Shown here: piece after piece, positions 1-64,000 of the stretch
Layout of the letters: every line of letters begins with the position of its first letter
How positions within the stretch are numbered: position 1 is the first letter of the stretch
Source of the DNA: Meiothermus sp. Pnk-1
GTDB taxonomy: Bacteria; Deinococcota; Deinococci; Deinococcales; Thermaceae
Length of the DNA: 64,000 bases
NCBI RefSeq assembly: GCF_003226535.1
Contig: NZ_QKOB01000001.1
Span: forward strand, 124,001-188,000
Direction: 5' to 3'
Translations under genes and position numbers: made by a program
Notes under the pieces: generated by a model
Databases searched by the model: none
What the model was told of the DNA's origin: nothing
Seen by the model: only the letters and a program-made list of their open reading frames with translations

Positions 1-578
1 AGACCGATGGGAAACCCCCGCTGTTGGGCTTCCCGCCCCAGCAGAAAATAAAACGAGACCGCTACCGCTCCCGCCACGGCCAGGAAGTTTCCCAAAGCCG
101 GGTTGGGGCCGGGGTTGGAGCCTCCCCCCAGGGCGATGATCAGCCCTCCGATGAAGGCCACCGTGATCCCCAAGATCGTAAGCCGTGCCGGGGGCTGCTT
201 GAGCCAGACCCAGGAGATCAGGGCGACCCAGATGGGGTTGGTGTTGACCAGGGTCACGCTGGCGGCGATGGAGGTGTAGGAGATGGAGGTGATCCAGGTG
301 GCGAAGTGAACGGCCAGAAACACGCCCGCCAGGATGGCATAGCGCCAGGCTCCGGCCCTTAGCTTGGCCTTGCGCAACGCTCTCCAGGCGGGGAGCAGGA
401 CCAGCGAGGCCAGGGTGAGCCGCAGGGCGCTCACCACCAGGCTGAATCCCACGCCCTGTACCGCGGCGGCCTCGGTCGCTAACCGAACAAAGATCGAGCC
501 AAAGGACACCGCCAACACCCCGGCGACCAGGACAAAGAGGACGGTGAGGCTCGAGGGCCGTGGGAGCGAAGGGTGCAT
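1..578 (-). CDS. EamA/DMT-family transporter, partial (C-terminus outside window)
   Basis: Reading leftwards from ATG at 576-578, an open frame runs to the window edge without a stop, giving about 192 residues. The translation is strongly hydrophobic, with successive membrane segments (LTVLFVLVAGVLAV, YAILAGVFLAVHFATWI, LTILGITVAFIGGLIIAL, NFLAVAGAVAVSFYFLL). The phrase SYTSIAASVTLVNTNPIWVAL is the kind found at the end of the first EamA repeat of drug/metabolite exporters. Only the first half of the usual ten-helix, about 300-residue protein is visible. The substrate cannot be inferred. It is transcribed divergently from the transhydrogenase operon across a 72-bp spacer. Confidence 0.8.
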   Translation of the reverse strand, partial: MHPSLPRPSSLTVLFVLVAGVLAVSFGSIFVRLATEAAAVQGVGFSLVVSALRLTLASLVLLPAWRALRKAKLRAGAWRYAILAGVFLAVHFATWITSISYTSIAASVTLVNTNPIWVALISWVWLKQPPARLTILGITVAFIGGLIIALGGGSNPGPNPALGNFLAVAGAVAVSFYFLLGREAQQRGFPIG

Positions 579-621
579 GGCCCCGATTTTCGCATGTACG
601 CCCACTGCCGTGCTAGTGGGA

Positions 622-648
622 TATACTTCACTGCATAAGTGGAGGTGG
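622..648 (+). promoter_or_regulatory. Probable -10 and ribosome binding site of the pnt operon
   Basis: TATACT at 622-627 is a good -10 hexamer. It is followed by GGAGGTGG at 641-648, which lies 2 bases before the ATG at 651. This Shine-Dalgarno sequence decides the start: an in-frame GTG at 639 lies upstream of it and is unlikely to be used. No convincing -35 is visible. Confidence 0.5.
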
Positions 649-650
649 CG

Positions 651-1784
651 ATGGTACACGTGGCTGTGCCAAAGGAAGCCGCACCAGAGGAGCGCCGGGT
701 AGCCCTCACTCCGGAGGTGGTGGCCCGGCTGGTCAAGGAGGGCTGCGCGGTGCGGCTCGAGCACGGGGCCGGGGAGGGGGCGTTTTTCTCCGATGAGGCG
801 TTTCACCAAGCCGGGGCCGAGATTGTGGAGGCTCACGAGCTATACTCGGGGGTCGAGGTGGTCTTCTCGGTGGGGCCGCTGCCCTGGGAAGCGATCCACC
901 AACTATCCGCGGGTACGGTGCTGGTTAGTTTCCAGTACCCCCACCGCGATCCCCAGCGGGTACGGGCCATGGCCGAGCGGGGTTTGTCGGCGCTGGCGAT
1001 GGAGCTCATCCCCCGCATCACCCGGGCCCAGAGCATGGACGCCCTCTCCAGCCAGGCCACCGTGGCGGGGTACAAGGCCGCGCTGTTAGCGGCGAACCTC
1101 TCGAGCCGATTTTTCCCCATGCTCACCACCGCCGCCGGGACCATCCGCCCGGCCAAGGTGCTGGTGATGGGGGTAGGGGTGGCGGGGTTGCAGGCCATCG
1201 CTACGGCGCGGCGCTTGGGGGCCAACGTTTGGGCCTACGACGTACGCAAAGCAGCCGCCGAGCAGGCCCTCTCCTTGGGGGCTAAGGTCATCGAGCTGCC
1301 CATCAGCGCCGAGGGAGAAGGAGGCTACGCCCGCGAGCTCACCGAGGAGGAGCGGCGTATCCAGCAAGAAGCTTTAGCCAAGGAAATAGGCGGGATGGAC
1401 GCGGTGATCACCACCGCGCAGATTCCGGGGCGCACGGCCCCTGTTTTGATCACCCAGGATATGGTGGCCCGGATGGCCCCCGGTGCGGTGATCGTGGACT
1501 TGGCGGCGGAGTCGGGAGGGAACTGCGAACTCACCCGCCCTGGCGAGGTGGTGGAAGTGGGCGGGGTGCGGATCTACGGTCCCCTAAACCTTCCCAGCGA
1601 GCTAGCCGTCCACGCCAGCGAGATGTACGCCAAGAACCTCTATAACCTCTCCAAGCTTCTGATCAACCACGGCGAGCTGGCCCCTGACTGGTCCGATGAG
1701 ATCCTGGCCGGGGCTTTGCTGGTGCAGGGCGGCCAGGTGGTGCACGGGCCCACCCAAGAGCTGATCAAAAAGGAGGCGCGCTGA
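651..1784 (+). CDS. pntAA: Proton-translocating NAD(P) transhydrogenase subunit alpha, part 1 (NAD-binding domain I)
   Basis: This is the soluble NAD(H)-binding component of the membrane transhydrogenase, which couples hydride transfer between NAD(H) and NADP(+) to proton movement. The 377-residue protein has the alanine-dehydrogenase/PNT N-terminal domain (VPKEAAPEERRVALTPEVV near the start) and a Rossmann fold with KVLVMGVGVAGLQAIATARRLGA at about residues 168-190. The late DAVITTAQIPGRTAPVLI segment is the mobile-loop region typical of this family. The length fits the stand-alone dI subunit of three-gene Thermus/Rhodospirillum-type enzymes. Its stop codon overlaps the next start by one base (TGATG), indicating translational coupling. 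Confidence 0.93.
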   Translation: MVHVAVPKEAAPEERRVALTPEVVARLVKEGCAVRLEHGAGEGAFFSDEAFHQAGAEIVEAHELYSGVEVVFSVGPLPWEAIHQLSAGTVLVSFQYPHRDPQRVRAMAERGLSALAMELIPRITRAQSMDALSSQATVAGYKAALLAANLSSRFFPMLTTAAGTIRPAKVLVMGVGVAGLQAIATARRLGANVWAYDVRKAAAEQALSLGAKVIELPISAEGEGGYARELTEEERRIQQEALAKEIGGMDAVITTAQIPGRTAPVLITQDMVARMAPGAVIVDLAAESGGNCELTRPGEVVEVGGVRIYGPLNLPSELAVHASEMYAKNLYNLSKLLINHGELAPDWSDEILAGALLVQGGQVVHGPTQELIKKEAR

Positions 1785-2077
1785 TGGATCCCACTTGGGC
1801 GGCGCTGTACATTTTCTTGCTGGCGGCGTTTACCGGTTACGAGGTGATCTCGAGGGTCCCGGTGATCCTCCACACCCCCCTTATGTCCGGTTCCAACTTC
1901 ATCCACGGCATCGTGCTGGTGGGGGCCATGGTGGTATTGGGCAAGGCCGAGACCCCGCTCGAGCAGGCCATCGGCTTCATCGGGGTGATGCTGGGCGCGG
2001 CCAACGCCGCGGGGGGCTACGCGGTGACCGAGCGGATGCTGGAGATGTTCGAGCGGAAGCCGGGGGCCAAACGCTAG
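1784..2077 (+). CDS. pntAB: NAD(P) transhydrogenase subunit alpha, part 2 (membrane)
   Basis: This 97-residue protein consists almost wholly of three to four membrane helices (WAALYIFLLAAFTGYEVI, FIHGIVLVGAMVVLG, AIGFIGVMLGAANAAGGYAVTERML). That is the pattern of the small PntAB subunit, which supplies part of the proton channel. The phrase GYEVISRVPVILHTPLMSGSNFIHGIV is highly characteristic of the family. It sits between pntAA and pntB, 24 bases before pntB, and its start overlaps the pntAA stop. Confidence 0.93.
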   Translation: MDPTWAALYIFLLAAFTGYEVISRVPVILHTPLMSGSNFIHGIVLVGAMVVLGKAETPLEQAIGFIGVMLGAANAAGGYAVTERMLEMFERKPGAKR

Positions 2078-2101
2078 GCGCTGGAGGCGTAGACAAGCCT
2101 T

Positions 2102-3466
2102 ATGGACACGATTATCCAAGCAGCCTACTTCCTGACCGCTTTTCTCTTCATCCTGGGTTTACGGCGGATGGCCTCGCCCGCGACGGCCAAAAGCGGCATC
2201 GTATGGGCGGGCGGGGCGATGGTGGCGGCTACGCTGGTGACTTTCCTCACCCCCATTAGCCTCCCCGGCAACTTCCTGCTGATGCTCCTGGCGATCGCCC
2301 TTGGCACCGGAGTGGCCTGGGTCGCGGCCAAGCGGGTGCAGATGACCGACATGCCGCAGATGGTGGCCGTCTACAACGGCATGGGCGGCGGGGCGGCGGC
2401 TTCCATCGCGTCGGTGGAACTGCTGCGCTCGGACTTCGAGGGCAGCGGGCTGATGGCCCTGGCCATCCTGGGCGGCCTGATCGGCTCGGTCTCCTTCACC
2501 GGCAGCCTGATCGCCTTCGCCAAGCTGCAAGGGTTGATCTCCAGCCGCCCCATACAGTTCCCCTTCCAGCGCACGCTCAACCTGGCGGTGTTGGTGCTCG
2601 CTTTGCTGATGGGGGGGGTTTTGCTGGCGAACGACGCTCTGGGGCTGATCTTCCTGTTCTTCTTGGCGGCGCTGGCCTTTGGCGTGATGATGACCCTGCC
2701 CATCGGCGGGGGGGACATGCCGGTGGTGATCTCGCTGTACAACGCCTTCACCGGGCTGGCGGTGGGCTTCGAGGGGTTCGCCATCGGGAACCCTGCGCTG
2801 ATCGTAGCGGGCACGGTGGTGGGGGCGGCGGGCACGCTGCTTACGCTCCTGATGGCCAAGGCCATGAACCGCTCACTCTGGAGCGTGTTGATGGGCGGAT
2901 TCGGAGTGGAGCAAGCCCCTGGCGAGGTCCAGGGGAGCCTCAAGCCGATTGACCTCGAGGACGCCGCGGTGATGCTGGGCTATGCCCAGAAGGTGATTTT
3001 CGTGCCCGGATACGGGATGGCGGTGGCCCAGGCCCAGCACAAGCTGCGCGAACTGGCCGATGTGCTCGAGGCCAAAGGGGTAGAGGTCAAGTACGCCATC
3101 CACCCGGTGGCAGGCCGGATGCCGGGCCACATGAACGTGCTGCTGGCGGAGGCGGGGGTGCCCTACGAGAAGCTTTATGACCTCGAGGACATCAACCCGG
3201 AATTTCCTCAGGCTGACGTAGCGGTGGTGATCGGGGCCAACGACGTGGTGAACCCAGCCGCCCACCGCCAGGGGAGCCCGCTGTACGGGATGCCGATTTT
3301 GGAGGTAGGTCAGGCCAAGAACGTCATCGTGGTCAAACGTGGGCAGGGGAAGGGCTTCGCTGGGGTGGAGAACGAGCTGTTCTATGCCGATAACACCCGC
3401 ATGCTCTACGGAGACGCCCAGAGCGTGCTGAGCCAGCTGGTGCAGGCGCTGAAAAAGCTGTCCTAG
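2102..3466 (+). CDS. pntB: NAD(P) transhydrogenase subunit beta
   Basis: This is the membrane channel plus NADP-binding subunit (454 residues). The N-terminal two thirds contain about eight or nine transmembrane helices, including the conserved DMPQMVAVYNGMGGGAAASIA and GGGDMPVVISLYNAFTGLAVG stretches. The C-terminal domain III binds NADP(H), shown by VIFVPGYGMAVAQAQHKLREL, the HPVAGRMPGHMNVLLAEAGVPY block and VVIGANDVVNPAA. It is the last gene of the pntAA-pntAB-pntB operon. The enzyme likely supplies NADPH at the expense of the proton gradient. Confidence 0.95.
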   Translation: MDTIIQAAYFLTAFLFILGLRRMASPATAKSGIVWAGGAMVAATLVTFLTPISLPGNFLLMLLAIALGTGVAWVAAKRVQMTDMPQMVAVYNGMGGGAAASIASVELLRSDFEGSGLMALAILGGLIGSVSFTGSLIAFAKLQGLISSRPIQFPFQRTLNLAVLVLALLMGGVLLANDALGLIFLFFLAALAFGVMMTLPIGGGDMPVVISLYNAFTGLAVGFEGFAIGNPALIVAGTVVGAAGTLLTLLMAKAMNRSLWSVLMGGFGVEQAPGEVQGSLKPIDLEDAAVMLGYAQKVIFVPGYGMAVAQAQHKLRELADVLEAKGVEVKYAIHPVAGRMPGHMNVLLAEAGVPYEKLYDLEDINPEFPQADVAVVIGANDVVNPAAHRQGSPLYGMPILEVGQAKNVIVVKRGQGKGFAGVENELFYADNTRMLYGDAQSVLSQLVQALKKLS

Positions 3467-3545
3467 CGGCTTAGGTGTACATGCTTTTCCGAATGGGCCC
3501 AGCGCTGGCCACTCCAAACCCTCCCAGAGCAGGGGGCTTTACTCA

Positions 3546-3583
3546 CGTCATACGTCGTATGCAAGAGGCTAAACGCGGTGGAT
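3546..3583. repeat. Intergenic repeat copy (TACGTCGTATGC...GCTAAACGCGG)
   Basis: The stretch carries a nested palindrome CATACGTCGTATG followed by GCTAAACGCGGTGGAT. The same pair of motifs occurs near 13,467-13,491 (TACGTCGTACGC, GCTAAACGCGGG), and a CCAAACGCGGTGGATCG copy lies at about 6,867-6,884. These look like members of a short interspersed intergenic repeat family; no coding potential is seen. Confidence 0.5.
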
Positions 3584-3645
3584 TCCTCTCTTGGTCGGGT
3601 CGTTCATCCGGTAAAACGTTTTGTCCTGGAGGAAGGGATTTTCCC

Positions 3646-3675
3646 TTGACAGCTCTTTGTGGGCCAGGGTAGAAT
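3646..3675 (+). promoter_or_regulatory. Sigma-A type promoter of the first sugar ABC operon
   Basis: TTGACA (3646-3651) and TAGAAT (3670-3675) are separated by 18 bases, close to consensus. The first structural gene starts at 3709, with AAAGGAGG just ahead of the ATG. The operator palindrome at 3682-3695 lies at the expected transcription start. Confidence 0.8.
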
Positions 3676-3681
3676 CCCCGC

Positions 3682-3695
3682 TGGAAGCAATTCCA
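3682..3695. promoter_or_regulatory. LacI-family-type operator, first sugar operon
   Basis: TGGAAGCAATTCCA is a 14-bp palindrome with five-base arms (TGGAA/TTCCA). It begins 6 bases after the -10 box, where a bound repressor would block initiation. A matching element (TGGCAGCGCTTCCA) precedes the second maltose operon at 19,686-19,699. The spacing and symmetry match LacI/GalR-family sugar repressors; no such repressor gene lies in the window. Confidence 0.6.
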
Positions 3696-3708
3696 AAAGG
3701 AGGACCCA

Positions 3709-4989
3709 ATGAAGCTCAAGCGATGGTTGATAGGCGCGTTGACCCTCACCCTGGCTATGGGTGGTCTATCGTTGGCTCAAGGGGTGACGATTCGCATCGC
3801 CGGCGACTCCACCGCAGTGGGCGAGGGGGGCCGCTGGATGAAGAAAGTGGCCGAGGAGTGGGCCCAGAAAACCGGCAACAAGATCGAGTATATCGATGCC
3901 CCTGCCGACACCAACGACCGCTTGGCCCTCTACCAGCAGTACTGGGCGGCCAAGAGCCCCGATGTCGACGTGTACATGATCGACGTGATCTGGCCAGGGA
4001 TCGTGGCTCCTCACGCCGCCGATCTCAACCAGTTCTTCTCCAAGGAGGAGATCGCCCAGTTCTTCCCCCGCATCGTGGAGAACAACACCATCAAGGGCAA
4101 GCTCACCTCGATTCCCTTCTTTACCGACGCCGGGCTGCTTTATTACCGTACCGACCTGCTGAAGAAGTACGGCTACTCCAAGCCCCCGGCCACCTGGACT
4201 GAACTGCAGCAGATGGCCGAGAAGATCCAGGCTGGCGAGCGTCAGGCGGGCAACAAGGACTTCTGGGGCTTTGTTTTCCAAGGTAAGGCCTATGAAGGGC
4301 TTACCTGCGACGCCCTCGAGTGGATTTACTCCAATGGTGGAGGCCGGATCATCGAGCCTGATGGTAAGGTGACCATCAACAATCCTCAGGCCATCGCTGC
4401 GCTCAACATGGTGCGGGGTTGGATCGGGAAGATCGCCCCTCCTGGGGTGACCAGCTACGCCGAGGAAGAAGCCCGTAACGCTTTCCAAAGCGGCAACGCC
4501 GCCTTCATGCGCAACTGGCCCTATGCCTACAGCCTGGGCCAATCCGAGGGCAGCGCGGTCAAGGGCAAAATCGGCGTGACGGTGCTGCCCAAGGGCGCCG
4601 GGGTTGGAGGCCGGAACGCCGCTACCCTAGGGGGCTGGCAGCTGATGGTCTCGGCGTACTCCAAGAACCAGAAGGTCGCCGCCGATTTGGTCAAGTACTA
4701 CACCAGCGTCGAGGTGCAAAAGGACAACGCCATCTCCCTCTCGCGCTTGCCTACCCGCCCCGCCCTCTACAACGACAAGGATGTCCTGGCCAAGAACCCC
4801 TGGTTCAAGGAGCTGTTGCCGGTGTTCCAAAACGCCGTCGGCCGTCCTTCCGGGGTAACCGGGGCCAAGTACAACCAGGCTTCCGAGGCTTTCTGGACGG
4901 GGGTACACGACGCCATCACCGGATCCAAGCCCACCGCCCAGGCGGTTCGGGAAATCGAGACCAAACTCAAGCGTATCGTCGGGCCGTAA
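3709..4989 (+). CDS. Extracellular sugar-binding protein of ABC importer (trehalose/maltose type)
   Basis: This family 1 solute-binding protein (426 residues) captures sugar outside the membrane for the two permeases downstream. It has a typical signal peptide, [25 protein letters not shown], cleaved near LAQ-G. The mature part has the family-1 pattern, with [32 protein letters not shown] early and [32 protein letters not shown] late. The known Thermus homologue binds trehalose, maltose, sucrose and palatinose, so a disaccharide ligand is likely, but specificity is inferred. It lies first in the operon, behind a near-consensus promoter and operator. No ATPase (MsmK/MalK) gene is nearby, so a shared ATPase elsewhere is assumed. 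Confidence 0.87.
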
Positions 4990-5000
4990 CCTCGAGCCCG

Positions 5001-5029
5001 TATGGGGCGCAGCCCGGCTGCGCCCCATA
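5001..5029 (+). terminator. Strong hairpin between binding-protein and permease genes (attenuating terminator or mRNA stabiliser)
   Basis: A perfect 12-bp inverted repeat, TATGGGGCGCAG / CTGCGCCCCATA, flanks the loop CCCGG. It starts 12 bases after the binding-protein stop and is followed by GCCCTTTTCA, only a short T run. This placement is typical of partial terminators that make the binding protein more abundant than the permeases. The second sugar operon has a hairpin in the same place (18,423-18,447). Confidence 0.7.
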
Positions 5030-5102
5030 TGCCCTTTTCAGGGTTGGCCTAAGGTCCCCGCGATCACGCTTCCTGATAGACTTGACGCCATAGGGGAAAG
5101 CT

Positions 5103-5981
5103 ATGCTGACCGTACGACAAACCCGGCTGGCCTGGTTGCTGGTGACGCCTACCCTGTTAGTGGTAGCGCTGGTGGCTGGATATCCGCTGGCCCAGGTGTT
5201 TTATTACTCCTTTCATAAAGCAGATATCGCCTTTGTGGAACCCCCGGTGTGGATCGGGCTGAGAAACTACACTTACCTGTTGACCCAAGACGGCGAATTT
5301 AGAGAAGCCCTTTGGAATACGTTGAAGTTTACCTTTTTCTCGGTGACGCTCGAGACCATCTTAGGATTGGCGATCGCGCTGGTTATCCACTCCAACTTCA
5401 AAGGACGGGGCCTGGTGCGTACCGCCATCCTGATCCCCTGGGCCATCCCTACGGTGGTCTCGGCCCAGATGTGGAAGTGGATGCTCAACGACATCTACGG
5501 GGTCATCAACGTGCTGGGGGTCAAATTGGGCCTGCTGGCCAATAAGGTCGCCTTCCTGGCCAACCCCGCCACGGTGTTGCCCTCGATCATCGCAGTAGAC
5601 GTGTGGAAGACCACCCCCTTCATGGCGCTTTTGCTGTTGGCGGGATTGCAGCTCATCCCCTCGGATATCTACGAGGCGGCCGACATCGACGGGGCTAATA
5701 AGTGGCAGCAGTTTTGGAGCCTGACCCTACCGCTTCTGACCCCGGCTTTAGTGGTGGCGCTGATTTTCCGCACCCTGGATGCCCTGCGGGTTTTCGACGT
5801 GATCTTCGTGATGACCGGGGTAAACTCCGCCACCCGAAGCCTGGCGGTGTACAACCGCCAACAGCTCATCGACTTCCAGGATCTGGGCTACGGTTCGACC
5901 ATCTCGGTAGCCATCTTGGTGATCATCTTCATCTTCGTGTTTATCTATATGCGTTCGGTGGGGAGGGGCGTCAATGAATAA
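5103..5981 (+). CDS. Sugar ABC transporter permease, MalF/UgpA type
   Basis: This 292-residue inner-membrane permease has six predicted transmembrane helices (for example [27 protein letters not shown] at the N-terminus). The cytoplasmic EAA loop, [23 protein letters not shown], is at about residues 190-212 and is the docking site for the ATPase. It lacks the extra N-terminal helices and large periplasmic loop of MalF from the second operon. The start is ATG 5103 after AGGGGA. The stop region overlaps the next permease by 8 bases. Confidence 0.9.
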
Positions 5982-6858
5982 TGCCCAAACCGCACCCGTG
6001 CGGCGCGCCCGCACCGGCAAAAAGGTGACCTACTGGGTAGGTCGAGCGCTCTTCTACCTCCTGGTGGTCTTCATCATCGTCTACAGCGTCTTTCCCTTCT
6101 ACTGGGCGGTGATCAGCAGCTTCAAGACCAGCGACGCGCTCTTCAGCGCCAACCCCAGCTTTTTGCCCATCCCTTTTACCCTCACCCATTACCAAAACGT
6201 CTTCAGCGGGGCGGCCTTCGGGCGTAACCTGGTCAACTCGCTCATCGTGGCGGGGCTTTCTACGCTGCTTTCGCTGGTGCTGGGGGTGCTGGCAGCTTAT
6301 GCCTTGGGGCGCTTGCGCTTCCCGCCCAAGAACGCGGTGCTCTATTTGGTACTGGCCATGACCATGTTTCCCCAGGTTTCGGTGTTGTCGGGCATGTTCG
6401 TGCTGCTGCGGCAACTGGGCATTTTTAACACCTACTGGGGTTTGATTTTCTCGTATCTGCTTTTCACCCTGCCCTTTACGGTTTGGGTGTTGACCGGGTA
6501 TTTCCGGGGACTGCCGCGGGAGCTCGAGGAGGCCGCCTACGTAGATGGAGCCACCCCGATGCAGACCCTGCTCAGGGTGATGCTCCCGCTCACCGGTCCG
6601 GGGTTGGTGACCACCGGGCTGTTGGCGTTCATCGCCGCCTGGAACGAGTACCTATTCGCCCTCACCTTCACCATCGGTAACCAGGTCAAGACCGTGCCGG
6701 TGGCCATTGCTTCCTTTGGCGGGGCGACCCCTTTTGAGATCCCCTGGGGCTCGATTATGGCGGCCAGCGTGATCGTGACGGTGCCGCTCGTGATCTTGGT
6801 GCTGATCTTCCAACAGCGCATCGTGGCGGGTCTCACCGCGGGGGCGGTGAAGGGATAG
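5974..6858 (+). CDS. Sugar ABC transporter permease, MalG type
   Basis: This second permease (294 residues) has six membrane spans and an EAA loop, [23 protein letters not shown], at about residues 187-208. It ends in [13 protein letters not shown], the conserved MalG C-terminus that contacts the ATPase. Its ATG lies inside the end of the upstream permease gene, so the two are translationally coupled. It forms a heterodimer with the preceding MalF-type protein. Confidence 0.9.
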
Positions 6859-6950
6859 GCGGGCGCCAAACGCGGTGGATCGCCCTCGCCGTACATCTTG
6901 TTACCAAACCCCTTAGGTACGGGGTGCGGGCTGAGGGGCCTCCTTCCCGG

Positions 6951-6956
6951 TATGAT
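6951..6956 (+). promoter_or_regulatory. -10 box of carboxypeptidase gene (leaderless type)
   Basis: TATGAT at 6951-6956 ends 9 bases before ATG 6966, with no Shine-Dalgarno between them. This is the arrangement of leaderless transcripts common in Thermus and Deinococcus. It supports ATG 6966 over the in-frame GTG at 6924. Confidence 0.55.
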
Positions 6957-6965
6957 GGTCAGGCT

Positions 6966-8474
6966 ATGACCGCGCAAGAAGCTTACAACTGGCTCCTCCA
7001 ACACAGCAAAGAGACCGCCTACCTGGGGTCGTTCGGGGCCCTGGCCGGGTGGGATCAGGCCACCTACATCCCGCGCAAAGGCCATGCGCACCGGGCCATG
7101 ATGCAGGCCGCCCTCGCCCGGCTACTGCACCAAAGAAGCACCGACCCGCGCATCGGGGAGATGTTGGCGCGGGTCGAGGGCAGCGATCTGGTGCACGACC
7201 CCGCCTCGGTGGAGGCGGTCAACGTGCGGGAGTGGCGGCGCAGCTACGATCTGCAAACCAAGATCCCCGAGCGGTTGGCGGTGGAACTGGCTCAGGCCAC
7301 CAGCGAGGGTCAGGCCATCTGGGAGGAGGCCCGCCCCAAGAACGATTGGGCTTCCTTCAAGCCGATCCTGCAAAAGATCTTCGACCTCACCCGCGAGGCC
7401 GCCGACGCCATCGGGTACCAGCAAGAGCGCTACGACGCCCTGCTCGACCAGTACGAGCCAGGAGCCACTGCCAGCCAGCTCGAGCCGGTCTTTCGGCGGC
7501 TCCGCGAGGCCACCGTGGACCTGCTGCGGCGGATCGAGGGGAGTTCCCGCAAGCCCGATACCGCGGTCTTGCGCCGCTACTACCCCCGGGCCGCCCAAGA
7601 GGCTTTGAGCAAGGAAGTCATCGCGCGAATCGGCTTCGACCTGGAAGCAGGCCGCCTGGACGTGACCGCTCACCCCTTCATGCAGGGCATTGGCCCCGGT
7701 GATGTGCGGCTTACTACCCGTTACGATGAGCAGTTTTTCAACCCGGCCTTCTTCGGCACCATCCACGAGATGGGGCACGGCCTCTACGGGCAGGGGCTCC
7801 TCGGCGAACACTACGGCACCCCCATGGGCACCGAGGTCAGCCTGGGCATCCATGAATCGCAAAGCCGCACCTGGGAAAACCTGGTGGGCCGCTCTTTAGG
7901 CTTCTGGCGGTATTTTTTCCCCAAGGCCCAAGAGCACTTCGAGGCCTTGCGAGAGGTGCGCCTGGAGGACTTCCACTTCGCGGTCAATGCCGTGCAGCCC
8001 AGCCTGATCCGCATCGAGGCCGACGAGGTGACTTACAACCTGCACATCATGATCCGCTTCGAACTCGAGCTGGCCATCCTGCGCGGAGACCTCTCCCTAG
8101 AGGATGCCCCCGAGGCCTGGAACGCCAAGTACCGGGAGTATCTGGGCATTGAGTCTCCGGAGATCAAGGACGGGCTGATGCAGGATGTGCACTGGAGCGC
8201 CGGGCTGATCGGCTACTTCCCCACCTACTCCTTGGGCAATCTCTACGGGGCGCAGTTTTTCCAGCAGGCCGAGAGGGAGCTGGGAAACCTCGAGGAGCAG
8301 TTTGCCCGCGGGGAGTTTGCCCCCCTGCTCGAGTGGCAGCGGAGAAACATCCACCAACAGGGCAGTCGCTACTGGCCGCGCGACCTCGTGCGGCAGGTGA
8401 CTGGCGAAGACCTCAACCCCGAGCACCTGATCCGTTACCTGAACGCCAAGTTCGGGGCGCTGTACGGGGTGTGA
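6966..8474 (+). CDS. M32-family thermostable metallocarboxypeptidase
   Basis: This zinc carboxypeptidase of the Taq/Pfu type (502 residues) removes C-terminal residues from peptides in the cytoplasm. The zinc site HEMGH lies in [16 protein letters not shown] at about residues 260-275, followed by the family signature [15 protein letters not shown], which carries the third metal ligand. [21 protein letters not shown] is another conserved M32 block. The start was placed at ATG 6966 because translation then begins [13 protein letters not shown], the usual N-terminus, and a -10 box sits directly upstream. Confidence 0.95.
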
Positions 8475-8603
8475 GGGCGGCAGGCGCGAGACACAAAAAA
8501 CCCTAGCCGCAAGCTGCCGAAAGAGGAGGGGCTTGGGTTGGGAGGGTGCAGCGAGTGTCGGGGCCTTTCATCCGTTCTACACCTACCCCGAGGGAATCGC
8601 TGC

Positions 8604-8609
8604 TACATT
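8604..8609 (+). promoter_or_regulatory. -10 box of S41 protease gene (leaderless type)
   Basis: TACATT ends 6 bases before ATG 8616, with no ribosome binding site between. This supports 8616 rather than the upstream in-frame start at 8538, whose extra residues lack sense before the signal peptide. Confidence 0.45.
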
Positions 8610-8615
8610 CCGGCT

Positions 8616-9863
8616 ATGCCCTTACGTGCCTTGGCCCTGGCGGTTTTTCTGGCTTCGGCTTTTGCCAGCCCGGCCAGCGAACTCTTTCGCGAGGCCAGCT
8701 TTTACCTCGAGTTCTACTACTACGGCCCCGCCCAAACCCCTCCGCAGGAGGTGACGGCCCGTTACCATGAGCAGCTCGAGCGGGCTTGCGCCCCTCAGGG
8801 GGAGGCGTGTGGCTTCGAGGTGGCCCGTCCGCTCATTGCCCAGATGCTCCGCGACCTGGGGGACGGGCACACCTACTACCTGGCACCGGAGGATTTCCGC
8901 CGCGCGCTCGAGCGCGCGAGCGGCACGGCAGCGATCCGCCCGCTGGTAGGGCTGCAACTGGGCCCAGCTGGGCCGGGGGCGGTGCTGATCCAGGACATCG
9001 TAGCGGGAAGCCCAGCAGAGGAGGCGGGGTTACGGCCCGGCGACCGCGTCGTGGGGGTAAACGGTGCGCCGCCTGCGAGCACCGAAGCGCTGCACCAACA
9101 GCTGACTAGCGATGCCCCGGTACGCTTGCAGATCGCTCGGGGAGAGGTGACCCACCCGGAGCAGCTCGAGGTCAGCCTAAGGCGCCGGGCGATGGTTCCG
9201 CTCGAGCTGCCCTATGCCTATAACTTGCCCACCCTCCGCGGCGTGGTGGTGATCCGCATCCCCCAGTTCGCCACCTACGGCCAGGTAGGGCCACGGGTCC
9301 ATGCCCTGGTGCGCCAGGCGCAAGAACAGCATGCCCGGGCCATCCTGCTCGACGTGCGCAACAACGGGGGCGGCGAGGAGACCGAGTGCCTTTCGGCAGC
9401 GGCGGCCTTTATCGGCGACTACGAGATCTTCATGCAAAGCCGACTGGGTCGCTCCCCGCTGGGGTTTCGCCAGGGGGCCACCCTAGGCAACGACCCCCGC
9501 GACCCGCGCGGCTACTCCATTCCCGCCCCTGCCCTCTGGCGCGGCCCGGTGGCAGTGCTGGTCAACCGGCGCAGCGCCTCTTGCGCCGAGATATTCGCTT
9601 ACCTGTTGCAGCGGGCCGGGCGGGCCCAGGTGGTGGGGGAGCGCACCGCTGGGGTCGCCAATACCGCCACCGACTTTTTCCCGCTCCTGGACCACTCGGC
9701 GGTGGCCATCACCTACGTGCGGACCTTCAACAGCGACGGCTCCCCCCTGCCGGAATTTGTCCAGCCCGATGCGCCCGCTAGCGATGATCCCGCCGCTTGG
9801 CTGCGCACCGGGCTCGACCCGGTGATCGAGCGGGCCCTGGAGGGGTTGGGGTTGCGCCGCTAG
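8616..9863 (+). CDS. S41-family PDZ protease (C-terminal-processing-peptidase-like), exported
   Basis: From ATG 8616 the protein (415 residues) starts with a signal peptide (MPLRALALAVFLASAFASPA). A PDZ domain follows at about residues 105-175 (DIVAGSPAEEAGLRPGDRVVGVNGAPP), then an S41 catalytic core. The nucleophile region is VNRRSASCAEIFAYLLQ near residues 307-323, with RAILLDVRNNGGG before it. Odd point: CtpA/Tsp enzymes have a catalytic Lys 25 residues after the Ser (in TFGKG), but here the segment is GERTAGVAN with Val at that spot. It may be a divergent S41 enzyme using another base, or inactive. It converges with the MazG-like gene, overlapping by 4 bases. Confidence 0.85.
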   Translation: MPLRALALAVFLASAFASPASELFREASFYLEFYYYGPAQTPPQEVTARYHEQLERACAPQGEACGFEVARPLIAQMLRDLGDGHTYYLAPEDFRRALERASGTAAIRPLVGLQLGPAGPGAVLIQDIVAGSPAEEAGLRPGDRVVGVNGAPPASTEALHQQLTSDAPVRLQIARGEVTHPEQLEVSLRRRAMVPLELPYAYNLPTLRGVVVIRIPQFATYGQVGPRVHALVRQAQEQHARAILLDVRNNGGGEETECLSAAAAFIGDYEIFMQSRLGRSPLGFRQGATLGNDPRDPRGYSIPAPALWRGPVAVLVNRRSASCAEIFAYLLQRAGRAQVVGERTAGVANTATDFFPLLDHSAVAITYVRTFNSDGSPLPEFVQPDAPASDDPAAWLRTGLDPVIERALEGLGLRR

Positions 9864-10177
9864 GAACTTTTCTTGGTCCAGCGCTCGCTGTCGCGGATTC
9901 GGTACTTCTCCAGCACCTGCTCGAACTTCGCCTCGAGGTCAATCCCGTCGCGGTTGGCCATGCAGATCAGCACGAAGAGCACATCGGCCAGCTCGAGGCC
10001 CAGATCTCCCGGGTCCTCGCCGGGTTTGGGTCTCTTCCCGTTTTGGTGCGAGACCACCCGGGCCACCTCTCCTACTTCCTCGATGAGCCGGGCCAGGTTG
10101 AGCAGGGGGGGGAAGTAGCCTTCTTCAAACTGAGATATCCAGGCGTCCACTCGAGCTTGGGCTTCTTTCAAGGTCAT
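9860..10177 (-). CDS. MazG-like nucleotide pyrophosphohydrolase
   Basis: This 105-residue all-helical protein starts MTLKEAQARVDAWISQFEEGYFPP and contains the MazG metal-binding pattern LIEEVGEVARVV (EExxE) followed by LGLELADVLFVLICMANRDGID (ExxD). The small single-domain size matches the MazG-like NTP pyrophosphatases found widely in bacteria. They hydrolyse (d)NTPs to monophosphates for house-cleaning; the substrate here is unknown. ATG at 10,177 is preferred over an upstream in-frame start because the family N-terminus begins there and TAACAT lies 10 bases upstream. Confidence 0.85.
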   Translation of the reverse strand: MTLKEAQARVDAWISQFEEGYFPPLLNLARLIEEVGEVARVVSHQNGKRPKPGEDPGDLGLELADVLFVLICMANRDGIDLEAKFEQVLEKYRIRDSERWTKKSS

Positions 10178-10235
10178 GGTCGCCCTTATGTTACCTGGGT
10201 ATCGCCGTCTGATAAGAACCCTATAAGCTAAGCTC

Positions 10236-10622
10236 ATGAGCAAGGCGCTGGCCCTCATCGCACACGATGGCAAGAAAACTGACCTGGTGGTCTTCGCCAA
10301 GGATCACCGTGAGCTATTGGCGAAGTATCCGCTTGTCGCCACCGGCACCACCGGGCGGCTGTTGCAACAAAAAGCGGGGCTCGAGGTGATACGCCTGCTC
10401 TCCGGGCCGCTTGGGGGTGATCAGCAGATCGGCTCAATGGTGGCGGAAGAGAAGGTGATTGCGGTGATTTTTCTGCGCGATCCCCTGGCCGCCCAGCCCC
10501 ACGAGCCCGATGTGCAAGCGCTGATGCGGGTTTGCGATGTGCATAACGTCCCCCTGGCCACCAACCTGGCGGCGGCAGAGGCCATACTGGCTTGGCTCGA
10601 GGCACGTTCTCACCCGGGCTAA
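10236..10622 (+). CDS. mgsA: Methylglyoxal synthase
   Basis: It converts dihydroxyacetone phosphate to methylglyoxal and phosphate, the bypass of lower glycolysis. The 128-residue protein carries the full family signature: ALIAHDGKKTDLV at the start, the phosphate-binding TGTTGRLL, LSGPLGGDQQIGSMVAE with the catalytic Asp, FLRDPLAAQPHEPDVQAL and the C-terminal VPLATNLAAAEAIL. A TAAGCT hexamer at 10,224-10,229 lies 6 bases before the ATG (leaderless style). It is divergent from the MazG-like gene. Confidence 0.96.
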   Translation: MSKALALIAHDGKKTDLVVFAKDHRELLAKYPLVATGTTGRLLQQKAGLEVIRLLSGPLGGDQQIGSMVAEEKVIAVIFLRDPLAAQPHEPDVQALMRVCDVHNVPLATNLAAAEAILAWLEARSHPG

Positions 10623-10692
10623 GCCGAAACTGAACCCGTGGTATGTGACCTCACCGGCCATTCTCCGCAAAGTTTGGGTGTCTAATATTTTC

Positions 10693-10917
10693 ATGGACTT
10701 TCGCGAATGGCTCGAGAAGATGCTGGAAGACAACCGGGAGGCGCTTCAGCAGTTCCCCGAACCGCCGGGGCTCGAGGAGTTCGTGCGGGATCTGGTGCGC
10801 TCGGGACAAGCCGAGCGGGTGTTGCACCTGGTCAAGTTCTCGTTTTTATTCGGCTTACAGCAAGCCCAGGCCCAAGCGCGGCCGGAAGCCCCACCGCCGC
10901 CCAAAATCCAGGCTTGA
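10693..10917 (+). CDS. Small hypothetical protein
   Basis: This 74-residue protein (MDFREWLEKMLEDNREALQQ) is helical and rich in Glu/Gln, with a central hydrophobic segment (VLHLVKFSFLFGLQQAQAQ) and a Pro-rich end. No family is recognised. TAATAT at 10,683-10,688 lies 4 bases before the ATG and could be a leaderless -10, which favours this start over longer in-frame ones reaching into mgsA. Confidence 0.6.
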   Translation: MDFREWLEKMLEDNREALQQFPEPPGLEEFVRDLVRSGQAERVLHLVKFSFLFGLQQAQAQARPEAPPPPKIQA

Positions 10918-11113
10918 GGCCCTTGAAGGAGAGTTCATCCTGCGGCTTTAGGATCACAAAGCGCGGATAAGCAGGTTGTGAAGTTTGCCGCGGCGGACAC
11001 GGGGTGGGGGGAACCCCAACCCCAGCCGCGGAACTCGGCGGTTTCACCGCCCAGCCTTCGCGGCAGGACTCCCGTTCTACAGCCGTCCGGCTCCATGAAG
11101 CCAAACGATGAAT

Positions 11114-11129
11114 CCCCTCGCAAGAGGGG
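11114..11129 (-). terminator. Small hairpin downstream of mutS2
   Basis: CCCCTC-GCAA-GAGGGG forms a 6-bp stem with a stable GNRA-type loop, 6 bases beyond the mutS2 stop. There is no T run, so termination would be weak. The rest of the 10,918-11,135 gap shows only G/C-rich inverted repeats and no gene. Confidence 0.4.
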
Positions 11130-11135
11130 GTTCGG

Positions 11136-13382
11136 CTACTTCCGCAAATGCACCACTGTCACCCCGTGCCCCCCCTCGTAGGGCACCGCGTCGTGGAAGG
11201 TCTCCACCCGCTTGTCGCGCCGCAAGGCCTCGCGGATGGCGTTCCTCAGGGCACCGGTACCTTTGCCGTGCAACAGCCGCAGCGGGGTCTCGCCCAGGCT
11301 CTTGGCCTCGGTGAGGAAGTCATCAATCGCCAGTAGTGCCTCGTCCACGGTCATGCCGCGCAGGTTGAGTTCGGCCTCGAAATTGCTCCTGACCCGCATC
11401 CCGCCACTGGAAGTCTTGGGGGGTTCCACCGCCTGCAGACTCGAGAGGGGCAGGCTCATCTTGACCGAGCCCATCTGCACCAAGGCCTCGCCGCCCCGCA
11501 CCTCGAGCACCCGGGCCTGGGCGTTGTACTCGGGCACCCGCACGGTGGCCCCGGCCACCACGCCAGGGCTCGAGGGTTGGGGTTTGGGCGCTTTGTGGTA
11601 GCGGCCCCGCAGTTGCAGCAGCTCTTGCAGGGCTTTACCCTGCCCCTCGCTCTTGCCTCGTAGGCGCACCTGCCGCAACCGCTCTTGGGCCTCCCTCACC
11701 AGGGCTTCTGCCTCGCGGCGGGCTTCTTCCAGGAGAAGTTCGCGGTTTTGCTCGAGCTCATGCAGCCGGGCCCGAAGCTCTTCCCGCTCCCGCCGGACCT
11801 GGGCTTGGAGCTGCTCTGCTTCGACCAGCCGTTGCCGGAGGCTGTCCCGCTCAGCCTCCAGCGCGGCCAACAGGCGTTCGACCCGCCCCCCTTCGGGACC
11901 CAACAGCGCTTCGGCGCGGGCGTTGAGGGCTTCGGGGAAGCCTAGCCGTCGGGCGATGGCCAGGGCGTAGCTGCGGCCCGGCGTACCCACCTCCAACTGG
12001 TAGGTGGGCGCCAGGCGCTCGAGGTCGAAGCGCATCGAGGCGTTGTGCACGCCCGGGGTTTCTTGGGCAAAGGCCTTGAGCGGGGAGAGGTGAGTGGTGA
12101 TGAGGCCCCGCGCCCCACGCTCGAGCAAGGCTTCCAAAAACGCCTGCGAGAGCGCCGCTCCTTCCTCGGGGTCGGTGCCGGAACCCAGCTCGTCGATGAG
12201 CACCAGGCTCCTCGGGGTAGCCTCAGCCAGGACCTCCTTCAGCCGGATTAGGTGCGCAGCGAAGGTCGAGAGGCTGGCCTCGAGCGACTGCTCGTCGCCG
12301 ATATCCACAAATACTTTGTCCGGAAAAGCCAGGTTAGCAGCCTTGGCGGCTACGTAAAGCCCGCTTTGGGCCATCAACACGGCCAACCCCAGCGTCTTGA
12401 GCAAGGCGGTCTTACCGCCCATGTTGGGGCCGGTGAGGAGCAGCAGCCGTGGGCTTTGGGAAAGCTCGAGGTCGTTCGCCACCGCGCCAGGGATGAGCGG
12501 GTGCCAAACCTGCTCGAGGTGGTAGGTGCCCTCGGTGTTGAAACGCGGTTTGCTGAGCTTCCAGTCCTCGGCCAGCGCGGCGGCGGCCCGAGCCAGATCG
12601 AGTTCGGTAAGGGCCCAAAGGGTCCCGTCCAGCTCCGGGTCTTGCGCCAAGAGATCGGTGAGCTCGAAGAGGATGCGGGCGATCTCGGCTTCCTCCTCGA
12701 GGCGCAGGCTATACAGTTGGTTGTTGAGCGGCACCACGCTGCTGGGCTCGAGGAAGACCGTCACCCCGCTGTCCGATTGGTCGAGCACGATCCCCGGGAC
12801 CTGATGCTGAAGGCTGGCCTTGACGGGGATCACATATCGCTCCCGGCGCAGGGTGATGTAGCGCTCTTGGATGGCGCTACCTGCCCGGTCCATGATGCTG
12901 TAAAGACGCTGCTGGATCTGTTCGCGCAGCGGGCCTAACCGTTTGCGAATCTGGGCTAGCCGGGGGCTAGCTGAGTCCTTGACGCTTCCGTCGAAGTCCA
13001 GGATCTCCGCTACCCGGCGGCGGTAGAGGGTGTGTTCCCCGATGCGTGCGGCCAGGGCCGAGAGCCGCTCACCGACTTCCAGCAGCTCATGTTTGAGCGC
13101 AGTAGCCGCCTCGAGCGTGTGGGCGATGTTCAGTAGCTCCATTCCCTCGAGCCGCTTCCCCTCGCGGGCCGCGGCCAGTGGAGCCCGGATATCCCTAATC
13201 CCCCCCAGGCGGTAAGGGTATGCCAGGGCCTCGGCAACGATGGCCTGTTGGGCCAGGGCCTCCTCGAGAGAGGCTTTGGGCGCGATAGCAAGAGCCGCCT
13301 CCTGGCCCATAAAGGTGGAGGCGCGGTCCGCCAAAGCCTGACGGATACGGTAAAACTCGAGGGCCTCTAAAGCATCGCGCAT
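11136..13382 (-). CDS. mutS2: MutS2 endonuclease/ATPase (recombination suppressor)
   Basis: This 748-residue MutS homologue lacks the mismatch-recognition domain. Order: MutS core helices, ATPase with Walker A GPNMGGKTALLKTLGL (about residues 327-342), the STFAAHLIRLKEVL and LVLIDELGSGTDPEEGAAL (Walker B) blocks, a long coiled-coil insert (about residues 500-600, Arg/Glu/Leu rich) and a C-terminal Smr nuclease domain (LNLRGMTVDEAL, LLHGKGTGALR). Known MutS2 proteins bind branched DNA and stalled ribosomes; the Smr domain cleaves nucleic acid. It is monocistronic on the minus strand. Confidence 0.96.
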   Translation of the reverse strand: MRDALEALEFYRIRQALADRASTFMGQEAALAIAPKASLEEALAQQAIVAEALAYPYRLGGIRDIRAPLAAAREGKRLEGMELLNIAHTLEAATALKHELLEVGERLSALAARIGEHTLYRRRVAEILDFDGSVKDSASPRLAQIRKRLGPLREQIQQRLYSIMDRAGSAIQERYITLRRERYVIPVKASLQHQVPGIVLDQSDSGVTVFLEPSSVVPLNNQLYSLRLEEEAEIARILFELTDLLAQDPELDGTLWALTELDLARAAAALAEDWKLSKPRFNTEGTYHLEQVWHPLIPGAVANDLELSQSPRLLLLTGPNMGGKTALLKTLGLAVLMAQSGLYVAAKAANLAFPDKVFVDIGDEQSLEASLSTFAAHLIRLKEVLAEATPRSLVLIDELGSGTDPEEGAALSQAFLEALLERGARGLITTHLSPLKAFAQETPGVHNASMRFDLERLAPTYQLEVGTPGRSYALAIARRLGFPEALNARAEALLGPEGGRVERLLAALEAERDSLRQRLVEAEQLQAQVRREREELRARLHELEQNRELLLEEARREAEALVREAQERLRQVRLRGKSEGQGKALQELLQLRGRYHKAPKPQPSSPGVVAGATVRVPEYNAQARVLEVRGGEALVQMGSVKMSLPLSSLQAVEPPKTSSGGMRVRSNFEAELNLRGMTVDEALLAIDDFLTEAKSLGETPLRLLHGKGTGALRNAIREALRRDKRVETFHDAVPYEGGHGVTVVHLRK

Positions 13383-13495
13383 ACCAAAGGCTCAGTATAG
13401 CCGATGCCCCTCGAGCTATCCTAAACCAGCCTGCAATTGGCTGGGTCGTACGCAAAACACGACTTACGTCGTACGCAAAACGCTAAACGCGGGAG

Positions 13496-13683
13496 ACCGG
13501 CGGGGCCGGTACACCCGGGGTAGATTTCCTATCGGGACGGCGTACCGCCGTACACCTAGAGGTAGATTCCCTATCGGGACCGGCGGGGCCGGTACACCCG
13601 GGGTAGATTTCCTATCGGGACGGCGTACCGCCGTACACCTAGAGGTAGATTCCCTATCGGGACCGGCGGGGCCGGTACACCCG
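13496..13683. repeat. 83-bp tandem repeat made of two alternating hairpin subunits
   Basis: Copies begin at 13,496, 13,579 and (partial) 13,662. Each 83-bp unit is two related 41-42 bp halves of the form hairpin-TACACC-TAGATT-CTATCGGG. The half-units carry ACCGGC-GGG-GCCGGT or ACGGCG-TAC-CGCCGT: different sequences forming the same 6-bp stem and 3-base loop. Confidence 0.9.
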
Positions 13684-13704
13684 AGGAACGATCCTCATCG
13701 TTTA

Positions 13705-13746
13705 ACGTACAACGTATGACGTAGGACGTACGACGTATGACGTAGG
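13705..13746. repeat. 21-bp tandem repeat (two copies)
   Basis: Two adjacent 21-bp units differ at one position (ACGTACAACGTATGACGTAGG and the same with G at position 7). They are rich in ACGT/CGTA and resemble the palindromic core of the interspersed repeat at 3,546 and 13,467. Confidence 0.85.
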
Positions 13747-13838
13747 ACATGCGATCAGCACGAATCGAGTTACCAGACCGCTGGTGCGCTGGCAACCTGA
13801 TTTCCCGCCCCGGGGCCCTACGTCCGCGGGATACTCGG

Positions 13839-15569
13839 CTATGCTACCCGGAAGACTCCCAGACCACGCAGCGCGATCTGGCCGCCAGTCTTTTCTCCGC
13901 TTAGGAGGTTTTGGCTGGGCGGCAGCTCGAGGCGCACCGGGGTGGGAGCCGCGTACACCCAGACCTCCTCGCCCTGGTAAACCCGCTTGTAGGCGATCGC
14001 GCCGGCGGGGGCTTGGAGCGGCAGGAGCCCGCCCCGGCGTAAAGCGGGGGTGTTTTTGCGCAGGCGGATGAGCTGACGGGTCCACTCGAGCACCTCCCGG
14101 TTCCATTTCGACTCGTCCCAAGGGAAGGTTCCCCGGCACATCGGGTCGCCGTTCCAGACCTCGTAGGGGTTGGTCTGGTTGAGGGCGATTTCGTCGCCGT
14201 AGTATAGGCCGGGCGCACCGGGGAAGGTGAGCAGCACGCCCAGGGCCATCTTGTATAGCGCAACATCCCCTCGCAGCCGCCAGAAAGCCCGGGGTACGTC
14301 GTGGCTGTCGAGGAGGGTATACATGGTTTGGCGAACCTGCAAGGGGAGCGCGGCGTAATGGTCCCACATCGTCTGCCAGGCCTCTGCGGCACTCACCTTT
14401 ACCTCCCAGCCGTAGATATTCCTGCCGCTGAGCCACTCGAGCAGCGGGTTGGCAAAGCCGTGGTAGTGCATTGAGCCGTCCAAGATGTGGGCCCGCAAGT
14501 AGGGGATGGTGTCGAAGAAAAGCTCTCCGAACACGAAGGCCTCTGGGTTTTCCTCGCGGCTGTTGCGGTGGATGAGGCGCAGCAGCTCGAGGTTGCGCCG
14601 GTCGGTGCCGCCCTCGCCGATCTGGTGGGCCACGTCCAGCCGCCAGCCATCGGCGCCCTTGCGCAGCCAGTGGCGCAGCGGGGCGTGGTAGCCGTCCAGC
14701 CAGCGCTCGACGGCCAGCGGGCTAGCGTAGTCGAGCTTGGGCAAGGTCTTGACTCCCATGAAAGCGGCGTAGCTGCCGTCGGCGTGGAAAGTGAACTGGC
14801 CGGCCTCGGGCGCATCGGGGTCGTGCAGGGCTTTCTGGAAGTCCGGGTGGGTGTCGCCTATGTGGTTGAATACCCCGTCCAGCACGATTTTCAAGCCCTG
14901 GGCGTGGAGGTCGGCGACCAGCCTATCAAAAGCTTCGTTGCCCCCCAGGTAAGGGTCCACGTTGAGGTAATCCAGCCCGTCGTAGCGGTGGTTGGAGAGG
15001 CTGGGCAGGATCGGGGTGAGGTAGAGCGCTTCGACCCCCAACTCCTTCAGGTAGCCGAGGGCCTGGCGGATGCCCTCGAGGTCGCCCCCGTAGTGCTGCA
15101 GCGGTCCGAGCTTGGGGTCTACCGGATCGTCCCAGGCTTTTTTCACGATCTTCTGGCCCAGGTAGATCCACTCGCCGTCTTGGGGGTCGTTGGAGGGGTC
15201 GCCGTTGTTGAAGCGGTCCGGGAAGATCTGGTAAAACACCGCCCCCACTGCCCACTCCGGCACGCTGGGGGCCGCGAGCAGGTGAAAGAAGCGATCGTAG
15301 CGGGGCATGGTGCTCGAGGGCCCGCCGCTGGTGAGGTAGACTTTCTCCTCGGGGAGAAAAAAACAGTAACGCATGGGCGAAGCGTGCATGGGCAGGGTGA
15401 TCTCCAGCCCACCCTGGACTGCCTGCAGCGGCCTGCGCTCGACCTCGCCAAAACGCTCGAGGAGTAACACCCCGGCCTTGGCCGATGTCCGCACCCGGAG
15501 GGTCACCTCGGCCCCCAGCTCGGGGGTCATGGGGCTGACGCAAAAGGGTTCCCAGTCGTGATAATGCAT
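13839..15569 (-). CDS. GH13 neopullulanase / cyclomaltodextrinase-type alpha-glucosidase
   Basis: This cytoplasmic glycoside hydrolase (576 residues, no signal peptide) cleaves imported maltodextrins. The N-terminal beta-domain is followed by the TIM barrel from about residue 107 (VFYQIFPDRFNNGDPSND). The four GH13 regions are visible: DGVFNHIGDTHPDF, GWRLDVAHQIG (nucleophile Asp), FVFGELFF (acid/base Glu) and LLDSHDVPR (third Asp). The insertion pattern and the PDRFNNGDPSND motif match cyclomaltodextrinase/neopullulanase enzymes. It begins only 4 bases after the malG stop, so it is the last gene of the maltodextrin operon. Confidence 0.92.
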   Translation of the reverse strand: MHYHDWEPFCVSPMTPELGAEVTLRVRTSAKAGVLLLERFGEVERRPLQAVQGGLEITLPMHASPMRYCFFLPEEKVYLTSGGPSSTMPRYDRFFHLLAAPSVPEWAVGAVFYQIFPDRFNNGDPSNDPQDGEWIYLGQKIVKKAWDDPVDPKLGPLQHYGGDLEGIRQALGYLKELGVEALYLTPILPSLSNHRYDGLDYLNVDPYLGGNEAFDRLVADLHAQGLKIVLDGVFNHIGDTHPDFQKALHDPDAPEAGQFTFHADGSYAAFMGVKTLPKLDYASPLAVERWLDGYHAPLRHWLRKGADGWRLDVAHQIGEGGTDRRNLELLRLIHRNSREENPEAFVFGELFFDTIPYLRAHILDGSMHYHGFANPLLEWLSGRNIYGWEVKVSAAEAWQTMWDHYAALPLQVRQTMYTLLDSHDVPRAFWRLRGDVALYKMALGVLLTFPGAPGLYYGDEIALNQTNPYEVWNGDPMCRGTFPWDESKWNREVLEWTRQLIRLRKNTPALRRGGLLPLQAPAGAIAYKRVYQGEEVWVYAAPTPVRLELPPSQNLLSGEKTGGQIALRGLGVFRVA

Positions 15570-15573
15570 CGCT

Positions 15574-16902
15574 CTATTCCTTTACCGAGCCAGCGGTGTA
15601 GCCAGAGACAAAGTACCGCTGGAACCCATAGAAGGTGAGGAGAATCGGGATCGAGCCCAGCACCGAGGCTGCGGCGAAGAGACCCCACTTGGTCTGAAAC
15701 TGGCCGGTGGTGAAGTTCCGCAGCCCCATCCCTACCGTCCAGGTCTCGGAGCCGGTAAGGAAGAGGTTGGCTACGATGAACTCGGAATAGGTACCCACGA
15801 ACTGCAACAGGAAGATGAACACGAACATCGGGGACGAAAGGGGCAGGAGGATCTTGTAAAACACCTGCCACTTGGTGGCCCCGTCGATGGTGGCGGCTTC
15901 CTCCAGGCTTTTGCTGATGCTCTCGAGGAAGCCCTTGTACACCCAGGTGCCGAAGCTGATGATCCCGCCCGAGTAGGCCAGGATCAGGCCGGTGTAGGTG
16001 TTGAGCAGGTCCAGGTTGGACATCAGCGTGTAGATGGCGATGAGCCCCAAAAAGCCGGGGAACATCTGCACGAAGATGAAGACCAGGAGCAGGGGGTAGC
16101 GCCCGGGAAAGTTGAAGCGGGCGAAGGCGTACCCCGCGGTGGCGGTGAGGAGCACCGCCAAGAGCCCGGTGAGCCCCGAGACGAAGAGGGTGTTGCGCAC
16201 CCACAGGACGAACTTGGCCTCGGTGTTGGGGCTGGTGAACTGGGAGGGCGAGATCAGCGCGACCAGCAGGAAGGTCACCAGGGCAAAAGCCGCTAGGTAG
16301 CGGTTTTGGAGGCTGGCCAAGCGGCTATTCTCCTGGGTGTCCCCGATCAGCCGCCGGTAGACTGCGACCCCCAGCAACAGCAGCAGGGTGACCGCAACGG
16401 CAGCCAGGAGCAGCCACTGGTAGCCGTAGACCACCACCCCGTCGAAGAGCTTGGCGTAGTTCTCGAGGCTGGCCTGGGAGAAGTCGGGGAGGACCCTCGA
16501 GTCGATGAGCAGGTTGCCGGTTTTGGGGGCGCCGAACTTGTAGAGGCTGTTGGTGGGGTCGAAGGAGGCCGCCACGATCTGCACCACCGGGTAGTAGGCA
16601 AACAGCAAAAAGATCCACAAGAGCAGGTGGGTCACGCCCTGACCGAACAGCGGCCAGGGGCTCTTGCGGCTTCCGCGGCGCCGGTTGTGGTAGGCGGTGA
16701 GGGCCAGGCTGTAGACCAGGATCACCCCCACGATGGCTAAAAGTCCGCCTAGCGCGTAAAGCCAGCCGTGCTCGAGGCGCACGAAGCCGAAGGGAACCCG
16801 CGGCTGCACCCGCCCGGCCAGCTCGGGGGCGTAAAAGAACACCAACCAGCCCAGGATGGCCGCCCCGATGACCCAGGAAAGCCAGCGGGAGACCCGCATC
16901 AC
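15574..16902 (-). CDS. malG: Maltose/maltodextrin ABC permease MalG
   Basis: This permease of 442 residues is longer than the usual 280-300 because of an N-terminal extension with two extra hydrophobic segments and a periplasmic part. The EAA loop LEEAATIDGATKWQVFYKILLPL is near residues 333-354, and the protein ends YFVSGYTAGSVKE, the MalG C-terminal motif. ATG overlaps the malF stop by 4 bases (ATGA), so the pair is translationally coupled. Confidence 0.92.
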   Translation of the reverse strand: MMRVSRWLSWVIGAAILGWLVFFYAPELAGRVQPRVPFGFVRLEHGWLYALGGLLAIVGVILVYSLALTAYHNRRRGSRKSPWPLFGQGVTHLLLWIFLLFAYYPVVQIVAASFDPTNSLYKFGAPKTGNLLIDSRVLPDFSQASLENYAKLFDGVVVYGYQWLLLAAVAVTLLLLLGVAVYRRLIGDTQENSRLASLQNRYLAAFALVTFLLVALISPSQFTSPNTEAKFVLWVRNTLFVSGLTGLLAVLLTATAGYAFARFNFPGRYPLLLVFIFVQMFPGFLGLIAIYTLMSNLDLLNTYTGLILAYSGGIISFGTWVYKGFLESISKSLEEAATIDGATKWQVFYKILLPLSSPMFVFIFLLQFVGTYSEFIVANLFLTGSETWTVGMGLRNFTTGQFQTKWGLFAAASVLGSIPILLTFYGFQRYFVSGYTAGSVKE

Positions 16903-18260
16903 CGCACCTCCCGCAACGCCCCGGTCACCCGGAAGTTGATGAGGCTAATGGCCACGGTGATGACGAAGATGATCACCGAGATAGCCCCACCCAGCCCATA
17001 AGCCTGCCCGCCGTCGGCCTGGAAGGCGGTCTTGTAAGCCCAGGAGATGAGAATGTCGGTGGATTGGGCGGTGGAAGGCCGCCCCTGGGCGGCGGGCCCT
17101 CCCCCGGTGAGGAGGTAGATGAGGCCGAAGTTGTTGAAGTTGAAGGCGAAGGAGCCCAGGAGCAGGGGGGTGAAGGGCTGCCGCAGCAGGGGCAGGGTGA
17201 TGCCGGTGAGGGTCTGCCAGCCCGTGGCCCCGTCGATCTTGGCGGCCTCGTACACGTCGTCGGGGATGGTGGTGAGGGCGCCCAAGGTAGCGGTCATCCA
17301 GTAAGGGAAGCCCAGCCACAGGCTGGTGAGGAGCACCGCCACCTTGGCCCATTCGGGGTCGGTGAGCCAGGGGATGGGGTAGGTGCCCAGCAGCCCCAAC
17401 AGGCGGTTCACCGGGCCGAAATTCACGTTGAGCATCGCACTCCACACCTGGTAGCTGATCACCCCTGGGATAGCCCAGGAGATGATCAGGGCGGTGCGGT
17501 AAAAGCCGCGCAGCTTGAGCTGTTTGTTGCTGAGCAGCAGCCCCAAGATGAGTCCGGCCAGGGCCCCTACCGCCACCGCGCCCGCCGCGAAGGCCACGTT
17601 CCACACGAACACCGGCCAGAGGATGGTGCTGGCTCGGGAGAAGATCTCCACGTAGTTGCCGAAACCGATGAAGCGGTAGGCGTTGATGTGATAGGCCAGG
17701 TTGGGGGTGAAGGGCGGAGGGGCATTCAGCACGATCTGGGGGCCTTCGACCCGGATTACCCTCACGGTGGCCCGCTGGATGGTGGTGGTGATCTCCAGGC
17801 GCTCGCCCGCACAGTCTGCTCTCTCGCAGCGCAGGCTCTGGGCGGCATTGGAGGCGGCGATGAGGGTGTTGCCCTCCACCCGCACGATCGGGGTCTCGGT
17901 GGAGCGGTCGGCCTTGCCGTTCCTGAGCCCGGTGTAGTCGGTGAAGCCGAAGTAGACCGTGAGGATAATCGGGTACACCGTGAAGGCCAGCAAGAACACG
18001 ATGGCCGGGAGCAGGTAGTACCAATCGGCGATGAAGGGAAAGCGCCGGGCGAGCAAGACCGTGAGTGGCAACAGAAACACCGCGGTGAAGATCAAGGTGA
18101 GGTAGCCAGGATACTGGTTATCCAACGGGCGGGGGAATGCCGCTTGTAATCCCCAGTAGGTCAGCAGGCCGAGCACAAAGGACGCCACCAGGGCTCCGCC
18201 CAGCAGACCGATGGTCAGGAAAAAACCCCGCGCGCCGGGAGGGGATCGGTACATAGCCAA
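16899..18260 (-). CDS. malF: Maltose/maltodextrin ABC permease MalF
   Basis: This 453-residue permease has extra N-terminal membrane helices and a large periplasmic loop (about residues 110-200, RVEGNTLIAASNAAQSLRCERADC onward), as in MalF proteins that contact the binding protein. The EAA loop YEAAKIDGATGWQTLTGITLPLL is at about residues 338-360. Two Cys in RCERADC could form a periplasmic disulfide. Upstream lies a 197-bp gap with the terminator-like hairpin after malE. GGAGGA before the ATG is the ribosome binding site. Confidence 0.92.
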   Translation of the reverse strand: MAMYRSPPGARGFFLTIGLLGGALVASFVLGLLTYWGLQAAFPRPLDNQYPGYLTLIFTAVFLLPLTVLLARRFPFIADWYYLLPAIVFLLAFTVYPIILTVYFGFTDYTGLRNGKADRSTETPIVRVEGNTLIAASNAAQSLRCERADCAGERLEITTTIQRATVRVIRVEGPQIVLNAPPPFTPNLAYHINAYRFIGFGNYVEIFSRASTILWPVFVWNVAFAAGAVAVGALAGLILGLLLSNKQLKLRGFYRTALIISWAIPGVISYQVWSAMLNVNFGPVNRLLGLLGTYPIPWLTDPEWAKVAVLLTSLWLGFPYWMTATLGALTTIPDDVYEAAKIDGATGWQTLTGITLPLLRQPFTPLLLGSFAFNFNNFGLIYLLTGGGPAAQGRPSTAQSTDILISWAYKTAFQADGGQAYGLGGAISVIIFVITVAISLINFRVTGALREVR

Positions 18261-18422
18261 GTCCTCCTATTAGCTCAGGCAGATTCTAACGTGCTTCCAA
18301 AGAAAGTCTGGGCATGGGGAAGGGATTTTTTCGCGATCTACCCGCTTTTCTCCGCCTCGGGATAAATCCTTTTTGATAGGTTTTGATTTCGATAAGGTCA
18401 GGGCGAGGACGGGTAAAACTTT

Positions 18423-18447
18423 GGCCCCCACCGCACGGGTGGGGGCC
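18423..18447 (-). terminator. Hairpin after malE (attenuating terminator)
   Basis: GGCCCCCACC and GGTGGGGGCC form a perfect 10-bp stem with a 5-base loop, 10 bases past the malE stop in the direction of transcription, followed by AAAGTTTTAC. With no long T run it probably lets some transcription reach malF. It mirrors the hairpin in the first sugar operon. Confidence 0.65.
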
Positions 18448-18457
18448 AGCATGGAGC

Positions 18458-19654
18458 TTATTTGCCCGTGATGCCCTTACGAATCTCCGCCACCATGTCG
18501 TCAACGATCTTCTGGACGTTGGTGTCGGGCTTCTGGACGGCCTGCTGGATGGCGTTGCCCCAGGGGCCCCAGACCTTGCCCATCTCGGGGATGTTGGGCA
18601 TGGGGGTACCGCTGGCGATGACCGGCGAGAACCCAGCCACTACGGGATCGTTTTTCAGCTTGGCCACCGCAGCCTTGGAGACCGGGATGCGCCCCCCGGC
18701 TTGGTTGAAGGAGATCTGGCTTTGTTCGCTCACGAGGAGCTTGGCAAAGTTAGCGGCAGCGGTCTTGTTCTTGGAGTAGGCGTTGATGGCTACCCCCTGT
18801 ACACCTACAAAAGGCTTCCAGGCCGAGCCGCCGGGCGGGGTGGGGAAGGGGGCGATGCCAAAGTCGATCTTGGCTTTCTTGTAATCACCGATCGCCCAGG
18901 GGCCGTTGATGATCATAGCCAGCGAGCCGTCCTTGAAGGCCCCGTCGGCTACCCCGTAATCCACCCCCTCGGGGACCAGCTTGTACTTGTACCGCAGGTC
19001 CTTGATGAAGTTCAGCGCCTTGACCCCGGCCTCCCCGCCTAGGCGCACTTCGCCCGTATTGAGGTTTCCCCCGCTGCCGGCGAAAACCGAGGCCCCATAG
19101 GCCGCGAAGAAGCCGTAATTGAAGTAGGGATCGCCGATATTGTAGAGGAAGCCGAAGGTGTTGCCTTTGGTGTTGTCCTGGGCGATCTTGAGGAATTCGT
19201 CCCAGGTCTTGGGCGCGGCCTTGACGTACTTCTTGTTGTAGATGAGCGCTACCGACTCGGCGAACATGGGCAGGGCGAAGAGCTGGTTCTTGTAAGAAAG
19301 CGCTTGGGTTGCTACATCACTTAGCCCTTGCAGGTAGCTCGAGGTGGCGTATTTACCCATGGGCTCGAGCACCCCTGCCGAAGCCATAGCGCCCACCCAG
19401 TCGTGGGGGATGCTCACGATGAGGTCAGCCGCCTGGCCCTGCGGGGCGCCCAAGATGAACTTGTTCTGAATATCCCCGAACGGCACCTCTACCACTTCGA
19501 CCTGGGTGCCGCTGGTTTTCTTAAAGGTTTCCGCCTGCTGTTTGAGCCAGGCCAGTTCGGGGCCGCTGTAGTGGGTCCATACCGTGATCTTGCCCTGGGC
19601 CATAGCCAAGCCCATGGCCAACACGGCTACTGCTAGAAGGCTCCTTTTCATCAC
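18458..19654 (-). CDS. malE: Maltose/maltodextrin-binding protein MalE
   Basis: This exported binding protein (398 residues) has a signal peptide, MMKRSLLAVAVLAMGLAMAQ. The mature start KITVWTHYSGPELAWLKQQAETFKKTSG is typical of MalE. Inner motifs such as DLIVSIPHDWVGAMASAGVLEPM and NKYVKAAPKTWDEFLKIAQ also match the maltodextrin group. It is first in the minus-strand malE-malF-malG-GH13 operon. AAGGAGGAG precedes the ATG, and a LacI-family-like operator lies 32 bases upstream. As with the first operon, no ATPase gene is present. Confidence 0.92.
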   Translation of the reverse strand: MMKRSLLAVAVLAMGLAMAQGKITVWTHYSGPELAWLKQQAETFKKTSGTQVEVVEVPFGDIQNKFILGAPQGQAADLIVSIPHDWVGAMASAGVLEPMGKYATSSYLQGLSDVATQALSYKNQLFALPMFAESVALIYNKKYVKAAPKTWDEFLKIAQDNTKGNTFGFLYNIGDPYFNYGFFAAYGASVFAGSGGNLNTGEVRLGGEAGVKALNFIKDLRYKYKLVPEGVDYGVADGAFKDGSLAMIINGPWAIGDYKKAKIDFGIAPFPTPPGGSAWKPFVGVQGVAINAYSKNKTAAANFAKLLVSEQSQISFNQAGGRIPVSKAAVAKLKNDPVVAGFSPVIASGTPMPNIPEMGKVWGPWGNAIQQAVQKPDTNVQKIVDDMVAEIRKGITGK

Positions 19655-19685
19655 TCCTCCTTAGAACCGAACGACGCCAGCACTT

Positions 19686-19699
19686 TGGCAGCGCTTCCA
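19686..19699. promoter_or_regulatory. LacI-family-type operator upstream of malE
   Basis: TGGCAGCGCTTCCA is a near-perfect palindrome around CG (one mismatched pair) and is centred about 38 bases before the malE start. It matches the operator of the first sugar operon (TGGAAGCAATTCCA) in both outer arms and length. The exact promoter hexamers here are not clear (TTGTAT just upstream is a weak -10 candidate). Confidence 0.6.
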
Positions 19700-19868
19700 C
19701 ACGCATACAAAGCAGCCTTAGGTTTTTAGCTAGAGCCCCTCATGCCGCGTCGGGTACATTTTATGCCATTTGCCCTGGCCGTAAAGCAGGGACATATCTC
19801 CCTCGAGGATCGCTGGAGGCTCGATAGCCAAGGCTCGGCGGCACGTCGGACTCGTTCTTTGCAACGCT

Positions 19869-20588
19869 TTACTGCTTTTTGGGAGGCTGGCTAGGGCGCA
19901 GTTCGATCTGGCTGGGGATGGTGCGGGGGTTGCTGGTAAGGAGGTAGCGCACCGCCTCCACGATGTCCTCGGGCTGGATCTTCCACCCGGCGCCGGTGGA
20001 GTTGCCGCCAAAGGTAGTGTCTACTGAGCCAGGCAGGATGGTGCTCACCCGGATGCCGTAGTAGCGGAGGTCCTGCATCACGGCCTCCGAGAAGCCGATC
20101 AGGCCGAACTTGCTGGCGTTGTAGGCGGCACCCCCGGCGAAGGCGTTTTTCCCGGCCAGAGAGCCGATGTTGATGATGTAGCCGCCTCCTCGCCGCAGCA
20201 GGGCGGGAATGGCGGCGCGGGTCATGTAGAAGGGGCCGCTGAGGTTGGTCTCCAACACCTGTTGCCACTCCTCTGGGCTCAGGTCCTGAACGGGTTTGAA
20301 GATTCCCACCCCAGCGTTGTTGATCAGGTAATCGAGCCCGCCAAAGGTGGCCTCGAGCTGGGCCACCGCGCGCTCGGCGTCTTGGGGGCGGGTGACGTCC
20401 CCAGGTAGGCTCAGCACCTCCCCCCCGTTGGGCCGGGCGGATTTGAGTTCTTGCTCCACCTCGGCCAGCTGTTCCTGGCTGCGGGCAAACAAACCCACCC
20501 GCACGCCCTCCCAGGCCAGGGCTCGAGCTATGCTGCGGCCGATTCCACGGGAAGCCCCGGTGACTAAAGCGACTTTGCCCTTGAGCAT
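19869..20588 (-). CDS. Short-chain dehydrogenase/reductase (SDR, FabG-like)
   Basis: This classical SDR has 239 residues from MLKGKVALVTGASRGIG. It has the NADP-type glycine motif TGASRGIG, a basic RSQEQL segment after beta-2, LINNAGVGIF (NNAG), the catalytic Ser in IINIGSLAGKNAF and YNASKFGLIGF (YxxxK). The C-terminal domain includes VSTILPGSVDTTF. The substrate cannot be told. The start was set at ATG 20,588, because upstream in-frame residues do not belong to the fold and overlap the cytochrome gene. Confidence 0.9.
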   Translation of the reverse strand: MLKGKVALVTGASRGIGRSIARALAWEGVRVGLFARSQEQLAEVEQELKSARPNGGEVLSLPGDVTRPQDAERAVAQLEATFGGLDYLINNAGVGIFKPVQDLSPEEWQQVLETNLSGPFYMTRAAIPALLRRGGGYIINIGSLAGKNAFAGGAAYNASKFGLIGFSEAVMQDLRYYGIRVSTILPGSVDTTFGGNSTGAGWKIQPEDIVEAVRYLLTSNPRTIPSQIELRPSQPPKKQ

Positions 20589-20628
20589 ATCCTCAATGTA
20601 AATCTGTTCGGCGGAGTTTGCGAGGCCC

Positions 20629-21042
20629 CTACTGAGCGGGCTTATACAGGTCCACACCGCCTGCTTTGTCCAGCGACTGCTGCAAGAAAGCGGGGTCTAC
20701 CAGGGGTTTGCTGTTGGGATCGCCCGGCAGGGTTCCGGCGAAGACCTCGAGCACATCGGTGTAGCCATCGCCATCGGAGTCTTTGTTGGCCTTGAGCGCA
20801 TCGTAAAGGGCCTGAGCGATGTTGCCCTTGAAGTGCGCGCGCACGTTCTCCCCGAAAGGATTCCAGGGCGCGCCGCCGTTAGGGCTCACGTGGCAGTAAA
20901 TGCAGCCTACGGTGCGGGTGTTGTCCTTGTCAGCGACCAGGTGGAATTGGGCGATGGCCTGGAGGCGGTAGGGGGGACGAGCCACGGCGACGGAGACCAT
21001 CAATAAGCTAACCAGTGCAAGAGCTGTGCAGATCTTTCTCAT
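20629..21042 (-). CDS. Exported mono-heme c-type cytochrome-like protein with Asp-rich calcium motif
   Basis: This 137-residue protein has a signal peptide, MRKICTALALVSLLMVSVAVA, and one CxxCH heme motif (CIYCH, Cys47-His51). It also has DSDGDGYTDVLE near residue 90, a thrombospondin-type/EF-hand-like calcium motif often seen in exported heme proteins. Heme attachment outside the membrane is inferred from the export signal; no oxidase or partner gene is adjacent. A good ribosome site (GGAGG) precedes the ATG. Confidence 0.8.
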   Translation of the reverse strand: MRKICTALALVSLLMVSVAVARPPYRLQAIAQFHLVADKDNTRTVGCIYCHVSPNGGAPWNPFGENVRAHFKGNIAQALYDALKANKDSDGDGYTDVLEVFAGTLPGDPNSKPLVDPAFLQQSLDKAGGVDLYKPAQ

Positions 21043-21304
21043 AAAAACCTCCTACCCGAGGTGCTCAGCGATGAACGTAGCATAGGGCCTCTTTTGGGAT
21101 TCGTATAGCCTGGGCTCAACTAATGTGCCCTGGGCGATGCCGGCTGCTACCGCTAGGAACTCGTCGCTGGCGCTACAGCTCGCGGTTCGCCAAGACCTCA
21201 CCCGCGGGTGACGCCTCGCTTGATGCCGCTAGCCGAACCGGGGACGACCCCCTTTCCGCTGCCATGCCGCGCCAAACCGTAGACGGGATGGATGTAGCAA
21301 ACCC

Positions 21305-22570
21305 CTACTCGAGCGCCACGATTTCCCGGGGGGGCGGGCCGTTTCGGTGCGCCTCGAGCAATGCGCGTAGGGCTTTACCCCGGTGCGAATAGCGGGCCTT
21401 TTCCTCCAGGCTCATCTCGGCGAAGGTTTTTCCGGCTTCGGGCACGTAGAAAAGAGGATCGTAGCCGAAGCCGCCTTCGCCGCGTGGCGCTTCCAGGATG
21501 AGGCCGTGGGCTTCTCCGCGGTAGGCCTCGAGGTGCCCATCCGGGTAGGCCAGCACCAGCACCGCCACGAACCTGGCCCGGCGCTCCTCGCCCTTGACGT
21601 GCTTGAGGCGGTCCAGCAGGTAGAGGTTGCGCTCGATGTCGCTGGATTTGCCGCCGTAGCGGGCCGAGTACACCCCGGGCTCGCCCTGAAGGGCTTCCAC
21701 CTCGAGCCCCGAGTCATCGGCCAGCGCGGGTATCCCTACCTGCTTGGTGGCGAAGGCGGCTTTGAGCATGGCGTTATCCTCGAAGGTCGAGCCGTCCTCG
21801 TGGGGCATCTTGAAGGGGTAATCCAGCAACGAGAACAACTGCCAGCCCAGGGGGGCTAGGCCTTCGCGCAGTTCCTTGAATTTTCCGGCGTTGGAAGTAG
21901 CTACCAGGACACGCATAGGAAGAACAGGTGGGGGACTGGGGGGGTCGGGTTTGGCGACCTCGGGTTGGGGCTTGGTGGGCTCGGATCGGGGGTTGAAGGC
22001 TGCCTGGGCTTGTACCAGGCGTTCCACTGCCCGCCGCCAGGGAGAGACGGCTTCGCGCTCCTCAGGGGTCATGTCGGCTAGGGTCTTGCCGATTTCGGTG
22101 ACGAAGAAAAGGGGATCATAGCCGATTCCGCCCTGACGCTCCACGCGCTGAAGGATAAGACCGGCGACCTCGCCCTGGAAAACCTCGAGCGCCCCGGAGG
22201 GCTGGGCCAAGGCCACCACCGTGATGAAGCGGGCCCCACGGCGCTCGATGGGCAGGCCGCGCAGCCGCTCCAAAAGGCGCAGGTTGCGCTCCAAGGCGGT
22301 ATTCCAGGGGCCAAAGTGCACCGAGTAGTGCTCGAGCTTGCCGTTTACCTGTAGCTCGAACACCGACTCATCGGCAATGGCCGGGATGCCGCTGGCTTTG
22401 GCGGCGGCGGCGGCCCGCACCAGGGCGCTATCTAAAGGGCTCAGGTGGGGCACTTCGGGGATGGACACCTGCACTTCAGCCAGCGAGATCACCTGCCAGC
22501 CCAGCGGGCGCAACAACTCTTGGAGCCGCTGGGCCTTGCGGGGGTTGGTGGTGGTCGCCAGGACACGCAT
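21305..22570 (-). CDS. rdgB: Tandem RdgB/HAM1 fusion: degenerate N-terminal copy plus canonical XTP/dITP pyrophosphatase
   Basis: The C-terminal half (about residues 217-421) is a standard RdgB starting MRVLVATSNAGKFKELREGL. It carries STFEDNAMLKA, the catalytic ALADDSGLEV and GEGGFGYDPLF, and would hydrolyse dITP/XTP to monophosphates. The N-terminal half (residues 1-190) aligns along its whole length (MRVLATTTNPRKAQRLQELL, GGIGYDPLF), but the active segment reads AIADESVFEL. A Pro-rich linker (PDPPSPPPVLP) joins the halves. The usual family length is about 200, so this is a fused duplication whose first copy has probably lost catalysis. It lies 21 bases after rph in the same direction. Confidence 0.9.
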   Translation of the reverse strand: MRVLATTTNPRKAQRLQELLRPLGWQVISLAEVQVSIPEVPHLSPLDSALVRAAAAAKASGIPAIADESVFELQVNGKLEHYSVHFGPWNTALERNLRLLERLRGLPIERRGARFITVVALAQPSGALEVFQGEVAGLILQRVERQGGIGYDPLFFVTEIGKTLADMTPEEREAVSPWRRAVERLVQAQAAFNPRSEPTKPQPEVAKPDPPSPPPVLPMRVLVATSNAGKFKELREGLAPLGWQLFSLLDYPFKMPHEDGSTFEDNAMLKAAFATKQVGIPALADDSGLEVEALQGEPGVYSARYGGKSSDIERNLYLLDRLKHVKGEERRARFVAVLVLAYPDGHLEAYRGEAHGLILEAPRGEGGFGYDPLFYVPEAGKTFAEMSLEEKARYSHRGKALRALLEAHRNGPPPREIVALE

Positions 22571-22591
22571 TCCTCTTTAGCCTACCCAATT

Positions 22592-23299
22592 TCAGGGGAG
22601 CGCTTGGTGTATACGGCGCACCAGCTCAGGGATGAAGCCTAGGCCGATCTCGAGCATCTGCTTGTACACCGGCTGGGGTACTGCCCGGCCTTCACCCCCG
22701 CCGTGCACCTCGATCACCTCGCCTTCTTTGGTCGCGACGACGGTCAGGTCGGCCCAAGCATTTTCGTCTTCCACATGGGTGAGATCCAGCAGGATGCGCT
22801 CCTGGCCAAACCAACCCAGGCTGATGGCGGCAAATTCCTGCAAAGGCCACTCGTCCAGGGCCCCCGAGCGCACCATCCTATCGAGGGCTTGGTGCAAAGC
22901 TGCATAGCCCCCGATCAGCGAGGCCACGCGGGTTCCTCCGTCGGCCTGGAGCACATCGGCATCGATCACCACCGTCTTGCCGGGGAGCAAGCCGAGGTTC
23001 AATACCGCGCGGAAGGCCCGGCCCATAAACCGCTGGATCTCAGCGGTGCGCCCCGAGAGCTTTTGCCGTTCGCGTTCTTTGCGCTCCTTGGTAGAGCGGG
23101 GTAGTAGGTTATACTCGGTCATCAGCCAGCCCTCGCGCGATTTGACGTGGCGGGGCACCCCGTCGGTGAGAGAGGCTGTGACCAGCACTTTGGTATGGCC
23201 CAATTCTACTAGCGCCGAACCTTCGGCGTAGAGGTTATAGCCGATTTGAATGGAAAGCGGGCGCATCTGAAGGGGAGTACGGCCGTCTTTACGGTTCAT
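22592..23299 (-). CDS. rph: Ribonuclease PH
   Basis: This phosphorolytic 3'-5' exoribonuclease trims tRNA precursors. The 235-residue protein has the family blocks GSALVELGHTKVLVTASL, EYNLLPRSTKER, SGRTAEIQRFMGRAFR and TVVIDADVLQADGGTRVAS. It forms a probable operon with the RdgB fusion, a pairing common in bacteria. The ATG at 23,299 fits the usual N-terminus (MNRKDGRTPLQMRPL). Confidence 0.96.
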   Translation of the reverse strand: MNRKDGRTPLQMRPLSIQIGYNLYAEGSALVELGHTKVLVTASLTDGVPRHVKSREGWLMTEYNLLPRSTKERKERERQKLSGRTAEIQRFMGRAFRAVLNLGLLPGKTVVIDADVLQADGGTRVASLIGGYAALHQALDRMVRSGALDEWPLQEFAAISLGWFGQERILLDLTHVEDENAWADLTVVATKEGEVIEVHGGGEGRAVPQPVYKQMLEIGLGFIPELVRRIHQALP

Positions 23300-23429
23300 C
23301 TAAGGCTGAATGGTACCACGTTGAGGCCTAAAAATGCGCGGGCTCGAGGGGGGGTAAGAGCTGTCGCTTGCTTCCCGAGCGTGGGACCGCTAGAATACCT
23401 AAGCGTTCGCCCTTAGGCGGACCGGTCTT

Positions 23430-23504
23430 GCCGAAGTAGCTCAGCGGTAGAGCACTCGATTCGTAATCGAGCGGTCGTGGGTTCAAATCCCACCTTCGGC
23501 TCCA
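23430..23504 (+). tRNA. tRNA-Thr(CGT)
   Basis: A full cloverleaf is readable: acceptor GCCGAAG/CTTCGGC, D-arm GCTC/GAGC, anticodon stem CTCGA/TCGAG around loop TTCGTAA (anticodon CGT), T-arm GTGGG-TTCAAAT-CCCAC and encoded CCA. Its last 45 bases are the attL core of the adjacent prophage. Integration leaves the gene intact on this side. Confidence 0.96.
23460..23504 (+). repeat. attL: Prophage attachment site attL (45-bp core)
   Basis: The sequence from the anticodon loop to the CCA end of tRNA-Thr recurs exactly at 60,160-60,204; the bases flanking both copies differ. The integrase gene lies just inside. This is the usual geometry of a tyrosine-recombinase prophage in a tRNA gene. Confidence 0.93.
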
Positions 23505-23537
23505 AAAAAATATCCGTGTAGAACGATGTAAAATGTG

Positions 23538-23568
23538 ATAACCGGGAGTTGCAATGACTCCCGGTTAT
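23538..23568. terminator. Bidirectional terminator between tRNA-Thr and integrase
   Basis: ATAACCGGGAGT / ACTCCCGGTTAT forms a perfect 12-bp stem with loop TGCAATG. It lies after the tRNA (plus strand) and after the integrase (minus strand). A related hairpin follows the broken integrase at 61,949-61,975. Confidence 0.7.
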
Positions 23569-23574
23569 TGATTC

Positions 23575-23596
23575 CTGACGGCAACCTGACGGCAAC
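23575..23596 (+). promoter_or_regulatory. Tandem 11-bp repeat, probable integrase arm-type sites (attL side)
   Basis: CTGACGGCAAC occurs twice without a gap, just past the integrase stop and 70 bases from the att core. The same pair lies 84 bases from attR (60,055-60,076), and again behind the related integrase remnant (61,919-61,940, reverse orientation). The distribution points to integrase arm binding. Confidence 0.6.
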
Positions 23597-23601
23597 GCTC
23601 C

Positions 23602-24765
23602 TTAAGCGGTGGGTCTGTCCTCCCTGGGGCCAAGCAACTCACCAACGGCCAGGGCGGCTTTTTTACGCTGCGCCCTGAACAGATGTTGGTACGTTTGTTG
23701 GGTGAAGGCTACGCTGGCGTGCCCTACCCGCTCTGAGACTACCTTGGGATCAACCCCGGCCAGGGCCAGCAGAGAGACGTGAGTATCCCGTAAATCATGG
23801 AAGCGAATTTCTTTGACTTTAGCCCGCTTGATGATGGCTAGAAACTCCCGACGCAGGTTGCTCGGCTCGACGGGGGTTCCCACAGAAGTTGTAAACACCC
23901 AGCCCTCGTCAGCCCAGGCGTCCCCTATCCCCAGGCGATCCTTTTCTTGCCGCTCCCGATGTTGCTGCAACACCTCAAGCACATCGCTTGAAACGTCTAC
24001 CGGACGGCTCGAGCGGTACGTTTTAGGGGATTGAACAACCCGCTTGCTGCCAGCTTTGGTGAGGTTTTGCCGCACCCAGATCGCGCCTTCCTGCCAATCA
24101 ATGTCCGCCCACTTCAGCCCTAGCAGTTCGCCTCGGCGCATCCCGGTCATGAGGGCCAAGAAAAAAAGGGCATACAAGCGGGAGTGTTGAGCCTCAGCCA
24201 GGAAGCGCCAGACTTCCTCGGGCGTCCACACCTCACCGGTGTAGCGCGGTGCCTGAGGGGGCTTGACCCGGTCCGCTGGGTTCCAGGGCAACAATCCCCA
24301 ACGCACGGCGTCCTCGAGCGCGGCGTGCAAGGTCCGATGCACCAGCCGGACGGTCGTTGGGGAGAGGGTCTTAAGCCGCTTGGGGTCATTGGGGTGAATG
24401 CGCTTCTTAAGCAAATCAGCGTAAAGGTGAGTCAAGTGCAGCGGCTGTAAGCGCTGCACCGCTATATCCCCCAATATAGGGATTGCGTGTTTCTCAAGGG
24501 CGACTTTGTACCCGTAATGGGTGGTAGGTTTGACCCGGCGCTCTACTGAAGCCAGCCAGCGCTCACAAAACTCTTTGAGGGTGATCCGGTCGGGGTCAGG
24601 GAGCAAATTGCGGCCATAGGCCACCAGCAACTCAGCTAGCTTCTTGGCGGCTTCTTTGCGGGTCTTGGCGTACCCCCGGTGGCGCTTACCGCTGATCATC
24701 AACGAATACTCGTAGCGCCCGTCTGCGCGTTTGTAGATGGTGCCTTCATTGTTGGCGCGTTTCAT
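23602..24765 (-). CDS. int: Phage integrase, tyrosine recombinase
   Basis: This 387-residue protein catalyses site-specific integration at tRNA-Thr. An AP2-like arm-binding N-terminus (MKRANNEGTIYKRADGRYEYSLMI) is followed by the SAM-like core-binding domain (about residues 65-165) and the catalytic domain. All catalytic residues are visible: Arg in TGMRRGELLGLKW, His-x-x-Arg in RFHDLRDTHVS, His in RVGHASVAF and the Tyr nucleophile in TQQTYQHLF. It is transcribed towards attL. A related, broken copy lies at 61,437-61,913. Confidence 0.95.
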   Translation of the reverse strand: MKRANNEGTIYKRADGRYEYSLMISGKRHRGYAKTRKEAAKKLAELLVAYGRNLLPDPDRITLKEFCERWLASVERRVKPTTHYGYKVALEKHAIPILGDIAVQRLQPLHLTHLYADLLKKRIHPNDPKRLKTLSPTTVRLVHRTLHAALEDAVRWGLLPWNPADRVKPPQAPRYTGEVWTPEEVWRFLAEAQHSRLYALFFLALMTGMRRGELLGLKWADIDWQEGAIWVRQNLTKAGSKRVVQSPKTYRSSRPVDVSSDVLEVLQQHRERQEKDRLGIGDAWADEGWVFTTSVGTPVEPSNLRREFLAIIKRAKVKEIRFHDLRDTHVSLLALAGVDPKVVSERVGHASVAFTQQTYQHLFRAQRKKAALAVGELLGPREDRPTA

Positions 24766-24799
24766 AATAGGGGTTGTTCAGTGGGGGACGATTGACGAT

Positions 24800-25666
24800 C
24801 TACTCGATCGGCTGCTCTATGTAAATAGCCAAAGGCTCAATTATCGCGTCAAACTCGCCAATGATGGTGGGTAGCAATGCCCCAAGGTTTATGTCGGCGA
24901 AGAGGTTGATATTCCTAGGCTCTACGCTTTTCTGAGGTAAATAACCCACCAGCGTGATCAGCTGATCCCCCGCGTAGCCCGCCCGGAGCTGCTCAAGGGT
25001 CAAACGTAGATGAGTGAGGTTTAGAGGAGCAGCAATGGTCCTAGTTTTTGTATGTACTACCAGCGTCAGCGGGGTAAAGGCTGTGGCTTTGAAGAACCGC
25101 GCAAAAGCTTTGCCATTTTTGGTCATTGATTTAAACGTCTTTGCCAGTTCGCCTTCAAAGAGAGGCGCCAGGTCCTCAGGGTGTTGAAAGAGTTCGAGCA
25201 CTGGAGCTAGCTCCACGAAGCGGCCAAACCCGGTACAGCTGACGATTCCGGGACTCAGCTGCACATCGGCGCTCCGGATCAACTTGCGTTTGAGCAGCTC
25301 AGCCTCCAAATCGAGGTAGAGGTTGTCGTGAGCCACCCGGATTTCGTCGAGGCCCGTCGAGGCGGCTTGGTAGCGCGTTTGGCCGCCCCGAACCAGCTTG
25401 GTGGTTTCTGATTGAGCCCTCTCGCCTTCTACCCCTAAGACCCCAGCGCCCGCTTTGCCCGAAGCCTTTTGCTCGATCTTCGTCTCTTTCTCATACCCCA
25501 AGGGTACATCCTGCGTCGCATCAGCCGAAAACTCGCGCAGTTGTTTGAGGAAAGTGTAGCCCCCATTGAATTGCGAAATATAAGAGGCTACCCGGTAATC
25601 GTCGAGATAGAGAAAGTGTTTAAGAACGCCCGAATCGCTCCCGAAGAGATCGAACGCGCTGCTCAT
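24800..25666 (-). CDS. Prophage early protein, DUF6414-like
   Basis: This 288-residue soluble protein begins with MSSAFDLFGSDSGVLKHFLYLDDYRVASYISQFNGGYTF. The LYLDDxRVxSYISQFNGG-type start resembles the DUF6414 group, of unknown function, often found near phage or mobile-element regulators; this match is from memory and moderate. There is a charged, Ala/Gly-rich middle (KIEQKASGKAGAGVLGVEGERAQSET) and no membrane segment. The start overlaps the small gene upstream by 47 bases. Leftward orientation with the integrase suggests a lysogeny or superinfection role. Confidence 0.65.
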   Translation of the reverse strand: MSSAFDLFGSDSGVLKHFLYLDDYRVASYISQFNGGYTFLKQLREFSADATQDVPLGYEKETKIEQKASGKAGAGVLGVEGERAQSETTKLVRGGQTRYQAASTGLDEIRVAHDNLYLDLEAELLKRKLIRSADVQLSPGIVSCTGFGRFVELAPVLELFQHPEDLAPLFEGELAKTFKSMTKNGKAFARFFKATAFTPLTLVVHTKTRTIAAPLNLTHLRLTLEQLRAGYAGDQLITLVGYLPQKSVEPRNINLFADINLGALLPTIIGEFDAIIEPLAIYIEQPIE

Positions 25667-25859
25667 GCTCGGCCTCCATCCGGGCGCGCCGACTCTGCTG
25701 ATCTTGCTCGAACTGAGCTGCCAGCGCTTCGAGATCCTCCGGTTTTACCCCAGCCTGACGAAAACCTGCTTCTAGCCCCTCGATCATGGCCAAAGTTACC
25801 CGGCTGACCTTGCGGGTGAGCCTTTCGAGTTCGCTTTCCGGGGTAGGCTTGTGGGGCAT
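25620..25859 (-). CDS. Small coiled-coil hypothetical protein
   Basis: This 79-residue, highly charged protein (MPHKPTPESELERLTRKVSRVTLAMIEGLEAGF) is predicted to be mostly helical with an Arg/Glu-rich C-terminus (DQQSRRARMEAEHEQRVRSLRERF). It overlaps the start of the DUF6414-like gene by 47 bases and is likely co-transcribed with it. No family is recognised. Confidence 0.55.
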   Translation of the reverse strand: MPHKPTPESELERLTRKVSRVTLAMIEGLEAGFRQAGVKPEDLEALAAQFEQDQQSRRARMEAEHEQRVRSLRERFGRS

Positions 25860-25929
25860 AAAAATCTCCGTTCACCATTTATACCACCTTAACTAGAGAA
25901 TCTGTAAGTGGTTTGGTCACTCTCATTGA

Positions 25930-26742
25930 TCAAGACCCACACGCGTACTTGTTCCAAGTTTTGCGATCTGTGTACCGATATGTGCTTCCCCAAAACTCAG
26001 CTAGTTCAAGTTGGGCGGTGCGCATAGCCGGGTTATAAGTAGCAATTACGCTGAAAGGGCTGGTTTGACCGTTAAGCACCGGCTGGTAATCTATAAGAGC
26101 ATCTTGAGAAGTAATGAACTCGTCGTTTTTGGTGAAGAAAGAAACTTTAGCAACAACTTTATCCAAGCTTTGGCCTGACACGTTTGTCACCCTACCCTCG
26201 GCCTTTACAAAACTGTCGCTAATCTGGCTCCAATGCCAATCCTCAATGATAAGTTGTATACCTGAGCAATTTGCTTCTTTTTGTGCCGCCAGTTCAGCGG
26301 CCTGCTTTTCAGCGGTGATCTGGGCCAGGCTCTTAATTTGGTAGGTAAAGGATTGATTGCTCCCAGCGGTCACGCTGACTATTTTAGTTAGTGTGTCATA
26401 ACCAGGCTTGCTGATGGTAACTGTATAGTCTCCAGGCGGTAAATTACCAAATTTGTTTGATCCCGTTGCTTTGCGGTAGTAATTATTCGGGCCTTGAACG
26501 GTAACGCGAGCGTCGCTGGGGGTTACAATAATTCGCAACGAGCCAGGACCCTGTTTGGCCGCAATGCTTGGCTTGGGAGTAGTAGCTGTAGTAGAACCAG
26601 GAGTCATAGCGACTAGAAGCGAGGGATAGACTAATAGCCATAAGATTGCTCCTAGCACCCAGCCCCAACGTTTCCCCTTGGGTTTACGAAAAGCGAAAAC
26701 CAACAACCCTATGAAAACGATTGGCCATAAAAGGTATAGCAT
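25930..26742 (-). CDS. Membrane-anchored PEGA-domain protein of prophage
   Basis: The 270-residue protein starts MLYLLWPIVFIGLLVFAF. Two N-terminal membrane helices (to about residue 48) are followed by a PEGA-like beta-repeat (GSLRIIVTPSDARVTVQG, GNLPPGDYTVTISKPGYDT), a helical linker and a C-terminal FxLYD-like beta-domain (VKAEGRVTNVSGQSLDKVVAKVSFF). The ATG at 26,742 has GGAGGGAG upstream; an earlier in-frame TTG lacks a site. GC is lower than in neighbouring phage genes. A conserved 42-bp block lies upstream. An envelope-modifying role in the lysogen, such as superinfection exclusion, is conjecture. Confidence 0.7.
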   Translation of the reverse strand: MLYLLWPIVFIGLLVFAFRKPKGKRWGWVLGAILWLLVYPSLLVAMTPGSTTATTPKPSIAAKQGPGSLRIIVTPSDARVTVQGPNNYYRKATGSNKFGNLPPGDYTVTISKPGYDTLTKIVSVTAGSNQSFTYQIKSLAQITAEKQAAELAAQKEANCSGIQLIIEDWHWSQISDSFVKAEGRVTNVSGQSLDKVVAKVSFFTKNDEFITSQDALIDYQPVLNGQTSPFSVIATYNPAMRTAQLELAEFWGSTYRYTDRKTWNKYACGS

Positions 26743-26771
26743 ATCTCCCTCCAAAGCTTCACCTAATCTAT

Positions 26772-26813
26772 TTTGAATTTACATCAATGTTCGCCCAACT
26801 TAGGGTCATTTAC
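26772..26813 (-). promoter_or_regulatory. Conserved 42-bp upstream block, copy 1
   Basis: The 42 bases ending 30 bases before the PEGA gene start match, without gaps, 35 of 42 bases in a block at 27,778-27,819 before the next leftward gene. The shared core includes TTACAnCAATGTTCGCC and GTCATTTAC (plus-strand reading). It is probably a shared promoter/operator of the leftward prophage genes. Confidence 0.6.
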
Positions 26814-26821
26814 CATTCAGC

Positions 26822-26858
26822 GTTTCAATCCTCACTCGAGCTTTCGCCTAAGTACAGC
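26822..26858 (-). repeat. Solitary CRISPR-repeat-like unit B (37 nt)
   Basis: Read on the minus strand, the unit ends GTGAGGATTGAAAC and is preceded by an imperfect 9-bp stem with loop GAAA (TACTTAGGC / GCTCGAGTG). Its last 20 bases are identical to unit A at 55,569-55,605 on the plus strand. No second repeat or spacer follows, so it is not an array. It lies 8 bases upstream of the conserved 42-bp block. Confidence 0.7.
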
Positions 26859-26913
26859 TCTGGTTAACTGAAGCCAAAGGGTTGCGGCGGGGGGTGGGAT
26901 GGGAGGGCATAAG

Positions 26914-27729
26914 TCAGTTCGTGGGTTTAAATTCTCCTTCTCCAAGGTTGTTGTCTGTGGGCGTTTCAGCCGCTTTCGGTTTTGCTTTAGTGCGTTTGCG
27001 CCTAGCTTCAAGCTTTTTGAGCGTTTTAGCAGCTTCGGCTGCACGCTCACCCTCGAGCGCTTCTCGCTTGATGACCTCGTTCACCAGGACCCGCTGAATT
27101 TCATCAAGACTTAGCTTTATATCTGGATTGAAGTGACGGATCTCTTTACGGATAACTTCAAGAACCGGCGGAGTCTGTAGCAGAGCTGCCATGAAGAAGC
27201 GGTTGGCAAGTTGCTGCTGGGCGTAATACTGAGGGAGGGCGGACTTGCTCAAGCCTTCTCGAGTAAGCAAGTACAAGGTGTCTACATGACTGGCCAGGCG
27301 AGGATTGAACTCAAGCAAATTGACTTCGAACACTAGCTCTTGGGTGATTGGCTTGGCAAAGATCACGCGATAGATTCGCCAAATTCGCCCATTGGTTAAC
27401 GCAACCCACTCAACGCCTTGATTGGCCGCATAATCCACGGCTTGCTTGACGTGCTGGTCTTTGAGCTCGAGGCCAATAGCTTTGACCTCGATAAGCATCT
27501 GGATCGCTCCATCTGTACGAATCGCCAGGTCACAGTATGTGCCTCGGATGGCCAGTTCAGAAGTGATCTCTGAATACTTGTCAAACCCAAATAGCTCTTG
27601 GAGAATGTCGGATACGATCATAACCGTATCTGACTCGTTCACATCCCGGGTATAGGCAGAATTAAGGACGGGTATAAACCGCTTGAGGGCCGCACTAACA
27701 CGCTCAGCCACCTTTTTAGGGGCATTCAT
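26914..27729 (-). CDS. Restriction-type nuclease-fold protein (type I R subunit N-terminal-like)
   Basis: This 271-residue protein has a PD-(D/E)xK-like core: DILQELFGFDKYSEITSELAIRGTYCDLAIR (Asp), then MLIEVKAIGLELKD (ExK), then QAVDYAANQGVEWVALTNGRIWRIYRV. That order is the HSDR_N-like pattern found in type I restriction R subunits and many stand-alone phage or mobile proteins. A helical C-terminus ends in a Lys-rich tail (LEARRKRTKAKPKA). The function in phage is unknown; it may act in defence against other phages. GGGAGGAA precedes the ATG. Confidence 0.7.
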   Translation of the reverse strand: MNAPKKVAERVSAALKRFIPVLNSAYTRDVNESDTVMIVSDILQELFGFDKYSEITSELAIRGTYCDLAIRTDGAIQMLIEVKAIGLELKDQHVKQAVDYAANQGVEWVALTNGRIWRIYRVIFAKPITQELVFEVNLLEFNPRLASHVDTLYLLTREGLSKSALPQYYAQQQLANRFFMAALLQTPPVLEVIRKEIRHFNPDIKLSLDEIQRVLVNEVIKREALEGERAAEAAKTLKKLEARRKRTKAKPKAAETPTDNNLGEGEFKPTN

Positions 27730-27777
27730 AGATTCCTCCCACTAACACAGCTGTTATATAAAGGTTCTTCATATTTC

Positions 27778-27819
27778 TTTGAACTTACACCAATGTTCGC
27801 CTATCGTCAGGTCATTTAC
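27778..27819 (-). promoter_or_regulatory. Conserved 42-bp upstream block, copy 2
   Basis: This is the second copy of the block described at 26,772-26,813, lying 48 bases before the start of the nuclease-fold gene. Differences between the copies are clustered in the middle, while TTTGAA, CAATGTTCGCC and GTCATTTAC are identical. Confidence 0.6.
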
Positions 27820-27825
27820 TCTTTC

Positions 27826-28488
27826 CTACCGTGCCGGTCTCCACATACCCAGTACCACGCCATAAATGCGGTCATACTCTCCCATCATGACGGGCGCGTA
27901 GGCGGGATTATCCGAGTACAGCATGGGCTGATTCCCAGCGTACTGCAACCGCTTGAGGATGATCCCATCCCCGTGCTGGTGCACTGCCACCACCCGGCCC
28001 GCCTCGGGTTGCCCCTCGGTCCAGCACACCACCACGTCGCCATTGAGGTAAGTGGGGCTCATGCTGTCGCCGCGCACCCGAACGGCAAATAGCTCAGACT
28101 CCGGTTTACCCCGCAGCTCGGGGAGGTCGAGGGTGACAAACTCCCCTCCCTCGTTCCACATTGGGAGGCCCGCTCCGGCATCTACTATAGGGATGCGGTA
28201 GCGGCGGACGGGGAGGGCGTCGGGGGGACGGGAGAAGCCGGGAAGCTCGAGACCGGTTTCTCGAGTGAATTGCTCGGGGGTCCATTGGAGAGCGCGAAGA
28301 AGGCGTTCTAAAGTAATGGGCTCCTTAGCCCACAAATAACGCAAAGAGCTTTCAGGATTGGGCAATACCTGAGTAGCCAACCACGATGCGCTTTTCCCTG
28401 CCATACGGGAAACTTTAGGCTGCGATAAACCTAAATCGCGTATGCGCCGACGAATAGCATCTGCCGCTTGATCCTCTACCAAAACCAT
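27826..28488 (-). CDS. Prophage CI-type repressor with S24 (LexA-like) autocleavage domain
   Basis: This 220-residue protein has an N-terminal helix-turn-helix (IRRRIRDLGLSQPKVSRMAGKSASWLATQ, about residues 12-40) and a C-terminal S24 peptidase domain. The probable cleavage site Ala-Gly is in PIVDAGAGLPMW, the Ser nucleophile in VRGDSMSPTYLNGDVVV and the general-base Lys in DGIILKRLQY. It should hold the lysogenic state and be inactivated by RecA during DNA damage. It is divergent from the Cro-like gene, with operator-like half-sites between them. Confidence 0.93.
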   Translation of the reverse strand: MVLVEDQAADAIRRRIRDLGLSQPKVSRMAGKSASWLATQVLPNPESSLRYLWAKEPITLERLLRALQWTPEQFTRETGLELPGFSRPPDALPVRRYRIPIVDAGAGLPMWNEGGEFVTLDLPELRGKPESELFAVRVRGDSMSPTYLNGDVVVCWTEGQPEAGRVVAVHQHGDGIILKRLQYAGNQPMLYSDNPAYAPVMMGEYDRIYGVVLGMWRPAR

Positions 28489-28514
28489 ACCTCCCCCTTT
28501 GATTGTTAGTCTAG

Positions 28515-28571
28515 CTGACAGCCTGTCAGGGGTGTTGACTGATCGTAAGCTTTGTGTCAGTATGGCTGATA
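28515..28571. promoter_or_regulatory. Repressor/Cro operator region
   Basis: CTGACA-GCC-TGTCAG (28,515-28,529) is a perfect inverted repeat with a 3-base centre. A second, looser copy TGTCAG-TATGG-CTGATA lies at 28,555-28,571. TTGACT at 28,535-28,540 could be the -35 of the rightward promoter. The divergent CI and Cro-like genes flank the region. Confidence 0.7.
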
Positions 28572-28572
28572 G

Positions 28573-28806
28573 ATGACCAGCAACTTAGGCAAACTGATCA
28601 GAAAGGCCCGTCGTATGCGCGATCTAACGCAAGAAGAAGTAGCGCAGATGGCCGGGATTTCTCGATCTTTAGTGGCGAGCATAGAAACAGGAATCAGTAC
28701 CCCTAGCTTGGCTACACTGAAGAAAATAGCGTTGGCACTGGATATTCCTAGCTCAGAGCTATCAGCAGCACTGTTGATAGAATCCAAACAGGAGGCCCCC
28801 CGATGA
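28573..28806 (+). CDS. Cro-like XRE-family regulator
   Basis: This 77-residue protein is little more than one HTH_3 domain: LIRKARRMRDLTQEEVAQMAGISRSLVASIETGISTPSLATLKKIALAL. It is the first rightward gene after the operator region and probably switches on the lytic programme. It overlaps the next gene by 4 bases (ATGA). Confidence 0.9.
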   Translation: MTSNLGKLIRKARRMRDLTQEEVAQMAGISRSLVASIETGISTPSLATLKKIALALDIPSSELSAALLIESKQEAPR

Positions 28807-29036
28807 CTGACCCCACCCTCATCTGGCAAGTAGCCGAATCCCTCGGCTTTGGCCGCCGTGTGACCTACACCCCGGATGAGGTAGCAGCCATTTTGCGCAT
28901 GGGCCGCAGGCAAATCTACGAGCAGATTCGCTCGGGGCATATCCGGGCTGTCCGCAACGGTAGCCGCTGGCTCGTACCAGTCAATGCCATTGCGGAATTC
29001 GTTGGGGCTGAACGGGAGGCGACAGCCCCCCGATAA
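28803..29036 (+). CDS. Excisionase-type helix-turn-helix protein
   Basis: This 77-residue protein contains a MerR/excisionase-like HTH_17 domain: YTPDEVAAILRMGRRQIYEQIRSGHIRAVRNGSRWLVPVNAIAEFVG. The pattern (x-EVA-ILR-S-xxIY-xxI-xG-x-xA-xxG-xxxR-xP-xxAxxxF) is characteristic. It may be Xis, or an early regulator; the distance from int argues for caution. It is translationally coupled to the Cro-like gene. Confidence 0.8.
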   Translation: MTDPTLIWQVAESLGFGRRVTYTPDEVAAILRMGRRQIYEQIRSGHIRAVRNGSRWLVPVNAIAEFVGAEREATAPR

Positions 29037-29042
29037 GGCAAT

Positions 29043-29063
29043 CCCCCCGGCGGCTCCGGGGGG
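29043..29063 (+). terminator. GC-rich hairpin after excisionase-like gene
   Basis: CCCCCCGG-CGGCT-CCGGGGGG forms an 8-bp stem 6 bases beyond the stop codon. It is followed by a strong ribosome site (AAAGGAGG) rather than a T run. It may be a weak terminator or an RNA-stabilising hairpin. Confidence 0.45.
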
Positions 29064-29078
29064 GGAAAGGAGGATCAA

Positions 29079-29393
29079 ATGCTCAAGGACAGTATAGCAC
29101 AGGCAGACAAGGCGCGGCTGGAGTGGATGCTGCAGCAGGTCGAGGATCACGTAGCCCGGCTGCGCGAGGAGCGCTCGCGGTTGGCCCCGGACAGCCTCGA
29201 ATGGGGCTGGGTTGACGAGGCCCTGTTCGAGGCCCGGTCCCTGCGGCGCAACCTGCGCACCGCCCTGCGCATGGCCGGATCGCTATTTGAATGCGAGCGT
29301 TGCGGTGCGATCCATAACCCCGAGTGGGTCGCAGCGTATGGCCTCCGCTGCGATGCCGAGTGCGACGGTCGGCTGAGGGAGGTGGAGGTATGA
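29079..29393 (+). CDS. Early phage protein with a Cys-rich zinc-ribbon-like C-terminus
   Basis: This 104-residue protein has a helical, charged N-terminal part (ARLEWMLQQVEDHVARLREERSRL) and a C-terminal pair of Cys pairs, CERCGAIH and CDAECDGR, which suggest a small zinc site. Its stop overlaps the next start (ATGA). The function is unknown. Confidence 0.7.
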   Translation: MLKDSIAQADKARLEWMLQQVEDHVARLREERSRLAPDSLEWGWVDEALFEARSLRRNLRTALRMAGSLFECERCGAIHNPEWVAAYGLRCDAECDGRLREVEV

Positions 29394-29653
29394 AAGAAAG
29401 GCTCGAGAAGGCCCTACGGATTGCCCTACATCGGGCTCATGGCGGCAATGAGCAATACGCCTTGTTTTTGGTCAATAACCTCGAGGACGACGCCGAGGCC
29501 CCAGAGTACGCCGCCCGGCCCTATCAGGGCTGGCAGGACGCTAAGCGGCTCATCAACGAGATTGAGGCCCTCGAGCGCTCAGACGGCATCGAGCACGTGC
29601 GGGTAAAGCGCCCGCTTCGGGAAGCCTACCGCACGGGGGAGTTCTATGCGTAA
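29390..29653 (+). CDS. Small early phage protein, unknown
   Basis: This 87-residue acidic protein starts MKERLEKALRIALHRAHGGNEQYALFLVNNLEDDAEAPEY. No domain is recognised. The start at 29,390 is set by GGGAGGTGGAG just upstream and the 4-base overlap with the preceding gene. It overlaps the next start by 8 bases. Confidence 0.65.
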   Translation: MKERLEKALRIALHRAHGGNEQYALFLVNNLEDDAEAPEYAARPYQGWQDAKRLINEIEALERSDGIEHVRVKRPLREAYRTGEFYA

Positions 29654-29765
29654 GCGCTTCGACTGGCCTGCTTTCTTCGCGGCCTTCTTCCTGGCCCTTA
29701 TCGCCTGGGGGCTGGCCTTCGGCGTCCCCTGGGGCCTGGATTGGATGGATCGGAGGCTGCCGTGA
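29646..29765 (+). CDS. 39-residue membrane protein
   Basis: ATG 29,646 to TGA 29,765 encodes MRKRFDWPAFFAAFFLALIAWGL... with one strongly hydrophobic helix flanked by an Arg/Lys-rich N-terminus and a charged C-terminus (MDRRLP). It is locked between neighbours by an 8-base overlap upstream and a TGATG junction downstream, which supports translation despite its size. It could be a small early membrane protein; the role is unknown. Confidence 0.6.
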   Translation: MRKRFDWPAFFAAFFLALIAWGLAFGVPWGLDWMDRRLP

Positions 29766-29968
29766 TGCCCGACGACCTCCGCGATTTCCGCCGTTTCCGC
29801 GCGGTATATGGCGCGGGGCAGTTCCGCTGGGATCGCCCCGCCACCACCCCGGCCAAAAATCCTCGAGAGACCAACACCTGCCAGACCTGGACCGAGCGGC
29901 AGGTGTTGCGGCTGGCGCGGCTTGATTCTGATCGGCCAATCGCGGCGAATGCCGCTGGCAATGTGTAG
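29765..29968 (+). CDS. Small early phage protein, unknown
   Basis: This 67-residue protein (MPDDLRDFRRFRAVYGAGQFRWDRPATTPAKN) begins inside the TGATG junction with the preceding membrane peptide. The short Arg-rich N-terminus and Pro/Thr-rich middle give no family. Coding is supported by tight packing with its neighbours only. Confidence 0.5.
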   Translation: MPDDLRDFRRFRAVYGAGQFRWDRPATTPAKNPRETNTCQTWTERQVLRLARLDSDRPIAANAAGNV

Positions 29969-29995
29969 CCCCAAGGGGGCAAAAGGAGTGTGTGT

Positions 29996-30613
29996 ATGCC
30001 GTTTGTGATGGGAAAACCGCAACAAAACGATTTTGGCACTGAAAGCGTGGTCTTCCCCCCCAACACCCCGCTCGAGTTCACCTTGGAGAAGATCGAGGCT
30101 GGGCTGTATGAGCCCTTCAAGCCCGACGGTAGTCGGGATCAGCCTTATCCCCATTTCCGCTTCACCTACAAGGATGCTGAAGGAGATATCTACCAGACTC
30201 AGCCGATGCGTTTCCCTCGGGCGTTCCAGTTCAACGAAAAGGCCGGCTTTTGGAAGCATGTAGGGGCCCTTTTTGGCCGCCCACTCACCGAAGAGGACGC
30301 TGGAGCTGTGGAGATCGATCTGGGGCCGGGCTTCGACACCTGGGAGGACGTGCTATCCCGAGATAAGATGCCTAACTTGTTTGCCAAAAAAGACGAGGTG
30401 CGCCCGCTCCAGGTCAGGAGCATCAAGGTCCACGGCAAGGAACTGATCAGCTCCGATAGCAAGGTGCTTTTGGTGTTCTCCACGCAAAAGAAAAAAGACA
30501 AAGACGGCAAACCCAAGCGTGACAGCAGCGGCGAAGAGATCGAATACAGCAAGCTCGAAAACGTATTGCCGATTTCCAGTGGTGAGAGCGGCAAGAAGAA
30601 GCGCCCTGTTTAG
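29996..30613 (+). CDS. Phage early protein, possibly DNA-replication related
   Basis: This 205-residue soluble protein (MPFVMGKPQQNDFGTESVVF) has alternating beta-type segments and an acidic middle (TEEDAGAVEIDLGPGFDTWEDVL), then a Lys-rich tail (TQKKKDKDGKPKRDSSGEE). It directly precedes the helicase, nuclease and primase genes. An OB-type single-strand-binding role is possible from position and composition, but no motif proves it. AAAAGGAG sets ATG 29,996. A strong hairpin follows the stop. Confidence 0.65.
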   Translation: MPFVMGKPQQNDFGTESVVFPPNTPLEFTLEKIEAGLYEPFKPDGSRDQPYPHFRFTYKDAEGDIYQTQPMRFPRAFQFNEKAGFWKHVGALFGRPLTEEDAGAVEIDLGPGFDTWEDVLSRDKMPNLFAKKDEVRPLQVRSIKVHGKELISSDSKVLLVFSTQKKKDKDGKPKRDSSGEEIEYSKLENVLPISSGESGKKKRPV

Positions 30614-30622
30614 GAATCCCGC

Positions 30623-30654
30623 AAGCCCCTACCCAGGATTTTGGGTAGGGGCTT
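30623..30654 (+). terminator. Hairpin terminator before the RecD-like gene
   Basis: AAGCCCCTACCC / GGGTAGGGGCTT is a perfect 12-bp stem with loop AGGATTTT, 10 bases past the preceding stop, followed by CTTGACG. It could reduce read-through from the early genes into the replication genes. Confidence 0.65.
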
Positions 30655-30676
30655 CTTGACGCTCGAAGGGACGACT

Positions 30677-32410
30677 ATGGACCATAGCAAACTCACCAAA
30701 CTCACTGGGGTGGGGCCCGGTTTGGCCGAGCGGATCGCCAACCACTTTGGGAGTGAAGCCGAAGCCTTGGCGGCCTTGTCTGAAAATCCTTATCGGCTGA
30801 TGGAAGTAGAGGGCATCGGTTTTCGTCGGGCTGACCGCATCGCCCAGGCGCATTTTGGGATTTCCCCTGATGACCCCATCCGACACGGCTACGGCAACGA
30901 CTGGGTTTTGCGGCAAGCCGGGGGGCGGATGCCCCTCGACCTCTACCAGGCCAGACGAATGGAGATCGGACTTTTTGATCGTCGGCACGAGCTATGGGGA
31001 GCTTTTTGTGACATCCTCCTAGAACCTGATTTGCAAGATTCCCCGGAGTTTGCACAGTACGTTTGGCTGGAGCCCGAGCTCAGGGCCGAACAAAGTTTGG
31101 CCCGCTTTTTGGGAAAGGCAACGCGGCCAACCACTAACCCTTTTATCATGCCTAACGGCATTCCTACTTATCTAAACGAGGCTCAGGTAGATGCGGTATT
31201 AAAGATGTCCTGCCCCGGATTTGTCCCCGCTCTTTGCGTCACGGGCGGGGCAGGAACCGGTAAAACCACGGTGATCGCTGAGGCAGTGAGGCGGTTAGGG
31301 GCCGGGGCAGCAAGAATCATGGCGTTTACGGGAAAGGCCGCCCAGCGGGTCAGGCAGGCGCTCGCCGAGCGTGGTTGTGAGGATTTTGCCGAAGTCAGCA
31401 CACTGCATCGCGGATTGGATTACAAACCCGGGGAGGGATTCCGCAGGGAACGCTTTACGGAGTCCGTTGTAATCATCGACGAAGCCAGCATGGTGCCCAA
31501 TTGGCTGCTGGCCCAGGTAGTGGCGCGGCTAGAGCCCTCGGCAACGTTGGTGCTAGTCGGCGATGTGGCTCAGTTGCCACCAATAGACGCCGGGTTCCCC
31601 TTCAAAGACTTTATCGACGCTGGGGTTCACACCGTAACTTTGACCCAAAACTATCGCCAGGAAAACCAGCGGGAAATTTTTGAGCTGGCCGAAGCAGTAC
31701 GAACTCGAGCCCTCCAGCCCCCACCTTTGCACGCCTCGATCTGCGCCACCAATCTTTCTGCCTACGAGTTCAACTACTGGTGTGAAGCCTTGCTCGACCC
31801 GGGTCGGCTACCCCCTTTGCTGGACTGGCAGGCCATCACGTACAGAAACGCTGACCGCGAGCGGATCAACCTGGAGTTGCAAAAAATATTCAACCCCCAC
31901 GGGGGGAAAGCTTTCGAGTACTGGCCCCGCGCCCTCCCCAGGGAAGAACGAGCCCCGATCGCGGTGAAGACGGGGGACAAAATCGTGGTGCGGGCAAACA
32001 TTTACTCCCTGGAGGTGATGAACGGTCAGACCGGGATTGTCCGGGATGTTAGGCTCGACCGCGAAACCTACGAACCGGTTTCGGTAATTGTAGAAATTGA
32101 AGGGCGAAGTGTAGAAGTTCCGTTGGAACTGGCTCCAGATCTTCTCGAGTTGGGCTATTGCATCACCACTCACAAGGCCCAGGGGTCAGGGTGGAAGGAG
32201 GTGTTTATCTTGCAGCCGGGGGCAGTTGGTTTTGACTCCCGGCGCTGGTGGTATACGGCGATCTCGCGAGCTGAGGAACAGCTCGCGATCCTCACTCAAA
32301 TGGGAACCAAGACCTGGTGGGCCAACGCCACCAAGCCTATGCCCTCCGAGCCGAGCAGCTTGCTCGCGCGGTTCCAGCGTTACGCCTCCCAGCCGGTGGG
32401 GGTTCGTTGA
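30677..32410 (+). CDS. RecD2-like SF1 DNA helicase
   Basis: This 577-residue ATP-dependent 5'-3' helicase has N-terminal helix-hairpin-helix repeats (LTGVGPGLAERIANHFG, LMEVEGIGFRRADRIAQAHFG). Walker A is VTGGAGTGKTTVIAEAV (about residues 190-206), Walker B/DExx is VVIIDEASMVPNWLL, and the later motifs LVGDVAQLPPIDAG, LTQNYRQ, ITTHKAQGSGW and YTAISRAEEQL are present. It is shorter than cellular RecD2 (over 700). The start at ATG 30,677 follows GAAGGGA. It is translationally linked to the nuclease gene (TGATG) and probably serves phage replication or recombination. Confidence 0.92.
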   Translation: MDHSKLTKLTGVGPGLAERIANHFGSEAEALAALSENPYRLMEVEGIGFRRADRIAQAHFGISPDDPIRHGYGNDWVLRQAGGRMPLDLYQARRMEIGLFDRRHELWGAFCDILLEPDLQDSPEFAQYVWLEPELRAEQSLARFLGKATRPTTNPFIMPNGIPTYLNEAQVDAVLKMSCPGFVPALCVTGGAGTGKTTVIAEAVRRLGAGAARIMAFTGKAAQRVRQALAERGCEDFAEVSTLHRGLDYKPGEGFRRERFTESVVIIDEASMVPNWLLAQVVARLEPSATLVLVGDVAQLPPIDAGFPFKDFIDAGVHTVTLTQNYRQENQREIFELAEAVRTRALQPPPLHASICATNLSAYEFNYWCEALLDPGRLPPLLDWQAITYRNADRERINLELQKIFNPHGGKAFEYWPRALPREERAPIAVKTGDKIVVRANIYSLEVMNGQTGIVRDVRLDRETYEPVSVIVEIEGRSVEVPLELAPDLLELGYCITTHKAQGSGWKEVFILQPGAVGFDSRRWWYTAISRAEEQLAILTQMGTKTWWANATKPMPSEPSSLLARFQRYASQPVGVR

Positions 32411-32745
32411 TGCCCGGGGCCATGGATATCCACAGCTTCCGCCGTCGTCTGGCTGAGGCCATGAGCGAGGCGGAAATCCAGCAAGGGATTGTGAGGTACT
32501 TACGGGCTACGGGCTGGGTAGTGTTGGAGATCAAAGGTAACGCCCGGCGAGGGGGGACGGTATTTCAGACTAAGGGGATTCCTGACCTCTACGCCGTGCG
32601 GAAGGGGCGCAGCTTGTGGCTCGAGGTCAAAAGGCCCGGCCAGAGACCACGCCCCGAGCAAGAAGCGCTCCATGAACGTTTGCGCCAGGAAGGGTGCGAG
32701 GTGCACGTCATAGACGGGGTCGAAGCACTGGAGAGGCTGCTATGA
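32410..32745 (+). CDS. VRR-NUC domain nuclease
   Basis: This 111-residue stand-alone VRR-NUC protein reads EAEIQQGIVRYLRATGWVVLEIKGN, then GIPDLYAVRKGRSLWLEVKRPGQRPRPEQEALHERLRQEGCEVHVIDGVEAL. The catalytic set E...PD...ExK and the Gln in the SxEQ-type segment are present. Such phage proteins are predicted structure-specific (Holliday-junction-like) endonucleases. It overlaps the upstream helicase by one base and the downstream primase by four, so the three genes form one translation unit. Confidence 0.9.
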   Translation: MPGAMDIHSFRRRLAEAMSEAEIQQGIVRYLRATGWVVLEIKGNARRGGTVFQTKGIPDLYAVRKGRSLWLEVKRPGQRPRPEQEALHERLRQEGCEVHVIDGVEALERLL

Positions 32746-35435
32746 CCGGGATTTTAACTCCTCCTACCACCTACGCCTTTTTCCAGCACCTCAGGCTTCC
32801 GGAGGAGCGCGGGTTTTTGGAGTTTCGCGCTTTGCCTTCTAAAAAGCAGAGTTGGCAGGAGTGGCCCCCGCCCGAGAATTTTGATGGGCTTTATGAGTTT
32901 CCTCGTGAAGAGATCTACTTCGGGGTTCTCTTGCGCGATACCCGTAAGGGCAACGCCGCCCACGTACGGCAAGGCAGTGTTGCTTGGCTCGAGCTGGATT
33001 TAGCAGGGAGCCTTTACCTTCCCGATTGGGACAAGAAGAGCGTGAAACAGGCACCCCCCGAGATCCTTCGCCGGAGCGCGGAGCAGCTTTGGGCGGACCT
33101 GGAACCCGAAGCTCGAGAGCTGGGGCTACCCCCGCTGGCCGCCGTGTATAGCGGGCAGGGGCTACATGTGTACTGGGGGCTCACCACTTCCCAGGAGGGG
33201 AAGTGGCTGGAGGGGCTCAACAAAAGCTTGATCAAGCTGTTTCGCTCCTATAACCCCGAGGAGTCCGCCTACGACCGCGCCAGAATCCTGCGGGTTCCCG
33301 GCACATGCCACAGTAAAAACCCCCAGCGACCGCTGCCGGTCGAGCTACTGTACCTGGGTGACGAGCGCCTCCCGCGAGAACGGCTGGAGGCAATTCTGCA
33401 GGTCGAGGATCCTCCGGCGCTTCCCCCGTCGCTGGAGCGGGCCATGCGAGCCGGGCTCTCCCCCTGGGAACCCTCCGAGCACGATTTACGCTTATTGGTG
33501 GAGCACTGGCATGTCGGTGAGCGTAACCAGAAGGCCATGGCCTTTGGCGGATGGTGCGCCTCCCACGGGGTGCCGGAGAAGGTGGCGCTGGATTTGGTAG
33601 AGCGGATTTGCCGCGAGGCAGGGGATGAGGAGCCCGCCAACCGCCGCAGCGCGGTGGCCAACAGCTACCGCCGATATCAGCAGGGGCTGTCGATTCTGGG
33701 GTTTTCCAGTTTGCGCAAAATGGTGCCTGGCCTGGAGGGGAAAGGCCGAGTGAGCTTGGGGGTGCTTTCCGCCTCCGAAAGCGAGGCCCTGGAAGGCGCC
33801 GTCCCTGGCGAGAGCCTATCCCTCCCTCCCGAGTACCGCCTGGACGAGGCGGGGCGGCTGGTAAAGGTCGAAGTGCGCAGCACCCGTTGGGGGATCGTGG
33901 AGGACATAGAGCTACTGGCCCCCCGCCCCATTGGGGTGCGCGAGGTGTACACCGATCTGGCCACCGGCGAAAAGCACCTGCGGCTATTCTGGCCCGACCT
34001 GGATGGCACGGTGGTAGAGAGGCTGGTACCGATGGGGGAGGCCATGACCCGGCAAGGGCTGTTACGTTTGGCCGCCCAGGGGTTGCCAGTGGACGAACCC
34101 AACGCTGCCCAGCTGTCGCGCTTTTTACAGATGTACCTCTCCCACAACCGCTGGGCGCTACCCCACCGGCGAGTCACCTCGCACCTGGGTTGGCAGGGGA
34201 AAACGTTCATCCTGCCCGGCGGCGAGGTGGAAGTGCTGGAGGTGGATCCCGAGCCTTGGCGACCAAGGGGCAATCTAGAAGGGTGGCTGGAGGGCCTGAG
34301 AGCCCTTCTAAGCTGGGGGGTGACCCCGGCCCTTATCGCAGCAGCCCTCAGTGCGACAGCGCCTTTGGTGCGGGCCGCACGGCTGGTCAAGAACCCCATC
34401 TTGGCGTTATCCACCACCAGCCATTCGGGGAAGACCACGGCGGTGTACTTCGCGCTGAGCATCTGGGGGAGCCCGGAGTACAACGAAACGCTTTACCTCG
34501 AAGACGCCACGGTGAACGGATTGATGGGTCGAATGATGGCCCGCCAGGATCTGCCGCTAGGTTTAGACGACTTACAACGCTATGACGACCGCAAAGTAGG
34601 GGAACTGGTGCACTTGCTTTCTGGAGGCGCCGAAAAAGCCCGGCTTAAGCGCGATGGCAGCGAGCGCCCGGCCCGGCGGTGGCGAGGGGTGGCCTTGCTC
34701 ACTGGCGAGGTGAGCGCATTGCGGGAGACATTGGGTTCAGGGGCGGTGAACCGGATGGTGGAGCTCGATGACTACCCTCTTGGCGTGGGCAAAGGACCGG
34801 AGGGGGCCGAACGTTCCCGAATCCTGCGCGAAGCGGCTCAGCATTGGGGGCAAGCCCGCACCCCGCTGCTCGAGTTGTACGCCGACCTCAACGTGCGGGA
34901 GGTAATCGATGTCTTAGGCCGATTGGCCCTGGAGACCGGCGCCCCGGCAGATATGACCGACCTGTGCGGGTTGGTGGGGCTAGGGGTACAAATCCTTCAA
35001 GTGCTTGGAGGGTGGGAGGGGGAGAGCCAGGATGAAGCGGCTGTGGCCTACCTGGCCCGCAGCCTGGTGGAGCTACGCGAGCGGCACGGCAGCCTGGCAG
35101 GGCGGGCGATGGAGGCGCTGCGCGACTTTCTGCGCAGTTATGCCGGAGCTGGCGACCAGCCGACCGATGAGATCCGGGTACGGGAGGAGCTACAGGCGTT
35201 TTACAAGGGAGGGGTTTGGTTTATCAACCCTAACGGACAGGAGGTGGAGCGGGTCATGCGGCGGTATGGGGGGTTGGAAGTGCATCTGCCGGAGTGGGCT
35301 CGAGCTGGGTGGATTGAGGTGGAGCAGGTAGAGGGGAAACGGCGCTATAAGGTGAAAACTCGCTACAAGGGCGAACAATACCGCTGGGTAGCTGTTCCTA
35401 TGGTTTATGGCGAAGAGAATGAGAATGGAGCTTAA
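32742..35435 (+). CDS. Fused primase (AEP/RepB-type) - DUF927 helicase
   Basis: This replicative protein (897 residues) has an N-terminal archaeo-eukaryotic-type primase region (WLELDLAGSL, AVYSGQGLHVYWGL, YDRARILRVPGTCHSKNPQRP, about residues 85-205). A primase C-terminal helical module follows (HVGERNQKAMAFGGWCASHGVPEKVA), then a DUF927 AAA-like helicase with Walker A TTSHSGKTTAVYFALSIWGS near residue 562 and LPLGLDDLQRYDD as Walker B. A winged C-terminus is likely. It probably initiates replication at the iteron region immediately downstream. ATG 32,742 overlaps the nuclease stop. Confidence 0.87.
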   Translation: MTGILTPPTTYAFFQHLRLPEERGFLEFRALPSKKQSWQEWPPPENFDGLYEFPREEIYFGVLLRDTRKGNAAHVRQGSVAWLELDLAGSLYLPDWDKKSVKQAPPEILRRSAEQLWADLEPEARELGLPPLAAVYSGQGLHVYWGLTTSQEGKWLEGLNKSLIKLFRSYNPEESAYDRARILRVPGTCHSKNPQRPLPVELLYLGDERLPRERLEAILQVEDPPALPPSLERAMRAGLSPWEPSEHDLRLLVEHWHVGERNQKAMAFGGWCASHGVPEKVALDLVERICREAGDEEPANRRSAVANSYRRYQQGLSILGFSSLRKMVPGLEGKGRVSLGVLSASESEALEGAVPGESLSLPPEYRLDEAGRLVKVEVRSTRWGIVEDIELLAPRPIGVREVYTDLATGEKHLRLFWPDLDGTVVERLVPMGEAMTRQGLLRLAAQGLPVDEPNAAQLSRFLQMYLSHNRWALPHRRVTSHLGWQGKTFILPGGEVEVLEVDPEPWRPRGNLEGWLEGLRALLSWGVTPALIAAALSATAPLVRAARLVKNPILALSTTSHSGKTTAVYFALSIWGSPEYNETLYLEDATVNGLMGRMMARQDLPLGLDDLQRYDDRKVGELVHLLSGGAEKARLKRDGSERPARRWRGVALLTGEVSALRETLGSGAVNRMVELDDYPLGVGKGPEGAERSRILREAAQHWGQARTPLLELYADLNVREVIDVLGRLALETGAPADMTDLCGLVGLGVQILQVLGGWEGESQDEAAVAYLARSLVELRERHGSLAGRAMEALRDFLRSYAGAGDQPTDEIRVREELQAFYKGGVWFINPNGQEVERVMRRYGGLEVHLPEWARAGWIEVEQVEGKRRYKVKTRYKGEQYRWVAVPMVYGEENENGA

Positions 35436-35765
35436 ATCGGGGCCACGTGGCCCCGTAGTGGCCCCGCTAGTGGCCCCGGGGAATTCTGTGTGTAGGACAA
35501 ATAAAACACATAGTGTTCCCACTGGGGCCACTCTTTATATCACCCCTATACGCGTGAAACGGGAGGTAGAAGCCCCCCCATCTATTAAGTACTTAAGTAC
35601 TTTGTTAGTACGGGGGGCAAAAATTTTTGCCGAATTTTTGTTCTGTAAGTTGGTTATTTTGGTGGCCCCAGTGGCCCCGTTTAGAGTTTTTATCGATCAG
35701 AACGAGGTAAAGGCGGGGCCACTAGCGGGGCCACTACGCTCCCACTGTGGGACAGGGGAACCTTT
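35436..35765. other. Candidate phage replication origin with nine GTGGCCCC iterons
   Basis: This 330-bp gap has no gene. Nine copies of GTGGCCCC occur: direct at 35,447, 35,458, 35,470, 35,662 and 35,671; inverted at 35,439, 35,524, 35,715 and 35,727. Most extend to TAGTGGCCCCGC. Between the outer clusters is an AT-rich core with perfect palindromes AAGTACTTAAGTACTT (35,587-35,602) and GCAAAAATTTTTGC (35,617-35,630). Its place directly behind the primase-helicase gene fits an origin. Confidence 0.7.
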
Positions 35766-36596
35766 ATGACTGAACCCACCCCCCTCCTCCGCATTGCCCG
35801 GTTCTGGGGCTCCTCCCTCGCTGAACAATGCCGCCAGTTGCAACCAGAACCGCCATTGCGCCGAATGGTTGGAACGCTATGCCAGGACTGTTTGAATGGT
35901 TTGGAAAGCCACGGCCTCCGCCCTCCGATACATTTGCTCAAAGAACTGCGGGCCAATCCTCAGAAAAAGCGCTACGCGCTTTTGCGTGGCTGGTTAGAAC
36001 GGTATCGGCATTGGCGCGAGCTGATTAAAACCCCCTGGACGGAACGCGGGGCCATCCATCAAGAAAATCAGGCAGCCCGGGAAGATCTGGGCTGGCAAAT
36101 TTACCTGGTGGAGTCGCTGATTCAGGAAACTCCCTACCCAAACACTGCCTCTAGCTGGATAGAAATGCTCATCGGTCTAGAAAAGGAGGAACCTATGCCC
36201 ATTCAAGGGGTCGCAAACACCAACTCGCGCCTGCACGATCTGGCCGAGATCGAGCGGGCCATTCACGAACTGCCCGGCCAGGTAGAACCTTGGGACGCTG
36301 GCTACAAAATGCTCTACACGTTGTTGTTGGACATCCGCTGCGCCCTTCAGACCCACGGCCCCCGGCACGATTCCACCAGCCTTGAGCAAGATCCTGTCGA
36401 AGCGCTCCCTGATTATCTGGAGATGTACCGGGAGTATTTGAGTAACTTGAAAGATCCGGACGGAGCTCGAACTGACGACGAGATGCGATATGGGGCTCGG
36501 TTGGCTTGGCGAATCTGGCAGATGCTCGAGCGCCAAGGGGCTGCCTACGAAGATTTAGCAAAGCGAATGGCAATATCTGACCCTTCTGCGGCCTAG
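35766..36596 (+). CDS. Phage protein of unknown function after the origin
   Basis: This 276-residue helical, charged protein (MTEPTPLLRIARFWGSSLAEQCRQLQPEPP) has a CQDC pair near residue 40 and Trp/Arg-rich helices (KKRYALLRGWLERYRHWRELI). No domain is recognised. An internal GGAGG-ATG at about 36,195 in the same frame could permit a shorter product (MPIQGVANTNSRLHD...), so two products are possible. It lies between the candidate origin and the first late leader. Confidence 0.6.
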   Translation: MTEPTPLLRIARFWGSSLAEQCRQLQPEPPLRRMVGTLCQDCLNGLESHGLRPPIHLLKELRANPQKKRYALLRGWLERYRHWRELIKTPWTERGAIHQENQAAREDLGWQIYLVESLIQETPYPNTASSWIEMLIGLEKEEPMPIQGVANTNSRLHDLAEIERAIHELPGQVEPWDAGYKMLYTLLLDIRCALQTHGPRHDSTSLEQDPVEALPDYLEMYREYLSNLKDPDGARTDDEMRYGARLAWRIWQMLERQGAAYEDLAKRMAISDPSAA

Positions 36597-36696
36597 CCGC
36601 GAGGTACCGCCAAATGCTATCAGGTCCGATCCCTGAAAGCGACAAAGGATGGGAGTAGCTAGCCCCTGGGGAGCGGCGGGGGCGACTATGAGGGGG

Positions 36697-36774
36697 GATT
36701 GATTGCGCTATACTGAATCCATACACCCCGCTTTAGGGGAAACGGCAGGAGGAACTGCCATCCCCGAGGGCGTC
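36697..36774 (+). promoter_or_regulatory. Late promoter-leader element, copy 1
   Basis: GATTGATTGCGC-TATACT-GAAT (the -10 at 36,709-36,714) is followed by two hairpins: CCCC-GCTTTA-GGGG (36,726-36,739) and GGCAG-GAGGAA-CTGCC (36,744-36,759). GAGGG then precedes TTG 36,775. The same plan recurs at 42,114-42,190 and 55,612-55,684. No -35 consensus is present. Confidence 0.65.
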
Positions 36775-37170
36775 TTGCTCATCCCCGGTAGACCTCAATC
36801 CAAGCTCGGCACCCCTGAGTTCGAGCGCTGGCGCATGCACGCTAGCCGGGCCGTGCTGGATCAGATCGAGCGCTCGCCGCTGATCCCCGAGGGTTTTCTC
36901 GAGCTGCAACTCGACCTGTACTATCCCCTGGAGATGGACCGACCGACGGCCAACGATCTGGCCGAGCACCGCATCCCGCGCATCACGGCGGCGGCTGAGC
37001 CGGTGCTGATCGCCCTGTCGGGGCTGCTCTTCCAGCGCCGGGGGCAGATTAGCAGCTTGAGCGTTACGCGGATTGTGCGCCCTTCCAGCGCTCTTCAGGA
37101 AGAGTGGGGGGAAGCTTGGCGTAGGGGTGGGGTGCGGGTGCGGTACTGCGCGGAGGAAAGCAATGGCTAG
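36775..37170 (+). CDS. RusA-like Holliday junction resolvase
   Basis: From the probable TTG start this is a 131-residue protein. It matches RusA-like resolvases in layout: a first strand VLLIPGRPQSK, later LELQLDLYYPLEMDRPTANDLAEHRIPRI (metal-binding Asp residues) and LIALSGLLFQRRGQISSLSVTRI in the position of the DDxQI block. The match is moderate because the classic DN and DD pairs are not exact. An in-frame start further upstream would lie inside the leader structure. It would resolve branched DNA before packaging. It overlaps the terminase small subunit by 8 bases. Confidence 0.65.
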   Translation: MLIPGRPQSKLGTPEFERWRMHASRAVLDQIERSPLIPEGFLELQLDLYYPLEMDRPTANDLAEHRIPRITAAAEPVLIALSGLLFQRRGQISSLSVTRIVRPSSALQEEWGEAWRRGGVRVRYCAEESNG

Positions 37171-37594
37171 GGTGTTTAACTACGAGCGCGCTGCCACGGT
37201 GCTGGCTGAGACAGCGTTCACGGATGAGGCAACAGTATTGCAGCGCTACGGAATATCGTTGATGACGCTACACCGCTACCGTAAGCGGATGCAAAACGAT
37301 CCTAAATTGTTACAATTTGTTGTTACTAAAAAGTCTGCCCTCGAGCGCGAGTGGGCCAATGAGCTGGCCCCCGCTATCCGCGAGGCCATCCGCTTCCTCC
37401 AGCGCGCCGCCCGGGAGGCTGACCCTGGCGACCCCAACGCGATCCATGCGGTGGCGGGGGCGCTGAAAATTCTGTCCGAGGTGTCCATGACCAAGGAGGT
37501 GATCGGTGCTCGACTCGCTGGAGCGGATAGAGCGCAGCGTGCGGAAGCTGGAGCGGTGGCTCCCTCGCAGCCTCCCATCCACGCCCAGGCCTGA
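37163..37594 (+). CDS. Terminase small subunit (probable)
   Basis: This 143-residue protein has an N-terminal HTH segment (YERAATVLAETAFTDEATVLQRYGISLMTLHRYRKRMQ), then a helical oligomerisation-like region (EWANELAPAIREAIRFLQRAAREADPGDPNAIHAVAGALKILSEV). The position directly before the large terminase and the fold pattern support DNA recognition at the packaging site. GGAGGAAAG precedes ATG 37,163. It overlaps the large-subunit gene by 89 bases. Confidence 0.75.
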   Translation: MARVFNYERAATVLAETAFTDEATVLQRYGISLMTLHRYRKRMQNDPKLLQFVVTKKSALEREWANELAPAIREAIRFLQRAAREADPGDPNAIHAVAGALKILSEVSMTKEVIGARLAGADRAQRAEAGAVAPSQPPIHAQA

Positions 37595-38858
37595 CGCTGA
37601 GGGACTCCTGGAGTTCATTCCCCGCGTCAGCCCCCACCTCGAGGCCCCCCGCCACCTCGAGCCGGTGGTGACGGCCCTCGAGCGGGCTGAGCGGGAGCCG
37701 GTGCGGGCCGTGATTAGCACGCCCCCGCAGCACGGTAAATCCACGGTGGTGCTGCACTCGCTCATCTGGCGACTGCTGCACGACCCTACACGCCGTCATG
37801 CGTACGTGACCTACGCTTCCCAGTTCGCCCGCGACCAGATGTATCAAGCCGCGCTATTAGCCAGGGAAGCCGGGTTAGCCCTCGAAAGCGAATCCCTCGA
37901 CCGCTGGCGCACCGCCCAGGGGGGAGGAGTGGTGGCCACCGGCATCGGCGGGCCGCTCACCGGCTACGCCGTGGATGGGGTGCTGATTGTAGACGACTAT
38001 GTGAAAAACCGCCAGGAGGCGGAATCCTCCACCCACCGCGAGCGCACCTGGGCCTGGTTCACCTCTACCGCCCTGACCCGCGTACACCCCGGAGCGTCGG
38101 TGGTGGTGGTGGCTACTCGCTGGCACCCCGACGACCTGGCCGGGCGACTGATCGCCGAGGGCTGGCAGTGGGTCAACCTGCCGGCCATCAACGAGGCGGG
38201 AGAGCCCCTGTGGCCTCAGCGTCGCCCCCTGCAGTGGCTCGAGGCCCAGCGCCGCCAGATCGGTGAGTACGACTGGCATGCGCTCTACCTGGGCCAGCCC
38301 AGGCCGCGGGGAGGCACTCTGTTCCGCGAGCCCACCTATTACGACCAACTGCCGGTAGACGGCTATCGCCGTGGGCGCGGGTTCGACCTGGCGTATTCCA
38401 CCCGCACCCACAGCGATTACAGCGTGATCCTCACCGGGCGCTACCTCGAGCGCGAGGGCGTGCTCTACCTCGAGGACTGCTGGCGGGCCCAGGTGGAGGC
38501 TCCGGTGTTCGCCCGCAGGGCCAGTATGGACCCCAGCCCCATGTACATCTACGCTCACGGAGTGGAGCGGGGCGCGGTGGACCTGTTCCGCCGCGATCAC
38601 CGCCTGCCCATCGTGTTGCGCGACGCAAGCCGGGCGGGGGACAAGTTCACCCGCGCCCAGGCGGCCATCGCCGCCTGGAACGAGGGGCGCATCCGGGTGC
38701 CCAGGAGCGCCCCCTGGCTCGAGCAATTCTTGAGCGAGCTAGCCGCATTCACCGGCCTGGACGATGAGCACGACGATCAAGTGGATGCCCTGGCCGCGCT
38801 GTGGGACGGGCTGAGCCTGGCGAGTGATTGGCAGGTGAAAGGAGAGCAAGCCGGATGA
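37506..38858 (+). CDS. terL: Terminase large subunit
   Basis: This 450-residue packaging motor has ATPase motifs Walker A STPPQHGKSTVVLHSL (about residues 70-85) and Walker B GVLIVDDYVKNRQEA, with the coupling segment VVVVATRWHPDDLAGRL. The RNase H-like nuclease has Asp residues in GFDLAYSTRTHSDYSVI and DDEHDDQVDALAALWDG. GTG 37,506 is the only start that keeps the N-terminal helix; it lies inside the small-subunit gene. It ends in ATGA overlap with the portal gene. Confidence 0.94.
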   Translation: MLDSLERIERSVRKLERWLPRSLPSTPRPDAEGLLEFIPRVSPHLEAPRHLEPVVTALERAEREPVRAVISTPPQHGKSTVVLHSLIWRLLHDPTRRHAYVTYASQFARDQMYQAALLAREAGLALESESLDRWRTAQGGGVVATGIGGPLTGYAVDGVLIVDDYVKNRQEAESSTHRERTWAWFTSTALTRVHPGASVVVVATRWHPDDLAGRLIAEGWQWVNLPAINEAGEPLWPQRRPLQWLEAQRRQIGEYDWHALYLGQPRPRGGTLFREPTYYDQLPVDGYRRGRGFDLAYSTRTHSDYSVILTGRYLEREGVLYLEDCWRAQVEAPVFARRASMDPSPMYIYAHGVERGAVDLFRRDHRLPIVLRDASRAGDKFTRAQAAIAAWNEGRIRVPRSAPWLEQFLSELAAFTGLDDEHDDQVDALAALWDGLSLASDWQVKGEQAG

Positions 38859-40285
38859 GCCTAGAACGTTTTGACGTGACCGGTCAGAGTGTCGGGTGGG
38901 CCGAACCGCCCCCCCTCGAGCTGCGCCTATCCCCCGACGCGGCCACCAACCCCCGCATCGAGGAGAGCCTAGCCAGCCTCACCGCTTTCGAGGCCAGCCC
39001 CATTCCCTGGCCGCTGGACCCCGCTACCCTGATCGACGTCTGGTACGGGAGCCCCTGGCTGGGGGCCATCGGGCGGCTACTAGGGGACGCCCTGGCCTCA
39101 GCCCGCTACGACCTCGAGCCCATTCCTCGCCGCCCCGACGGGACCCGGCTGGGGCGGGGGCCGGGGCAGACCCCCCACGACGAGCGGCAGTACGACCAGG
39201 GCATGGCCTGGCTGGAGCGCGAGGACCTGGGGCAGGACGGGCTCAGTCTGTACAGCCTGCCCGAGCTAGCGCGTACTCTGGCGCTGCATCTGGATCAGAC
39301 GGGCAACGCTTTTGTGGAGGTGGTGCGCGACCGGGCCGGTCGCGCCCCTGTACGTCTGGTGGTGCTGCTTCCGCAATTCGTGAGTTACGTGCTCCGCCGC
39401 GAGGAGGGCATCCGCAGGCCGATGCTCTACCAGCTCGATCCCTACTGGGGCCAGCAGTGGTTCGTGCCGTTCGGGACTCGTAAAGCCTGGGCCCCCGAGC
39501 GCGAGTTCCTCCACCAACGGCTACCCAACAGCGTGAGCAACGTCTACGGGCTGCCGCCCTGGATCGAGGCCCGGCAAAGCGTCGAAGTGGACAACGCCCA
39601 CCGGGCCTACCTGCGGGGCTTCTTCCGCTCTCACGCCGCCCCCCGCTGGCTGGTCGAGGTCACCCAGGACCCAAGCTGGAGCGGCCCCCAACCGGCGCAG
39701 GAGCAGGTGGATCAGGTGCGGGCCCTCATCGTCAACTACCTCTCAGCCAACGCCGGGGAGATGGCCGGGCGGAATCTGGTGCTCTCCTATCCGGGGGGCA
39801 TCCTGGTGAAGGTCACCCCGATGGACCAGAAGATCGAAGACCCCACCTTCGGGACCACCGCCAGCAACGCCCGCGATGAGATCATGGCGGTGCGCCACGT
39901 GAGTCTGATCAACCTGGGGCTTCCCGAGGGCGGCTATCGGGCCACCGCCGAGCAGCAATCCGACAACTTTGACCGGCAGGTGCTCGAGCCCTTCGCGGCC
40001 CCCCTGCTGGCGATGTTCAATCGGGTGCTGCGCACTCCCCCGCCCTCTGGGCTGGGCATCACCGACTACCGGCTGGTGGCTGAGTTCCGTGATGTGGACA
40101 TCCTGCAGCAGCGCATCGAGGCGGTCATCAAAGCCGCTGGGCGCCCCATCCTGACCGGTGACGAAGCCCGTGAGCTGATCGGCTACGAGCCGCGGGGGGA
40201 CGATGAGGTGCTGGTGCCTGCCGGGCTAGTTCCGGTAGGAGGACTAACTCCCCCACCCGGCCCCGACGATGGCAGCCCGGAATAG
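38855..40285 (+). CDS. Portal protein (HK97-type)
   Basis: The 476-residue protein forms the dodecameric ring at the capsid vertex. Family-like segments are LARTLALHLDQTGNAFVEVVRDRAG, LLPQFVSYVLRR, WAPEREFLHQRLPNSVSNVYGLPPW and EIMAVRHVSLINLGLPEGGYRAT with a C-terminal clip/stem. Order and size fit portals after terL. It starts in ATGA overlap with terL and ends 17 bases inside the MuF gene. Confidence 0.88.
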   Translation: MSLERFDVTGQSVGWAEPPPLELRLSPDAATNPRIEESLASLTAFEASPIPWPLDPATLIDVWYGSPWLGAIGRLLGDALASARYDLEPIPRRPDGTRLGRGPGQTPHDERQYDQGMAWLEREDLGQDGLSLYSLPELARTLALHLDQTGNAFVEVVRDRAGRAPVRLVVLLPQFVSYVLRREEGIRRPMLYQLDPYWGQQWFVPFGTRKAWAPEREFLHQRLPNSVSNVYGLPPWIEARQSVEVDNAHRAYLRGFFRSHAAPRWLVEVTQDPSWSGPQPAQEQVDQVRALIVNYLSANAGEMAGRNLVLSYPGGILVKVTPMDQKIEDPTFGTTASNARDEIMAVRHVSLINLGLPEGGYRATAEQQSDNFDRQVLEPFAAPLLAMFNRVLRTPPPSGLGITDYRLVAEFRDVDILQQRIEAVIKAAGRPILTGDEARELIGYEPRGDDEVLVPAGLVPVGGLTPPPGPDDGSPE

Positions 40286-41660
40286 CCCCCGCACCAGCCG
40301 CCGCCATCTGGCTGAGGTGGAAGCGGCGGTGGCTGAGTACGCCAAGCCGCTCTGGGAACGAGTGGCCGCTTGGCGGCTACGCTGGCTGCGCTTGGTGTTG
40401 CGCCGGATACGCCCCGACCTCGAGCGCTTGATTTCCATTCGCACCCCGCCCCCCGAGGCGGTGCTGCTCGAGCAGCTCATCCGGCAAGCAGCGGTGCAAA
40501 TTCCCCAACCGGACGCTACCGACCTGGCCCCTGACCTGCTCGATCTGGGGCGGAAGATCGCCCTGCAATACGGCTTCCTCCCCAACGACCCGCGCACGGC
40601 AACGCTGGAGAAAGAGTTCAAAGCCCTGCTCCAATCCGACCTCTCGAGCTACTGGCGCACCCTCACCGACCCGGCTACCCTGGCCCGGCGGTTAGCCGAG
40701 CTGCGGGGGGAGAACAAAACCACCGCCCAGATCATCCAGGCTGTGCAGCGGGAATACGGAGCGGAGTTCTATTCCGCCGAGCGCCTGGTCCGGACGCTCT
40801 ACAACTCCGGGGCCAACCGCGCCCAGTACGAAGCGCTGCTGGCCCAGGGCTATACCCACCTGCGCTGGCTCACCGCGCGGGATAACCGGGTGCGTGCGGC
40901 TCACGGTTCGTCGAGGTTTGACCACCGCCGCATGGACGGGGTGACCGTGCCCATCGGTGAGCCCTTCGTCACCCCGGCGGGCTCGAGGCTGCGGTACCCC
41001 GGTGACCGCAGCCTGGGGGCTCCGGCGGGGGAAGTGGTGAACTGCCGGTGTACGGTGGTGGGGGTGGTGCTCGAGGGTACGATGAAGGGCGTGGAGCGAG
41101 AGCAAATTCAAATTGGCGTGCACGTTCTCGCCTCCAGCAGCGTGTTGTCGCGTAGTAAGACCAAACAGGTATTCCGTGCCATCAACACCGCAGGATTGGA
41201 AGGGTTTTTGCGGGAACACCCTCTGGCTCGGTTGGATGTGGTAAGGGCCCAGGTAGTAGGGGGCCGCCAAATTAACGGGGAGTATGACGAGCAGACGCAG
41301 GAGTTATGGGTCAATGCACGCAGGAGCGAACGGACCTTCGCTCAGCCGTTCAAATTGGGGGCAACTCCCACCGTATCCGCTTTGGCCCCTACCCTCTTAG
41401 AGGCCATCCAGCGCAGCTTGATCCATGAACTAGCACACCACGTGTTCAGCCGAAAAATCTTCGCCACCCCACTTGAAGGCGCTGTTATAGAAGCTGCCAA
41501 ACTGGGCACACCGCTCACGTTCCGCGCCTCGGTGGGCACCAAGGAGTATTTCGCGGAGTGTTTCGCGGCATATACCTACGAACGTGACCTGCTCCAAAAG
41601 CATGACCCTGTCGGCTATGCTATGATCAGAAAGGTTCGAGAGGAGTTGGGTTTACCATGA
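40269..41660 (+). CDS. MuF-type head morphogenesis protein fused to HExxH metallopeptidase-like domain
   Basis: The N-terminal 270 residues are a Mu gpF/SPP1 gp7-like minor head protein, with the signature WLTARDNRVRAAHGSSRFDH, LRYPGDRSLGAPAGEVVNCRCTVVGVV near residues 200-268. The remaining 190 residues are unrelated to head assembly: a Zn-peptidase motif SLIHELAHHVFSRK (HExxH near residue 385) and, about 40 residues on, TKEYFAECFAAYTYERD, where the Glu could be the third ligand. This matches the MuF-plus-toxin fusion theme of polymorphic toxins and of injected phage effectors. The protein could be packed in the head and delivered with DNA. Activity is inferred. Confidence 0.85.
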   Translation: MAARNSPRTSRRHLAEVEAAVAEYAKPLWERVAAWRLRWLRLVLRRIRPDLERLISIRTPPPEAVLLEQLIRQAAVQIPQPDATDLAPDLLDLGRKIALQYGFLPNDPRTATLEKEFKALLQSDLSSYWRTLTDPATLARRLAELRGENKTTAQIIQAVQREYGAEFYSAERLVRTLYNSGANRAQYEALLAQGYTHLRWLTARDNRVRAAHGSSRFDHRRMDGVTVPIGEPFVTPAGSRLRYPGDRSLGAPAGEVVNCRCTVVGVVLEGTMKGVEREQIQIGVHVLASSSVLSRSKTKQVFRAINTAGLEGFLREHPLARLDVVRAQVVGGRQINGEYDEQTQELWVNARRSERTFAQPFKLGATPTVSALAPTLLEAIQRSLIHELAHHVFSRKIFATPLEGAVIEAAKLGTPLTFRASVGTKEYFAECFAAYTYERDLLQKHDPVGYAMIRKVREELGLP

Positions 41661-41911
41661 CCCTTGCCCATAACCGCCCACGCCCCCAAAAGGCCGACTT
41701 CGAGCGGCTCAAAAAGCTTTACCTTGAGGTAGAGGAGCTTCGTGCTGCGGGCTGGTGGGACCGGGCGGCGTTCGACCGGTTGTGGCCTCAATTCCTGGAG
41801 GCGGTGGGGGACGAGGGGGACGAGCTCGAGCCCCTGCTGGTGCATTCGCCCCGTGAGTGGTATAGCCAGTACGTTCAGGTTGAACGGGGGCCTGAACTCG
41901 AGCGCCTGTAA
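41657..41911 (+). CDS. Small acidic protein next to MuF-peptidase
   Basis: This 84-residue protein (MTLAHNRPRPQKADFERLKKLYLEVEELRAAGWWDRAAFDRLWPQF) has acidic, Trp-rich helices. The 4-base overlap with the MuF-peptidase gene indicates coupled translation. Its size and place would suit an inhibitor or immunity partner, but there is no sequence proof; a head-assembly helper is equally possible. Confidence 0.6.
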   Translation: MTLAHNRPRPQKADFERLKKLYLEVEELRAAGWWDRAAFDRLWPQFLEAVGDEGDELEPLLVHSPREWYSQYVQVERGPELERL

Positions 41912-41932
41912 GCGCCTTAACCCAAGACCGCC

Positions 41933-42121
41933 ATGTCGGAGAGCTTCGAGGAATGGAAAGTCGCTGCGCCCCAGGAGCATTACCAATACCTGGTGCGACT
42001 GGGCTTTTCCGAGGCCGAGGCCGAGGCCATTAGCGGCCTCATCCCTGGCGAGTGGGTTCGTGCCTCCGAAGTTAGGGCCGACCCCCTCACCCCCGAAGAA
42101 CTCGCCACATACGAAGATTGA
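41933..42121 (+). CDS. Small acidic phage protein, unknown
   Basis: This 62-residue protein (MSESFEEWKVAAPQEHYQYLVRLGFSEAEAEAISGLIPGEWVRA) is predicted helical with a UBA-like LGFSEAEAEAI stretch. No family is recognised. It ends at the second late promoter-leader element and is probably the last gene of the packaging transcript. Confidence 0.55.
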   Translation: MSESFEEWKVAAPQEHYQYLVRLGFSEAEAEAISGLIPGEWVRASEVRADPLTPEELATYED

Positions 42122-42190
42122 ATGTGCTATAGTTAACTCATACATCCCCCTAGGGGAAGGCCCACCGGGCACCTCGAGGGGGATTTTTCT
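42114..42190 (+). promoter_or_regulatory. Late promoter-leader element, copy 2 (attenuator-like)
   Basis: GATTGAATGTGC-TATAGT (the -10 at 42,128-42,133) precedes two alternative structures. One is a short CCCC-CTA-GGGG hairpin (42,146-42,156). The other is a long stem ATCCCCCT (42,144-42,151) / AGGGGGAT (42,177-42,184) enclosing GCCC-ACC-GGGC and followed by TTTTTC. The G-rich 3' arm is also the ribosome site for TTG 42,191. Confidence 0.7.
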
Positions 42191-44437
42191 TTGCTCATTC
42201 GTTCCCACAACCCCACCCACCGCATCCCGCTGCAACTGCGGCAGCTACGCCAGGGCGTAGTGCTGGTGCGGGCCAGCAACGACACGGTGGTGGATGAGTA
42301 CGGTACCACCATCACCGTCGAAGCGCTGATGCGCGACTGGCTGCCGGCGTTCTTGCAGCACCGCACCATCTCCTTGCAGCACAACCTGCCGGAGCTACGG
42401 GGCATCCGGGGAAAGCCCTTCGTAGGGCTGGCCCGGCGGGTAGACTTCGCCCCCCAGCTCGAGGTGGAGGTCGAGGTGCTGGACCCGGAAACCCAAGCCC
42501 TGGTAGACGCGGGCCGGATCACCGGGGCCAGCCTAGAGTTCGTGCCCCTCGAATCCCGCACCCAAGCGGTAGGGGGCAAAGAGAGCGAGGTTTACTACCG
42601 GCTGGCCTCCGAGCCGGAGCTGGCCGGGCTGACCCTCACCGACCTTCCGGCGGTGCCGGGGGCGGAGGTGCTCGAGATTCGGGCCGACATCCTGGCCCCC
42701 TGGCAGTTTGCGGTGGTGGACCCGGCGGTCTTCGAAGCCCGCAGCCTAACAGACGCGGCGCGGCTGATGTGGTTCCCCCACCATGACGCCCGCACCCACG
42801 CGGTGGACGAGGGCCTGCTCGAGCGGGCCCTCTCGGATCTCGAGGCCGGGCGCTTCGAGGTGCCCGCCACCGCGACCCTATCTCGCGAGGAGGTGGCCCG
42901 CCGCGCTCGAGCCCACCTACAACGGCACACGGCCCTAGGCATCGGTATGCGTACTACGGAGGAAAACATGGAAGCAGAACAGGCCCAATCCCAAGCTCCT
43001 AACCAGGAGCGCAGCCAGCAGGTTGACCTCAACATCAACCTCGACTTTCGCACCCCCGCTGAGCGGGCCGCCGGTGTGGCAGAAACCCCCACCGAGCGCG
43101 CGGCTCGGGAGCAGCAGCCCCCGGCCCTCGAGCGCTGGCTTCAGGCCCGCACCGCCCAACTCGAGGCCGAGGGCACCCCGCCGACCCAGGCCGAGGCCCA
43201 GGCGCGGCAGGAACTCGAGGGCAACCCTGAGCTTCGGGAGCGTTTGGAAAGCGCCGAGCGTGAGCCCACCCTCGAGGAACGCGCTGCTCGCGCCGCCGCT
43301 CAGGCCGTCACCGAAGCTCTATCCCGCTTGCCCGAGCCCCCCCTGGCGGTGGTGACCGACGGGGGCGTTTCGGTACGTTCGCGCCGTCAGACTACCGACG
43401 AGATTCTCTCTGAAGTGCTGGCCCGCTCGGTGATCCCCCAGCTTCAGCGGCGCTCTCCCACGCCCACCGAGCGGCAGGAAATCGACAACATCCTGCGCCG
43501 CAACGGGATTGACACCCGCGCCATCAGCGTCGAGGCCAACGGCACGGTCGTTTACAACGAGCTGGCCCGGCAGTTCGTGGTGCGCCCCGAGCCCGACATC
43601 ATCGCTCGCAACCACTGGGCCAGCGTGCCGATGGGCGGCACCAACAAGCGCACTTTCCCCCGCTTCGATCGGGGCGGCATCAGCCACACTTGGGGGCGCA
43701 CCTCCACCACCGCCATCACCGAGAGCGACCCCACCCTGGACACCTTTGAGATCGAGGTCACTGAACTTAACTCCAAGGTAACGGTGCCGGATAGCTTCAG
43801 CCTTTTCAACGCCCAGGGGCCCAGCTTCATTCAGAGCGTGCTGCTCCCAGCCATGCGCGGCGCGGCCCAGTACGAGGAGGACCGGGCGTTCTTTCTCTCT
43901 AACGGCGTAGCTCCCAACCCCACCAAGATTCTGGGGCTGCGCTACAAAACCGGCGTGACCGTGGTGGCTTCCTCTGCTAACGGCGACGCGTTCACCCAGG
44001 ACATTCTCACCAGCTTGCTGCGGGCCATGCCCGTGCGCTATCGCAGCGACGTCAATCGGCTGGCGTACTATCTGCCGGTAGCCCTGGGCGACGACTACGG
44101 CGACATCCTGGCCGCTCGGCAGACCCCTGGAGGGGATGCTTGGCTGCAGCGCTTCGCCAATCAGCCCGGCCCCATGCCCATCGGCGTGCACCGGGGCATC
44201 CCGATTTACTCCGTGCCCCACCTGCCCACCAACGAGACCCAGGGCAGCAGCAGCAACGCCGCCACCATCTATCTGGTGCACCGCGATATTCCGGTGATCG
44301 GGGACGCGCTTTCCATCCGCATCGAGCCCTACCGCCGGGAGAACTTTATCAACGTGCTGCAGCTGCAGGAGTTCGTGGGCCTGGGCTACCAGTGGCCGGA
44401 TGCCATCGTGCGCCGCTCCGGCGTGCTGCCCAAGTAG
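42191..44437 (+). CDS. Fused prohead protease - scaffold - major capsid protein
   Basis: This single 748-residue chain begins at TTG. Residues 1-230 are an HK97/S78-type prohead serine protease: His in TISLQHNLPELRG and Ser in GRITGASLEFVPL. Residues about 260-380 are Ala/Glu/Gln-rich, coiled and charged, as in the scaffolding delta domain. Residues 390-748 are an HK97-fold capsid protein (IDNILRRNGIDTRAI, PMGGTNKRTFPRF, DRAFFLSNGVAPNPTKILGL, FINVLQLQEFVGLGYQWPDAIV). Such phages usually encode protease and capsid separately; here they are one polypeptide that presumably self-cleaves after assembly. Confidence 0.9.
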   Translation: MLIRSHNPTHRIPLQLRQLRQGVVLVRASNDTVVDEYGTTITVEALMRDWLPAFLQHRTISLQHNLPELRGIRGKPFVGLARRVDFAPQLEVEVEVLDPETQALVDAGRITGASLEFVPLESRTQAVGGKESEVYYRLASEPELAGLTLTDLPAVPGAEVLEIRADILAPWQFAVVDPAVFEARSLTDAARLMWFPHHDARTHAVDEGLLERALSDLEAGRFEVPATATLSREEVARRARAHLQRHTALGIGMRTTEENMEAEQAQSQAPNQERSQQVDLNINLDFRTPAERAAGVAETPTERAAREQQPPALERWLQARTAQLEAEGTPPTQAEAQARQELEGNPELRERLESAEREPTLEERAARAAAQAVTEALSRLPEPPLAVVTDGGVSVRSRRQTTDEILSEVLARSVIPQLQRRSPTPTERQEIDNILRRNGIDTRAISVEANGTVVYNELARQFVVRPEPDIIARNHWASVPMGGTNKRTFPRFDRGGISHTWGRTSTTAITESDPTLDTFEIEVTELNSKVTVPDSFSLFNAQGPSFIQSVLLPAMRGAAQYEEDRAFFLSNGVAPNPTKILGLRYKTGVTVVASSANGDAFTQDILTSLLRAMPVRYRSDVNRLAYYLPVALGDDYGDILAARQTPGGDAWLQRFANQPGPMPIGVHRGIPIYSVPHLPTNETQGSSSNAATIYLVHRDIPVIGDALSIRIEPYRRENFINVLQLQEFVGLGYQWPDAIVRRSGVLPK

Positions 44438-44447
44438 GGGGTAACGC

Positions 44448-44678
44448 ATGGCTAAGAAGAACGAGAAAGCCGAAACCCTCAAGACCACCCCGGCCCCCGA
44501 GGGGCTGGTGCCGGTGCGGCTCAAGGCCGACGCGCCCTACGGCCGTGTGGTGGTGGGCACCGTCGTGGTCGAGCGCACCAAGTCGGCGGGTGCCGACTGG
44601 CCGCTCATTCCTGCGGCGGAACTCGAGCGCTTGAGCGAAGAGTACGCCCTCGAGGCCGTACCCGCCGACGAGGAGTAA
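44448..44678 (+). CDS. Small protein between capsid and connector genes
   Basis: This 76-residue protein (MAKKNEKAETLKTTPAPEGLVPVRLKADAPYGRVVVGTVVVERTK) has a basic N-terminus and a beta-rich middle. The position suggests a head-decoration or joining protein. No family is recognised. The next gene follows after 1 base. Confidence 0.6.
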   Translation: MAKKNEKAETLKTTPAPEGLVPVRLKADAPYGRVVVGTVVVERTKSAGADWPLIPAAELERLSEEYALEAVPADEE

Positions 44679-44679
44679 C

Positions 44680-45234
44680 GTGGGCTGGCTCGCTCCCTAT
44701 GCCGATGACCTGCTCCGGATGGCGGGTTATCCTTCCCCGCATCCCCTGGCCGGGGATGCACTGACCTATGCCGAGCAAGCCATCGAGGGCTACACCCGCC
44801 GCGTGTGGGGCTCGAGCCAGCCTTTCATTCAGCGCGTCTATCTGAGCGCTAAATCCTACGTCCTGCCCCTGCCGCCGGATGTTACCAGCGTCGCTACCAT
44901 CAACGGCGAGCCCGCGCCCGCCGGTATCACCTGGACCCTCACCGCCCTGGGGCTCGAGGCCACCGACGCCGAGGGCCGATTGGTGGCCTGGGCCCCCGGC
45001 GTGTGGACGGTGGCCGGGCAGCGGGGCAGCGCCGCCATCCCCCAGGGGGTGCTCAAAGCGGCCAGCTTGCTGATCAACGCCTACCTGGGCCTCTCCGACG
45101 CGCAGCGCAGCCAGATGGCGACCGCCAGCCGGGGTGATCTCAGCTATTCCATGCGCTACGCCCAGCTCAGCGTGCCGGAAGCTGAAACCTATCTGGCTCC
45201 CTACGTCAACCGCATCGCTGGAGGGCTGGCATGA
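44680..45234 (+). CDS. Head-tail connector (HK97 gp6-like)
   Basis: This 184-residue protein (GTG start with GACGAGGAG upstream) reads MGWLAPYADDLLRMAGYPSPHPLAGDALTYAEQAIEGYTRRVWGSS. It continues with LPLPPDVTSVATINGEPA and GVLKAASLLINAYLGLSDAQRSQM. This layout of N-terminal helix, beta insertion and C-terminal helix is that of gp6-type adaptor proteins. It overlaps the next gene by 4 bases. Confidence 0.72.
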   Translation: MGWLAPYADDLLRMAGYPSPHPLAGDALTYAEQAIEGYTRRVWGSSQPFIQRVYLSAKSYVLPLPPDVTSVATINGEPAPAGITWTLTALGLEATDAEGRLVAWAPGVWTVAGQRGSAAIPQGVLKAASLLINAYLGLSDAQRSQMATASRGDLSYSMRYAQLSVPEAETYLAPYVNRIAGGLA

Positions 45235-45557
45235 ATAACGTGCTTGCCAGGATTTACACCACCAAGCAGCGCCTCGACGCAGGATTCCGCGTGGATGAGA
45301 TCGGTGCGTTGCTGCTCGAGCAGCCCGCTCAGCTCGTCAGCCCTACCCGTCCCTGGGAGCGGGCCGCTGCGCTGGAGGGCATTTTCTCCGCCACGCTCTA
45401 CGTGCAAAGCGCCGAGGATTTGACCCCATCCGACATCGCGGTAACCGAAGACCTCGCCAGCGGCCAATCCCGCCAGTGGCGGATTCTGCGCCACGCCAAC
45501 AGCGGCCCGGAATGGCGGCTCGAGCTGGCCTCGAGGGAGGTGCGCCGTGGCCCTTGA
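45231..45557 (+). CDS. Head-closure/stopper-like protein
   Basis: This 108-residue beta-rich protein (MNNVLARIYTTKQRLDAGFRVDEIGALLLEQPAQL) includes IFSATLYVQSAEDLTPSDIAVTEDLASGQSRQWRILRHAN. Order after the connector and before the gp10-like gene, plus size, suggests the stopper. There is no decisive motif. It overlaps the next gene by 11 bases. Confidence 0.6.
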   Translation: MNNVLARIYTTKQRLDAGFRVDEIGALLLEQPAQLVSPTRPWERAAALEGIFSATLYVQSAEDLTPSDIAVTEDLASGQSRQWRILRHANSGPEWRLELASREVRRGP

Positions 45558-46086
45558 TCCCAGCGTTCGCGCCAAGCTGCGCCGCAAGCTCACGGCGGGG
45601 CTGGTGAGCGTGGCGGTAGAACTCACCAACGAAGCCAAGGTGCGGGCCACCCGCCACGTGGACACTGGCGAGCGTCGTAACTCCATCACCCACGCCGAAC
45701 TACCCAACGGTTCGGTGGTTTGGGGACTACCCGGCAACGTCAAAAACGCGGCCCTTGAACTAGGGTTCCGCCCTCACTGGGTGCCAGCAGCATACATTGG
45801 CGTCTGGATGCGACGGCACGGATTGAATAGTCGGAAGCTAACTCGTCGAGTCGCCGGGCTCTACGTAGGCGGGCCGGGATCGCGGCTGGATAGCGGCCCC
45901 GGCGGGGCCAGCGGCATCCGCCGGATCGGCAACAAGAACGTGTTTGGGCGCTGGCGCACTCGGGGCGAGGTCAGCCGTTACCTCGCGCCGGGGAAGGTGG
46001 GCCATAGCGTGCTGCGGCACACCGTGGCTACACGGCTAAAGTCGATTGCGCCCGCCGCTTTCGTCAGGGGGTATCAGCGTGGCTAG
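45547..46086 (+). CDS. HK97 gp10-like neck protein
   Basis: This 179-residue protein (GTG start, GGGAGGTGCGCC upstream) has LTAGLVSVAVELTNEAKVRATRHVDTGERRNSITHAEL, the usual start of gp10-like head-tail proteins (KxxVPVDTGxLRxSI-type). It then has a long Arg/Gly-rich insertion and GKVGHSVLRHTVATRLKSIAPAAF. It overlaps the next start by 8 bases. Confidence 0.7.
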   Translation: MALDPSVRAKLRRKLTAGLVSVAVELTNEAKVRATRHVDTGERRNSITHAELPNGSVVWGLPGNVKNAALELGFRPHWVPAAYIGVWMRRHGLNSRKLTRRVAGLYVGGPGSRLDSGPGGASGIRRIGNKNVFGRWRTRGEVSRYLAPGKVGHSVLRHTVATRLKSIAPAAFVRGYQRG

Positions 46087-46513
46087 CATTCAAGCCGCCG
46101 CGTTGCGGCAATTTTACGCCGCGCTCGAGAGTTACCCGCCCCTGGTGGCCCTCACCGGCCACGTGCTGGGGGCTTCCACCCTCGACGCGGGGGCCCGGAT
46201 CATCGGGGACTCGGTGCGGCTTCGCCCCCATCCCATCCCCGGCGTGGTGCTGGGGCTGGGCAGCCGCAACCAGGGCGGCAAAGCCACGACGCACGAAGCC
46301 CTGCGGGACTGGGAGGTCAATCTGCTGGTCTGGGCTGAAGACGTGTTCCAAGCCGCAGAGATCGCTGAGGAGATCGAGAACTTCTGCTCCCTGGCCCGTT
46401 GGGAAATGGGCCCGCTGCGTCAGGCGCAGTGGGTCTCGAGCCAGCAAATGGAGCTTACGCAGGATCAGGAATACATCAGCGTGCTGGTTACGGTGCGCTT
46501 ACGCATCGCATAG
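46079..46513 (+). CDS. Tail terminator/completion-type protein
   Basis: The 144-residue protein (GTG start) includes ALRQFYAALESYPPLVALTGHVLGAS, DSVRLRPHPIPGVVLGLGSRNQGG and a beta-rich end (YISVLVTVRLRIA). The pattern and position before the tail tube fit a tail terminator (gpU-like). Function is inferred mostly from order. Confidence 0.65.
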   Translation: MASIQAAALRQFYAALESYPPLVALTGHVLGASTLDAGARIIGDSVRLRPHPIPGVVLGLGSRNQGGKATTHEALRDWEVNLLVWAEDVFQAAEIAEEIENFCSLARWEMGPLRQAQWVSSQQMELTQDQEYISVLVTVRLRIA

Positions 46514-46521
46514 GAGGACAC

Positions 46522-47310
46522 ATGGGACGTTCGGCGGTAGACACCAACAAAATCGGATTCAGTGCGGGGGCCCGCATGTTCGAGGGCCCGGTAGGGGCCA
46601 GTGAAGCCAGTCTGCGCCCCCTGGGGCTCTTGGGGGCTGACGCTACCCTCAACATCGGGCAGACCACCAAGCAGAAGCAGGATCGGGCCCCGTTGGTGGT
46701 GGTGAAGCAGGCCATCAACCAGCAGTCGGCGCAGATCCAGGTGGTGCTGCACGAGATCACTCAGGACAACCTGCGCCTGGCCTTCGGACTCGAGGACTCC
46801 GACCTCACCGCCCTGGCCGGGGGTGACGTGGTGGTGACCAACGAGCAGGTTGTGTTGGACGCCAACGGCAACGGGGTGCTGGCCAATCCGGTCAAGACCT
46901 CGGTAGCCCCGGTAGTGACCAACGTCGGCGGCACCACCACCTACGTGGCCGGGACCGATTACATCTTCATTCCCCGCGACCAGTTCGGGCGCAGCGTGAT
47001 CTATCGGCTCTCCACCGGGGCTATCCCGGCTCAGGCCACGCTCGAGGTGGATTACACCTGGACCCGCACCGCGCGGGTGGAGTTCCCCATCGGCTCGCGT
47101 ACCACTGTGGTGGAGCGCAAGATCAAGCTGGAGGAAGAGTACTCTGACGGCCGCAAGCTGGTGGCCATCTTCTACCGGGCCGTCTTGAGCATCAACGGGA
47201 ACATCACCGTCAACACCGACGGCGAAAACGGCATGAGCGTGCCGGTCACGGTAGATGGGCTCTACGATCCCACCCAGAACAAGATCGTTTCGATTTACCT
47301 GGAGGGCTAG
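46522..47310 (+). CDS. Major tail tube protein
   Basis: The 262-residue protein (MGRSAVDTNKIGFSAGARMFEGPVG) is rich in beta-strands (AQIQVVLHEITQDNLRLAFGL, GRSVIYRLSTGAIPAQATLEVDYTWTRTARVEFPIG, ISINGNI-type NITVNTDG). The fold type and its place before the tail chaperone and tape measure identify the tube. TAGGAGGAC precedes ATG 46,522. The stop shares bases with the next GTG start. Confidence 0.8.
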   Translation: MGRSAVDTNKIGFSAGARMFEGPVGASEASLRPLGLLGADATLNIGQTTKQKQDRAPLVVVKQAINQQSAQIQVVLHEITQDNLRLAFGLEDSDLTALAGGDVVVTNEQVVLDANGNGVLANPVKTSVAPVVTNVGGTTTYVAGTDYIFIPRDQFGRSVIYRLSTGAIPAQATLEVDYTWTRTARVEFPIGSRTTVVERKIKLEEEYSDGRKLVAIFYRAVLSINGNITVNTDGENGMSVPVTVDGLYDPTQNKIVSIYLEG

Positions 47311-47795
47311 TGGCTAGCCAGGCCAAGTTAATCGAGGAATTACGCGCCCGCGTGGCCGAACTGGAAGCCCGTCTGGCCGCGCTCGAGCCCGCCCCCGGCT
47401 CCACCTCCGGCCAGCCGGGGGAGGTGCGTGTAGGGGGCCAGGTGGTGCGGCTCAAGCCGCTTTCCCCGGCCCAGTGGGTGCTTGCCCTCAAGGAAATCCC
47501 CGGCTTCTTGCTGGCGTACGCCGTGCAGGAAGCGCGGGGGCAGGAACCCGAGGAAGCCCTGCTCGAGCGGCTGGTGAACACCGCCCGGCAGTGGGTAGTA
47601 GCCTGCGCCCTGGATCCCTGCGACCCGGCGATGCTCACGATCCCCGAAGCCCAGCAAGTGCTCGTGGAGGTGAGCCGCCAGAACGGGCTGGATGCCCAAC
47701 TGGCGGAGTTTTTTCGTCAGCGACTCAGCCAAGCTGCTGGATCAAGCGGCGCGGCGCTACGGGATGCGGCCCAGCCAGATGCTCGGGCTAACTGA
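47310..47795 (+). CDS. Tail assembly chaperone, upstream frame (gpG-like)
   Basis: This 161-residue protein starts GTG; an N-terminal coiled coil (KLIEELRARVAELEARLAAL) is followed by a helical domain (LSPAQWVLALKEIPGFLLAYAVQEARG). It overlaps a second frame (47,692-47,916), and a TTTTTTC run at 47,709-47,715 lies inside the overlap. The pair precedes the tape measure, as expected for G/GT proteins. Normal termination gives G; a shift would give a fusion of about 200 residues. Confidence 0.75.
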   Translation: MASQAKLIEELRARVAELEARLAALEPAPGSTSGQPGEVRVGGQVVRLKPLSPAQWVLALKEIPGFLLAYAVQEARGQEPEEALLERLVNTARQWVVACALDPCDPAMLTIPEAQQVLVEVSRQNGLDAQLAEFFRQRLSQAAGSSGAALRDAAQPDARAN

Positions 47796-47916
47796 CCCCC
47801 GCCAAGCGTTAGCGTTTGACCTTGGGCTAGCCGACCACAGCATGCGCTGGGAACTCGAGCAGGGGCTGGGGGAGTTCTGGTGGATTAGCATTTTGCGGGC
47901 CTTCACCGGCAAATAG
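47692..47916 (+). CDS. Tail assembly chaperone, downstream frame (gpT-like), probably made by frameshift
   Basis: This frame encodes SFFVSDSAKLLDQAARRYGMRPSQMLGLTDPRQALAFDLGLADHSMRWELEQGLG..., which resembles the T part of G-T chaperones. An ATG at 47,692 exists but has no ribosome site, and the frame is closed upstream by TGA near 47,672. Expression by +1 (or -2) shifting at GAG-TTT-TTT-CGT is more likely: the shifted frame reads TTT-TTC, cognate to the same tRNA-Phe. Confidence 0.65.
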   Translation: MPNWRSFFVSDSAKLLDQAARRYGMRPSQMLGLTDPRQALAFDLGLADHSMRWELEQGLGEFWWISILRAFTGK

Positions 47917-47924
47917 GGGGGACT

Positions 47925-50900
47925 GTGGCCGAGCAGCTAAACCTGGGAGACCTCATCTATAGGTTGGGCTTCGCTAACGAGGATGAGTTCCTACAAGCCC
48001 TGCAGCGGGTGCTGGGCCAAGCTGAAGCCAAAGCCAAATCGGGCGGCGGCGCGGGCGGCCGCGAGTTCGGGGAAGCGTTCAGCACCGAAGCCAAAAAAGC
48101 CATCGGCCCAGGGGATCAGCTGGTGCGTTCGCTGGGGCTGGATGCGGTAGGCGTATTTCTGGGCAACGCTCTGTATAACGCTTTCCAGAACGCCCTGGGG
48201 GCCACCAAACAGTTCATCGGACAATCCGTGCAGGAGTTCGCCCGCTACGAGCAAGGGCTGGTCCAGCTCAAATTGGCCGGGGAGCAAAACCTGGGGGCCG
48301 CCGCCGCCAAGATCAGAGAGATTGCCGAAGCGTCGAAAGTCTTTAGCGAAACCGACGTGAGCCTCACCCTGGGCGAATTGGTCAAAGCCGGATACGACGC
48401 CAGCACCGCGATGGAGTTGACGGCCAAATCCACCAATCTGGCCGCCGCCGAAATCAACTCCGCCACCGGGAAATTTCTCGACCTCACCGACTCCGCCAAG
48501 GCGGTGTCGGATATCGTCTCCGGGCTGGGCTATAACATAAACGAAGCCGGACGGATTATAGACGTGCTGGGCAAGACCGCCCAGGATTCGAAGCTGTCGC
48601 TAGCCGACCTGGTGCCGGCCATCGCTAGCGTAGCAGGTACAGCCAAGAGCGTGGGGCTCGAGGTCGAGGACCTAGGGGCGACCTTCGCTGCGCTCAAAGA
48701 CAAAGGAATCCCCGCTGCGGAAGCAGCCACCGGGCTGCGTTCGGTCATCAACTCGTTGATTCAGCCCCCGGCAACCGCCAAAGATGCGTTCGAAAAGCTG
48801 GGGCTCACCATCTTGAAAGCCGACGGGACCACCCGCAGCTACGCCGAAGTCTTACAAAATCTCAATCGGGTAGCCGCCGGGCCCAGGGGGATTCAGCTAT
48901 TGGCCCAGGGGATGGACACCTTCGCCCTCAACACCGCTGTAGCCTTGGGCAAATCCGCTAACGCTATCGGGGACTTCAGAAAGGGGCTGGAGAGTGCCAG
49001 CGGAGCCACCGAGCAGTTAGCCAATACCCTCAAGGACACCGCTTTGGGCAAGTTCCAGCAGCTTGAAGCGGAAATCGCCAACACCCGCCGGGAGATCGGG
49101 CAAAATTTGCAACCCGCCATCGCCCTGTTCCTGGAAAACGTGGCAGGGCCGTTCGCCCGCTGGGTGGGGAACGTTGCCGCCGGATTCCGTGAAGCCACGG
49201 AAGCGGCCAGGGACTACCGCCGGGAAATCGAATCTGTACGAAATGGCACCGCCCCGGTGGCTTCCCAGGTGCGGCTCCTACGGGAAGCGGTGCAGCAGCT
49301 CGAGAAGACCACCAGCCCGGAGGGACAGCCGCTAAAGGTTGGACCGATCACGGTGGGACGTTTTTTCGTCACCGGCTCGCTCGAGGGCGACCTAAAGCTA
49401 CTCGAGGAACAGCGTCGCAGACTTCAGGAAGCTGAAGCGAAATTACAGGCGGCTAACGCTAAAACGCCGCCTCCGCGTAAGGAATCCCCACCGTCTCCAA
49501 AACCGCTTGCCATTCCCGACATCTCCCCCGGCAAAGACAAGAAATCCGAAGACGCCGTAGTCAAGCAAGCCCGCGAGCTGCAGGACCAGCTAAAGATTCT
49601 CCAGGACCGCTTTTCCCTGGGGCGGCTTTCCGCCGAGCAATACCGCGCCGAGCTAGAGAAGCTGGGGCGGCAGCTTCAAGCTCTCGAGAAATCCGCCACC
49701 ACCACCGAGCGCAAATCGGCGGTGCTGGGCGGGCTGGCCGATGTCAAAAAGACCCTCGAGGATATTTCCAAATCGAATTTTGAAACGCGCATAAAAGCCC
49801 TCAGCGATGAGCTAGAGCGACAAAAAACGCTCTTTTCCGACACCCGTAACGTCAACCAGTATGCGGGCGCATTAGCGAGCTTGGAGAAGAAAGCGCAGGC
49901 CCTGGGGCGAGCGGCCACCACGGAGCAGGCAAAAAAGGGCGTTGACGACCTGCTCAAACAGATCAGCACAGGGCGCAAGGAGTTGCAGAAAACCCTCGAG
50001 GAAAGCGGCACCCAAGCCGCAGAGTTCCTATCCCAGCAAGCCCTGGCCCGGCTGCAATCCCTCTACGGCGACGGAATACAAGCCACCCTGGCCGCCGTGC
50101 GCCGCAGCTACCCCGACTTCAAGAGCGCTTTTGAAGACCTGCTCAAAACTGGCTTGAAGTTTGACGCCGCCCAAATGCTGGCCGCACTGGCGTTTCCCTC
50201 GAGCTTCATCAATTCCCTGGGCGATACCTGGGGCCAGGGGCTGAGCACGGCCGCCCAGCGGGCGGGGGAGCGAGCCCTGGATGAGTTCTATCAAATCCCC
50301 GAGCGGCTGCAGAAACAGACCGATGCGGTGATGCTCCGACTGCGGGTGAGCGAGATGACCCCCGAGGAGCTGTTGGGGCTCTCGCCGCAACTGCTGGAGC
50401 AGTATGTCAAGGAACTCGAGCAGTACGGCATAGACGCGGAAAACGAGATCGACCGGCTCAAGACGGCCATCGCCACCCTCACCGCCGATCCCGCCGTAAT
50501 CGAGCGGGCCATCCGGGAGAGCGCCGAGTACGGCGACGAGATCGTCAAAACCGGGCGCAAGGTGGCCGACGGCGCCGACTACGCTAAAACCGGGCTGGAC
50601 GAGTTCAGGAAATCCCTGGAAACCCTAGCCGCAGCGGCCGGTACCCCCCTGGCCGCTATCGAGCAGCTAGCCGTGCTGGAGGGGAATCTCAAAGACGCGC
50701 TGGCCCTGGGGTTCTCTTCGCCCCAGGAAGCCGAGCGAGCCCAGGCCCAGCTCGAGATCGTCTCCAATTTGCTGGATAAGCTCACCAACTCTCTGCGCGG
50801 CACCGAAGCCCCGCTCGACCGCTTTGTACGCAAACAAGGGGAAATGCGGGACGGCCTGCAAGTGACTATCGAGGGCAATCTATCCGACGATTCCCTCAGC

Positions 50901-51599
50901 GGGCTCTTTAGTGACCTCGAAGCTGAAGCCGAGCGCGGCAACGAGAAAGCCAAAGAGCTACTGGATACGCTGCGGCAAATCATCCTGGCTAGGGGCCAAG
51001 CGTTTGGCGATGCGACTAATTTGGGGTCCACCGACTACCGCAAGCTCGAGCGCGAGGGCTACGGCAGCGACCAGGGGATGGACGCGTTCGAGCGCGACCG
51101 GCAAAAGCGCGAGGAGGAATCCCAGAAGCAGCTTCAGCAATTCGAAGCCCAGCTAACCGACATCGCCCTGTCGTTCCCCAAAGCCCTGGTCCGGGGGATT
51201 CTCTCCGGGGACGTGGCGGGGGCCCTAAAGCAAGCCCTGGGCTCAGCCACGGACTTCTTCCTCAATAAAATGCTCGAGGCCATCCTGGGGCCCATAGCAA
51301 CCCAACTGGCTCAATCCATTGCCAGCAGCGGCGTGCTAGGTCCAATAGGGCTAGCCATTGGCGCAGGGTTGCTATTGCTCAATTTTCTCTTCAACAAACC
51401 CGAGCCCGCATCGCAAAAAGCCGCCGCCGAGCGCTCGAGCTTGCAATCCTCGACCCCTTCCATTACCTACAATGTCGAGGCCGTCCTGAACGCCACACTG
51501 CAGGGGGATCTCAAAGATCCAGCGACGCGGGCCGAGCTACGCAGTCTGATGCGCCAGGTAGCGCTAGACGTGCTCAAGGAGGTGCAACTCGTTCGATGA
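47925..51599 (+). CDS. Tape measure protein (TP901-type core)
   Basis: The 1,224-residue protein starts GTG. A TP901-like core lies at about residues 60-330 (YEQGLVQLKLAGEQNLGAAAAKIREIAEASKVFSETDVSLTLGELVKAGYDAST, LADLVPAIASVAGTAKSVGLEVEDLGATFAALKD). Long coiled coils follow (residues 490-760 and 900-960), then a hydrophobic C-terminal segment (LAQSIASSGVLGPIGLAIGAGLLLLNFLF, about 1122-1152) that may insert in the host membrane. At 1.5 Angstrom per residue the length would suit a tail of roughly 180 nm; this is a rule-of-thumb inference. Confidence 0.93.
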   Translation: MAEQLNLGDLIYRLGFANEDEFLQALQRVLGQAEAKAKSGGGAGGREFGEAFSTEAKKAIGPGDQLVRSLGLDAVGVFLGNALYNAFQNALGATKQFIGQSVQEFARYEQGLVQLKLAGEQNLGAAAAKIREIAEASKVFSETDVSLTLGELVKAGYDASTAMELTAKSTNLAAAEINSATGKFLDLTDSAKAVSDIVSGLGYNINEAGRIIDVLGKTAQDSKLSLADLVPAIASVAGTAKSVGLEVEDLGATFAALKDKGIPAAEAATGLRSVINSLIQPPATAKDAFEKLGLTILKADGTTRSYAEVLQNLNRVAAGPRGIQLLAQGMDTFALNTAVALGKSANAIGDFRKGLESASGATEQLANTLKDTALGKFQQLEAEIANTRREIGQNLQPAIALFLENVAGPFARWVGNVAAGFREATEAARDYRREIESVRNGTAPVASQVRLLREAVQQLEKTTSPEGQPLKVGPITVGRFFVTGSLEGDLKLLEEQRRRLQEAEAKLQAANAKTPPPRKESPPSPKPLAIPDISPGKDKKSEDAVVKQARELQDQLKILQDRFSLGRLSAEQYRAELEKLGRQLQALEKSATTTERKSAVLGGLADVKKTLEDISKSNFETRIKALSDELERQKTLFSDTRNVNQYAGALASLEKKAQALGRAATTEQAKKGVDDLLKQISTGRKELQKTLEESGTQAAEFLSQQALARLQSLYGDGIQATLAAVRRSYPDFKSAFEDLLKTGLKFDAAQMLAALAFPSSFINSLGDTWGQGLSTAAQRAGERALDEFYQIPERLQKQTDAVMLRLRVSEMTPEELLGLSPQLLEQYVKELEQYGIDAENEIDRLKTAIATLTADPAVIERAIRESAEYGDEIVKTGRKVADGADYAKTGLDEFRKSLETLAAAAGTPLAAIEQLAVLEGNLKDALALGFSSPQEAERAQAQLEIVSNLLDKLTNSLRGTEAPLDRFVRKQGEMRDGLQVTIEGNLSDDSLSGLFSDLEAEAERGNEKAKELLDTLRQIILARGQAFGDATNLGSTDYRKLEREGYGSDQGMDAFERDRQKREEESQKQLQQFEAQLTDIALSFPKALVRGILSGDVAGALKQALGSATDFFLNKMLEAILGPIATQLAQSIASSGVLGPIGLAIGAGLLLLNFLFNKPEPASQKAAAERSSLQSSTPSITYNVEAVLNATLQGDLKDPATRAELRSLMRQVALDVLKEVQLVR

Positions 51600-52033
51600 G
51601 CTACACGCCGATCACCGTCACCCCCCTCAATCCCGCAGGGAGCGCCGTAACCCTACCCATGCCGGAGTCGGTGGAGAATGCCACCAACACGGTTACCTTC
51701 GAGTTTATCGACCCTATGGATGCGTCAGGGCAGCCTATAGATCTGCCAACACTGGCAGAGCCGGTGCTCACTGGATCACCTGAGCGCATACAGCAAGACA
51801 TTCGCCGGGACGGCAAACGTCAGGTGCAATCTGATCCCCCCGCTCGGCTGGTTTTGGTGGAGTGGCAAGAGATTGAGCACTACACGGCCACTCAGCGCAG
51901 CTACGCGGCTGTTGGAGCGCTGGTGCTGGCGGCTAAACGCTATAACAAGTCCGCCGGCGAGGGCATCAGTTTGAGTGTGATCCTCTACCGAGCGGACGCT
52001 ATCTGGACGGCTGAGGGGGTGCTGGAACTGTGA
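51596..52033 (+). CDS. Phage tail protein, unknown (post-tape-measure)
   Basis: The 145-residue protein (MSYTPITVTPLNPAGSAVTLPMPESVENATNTVTFEFIDPMD) is beta-rich. Overlap with the tape measure (4 bases) and the next gene (4 bases) fixes it in the tail operon. Its place corresponds to a distal tail or tail-tip adaptor gene in siphophages; no motif confirms this. Confidence 0.65.
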   Translation: MSYTPITVTPLNPAGSAVTLPMPESVENATNTVTFEFIDPMDASGQPIDLPTLAEPVLTGSPERIQQDIRRDGKRQVQSDPPARLVLVEWQEIEHYTATQRSYAAVGALVLAAKRYNKSAGEGISLSVILYRADAIWTAEGVLEL

Positions 52034-53106
52034 ATCTCGGAGTCTCGCCGCTCACGCCGCCTCGAGTACGGCGCTACCCGATGGACATGAGCAACTTTGA
52101 GCTTCCCAGCGTCAAGCGCTGGTGGACGCTGGAAGATTACGCCAGGGTGGGGCTGTTCGGGGCATATTTTCACTCTGGCGCAGGGGAGATTCGTGCGCAA
52201 GCGTTTTGGGGACTGTTCCGTTCTGATCCCAAGCCGTACGCCTTTCACCTTACGGATCCGGTGACCCTGTTCCCGTATACTCTGGGGCCAAATCCCGACA
52301 TTCGGATCGCTAAAGGCCAAGTCCCCGGCCCTTTCGGGGGGGATGAGCGCTATTTTGCCGTACTCGCAACCCCGCCGTTTGGGGGCAGCGGTTATGTAGT
52401 CGGATTGGTGAGGGAGCCGGTGAATTATGTTCCGACAGAAAATTATCGGATAGGGCCGTATATCCTGCGCACTAGCCCACCCAAAGCCGGGGTAATCACT
52501 CCTATCGGGTTCAACGATACCCAAACCCATTTGCTAATTGCTGTGCCGCTAACCGATCGAATCCTGATAGAGCGATTGGAGTTGATACGAGACCCGGATA
52601 CCCAGGAACTAACGGGGTTGCAGTTTGCAGGGAACACGGAGTGGATACACGGCTATAGTGCCAATTTGACGTATCTGCGCCAGCAATACTCGGGGAGCTT
52701 GGAGGGAGTTTTATTAGATATAAACAGCGATTTGTTCGCTTTTTCAATCCAGCTTGACGCGGACGGCAACGTGGTTTCAGGCAGCCTCGGCCCAATCCAA
52801 GTGCGTGCTCCTTATGGTGGCAACCTGGTACACGGCTGGAATCCCGATGACGGCACGCTGGTGTTTTCCCAGGAGGCGCATACCTATGTAGGCCGAGTGT
52901 TCGGCGTCCAGTTGTTCGATCCGGTGGACGTGGAGCAGCCCTATGACCCCCACAACAATCGCTACCTATGGGAGCCTGCCCAGATCAAATGGCTGCCGCT
53001 GGTGGCCGCTGGCCCACAAACCCTAGCCCAGCGTTATTACTCTGACAAAAATAGCTGGGCGTATTTTGGCATGCTTGCCATGTCCCCGCCCTCCAGCTTG
53101 GGGTGA
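52030..53106 (+). CDS. Phage tail/baseplate protein, unknown
   Basis: This 358-residue beta-rich protein (GTG start) is rich in Gly, Pro and aromatic residues (WWTLEDYARVGLFGAYFHSGAGEIRAQAFWGLF, RILIERLELIRDPDTQELTG). No family is recognised. It lies between the tape measure block and the large hub-like gene; an alternative ATG (52,081, MDMSNFELPSVK) would shorten it by 17 residues. Confidence 0.65.
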   Translation: MNLGVSPLTPPRVRRYPMDMSNFELPSVKRWWTLEDYARVGLFGAYFHSGAGEIRAQAFWGLFRSDPKPYAFHLTDPVTLFPYTLGPNPDIRIAKGQVPGPFGGDERYFAVLATPPFGGSGYVVGLVREPVNYVPTENYRIGPYILRTSPPKAGVITPIGFNDTQTHLLIAVPLTDRILIERLELIRDPDTQELTGLQFAGNTEWIHGYSANLTYLRQQYSGSLEGVLLDINSDLFAFSIQLDADGNVVSGSLGPIQVRAPYGGNLVHGWNPDDGTLVFSQEAHTYVGRVFGVQLFDPVDVEQPYDPHNNRYLWEPAQIKWLPLVAAGPQTLAQRYYSDKNSWAYFGMLAMSPPSSLG

Positions 53107-55013
53107 ATATGCCGCTGCCCGTTACCGACCCCAACCACACCAGCGACCTGGCGTTTTACATCCTGGAAGGAATTCTTCTCCCAGGAGGTGGGCTTCTGCC
53201 CATCTGGCGGGGGAACCGGCTGGATCTTTATAACGGCTCGCTATTCGGGATAGGCAATCAAGCGCTGCTGGGGGGCCCGAGCTATTGTCTCGCGTTTGAT
53301 TTGCATCGCTCTGAATTGCGATTGTACGAGTTTGATCTCAACCTGCCACCCGAACTCATCTCCGACCCCGTCCGGCTGCAACTTGAAGAATCTCTCACCG
53401 GCCCGGTGGTGGACGCCAGCATCGATTTTGCCCTTTTCAATCGCGGCCAGTTAGATCGAGACAACAAATACTACATTGGCTCGCGGCTTGAGCCCTATAC
53501 CTCGCTGTACCAGTTTTTCATCAACACCATAGACCCTAACCGGGGTCTAGTGGACTATACCGGGGAGACCTATCTACGGCGGCTAGACCGCATCCCTGCA
53601 ACCCGTCAGGTATTGCTGCCGCCCAGCGGGGGGCCCTACACGCCCAAACAGTGTCTGCAAGCCATCCTCGACACGTATGGCGTAAACTACGACCCACTGC
53701 CGGAATTGCGGCTGCTTGGAGCAGAAGGGCCCTTCATCATCGATATCCCCGGTTATGCCTATTTCCCGCCCAAAGCCGAGGATAAAACCGATCCCCCGTC
53801 GCTCCTCGAGCTGATCCAGCGGGCTGTCGCTCCATTTGAGGGTTACTATTTACGGATCAACTCACTGACCAATCGCCTAATGCTGGTGCCACCCCCCTGG
53901 GCCCCTGAAGCCACGCCAGGGCCCACCCTTGCCAACGCCGATATTTTGGAAATAGATCCCGGCGAGATTGACCCCTCGACGGTGGTCAACCGCTGCACGG
54001 TGCGCAGCCAGGGATTCAGCTTCACGGCCAGTCCGGTGGCGGTGCTGGAGCCTGCCTCATTCGGCTTTCGGGGCTCGTTTGATCCTAACAAAGGAGCCAA
54101 CCCGCTATTTACCGTCGAGCACCCCACTCCCTCCGACCTCACGAATAAAGCGCTCAACGATGCCCCCATCGTATACGGCAAAGAGACCCGGCGCGGGACG
54201 CTAGCCATCTGGCCGCTGCAAGCGCAAACCGTGCTGGGAGACCAAACCCTGCAGGTGAATTGGATACTAACTACCTGGATTTACGAATTAGCCACCGGAC
54301 AGTACGGAGGGACTACCGGCTACCCCAAGAGCGGCAGCGCCACCATCCCCCTGGACGGCTCGAGCGTCGAGCTATTCAAAGAGAGCTTGCAGTTAGGAGC
54401 CCCGCTTTCCTACGGCCACATTTGGGTATACGCAGCGTGGGATGCCCAGGCCCAGGGCGTGCGGCTGGACTATGATCTCTATCTGTATTCACAAAGCATT
54501 GGCTTCAACGGCACCGGCCTATCTGTTTACGGCGTGCGGGTAGAGCTAGCCGGGCTAGCCAAGAAGCTGGACAGGGGCGATCTTGTTGTAGCCACCTTTG
54601 GCGAGACCTACGACATCGCGCCGGGGCTATCGCTCAGCCAGTCGCGGTATGGAATACGGCAAAAAACTCTGGACATCGATTATCAGCTCACCCCCGATCA
54701 GGCTATGGCTATAGCGCAAAATCAGGTAGAAAAAGGACTCAACCCCAAGCAGATTTATCGGGTGCGCCAAGCGGCGAACATGCTCGTGCGGCCTGAGCAT
54801 CTGGGACGCCGCGTGTATATTCCCCGCCCGGATGGAACTCCGGGGCTGCTAGAGGGGACGGTGCGGGCCTGGCGCTACCTCGAAGCCCACAGCACCGGTG
54901 GGGTGCAGGCCGATAGCGAGTTTGAGTTGGAGGTTACCCGCAACGTATTTGGCGACGCAACCAATTTCACCCAATACGACGAGGGCATTTACGGCCTGAG
55001 CGCATACTTATAA
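53103..55013 (+). CDS. Phage tail hub/tip protein (probable)
   Basis: This 636-residue beta-rich protein includes YYIGSRLEPYTSLYQFFINTIDPNRGLVDYTGETYLRRLDRI, CLQAILDTYGVNYDPLPELRL and VRQAANMLVRPEHLGRRVYIPRPDGTPG. Size, position and the pattern of small beta-domains suggest a gp27/Tal-like tail-tip hub. Assignment is by context rather than by motif. It starts in a 4-base overlap with the preceding gene. Confidence 0.65.
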   Translation: MNMPLPVTDPNHTSDLAFYILEGILLPGGGLLPIWRGNRLDLYNGSLFGIGNQALLGGPSYCLAFDLHRSELRLYEFDLNLPPELISDPVRLQLEESLTGPVVDASIDFALFNRGQLDRDNKYYIGSRLEPYTSLYQFFINTIDPNRGLVDYTGETYLRRLDRIPATRQVLLPPSGGPYTPKQCLQAILDTYGVNYDPLPELRLLGAEGPFIIDIPGYAYFPPKAEDKTDPPSLLELIQRAVAPFEGYYLRINSLTNRLMLVPPPWAPEATPGPTLANADILEIDPGEIDPSTVVNRCTVRSQGFSFTASPVAVLEPASFGFRGSFDPNKGANPLFTVEHPTPSDLTNKALNDAPIVYGKETRRGTLAIWPLQAQTVLGDQTLQVNWILTTWIYELATGQYGGTTGYPKSGSATIPLDGSSVELFKESLQLGAPLSYGHIWVYAAWDAQAQGVRLDYDLYLYSQSIGFNGTGLSVYGVRVELAGLAKKLDRGDLVVATFGETYDIAPGLSLSQSRYGIRQKTLDIDYQLTPDQAMAIAQNQVEKGLNPKQIYRVRQAANMLVRPEHLGRRVYIPRPDGTPGLLEGTVRAWRYLEAHSTGGVQADSEFELEVTRNVFGDATNFTQYDEGIYGLSAYL

Positions 55014-55019
55014 GGAGGA

Positions 55020-55565
55020 ATGATGCCAACCTACAAACCCTACACCGAGATCAGCAGCCTACCGGGATCAGGGGGAGTCCGACGCATCAAGGAATATCAC
55101 TTAGACCGCCACGCCGAGGCCCTGGCTAACCAGCTCGAGGCGCTGTGCCGTTTTCTGTTTTCCGCGGGCGGTATCGCCGAAGCCGGGACGGTGACGCTTA
55201 CCGGGTTTGACCTCCAGGTGCAGAATCGGCTGGGGCTCACCCTGGACGGACTGGCCCCGGTGCAAATAATCGACGAGACCCTGACCCTGCCCTCCACCCC
55301 AGCGACCGGCACCAAATGCCGGGTGGTGATGGCGGCGTTCCCTCAATTAGCATCCCCTGCCGACAGCTACACCGATCCCAGTACATCGGAGATGGTCTCT
55401 CAGCCGATGAGCGTGGGGCTGGGGGGGCTCTTGTTTGTCGAGGGGGATACCACCAACTATCCGGCTATTCCCAACGGGGCCGCCCCGGTGGCGCAGCTTA
55501 CCCGCACTTCTACGGACTACACCCTGGACCTGATAGAAAACACCCCGCCCACTTTCCGCTGGTAA
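55020..55565 (+). CDS. Phage tail-associated protein, unknown
   Basis: This 181-residue protein starts at one of two adjacent ATG codons after AAGGAGGA (MMPTYKPYTEISSLPGSGGVRRIKEYHLDRHAEALANQLEAL). A helical N-terminus is followed by a Thr/Pro-rich beta domain. It is the last gene of the tail block. The solitary CRISPR-like repeat A begins 4 bases after its stop. Confidence 0.65.
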   Translation: MMPTYKPYTEISSLPGSGGVRRIKEYHLDRHAEALANQLEALCRFLFSAGGIAEAGTVTLTGFDLQVQNRLGLTLDGLAPVQIIDETLTLPSTPATGTKCRVVMAAFPQLASPADSYTDPSTSEMVSQPMSVGLGGLLFVEGDTTNYPAIPNGAAPVAQLTRTSTDYTLDLIENTPPTFRW

Positions 55566-55568
55566 CGG

Positions 55569-55605
55569 GTCGCACTCAAGCCTTCGCTCGAGTGAGGATT
55601 GAAAC
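55569..55605 (+). repeat. Solitary CRISPR-repeat-like unit A (37 nt)
   Basis: The unit starts GTCG and folds as CACTCAAGC-CTTC-GCTCGAGTG (a 9-bp stem with one mismatch), then ends AGGATTGAAAC. That is the architecture of Thermus-type 36-37 nt CRISPR repeats, whose last eight bases, ATTGAAAC, form the crRNA 5' tag. Only one copy is present here, so it is not an array. It lies between the tail operon and the lysis promoter, in the direction of late transcription. Confidence 0.75.
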
Positions 55606-55611
55606 CGCCGA

Positions 55612-55684
55612 TAACGTGCTACACTGAATGTAGACACCCCTTTCAGGGGAAGCGGCCAAGCCGCACCTGAAGGGGGTTTTTCGT
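55612..55684 (+). promoter_or_regulatory. Late promoter-leader element, copy 3 (attenuator-like)
   Basis: GTGC-TACACT-GAAT (the -10 at 55,620-55,625) is followed by CCCC-TTTCA... (55,637-55,647). This can pair with GGGG at 55,646-55,649, or with CCTGAAGGGGG (55,666-55,676) to give a terminator-like stem enclosing GCGGC-CAA-GCCGC and followed by TTTTT. GAAGGGGG is also the ribosome site of the amidase TTG start at 55,685. Confidence 0.7.
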
Positions 55685-56224
55685 TTGCGGATCGTTTTGG
55701 ACCCCGGACACGGCAATTTTCCCGGCCCCGGCTACGACCCTGGAGTAATAGGGCCCCCACCCCTGCGGCGGCACGAAGCGGCGGCGGCACTCGAGCTGGC
55801 CCTCTCCTGCCGGATGCTGCTCGAGCAGGACGGACACGATGTCTATCTCACCCGCAACGGGCAGGGCATCTCGGGCAAGCCGGATCTTGCCTGGCGGCTG
55901 CGCTTTGCAGCCAACCTGCGGGCCGATCTATTCGTGAGCATCCATTTCAACATGATCGGCGGGGGCGGGCTGGTCTACCACGCGCCGGGGGCTGCTTCCG
56001 AGCGCTTCGCCAGGGGGCTGGCCCGGAGGGCCGGGCTCTCGAGGGTTTGGCCCTCGAGCGATTCGCGCTTTGGCGGGCTCTACATCGACGCGTTCCCCGA
56101 TGAGCGCCCGGCGGTGCTGTGGGAAGTGGATGGGATCGAGCGGGCCCCGCTACCGGGCGTACTGGGCAGGGGGGCCCGGCTACGTCTGGCGGGGGCGCTG
56201 GTTCAGGCAGTAAAGGACTTATAA
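55685..56224 (+). CDS. N-acetylmuramoyl-L-alanine amidase (endolysin, Amidase_3)
   Basis: The 179-residue endolysin starts at TTG. Zinc ligands and the catalytic Glu of the Amidase_3 family are visible: His in VLDPGHGNFPG, Glu in RRHEAAAALELAL, His in LFVSIHFNMIGG and the catalytic Glu in AVLWEVDGIE. There is no signal peptide or separate cell-wall-binding domain, so release needs a holin. It starts the lysis block behind the third late leader. Confidence 0.93.
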   Translation: MRIVLDPGHGNFPGPGYDPGVIGPPPLRRHEAAAALELALSCRMLLEQDGHDVYLTRNGQGISGKPDLAWRLRFAANLRADLFVSIHFNMIGGGGLVYHAPGAASERFARGLARRAGLSRVWPSSDSRFGGLYIDAFPDERPAVLWEVDGIERAPLPGVLGRGARLRLAGALVQAVKDL

Positions 56225-56234
56225 GGAGGAACCC

Positions 56235-56546
56235 ATGCAGTTTAGCGGAATCTTTCTCGAGCTGATCAAAATCGCAGCAGAGCTAGCCGACCTCGACGAG
56301 CCGGGGGAAAAGAAGCTGGCCGATCTAACCGAGCGGTGCGTGAGCTTGCTCGAGGTGGCCGATGACGCAGCGGTGTCGTTGCTGCCCCCTGGGTTTCGCG
56401 ATGTCGCGCGGTGGCTCATCGACAACCCCGGCGTGGATTCCTGGGAGCGGGAAATTGCCAAATCCATCGCGGAAGCTGCTTACCAAGCCTGGAAAGCGCT
56501 GCGGGAGCTATTGGGCAAGGATCAGGCCAAAGCGGTGCTGGGGTAG
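56235..56546 (+). CDS. Small helical protein in lysis block
   Basis: This 103-residue acidic, helical protein (MQFSGIFLELIKIAAELADLDEPGEKKLADLTERCVSLLEVADDAA) has no clear membrane segment. AAGGAGGAA precedes the ATG. Its position between amidase and a small exported protein suggests a lysis accessory role, unproven. Confidence 0.6.
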   Translation: MQFSGIFLELIKIAAELADLDEPGEKKLADLTERCVSLLEVADDAAVSLLPPGFRDVARWLIDNPGVDSWEREIAKSIAEAAYQAWKALRELLGKDQAKAVLG

Positions 56547-56548
56547 GT

Positions 56549-56731
56549 ATGCGCGCAGGATTAGCGTTGGCGGCGCTGTTAGCAGTGGGGCTCACCCAGT
56601 CCTCGAGCCCCCCCTTTGGAGTGCGGCTCTCCGCACTCCCCGCCACGACCTCGAGCCCAGTATCGCCCTACCCCCTCAGGATTGGTGGGCTTCGAGACGG
56701 GAAACATCGAGGGTGCCCTGCGCCCCCCTAA
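56549..56731 (+). CDS. Short protein with N-terminal signal/membrane segment
   Basis: This 60-residue protein starts MRAGLALAALLAVGLTQSSSPPFG: a hydrophobic signal-like helix followed by a Ser/Pro-rich region. It could be a spanin-like or small exported lysis protein. Coding is supported only by its place 2 bases after the preceding stop and the clean signal sequence. Confidence 0.45.
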   Translation: MRAGLALAALLAVGLTQSSSPPFGVRLSALPATTSSPVSPYPLRIGGLRDGKHRGCPAPP

Positions 56732-56741
56732 CTAGGACTGT

Positions 56742-58967
56742 ATGGCTGCGCCCAATGTTGTCGGATTACGTCACAGTGGAGTATACGAAGGGGTTACCAC
56801 TTCGTCATACTCATTCCAGCTAAACCAGGCGGTTCAGTCCGGGCGCTACCTCTACATCCGGGTTTTTTGCAAACCGCTTTTTAGCGGCGGGAGTGAGGCT
56901 GAAGCCCAAGAATACGCCACTGGGCTGCGGCTGCGGATCAACAAAAACGGGCGTCCCCTGAAAGTCCTCGGGCACGTGGCCCAGACCAACTCGGTGGAGA
57001 ATTTCCACTGGCTGTTTCGTTTGGGAGAAGATATTTCCGCCGCCGACATCATCACCCTCCAAGCCAAAGGTGGCTGGAACACGGATGTATATGTGTGCTT
57101 GGTGCACGAGCTGCAAGCCTCGAGCGGTAAGGTCATTGTGCCTGCGTACATCAAAGAAAACGACGAGCGAGGCTCGATGCCCAACAACATCCCCCGAGCA
57201 CGGGCTGAACCACTGCCAGCAGGGGTTTCCCGGTTGTGGTTCCGGGATCTAGGGTATCGCGAAACGCCGAAAACGCTGACTGCTGACTCGAGATTTTCCA
57301 ACCCCATCTCTATCGGCAGCACCGCCAAAGCCCCCGCGACTGCAAATGTCAGCGTCCACAGCGGCTACTACATTGGGACCGATACTGATTTATTGGTAGA
57401 CGAGACCCTGTCGGCGGCGGTGTGGTGGGAATCCGTCCTCATCGCGTTTGAAGAAGTAGATGATCCGGGTCCGTCGGCTCCTTATTTGGTATCAATGCAC
57501 GAGACCTACTACGCCAAAACAGAACCACCAGGCAATGCCTATATTGCGGGGGATATCAAACTGGGGGATGGCCAGGCGGATGACGCTTTGGTGGTTTTTC
57601 TCACCACCGACACCGGTACCAACAAAGAACCTCCCGCTGGCCTGGCGCTTTTGAACAAGATCAATACAGGGGGATGTTCGCTGTATGTTTGGATGCGCCG
57701 CTATACTGACGTGCCCGAATTATCCAGCAGCAACCAACCGGAGCGCTATACCTTCGACCAAACCAACCTGGGGGCTCAGGGAGTTTGGACGGCCACGACC
57801 TTGCGCTTCCCCGGATCGAGTCCTTGGACAGTGCGAAGCTCCGGCACCGCCACCGGCGGGAGCACCTCGACGCTCGTTGATAGCGGAAAGGATTTCGTCG
57901 CTTTGGGAGTGCAGGTAGGGGATTACGTAGAGATTGGTCCCAACGCGGCACAGACCGCAATCGTCGCGAGCGTCAGCGCTACCACTCTGACCTTCTCCCA
58001 AACGCTGGGAATTGCCGTGAGCACAGGCGACGCTTATGTAGTGCGCAAAAATCCCCTCACGGCCTATGTGCAAGCTGCCAGCATCAACCCCCGCAGCATC
58101 CCTGCCCAGGCACCCGCCCAGATACCGAGCCTCTATCTGTTCGGGGCCTTTGCCAACACCTCGATTGGCCAGGATGATAACGCCTGGAGTGCGGCCCCCG
58201 CGGTGGATAACGGTAGCTACATGCTAGTAGAAAACGGCGCGGCCTGGGCTAACTTCAAAGCGTTTTACGGGTGGAAGACGACATCCAACCCTGTCAACGC
58301 CAGCCTAACTTTCCAGCCAGGACGCGATCAGGTCAATGCTGGCACCCCCACCCCCACCGACGGGGCCGGACACACTCTATTGGTCTTCGCAGCCCCAGTT
58401 GCTACCACCAGCGCTCTCTCTCTGGCCAGCACCTCTCTACGCGCCAAGGGGCAAACCGTAGTTTTGAGCCAAACGCATCTGCTGGCTGTAGCTAGCGGAG
58501 CGCTCGCAGCTAGGGGTCAGGGGGTCGCTGTTAGCCAGTCCCACCTGCTCCAGCTCGCGGTTTCGGTGCTACGCGCCAAAGGTCAGGGCATTGCCCTGGC
58601 CCAGACCCACTTGATTGCGCTGCAAAGTGTTCCCTTACACACCAAGGGGGGGGGGGCGCTAGCGGTGGCCAGCGGGAATGCCCTCGAGCTGACAAACGGG
58701 GGGTTGCACGCCAGAGGGCAGGCGTTTTCTCTCAACCAGACCCATCTGCTGGGCTTCACTAACGGGAGGCTGCGCCTCGAGGGCCAGCCAGTTGCTCTAT
58801 TCGGCCCCAGCACCCTGGTTGTAGCCTCGGGGGTCCTACACATCAGGGGCCGGCTGATCGCGGTGTATGGCTCGAGGCTCGAAGGCACGGCGTTTACGGT
58901 GCGTCTAATTGAGCCAAAATACACCGCTCGGCTCGTTTCTCCCGCGCAAACTGCGCGGATAAGGTAA
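56742..58967 (+). CDS. Tail fibre / receptor-binding protein with C-terminal repeats and G11 tract
   Basis: The 741-residue protein has two large beta-domains at residues 1-550, then about seven degenerate repeats of 22-25 residues (residues 560-725) of the type L-x-A-x-GQxVxLSQTHLLxLxSGxL (for example LRAKGQTVVLSQTHLLAVASGALAARGQGVAVSQSHLLQL). A run of eleven G (58,646-58,656) lies in one repeat (TKGGGAL). The C-terminus (FTVRLIEPKYTARLVSPAQTARIR) may bind the next protein. It probably decides host range. ATG 56,742 lacks a strong ribosome site. Confidence 0.75.
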   Translation: MAAPNVVGLRHSGVYEGVTTSSYSFQLNQAVQSGRYLYIRVFCKPLFSGGSEAEAQEYATGLRLRINKNGRPLKVLGHVAQTNSVENFHWLFRLGEDISAADIITLQAKGGWNTDVYVCLVHELQASSGKVIVPAYIKENDERGSMPNNIPRARAEPLPAGVSRLWFRDLGYRETPKTLTADSRFSNPISIGSTAKAPATANVSVHSGYYIGTDTDLLVDETLSAAVWWESVLIAFEEVDDPGPSAPYLVSMHETYYAKTEPPGNAYIAGDIKLGDGQADDALVVFLTTDTGTNKEPPAGLALLNKINTGGCSLYVWMRRYTDVPELSSSNQPERYTFDQTNLGAQGVWTATTLRFPGSSPWTVRSSGTATGGSTSTLVDSGKDFVALGVQVGDYVEIGPNAAQTAIVASVSATTLTFSQTLGIAVSTGDAYVVRKNPLTAYVQAASINPRSIPAQAPAQIPSLYLFGAFANTSIGQDDNAWSAAPAVDNGSYMLVENGAAWANFKAFYGWKTTSNPVNASLTFQPGRDQVNAGTPTPTDGAGHTLLVFAAPVATTSALSLASTSLRAKGQTVVLSQTHLLAVASGALAARGQGVAVSQSHLLQLAVSVLRAKGQGIALAQTHLIALQSVPLHTKGGGALAVASGNALELTNGGLHARGQAFSLNQTHLLGFTNGRLRLEGQPVALFGPSTLVVASGVLHIRGRLIAVYGSRLEGTAFTVRLIEPKYTARLVSPAQTARIR

Positions 58968-58977
58968 AGGAGGGCAT

Positions 58978-59394
58978 ATGCCAACATACGTACATCCGGA
59001 CATCTGCGACAAGGGGCTCAACGAGATTAAGGCGGTCGCCGCTGCAGGGAACCTGCGGCTCATCGTGTTCGCCGGGCAACCGGCCAGCGTCACCGAGGCC
59101 CGTGCCCTATACGATGGCACGACCGGCAAGACCCGGCTCACCCCCGAGGTCGCCATCGCCAGCGGTGACATTACTCACCAGAACAGCGCAGGCGGAGGGC
59201 GCGAGTTGGTGTTCGCAGCCAAAAGCACTACCTGGGCAGCCACCCGCCCTGCAGGGGATCTGCGCTATGGGTTGGTGGACGTGACCTCCGGGCTAGAGCG
59301 GTTGCTCTGGGTTGAGCAGGAAACCAGCGACCAGGCCACCACCAACGGCAACCCGGTAAACATCCCCAGCTTCAAAATTACTTTGGAGCCCTGA
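58978..59394 (+). CDS. Phage structural protein, unknown
   Basis: This 138-residue protein (MPTYVHPDICDKGLNEIKAVAAAGNLRLIVFAGQPASVTEARALYDGTTGKTRL) follows the fibre with AAAGGAGGG at its start. It appears to be a compact alpha/beta unit with FKITLEP at its end. It is probably fibre-associated; no family is recognised. TGATG junction with the next gene. Confidence 0.6.
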   Translation: MPTYVHPDICDKGLNEIKAVAAAGNLRLIVFAGQPASVTEARALYDGTTGKTRLTPEVAIASGDITHQNSAGGGRELVFAAKSTTWAATRPAGDLRYGLVDVTSGLERLLWVEQETSDQATTNGNPVNIPSFKITLEP

Positions 59395-59738
59395 TGCCGT
59401 ATAACAACACCGCTGTGATTTGGGTTAGCGCTCGTAACCCGCTGGTGCTGGAGCTGCGGGTAAACGGGGAGCTAGCCCCTGCAGCCGAGCTAGGGAGCAT
59501 CGCTCGCTGGGTGCTGGAGCTGCGACGCTTCGGCCAGGCTGTATTCGCAATCGATCAACTGACCAACTCGACCGCCTTCAGCCTTGAGGCAGCCAGCGCG
59601 CGGCTGACTGTGGATTTAAGCGACGTAGCAAACGTCCCCACCGGGCTATTCGCGCTGCGGCTCTACAGCTACGACTCCAGCGATGATGATCCAGTTATCT
59701 GGCTCGACGGAGAAGTTTCGCTCGAGATAAGAGAGTAA
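59394..59738 (+). CDS. Phage structural protein, Ig-like beta sandwich (probable)
   Basis: This 114-residue protein (MPYNNTAVIWVSARNPLVLELRVNGELAPAAELGSIARWVLELRRFGQAVFAID) has regular beta-strand periodicity up to VIWLDGEVSLEIRE. It is coupled to the previous gene by TGATG and is probably a fibre or tip accessory. Confidence 0.6.
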   Translation: MPYNNTAVIWVSARNPLVLELRVNGELAPAAELGSIARWVLELRRFGQAVFAIDQLTNSTAFSLEAASARLTVDLSDVANVPTGLFALRLYSYDSSDDDPVIWLDGEVSLEIRE

Positions 59739-59769
59739 ACGACGTCTATTGCGCAGTGAGCGAGGAAAC

Positions 59770-60036
59770 ATGGAGCCGGAGATGCAACGAATCTACGAGC
59801 GCCTCGAGCGCCTGGAGCGCGGCAACGAGCGCCATTCGGCAGTGCTCGATGAGCACTCCCGGCGGCTGGAGGCGCTCGAGGGGCTGCCCTCGGCTTTGGC
59901 CGCGATCAATCAGGCCATAGGGCGGCTCGAGGCCAAAATTGAGGGACAAAAACAATATGCGGGGCTGATCCAGGCGGTGGTGTGGCTGTTGCTGGGGGGG
60001 GTGCTGGCGGCGGGGTTCGAGTTGTTCAAGCGTTAG
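59770..60036 (+). CDS. Holin-like protein with coiled coil and C-terminal membrane helix (XhlA-like)
   Basis: From ATG 59,770 the 88-residue protein has an amphipathic coiled coil (EMQRIYERLERLERGNERHSAVLDEHSRRLEALEGL) and one C-terminal membrane helix (GLIQAVVWLLLGGVLAAGFELFKR). This is the layout of XhlA/hemolysin-type lysis proteins. As the last prophage gene before attR it is displaced from the amidase, so holin function is likely but inferred. GCGAGGAAAC precedes the start. Confidence 0.7.
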   Translation: MEPEMQRIYERLERLERGNERHSAVLDEHSRRLEALEGLPSALAAINQAIGRLEAKIEGQKQYAGLIQAVVWLLLGGVLAAGFELFKR

Positions 60037-60054
60037 TTCCCATCCAGGGAAGGG

Positions 60055-60076
60055 ATGACGGCAACCTGACGGCAAC
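60055..60076 (+). promoter_or_regulatory. Tandem 11-bp repeat, probable integrase arm-type sites (attR side)
   Basis: ATGACGGCAAC and CTGACGGCAAC stand in tandem, 84 bases inside attR and in the same orientation as the pair near attL. In the excised circle they would flank the core on both sides. Confidence 0.6.
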
Positions 60077-60159
60077 CCAGGGGTAAAAGTGGGGAATAGT
60101 GAGTTTGAAAAAGCCCGCCTAGGACACAAGTGGAAATGCCGGGATACGCCTGATTGTAC

Positions 60160-60204
60160 TTCGTAATCGAGCGGTCGTGGGTTCAAATCCCACCTTCGGC
60201 TCCA
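60160..60204 (+). repeat. attR: Prophage attachment site attR (45-bp core, tRNA-Thr 3' fragment)
   Basis: This is an exact copy of 23,460-23,504 (anticodon loop to CCA of tRNA-Thr) without the 5' half of the tRNA. It marks the right end of the prophage. Confidence 0.93.
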
Positions 60205-60207
60205 GAT

Positions 60208-60245
60208 AACACCAGGACGGTAAAAATGCCGTTTTGGTGTTTTTT
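60208..60245 (+). terminator. Original chromosomal terminator of tRNA-Thr, displaced by the prophage
   Basis: AACACCA...TGGTGTT with an inner ACGG/CCGT pairing forms a stem-loop followed by TTTTT, immediately after attR. Before integration it would have ended the tRNA-Thr transcript. Confidence 0.7.
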
Positions 60246-60538
60246 GTTGCTGCAATTCTATGAGCCGCCCAGGACGCGCGGCGTTGGGGTGGAGGTGTGA
60301 GAGGGGCGAAAGCGCGCAAGTCGAGCGGGCTAAAACGTCATAAACCTGGAATGGAAACAACGCTTGGGAAGTGGTTTGACGCTTTCCTATTGGATGCGCG
60401 TAGCCGGGGCTCGAGCCGGCATATTGCCGCGTTTACAGGGGTTTCATCAATGACCATACTGCCCCCCGTGCTTCGGCGCACAGACTGGGGCAGTAAATCA
60501 GGATGTTTTACTTCTCCAACCCTTGCGCTTGGTACCCT

Positions 60539-60571
60539 TGGTGCCAAGGGGCGGAATCGAACCGCCGACAC
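60539..60571 (-). repeat. att copy of second element (tRNA-Phe 3' fragment)
   Basis: These 33 bases are identical to the 3' end of tRNA-Phe at 62,011-62,043 (CCA end, acceptor strand and T-arm). The flanking bases differ. The two copies bound a 1.4-kb element remnant. Confidence 0.85.
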
Positions 60572-60721
60572 GGCGAAGGTCTAATTCAGGTGTATCCCGA
60601 CGTTTCTGCTTGTGCCCTGGACGGACTTTTTCAAACCCACCACCCCCCCACTTTTACCCCGAGGTTCGAGCGCCGCTGGATGGATGCAATAGACGCTTAG
60701 CACCTCTCAGATACGCTATCT

Positions 60722-60737
60722 TTAGCAAATATGCTAA
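60722..60737. promoter_or_regulatory. Palindromic operator-like site TTAGCA-N4-TGCTAA
   Basis: A perfect 6-bp inverted repeat around AATA, typical of small XRE-family regulators, lies 10 bases before the broken gene at 60,747. The XRE gene of this remnant (61,197) could be its regulator. Confidence 0.45.
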
Positions 60738-60746
60738 GGTAGGGGT

Positions 60747-60932
60747 GTGGGCAGGAACAAGGACATCCGCAAAAAGATCGAGGGCCACCGCCGCCAGATC
60801 GCTTTACACCAAGAGAAAATCCGCCTCTAGCTGGCCAAGCCCGACCCCGATCAGGATGCCATCCGCGACTGGCAAACCCATATTCGCAAACACGAGATGC
60901 TGGTTGAACGCTTAGAAAAGAAGCTCCCCTAG
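60747..60932 (+). pseudogene. Small basic helical protein gene broken by an in-frame TAG
   Basis: A GTG start opens MGRNKDIRKKIEGHRRQIALHQEKIRL, then TAG at codon 28 (60,828-60,830), then the same frame continues LAKPDPDQDAIRDWQTHIRKHEMLVERLEKKLP to a stop. The whole reads as one 62-codon helical protein with a Glu/Gln codon changed to amber. Read-through is possible but decay fits the surrounding remnant. Confidence 0.6.
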
Positions 60933-60964
60933 GGAGTTTCGATGTTTCTGCCTTGGGAGGATTT

Positions 60965-61210
60965 ATGGTCAAGACCGAACTCGAACGGCTTAGCGAACGC
61001 AGCGAGCGCCAATTGCTCGAACTCGAGCGCGAGTGCATCCGTTTCCTCGAGCTGCGCAACCGGCTGGCCCACGGCGATCTCGACGAGGCCGAGCGCGAGC
61101 GCCTGGAGGGCGACCTCTACGCCCAGCTCACCCAGCTCGAGTCCGCTGCCGAGGTCGCCCGCGATGGCATGGACGCCGTGACCGAGGCCCTCCCGGATGA
61201 CGATGAGTAA
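60965..61210 (+). CDS. Small coiled-coil protein, partner of XRE regulator
   Basis: This 81-residue acidic protein (MVKTELERLSERSERQLLELERECIRFLELRNRLAHGDLDEAERERLEG) is almost entirely helical. GGGAGGA precedes ATG 60,965. It overlaps the XRE gene, so the two are co-translated; a toxin-antitoxin-like pairing is possible but nothing in the sequence identifies a toxin. Confidence 0.6.
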   Translation: MVKTELERLSERSERQLLELERECIRFLELRNRLAHGDLDEAERERLEGDLYAQLTQLESAAEVARDGMDAVTEALPDDDE

Positions 61211-61436
61211 GGCCACTCATGAGCCCAATCCGGTAAGCCTGGAGCTAGCGCGGGCCCTCAAAGAGGCGGGGCTCAGCCAGGCCGAGCTAGCCCGGCGGTT
61301 GGGGGTGAAGCAACCCTCGATCGCCCGGCTCTTCTCGCCCAACTATGACGGGCACAGCGTGCGCAGCCTCCGCGGAATCGCAAACGCGCTCGGCTGTAGG
61401 CTGGAGATACGCCTGATCAAGCCTGAGGAGGGTTAG
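61197..61436 (+). CDS. XRE-family transcriptional regulator (remnant element)
   Basis: This 79-residue protein has one HTH_3 domain: LARALKEAGLSQAELARRLGVKQPSIARLFSPNYDGHSVRSLRGIANALGCRLEIRLI. The C-terminal LEIRLIKPEE strand resembles HigA/antitoxin-type regulators. Two starts are possible (61,197 or 61,203), both overlapping the upstream stop. It ends 1 base before the broken integrase. Confidence 0.8.
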   Translation: MTMSKATHEPNPVSLELARALKEAGLSQAELARRLGVKQPSIARLFSPNYDGHSVRSLRGIANALGCRLEIRLIKPEEG

Positions 61437-61913
61437 GGCAGATGTGGATTGGTCCGCAGGCGGCATCTGGGTGCGGCGCAACTACACGGTGGTTTGGGGA
61501 AAAAAGGTCATCCACACCCCTAAGACCCACCGGTCAAACCGCCCCGTGGACGTGGGACCGGACGTCCTCGAGGTGCTCAGGCAGCACCGGGAAAAGCAGG
61601 AGAAGAAACGCCTCGAGATGGGCGAGGATTGGGTGTTCACGACCTCGCTAGGCACGCCGATCGAGCCGGGGAACCTTCACCGTGAGTTCGTGCGGATCAT
61701 CCAGCGCGCCGGGGTGAAGCGAATCCGCTTCCACGATCTGCGCGATACCCATGTAAGCTTGCTGGCCCTGGCCGGGATGGACTTTCTGAGCGGGTAGGGC
61801 ATTCCAACGTCGCCTTTACCCAGCAGACCTATCAGCACGTCTTCGCGTTCCAGCGCAAGAAGGCCGCCCTGGCGGTGAGCGATTTGTTAGGCACGGAGAA
61901 GCCCACCGCCTGA
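61437..61913 (+). pseudogene. Integrase remnant: 5'-truncated and frameshifted
   Basis: The frame starts abruptly at ADVDWSAGGIWVRRNY, equivalent to about residue 225 of the prophage integrase. It follows it closely (PKTHRSNRPVDVGPDVLEVLRQHREKQEK, RFHDLRDTHVSLLALAG). After LALAGMD a deletion of about 10 bases, compared with DPKVVSERV, shifts the frame and gives an early TAG. The other frame continues SERVGHSNVAFTQQTYQHVF... to TGA 61,911-61,913, including the His and Tyr catalytic residues. Confidence 0.85.
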
Positions 61914-61918
61914 AGCGC

Positions 61919-61940
61919 GTTGCCGTCAGGTTGCCGTCAG
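61919..61940 (-). promoter_or_regulatory. Tandem arm-type site copies behind the integrase remnant
   Basis: GTTGCCGTCAG twice in tandem is the exact reverse complement of the attL arm pair, at the same distance from the integrase stop as in the intact prophage. Confidence 0.6.
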
Positions 61941-61948
61941 AACGCAGC

Positions 61949-61975
61949 AACCGGGAGTCTTTTCAACTCCCGGTT
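61949..61975. terminator. Hairpin after integrase remnant
   Basis: AACCGGGAGT / ACTCCCGGTT with loop CTTTTCA has the same stem as the terminator beside the prophage integrase, with a different loop. It is bidirectional between the remnant and tRNA-Phe. Confidence 0.65.
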
Positions 61976-62010
61976 ATCTCATTTTGAGCCGTCCCCATCG
62001 GCTTTTTTCC

Positions 62011-62086
62011 TGGTGCCAAGGGGCGGAATCGAACCGCCGACACTGCGATTTTCAGTCGCATGCTCTACCGACTGAGCTACCTTGGC
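62011..62086 (-). tRNA. tRNA-Phe(GAA)
   Basis: On the minus strand: acceptor GCCAAGG, D-arm GCTC/GAGC, anticodon stem TGCGA/TCGCA around CTGAAAA (anticodon GAA), T-arm GGCGG-TTCGATT-CCGCC, acceptor CCTTGGC and ACCA. Its last 33 bases were the insertion target of the second element. Confidence 0.96.
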
Positions 62087-62137
62087 CTGCGGCGCGCCGG
62101 GCACAGCGTGGGCTTCAGCCGCACACGGCGCGCGTTT

Positions 62138-62214
62138 TGGCGGCCCGGACGGGACTTGAACCCGCGATCTCCCACGTGACAGGCGGGTATGTTAACCAAC
62201 TACACCACCGGGCC
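62138..62214 (-). tRNA. tRNA-Asp(GTC)
   Basis: On the minus strand: acceptor GGCCCGG/CCGGGCC, anticodon loop CTGTCAC (anticodon GTC) in stem CCCGC/GTGGG, T-arm GCGGG-TTCAAGT-CCCGT and encoded GCCA. It is followed 51 bases on by tRNA-Phe in the same transcript. Confidence 0.95.
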
Positions 62215-62256
62215 AGTTTTCAGCTGCCTTGGGTTGTCCAAAGGGCAGCACATAGG

Positions 62257-62285
62257 ATGATAGTCGAGGGGGGAAAGGCTGTCAA
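62257..62285 (-). promoter_or_regulatory. Promoter of the tRNA-Asp/tRNA-Phe operon
   Basis: On the minus strand TTGACA (62,280-62,285) and TATCAT (62,257-62,262) are separated by exactly 17 bases, 42 bases before the tRNA-Asp 5' end. This is the best sigma-A consensus in the window. Confidence 0.85.
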
Positions 62286-62341
62286 GCAGATCGGGAAAGT
62301 ATAGGGTAGACGCTAAGCACCCCGAAGGCGGTTCGCCACAG

Positions 62342-62707
62342 ATGTCCTGGCGGGAGGTCTTAGGGATTCACAAAACCCTACGGGGCATCGGTTCGGGGAG
62401 CTTGTTGGTAGATAGGGGGGAGTCCGGTTATCGCAACGAATTCTTGCCCGATGGGCGGATCGTCTACCCTGGAGAAGGGCTACGGGGTAACCAGCAACCC
62501 ACCGGGGGCAACCGGATTTTGCTGGAGGCTTACACAGATAAACGCCCCATGCGGGTTTTTGCTCGCGAGGGTCCTAACCGCTGGCGCGATCTGGGAAAGT
62601 ATCGGGTCGAGGAGGTGCAGTACACCTGGTTACCGCCCGAACGCCGCTATATCTACAGGTTTACCTTGATACCCGAGTTATCCACAGATCTTGAGTCCAA
62701 ATTGTAG
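62342..62707 (+). CDS. Small SRA/YDG-like domain protein
   Basis: This 121-residue protein has GYRNEFLPDGRIVYPGEGLRGNQQPTGGNRILLEAYTDKRPMRVFAREGPNRWRDLGKYRVEEVQYTW. It resembles the modified-base-reading or SRA-like domain (DG...YxGEG..GxQ...N..L) found in McrA-type restriction enzymes, here without an HNH nuclease. Recognition is by pattern only. It may be a stand-alone reader or the remnant of a restriction gene. One DnaA box lies inside its 3' end. Confidence 0.55.
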   Translation: MSWREVLGIHKTLRGIGSGSLLVDRGESGYRNEFLPDGRIVYPGEGLRGNQQPTGGNRILLEAYTDKRPMRVFAREGPNRWRDLGKYRVEEVQYTWLPPERRYIYRFTLIPELSTDLESKL

Positions 62708-62761
62708 GTGTAACACCGGGAAACTGGATTCATCCACAAAATTATCCACAGCTTATCCACA
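62678..62761 (+). promoter_or_regulatory. Cluster of four DnaA-box-like sequences
   Basis: TTATCCACA occurs exactly at 62,678-62,686, 62,742-62,750 and 62,753-62,761, and TCATCCACA (one mismatch) at 62,730-62,738, all in the same orientation. The last three are spaced 12 and 11 bases, one helical turn apart. No dnaA or dnaN is present, so this is more likely a titration or regulatory site than oriC. Confidence 0.65.
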
Positions 62762-62796
62762 GATCGCTGGGTACTCTAATGGGCTCTACCAGAGCC

Positions 62797-64000: not shown

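Follow-up and report, generated by a model that had tools for sequence, protein, structure and literature searches.

Does a solitary CRISPR-repeat-like unit at the end of a phage late operon serve as an RNA decoy for the CRISPR-Cas system of the bacterial host? The question arises from a 37-nt unit, SRU1 (solitary repeat unit 1), found in a prophage of Allomeiothermus, a hot-spring bacterium. The whole 64-kb stretch of DNA around it, hereafter the window, was analyzed together with the host genome and related phages.

Two solitary repeat units in one prophage

Recomputation confirmed the position of SRU1 and its predicted hairpin, a stem of nine positions (55573-55581 paired with 55586-55594) with a single mismatch, A10 x C21, and the loop CTTC; the stem is followed by an 11-nt handle-like tail (55595-55605). 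The fold of SRU1 (-11.2 kcal/mol, z -1.6) is less stable than that of the host repeat (-17.5). The resemblance to the host repeat class extends over the full 37 nt, which rules out a likeness restricted to the short tag, the outcome that would have counted most against the original prediction: SRU1 shares 31 of 37 positions (84%) with the exact host repeat and 32 of 37 with one variant of the genus. At 84%, it would fail the 90% identity that SRUFinder demands. When compared with three genus variants of the repeat, the second unit, SRU2, reaches 33/37 at best; the match is in the 3' 27 nt, the 5' arm is degenerate, and the stem pairs are weak in the window. Both units therefore resemble a known CRISPR repeat along their whole length (31-33 of 37 nt). 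The next-best place in the window for the genus repeat variants reaches 24/37, and 24/37 was the maximum over 60 first-order Markov simulations of the window used as the null. GTGAGGATTGAAAC occurs exactly at both sites and nowhere else in the window. Judged by sequence, SRU1 and SRU2 are CRISPR repeats of one Meiothermus/Allomeiothermus class.

The units are 28.7 kb apart and inverted relative to each other. Neither has another repeat within 100 bp, and a search of the 64-kb window revealed no other repeat or spacer array near either of them, so the predicted solitude holds for two lone units. Both are located between called genes, inside a predicted provirus (23602 to about 61210) onto which the 37609-bp provirus contig IMGVR_UViG_2891621223 maps at 23602-61210. 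An integrase marks the left end of this provirus, which also encodes a CI-like repressor and contains replication, head, tail, and lysis genes (Table 1).

Both units are in sense orientation at operon ends. SRU1 terminates the late operon, after the last gene before lysis; this tail-region gene ends 3 nt before the unit, close to it as predicted, and a terminator conserved in the nearest relative begins 30 nt downstream. SRU2 follows the repressor operon, all on the minus strand, a position missed by the original prediction that suggests expression during lysogeny. The promoter scan detected no own promoter for SRU1 or SRU2. The TTGAAA in the tail was considered as a -35 box and rejected: the -10-like TACACT is just 15 nt off, and the scan was negative there.

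Table 1. Features of the window (G001 stands for A. silvanus DSM 9946, the source of the nearest relative)
Feature	Position	Strand	Remarks
Tyrosine integrase, left provirus end	23602..24765	-	
SRU2, solitary repeat unit 2	26822..26858	-	GCTGTACTTAGGCGAAAGCTCGAGTGAGGATTGAAAC
Gene directly upstream of SRU2 (HSDR_N_2-like, phrog_17239)	26914..27729	-	55-nt gap to SRU2
CI-like repressor, upstream in the operon leading to SRU2	27826..28488	-	phrog_4, E 5e-24
Protospacer	29068..29101		31/34 match, M. granaticius spacer
Protospacer	38290..38316		25/27 match, M. granaticius spacer
Protospacer	39965..39990		24/26 match, M. granaticius spacer
Protospacer	41004..41039		33/36 match, M. granaticius spacer; its array has repeats of the same class as the units
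Last gene of late (tail) operon	55020..55565	+	92% identical protein in G001
SRU1, solitary repeat unit 1	55569..55605	+	GTCGCACTCAAGCCTTCGCTCGAGTGAGGATTGAAAC
Intrinsic terminator	55636..55681	+	12-bp stem ACCCCTTTCAGG/CCTGAAGGGGGT, then TTTTT; fold of 55566-55690
Endolysin (Amidase_3), next gene after terminator	55685..56224	+	

The nearest relative is a prophage of A. silvanus DSM 9946 (G001), with 80-99% DNA identity over the shared parts. Its copy of SRU2 (G001:C1:1173776-1173812), GTTGCGCTCGGGCGAAAGCTCGAGTGAGGATTGAAAC, is near-perfect, a single position away from the genus repeat and with an intact stem; it overlaps the repressor stop codon, whose last base also serves as base 1 of the unit. 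Thus, SRU2 of the window derives from a nearly perfect repeat and has decayed or become chimeric. The second unit of the original prediction is real, lies on the minus strand, and did not arise by independent sequence drift, given the intact stem of the sister copy. Downstream of the sister SRU2, the flank matches the window at 99% identity, and the homology ends within the unit; a recombination breakpoint is probably situated at the 5' arm of SRU2.

The break in homology (window 26848, L144 10787) falls inside the repeat unit and marks a module exchange between two related prophages, which differ in the repressor and the following gene as a result.

At the SRU1 site of the sister prophage, the last 12-13 nt are left, 30 nt including the hairpin are missing, and both flanks are kept. 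Loss in the sister is the simpler assumption; had the window gained the unit instead, the leftover tail would be a coincidence. Since most of SRU1 has been lost there, the unit is dispensable. Past SRU1 comes ordinary intergenic DNA, which has its homologue in the sister allele that lacks the unit.

The host repeat class, its cas locus, and its targets

The host genome contains three further exact copies of the 37-nt GTCGCACTCGGGCGAAAGCTCGAGTGAGGATTGAAAC. With 1-2 changes, this is the array repeat in M. hypogaeus, M. granaticius, M. luteus, M. taiwanensis, and several metagenome-assembled genomes (MAGs), in arrays of up to dozens of units. Host contig C3 encodes cas3c, cas5c, cas8c, cas7c, cmr1, cas10, cmr3, cmr6, a CARF-RelE gene, and cas1c, with a canonical leader and an exact repeat after them; the leader after cas1c is conserved across Meiothermus. 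Arrays of the class follow orthologous cas1c genes (81-88% identity) in four loci (L009, L010, L018, and L024) and flank cas3c/cas5c/cas8c in a fifth (L021). Because the arrays adjoin these orthologous genes, the class is assigned, on grounds of gene neighborhood, to an I-C locus joined to a Cmr (III-B) module. The host thus possesses a locus of the subtype matching the units, with its leader and exact repeat. At 11 nt, the part after the unit stem is as long as the Cas5d/Cas5c 5' handle, described as 11 nt for Cas5d (PMC5965380). A unit of the second host repeat class (C5, type III-A) was also sought in the window and discarded, the best match being 23/35.

The host arrays are broken in this assembly: C3 and C22 start inside repeats, and C14 and C19 inside leaders. 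Two junctions were observed at cas loci. At the I-C class locus (C3:94587-95277; L040 16588-17260), the leader and one repeat run into a phage-like F-protein fragment; likewise, at a cas locus of the GTTGCAAAGTTCGTTAGCCTCGTAGAGGATTGAAAC class (C12:57777-56843; L041), the leader and one repeat are followed by an F-protein fragment. Both fragments represent the C-terminal part of a Mu-like phage F (head morphogenesis) protein, the N-terminal part being absent, and C12 continues after the fragment with a small ORF and an exact repeat of the I-C class. These junctions may be a real rearrangement, an orphan toxin-like module, or an assembly artefact. On the minus strand of L041, about 60-100 nt past the C12 repeat, there are two degenerate CRISPR-like units, GTTGCAGTGGGCAATTAAGCCCACTGAGGAGTTGAAA and GTTCGTTAGCCTCGTAAAAG.

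Other repeat-like units were seen outside arrays. An apparently chromosomal one (L148, G020:C144:7022-7058, minus strand) lies between a TACAAT box, which it follows closely, and an ORF that begins MGILDRLSRLIRANINDLIKRAEDP and looks PspA-like by eye. The inner part of the type III-A repeat (CCCTTACGGGGCTTTTTGTTTGCG) is solitary at L042 9262-9305 and 10485-10528, outside the C5 array.

To the collected loci belong 540 spacers of the GTCGCACTCGGGCGAAAGCTCGAGTGAGGATTGAAAC repeat class, many of which match Mu-like phages. Several M. granaticius spacers match the provirus with few mismatches (Table 1), and in the sister prophage there is a match of 35/35 positions to an M. granaticius spacer; in the window outside the provirus, there is no comparably good spacer match (E below 1e-4). 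The 18 best protospacer matches share an upstream GT(Y) motif, with GT at -3/-2 (G in 14 of 18, T in 13), in keeping with a type I system that targets DNA.

Solitary units in other phages and the origin of the units

Solitary units of this kind recur in other phages. In the Mu-like Meiothermus phages MMP7 and MMP17, identical over the compared 8.8 kb and counted once, the unit sits before a Mu-I-like protease gene. In a related Mu-like Meiothermus prophage from the MAG SKYG110 (L152), the unit is an exact repeat that follows a small gene at nearly the same location; in two IMG/VR relatives (L031 and L048) it is behind a small gene, after the capsid gene. Elsewhere it directly precedes the integrase start (L050) or lies between a methylase gene and an integrase gene (L151). 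Units of the Thermus type were found in L063/L068 (behind the head protease gene), L076, L064/L089, and L085. The unit has the sense of its neighbor in all nine judgeable placements (P = 0.002 under random orientation, a post hoc test). When the nine stem pairs are tabulated for 13 phage units, 95.7% of the cells hold a formed pair, and some changes are compensatory; the value is inflated, since several units had been selected for their hairpin and most had been found by the 3' end. The wider viral pattern CGGTGAGGATTGAAAC gave many chance matches in coding sequence, which were filtered by the hairpin.

In L152, the head morphogenesis gene is separated from the solitary repeat by a 91-aa ORF (3729-4004) with no PHROGs match. 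With acr-racr loci as the model, this ORF is a candidate anti-CRISPR gene.

The units could be scars, fragments of host arrays captured by recombination and devoid of present function. The deletion of most of SRU1 from the sister prophage, the degenerate 5' arm of SRU2 at the module-exchange breakpoint, and the existence of solitary repeats outside phages agree with such an origin. However, MMP7, L152, and L031/L048, members of one family, hold their units at different junctions, all in sense, with mostly paired stems and no spacers or array remnants, and the sister SRU2 has kept its whole stem one position off the genus repeat. We consider scars unlikely, though worth serious weight. Capture of a leader, suggested by a leader-like sequence in front of the MMP7 unit, was considered and set aside: a similar GCTAACxTAACGCTA follows the L152 unit, so that a phage element is likelier. 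A tblastx comparison of MMP7 with the host contigs produced noise only.

Alternatively, the units may be sites of mRNA processing or 3'-end stabilization, where Cas5c cuts or caps the phage mRNA and thereby tunes expression, perhaps sensing the host CRISPR system. They do lie within operons, often a few bases past a stop codon, and the GAGG...ATG/TTG spacing in L050 and MMP17 makes the tail a plausible ribosome-binding site there. In the window, however, SRU1 is followed by a terminator and the next start codon after SRU2 is 68 nt away, neither being at ribosome-binding distance, so a ribosome-binding role was rejected for both; moreover, no known system of such a kind was found. This explanation is improbable. 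More improbable still are homology sites through which the phage or its modules recombine with CRISPR arrays or other phages: the homology break inside SRU2, the host leader-repeat junctions that run into F-gene fragments, and array integration, named as an alternative in PMC10651486, speak for them, but the host junctions may be assembly artefacts, and the prophage has its own tyrosine integrase and mutually inverted units, which are hence not attL/attR.

Candidate RNA anti-CRISPRs and known systems

The reading that accounts best for these observations, and that we hold to be moderately probable, takes SRU1 and SRU2 of the Allomeiothermus prophage as candidate RNA anti-CRISPRs (Racrs) directed at type I-C. 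The decoy reading of the original prediction is thus the most likely one and finds support in part, namely in the solitary repeat of the host class, its place in the late operon, the matching cas locus, the targeting of the phage family, and the solitary copies in other Meiothermus phages. We infer transcription, Cas5c binding and cleavage, titration, and benefit to the phage in the following scheme: (i) SRU1 would be transcribed at the 3' end of the late-operon mRNA and SRU2 at the 3' end of the repressor-operon mRNA, each folding into the repeat hairpin within the phage mRNA, (ii) host Cas5c would bind the unit and probably cut past the stem base, at G26/A27, as in pre-crRNA, yielding fragments that end at G26 or start with AGGATTGAAAC, and (iii) Cas5c, possibly with Cas7 along the upstream RNA, would be held on guide-less RNA. 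Fewer working I-C complexes would then form, and also fewer from the Cmr module of the same locus. Cas5c would be sequestered on phage mRNA ends via SRU2 in lysogeny and via SRU1 in late growth.

Several features weaken the Racr reading: the stem mismatch of SRU1, its less stable fold, its identity below the SRUFinder cut, and the loss of its hairpin part in the sister; the degenerate arm of SRU2; the negative promoter scan for both units; the predicted late expression of SRU1, which would follow most CRISPR interference; and the unassembled state of the host arrays, which makes active immunity of this strain putative. A more specific version is tentative and rather doubtful: a two-phase RNA anti-CRISPR in which SRU2 guards the lysogen from self-targeting and SRU1 guards the lytic phase, promoterless, repeatedly gained at junctions in unrelated Thermaceae phages, and aimed at the I-C and III-B locus. 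If active, the units would extend RNA anti-CRISPRs to phages of thermophilic Deinococcota, demonstrate that decoys can be embedded in lysogenic and late mRNAs with no need for promoters of their own, and imply that survey cut-offs of 90% identity overlook diverged units. The phage variants of one repeat, with their stem and loop changes, form a testable set against one Cas5c.

The decoy principle is already known in phages; the double placement of units in one prophage is unusual. Viral CRISPR mini-arrays (PMC11656645) likewise show viruses carrying host-type repeats, but they hold 1-2 spacers between repeats, whereas SRU1 and SRU2 have no second repeat. A mini-array was rejected for SRU1: there are no two repeats around a spacer, and the sequence after the unit is also present in the sister without it. 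Nine viral solitary repeat units have been shown to block immunity as Racrs (PMC10651486). RacrIF1 of a Thiocystis prophage (PMC10651486) is also a solitary prophage unit mimicking a host-type repeat; it has its own promoter and a Cas6f system, whereas for SRU1 and SRU2 a promoter was not found and the expected nuclease is Cas5c. By analogy, the closest precedent is RacrIC1 (Camara-Wilpert et al. 2023), which comes from a Bifidobacterium prophage; this validated type I-C Racr sits 11 nt past a gene whose transcript it shares (PMC10651486). Like SRU1 and SRU2, it is a solitary mimic of a type I-C repeat placed right after a phage gene. The gene before RacrIC1 encodes an anti-CRISPR protein, and the activity of RacrIC1 has been tested, whereas SRU1 after a tail-region gene and SRU2 after a repressor operon are candidates known from sequence.
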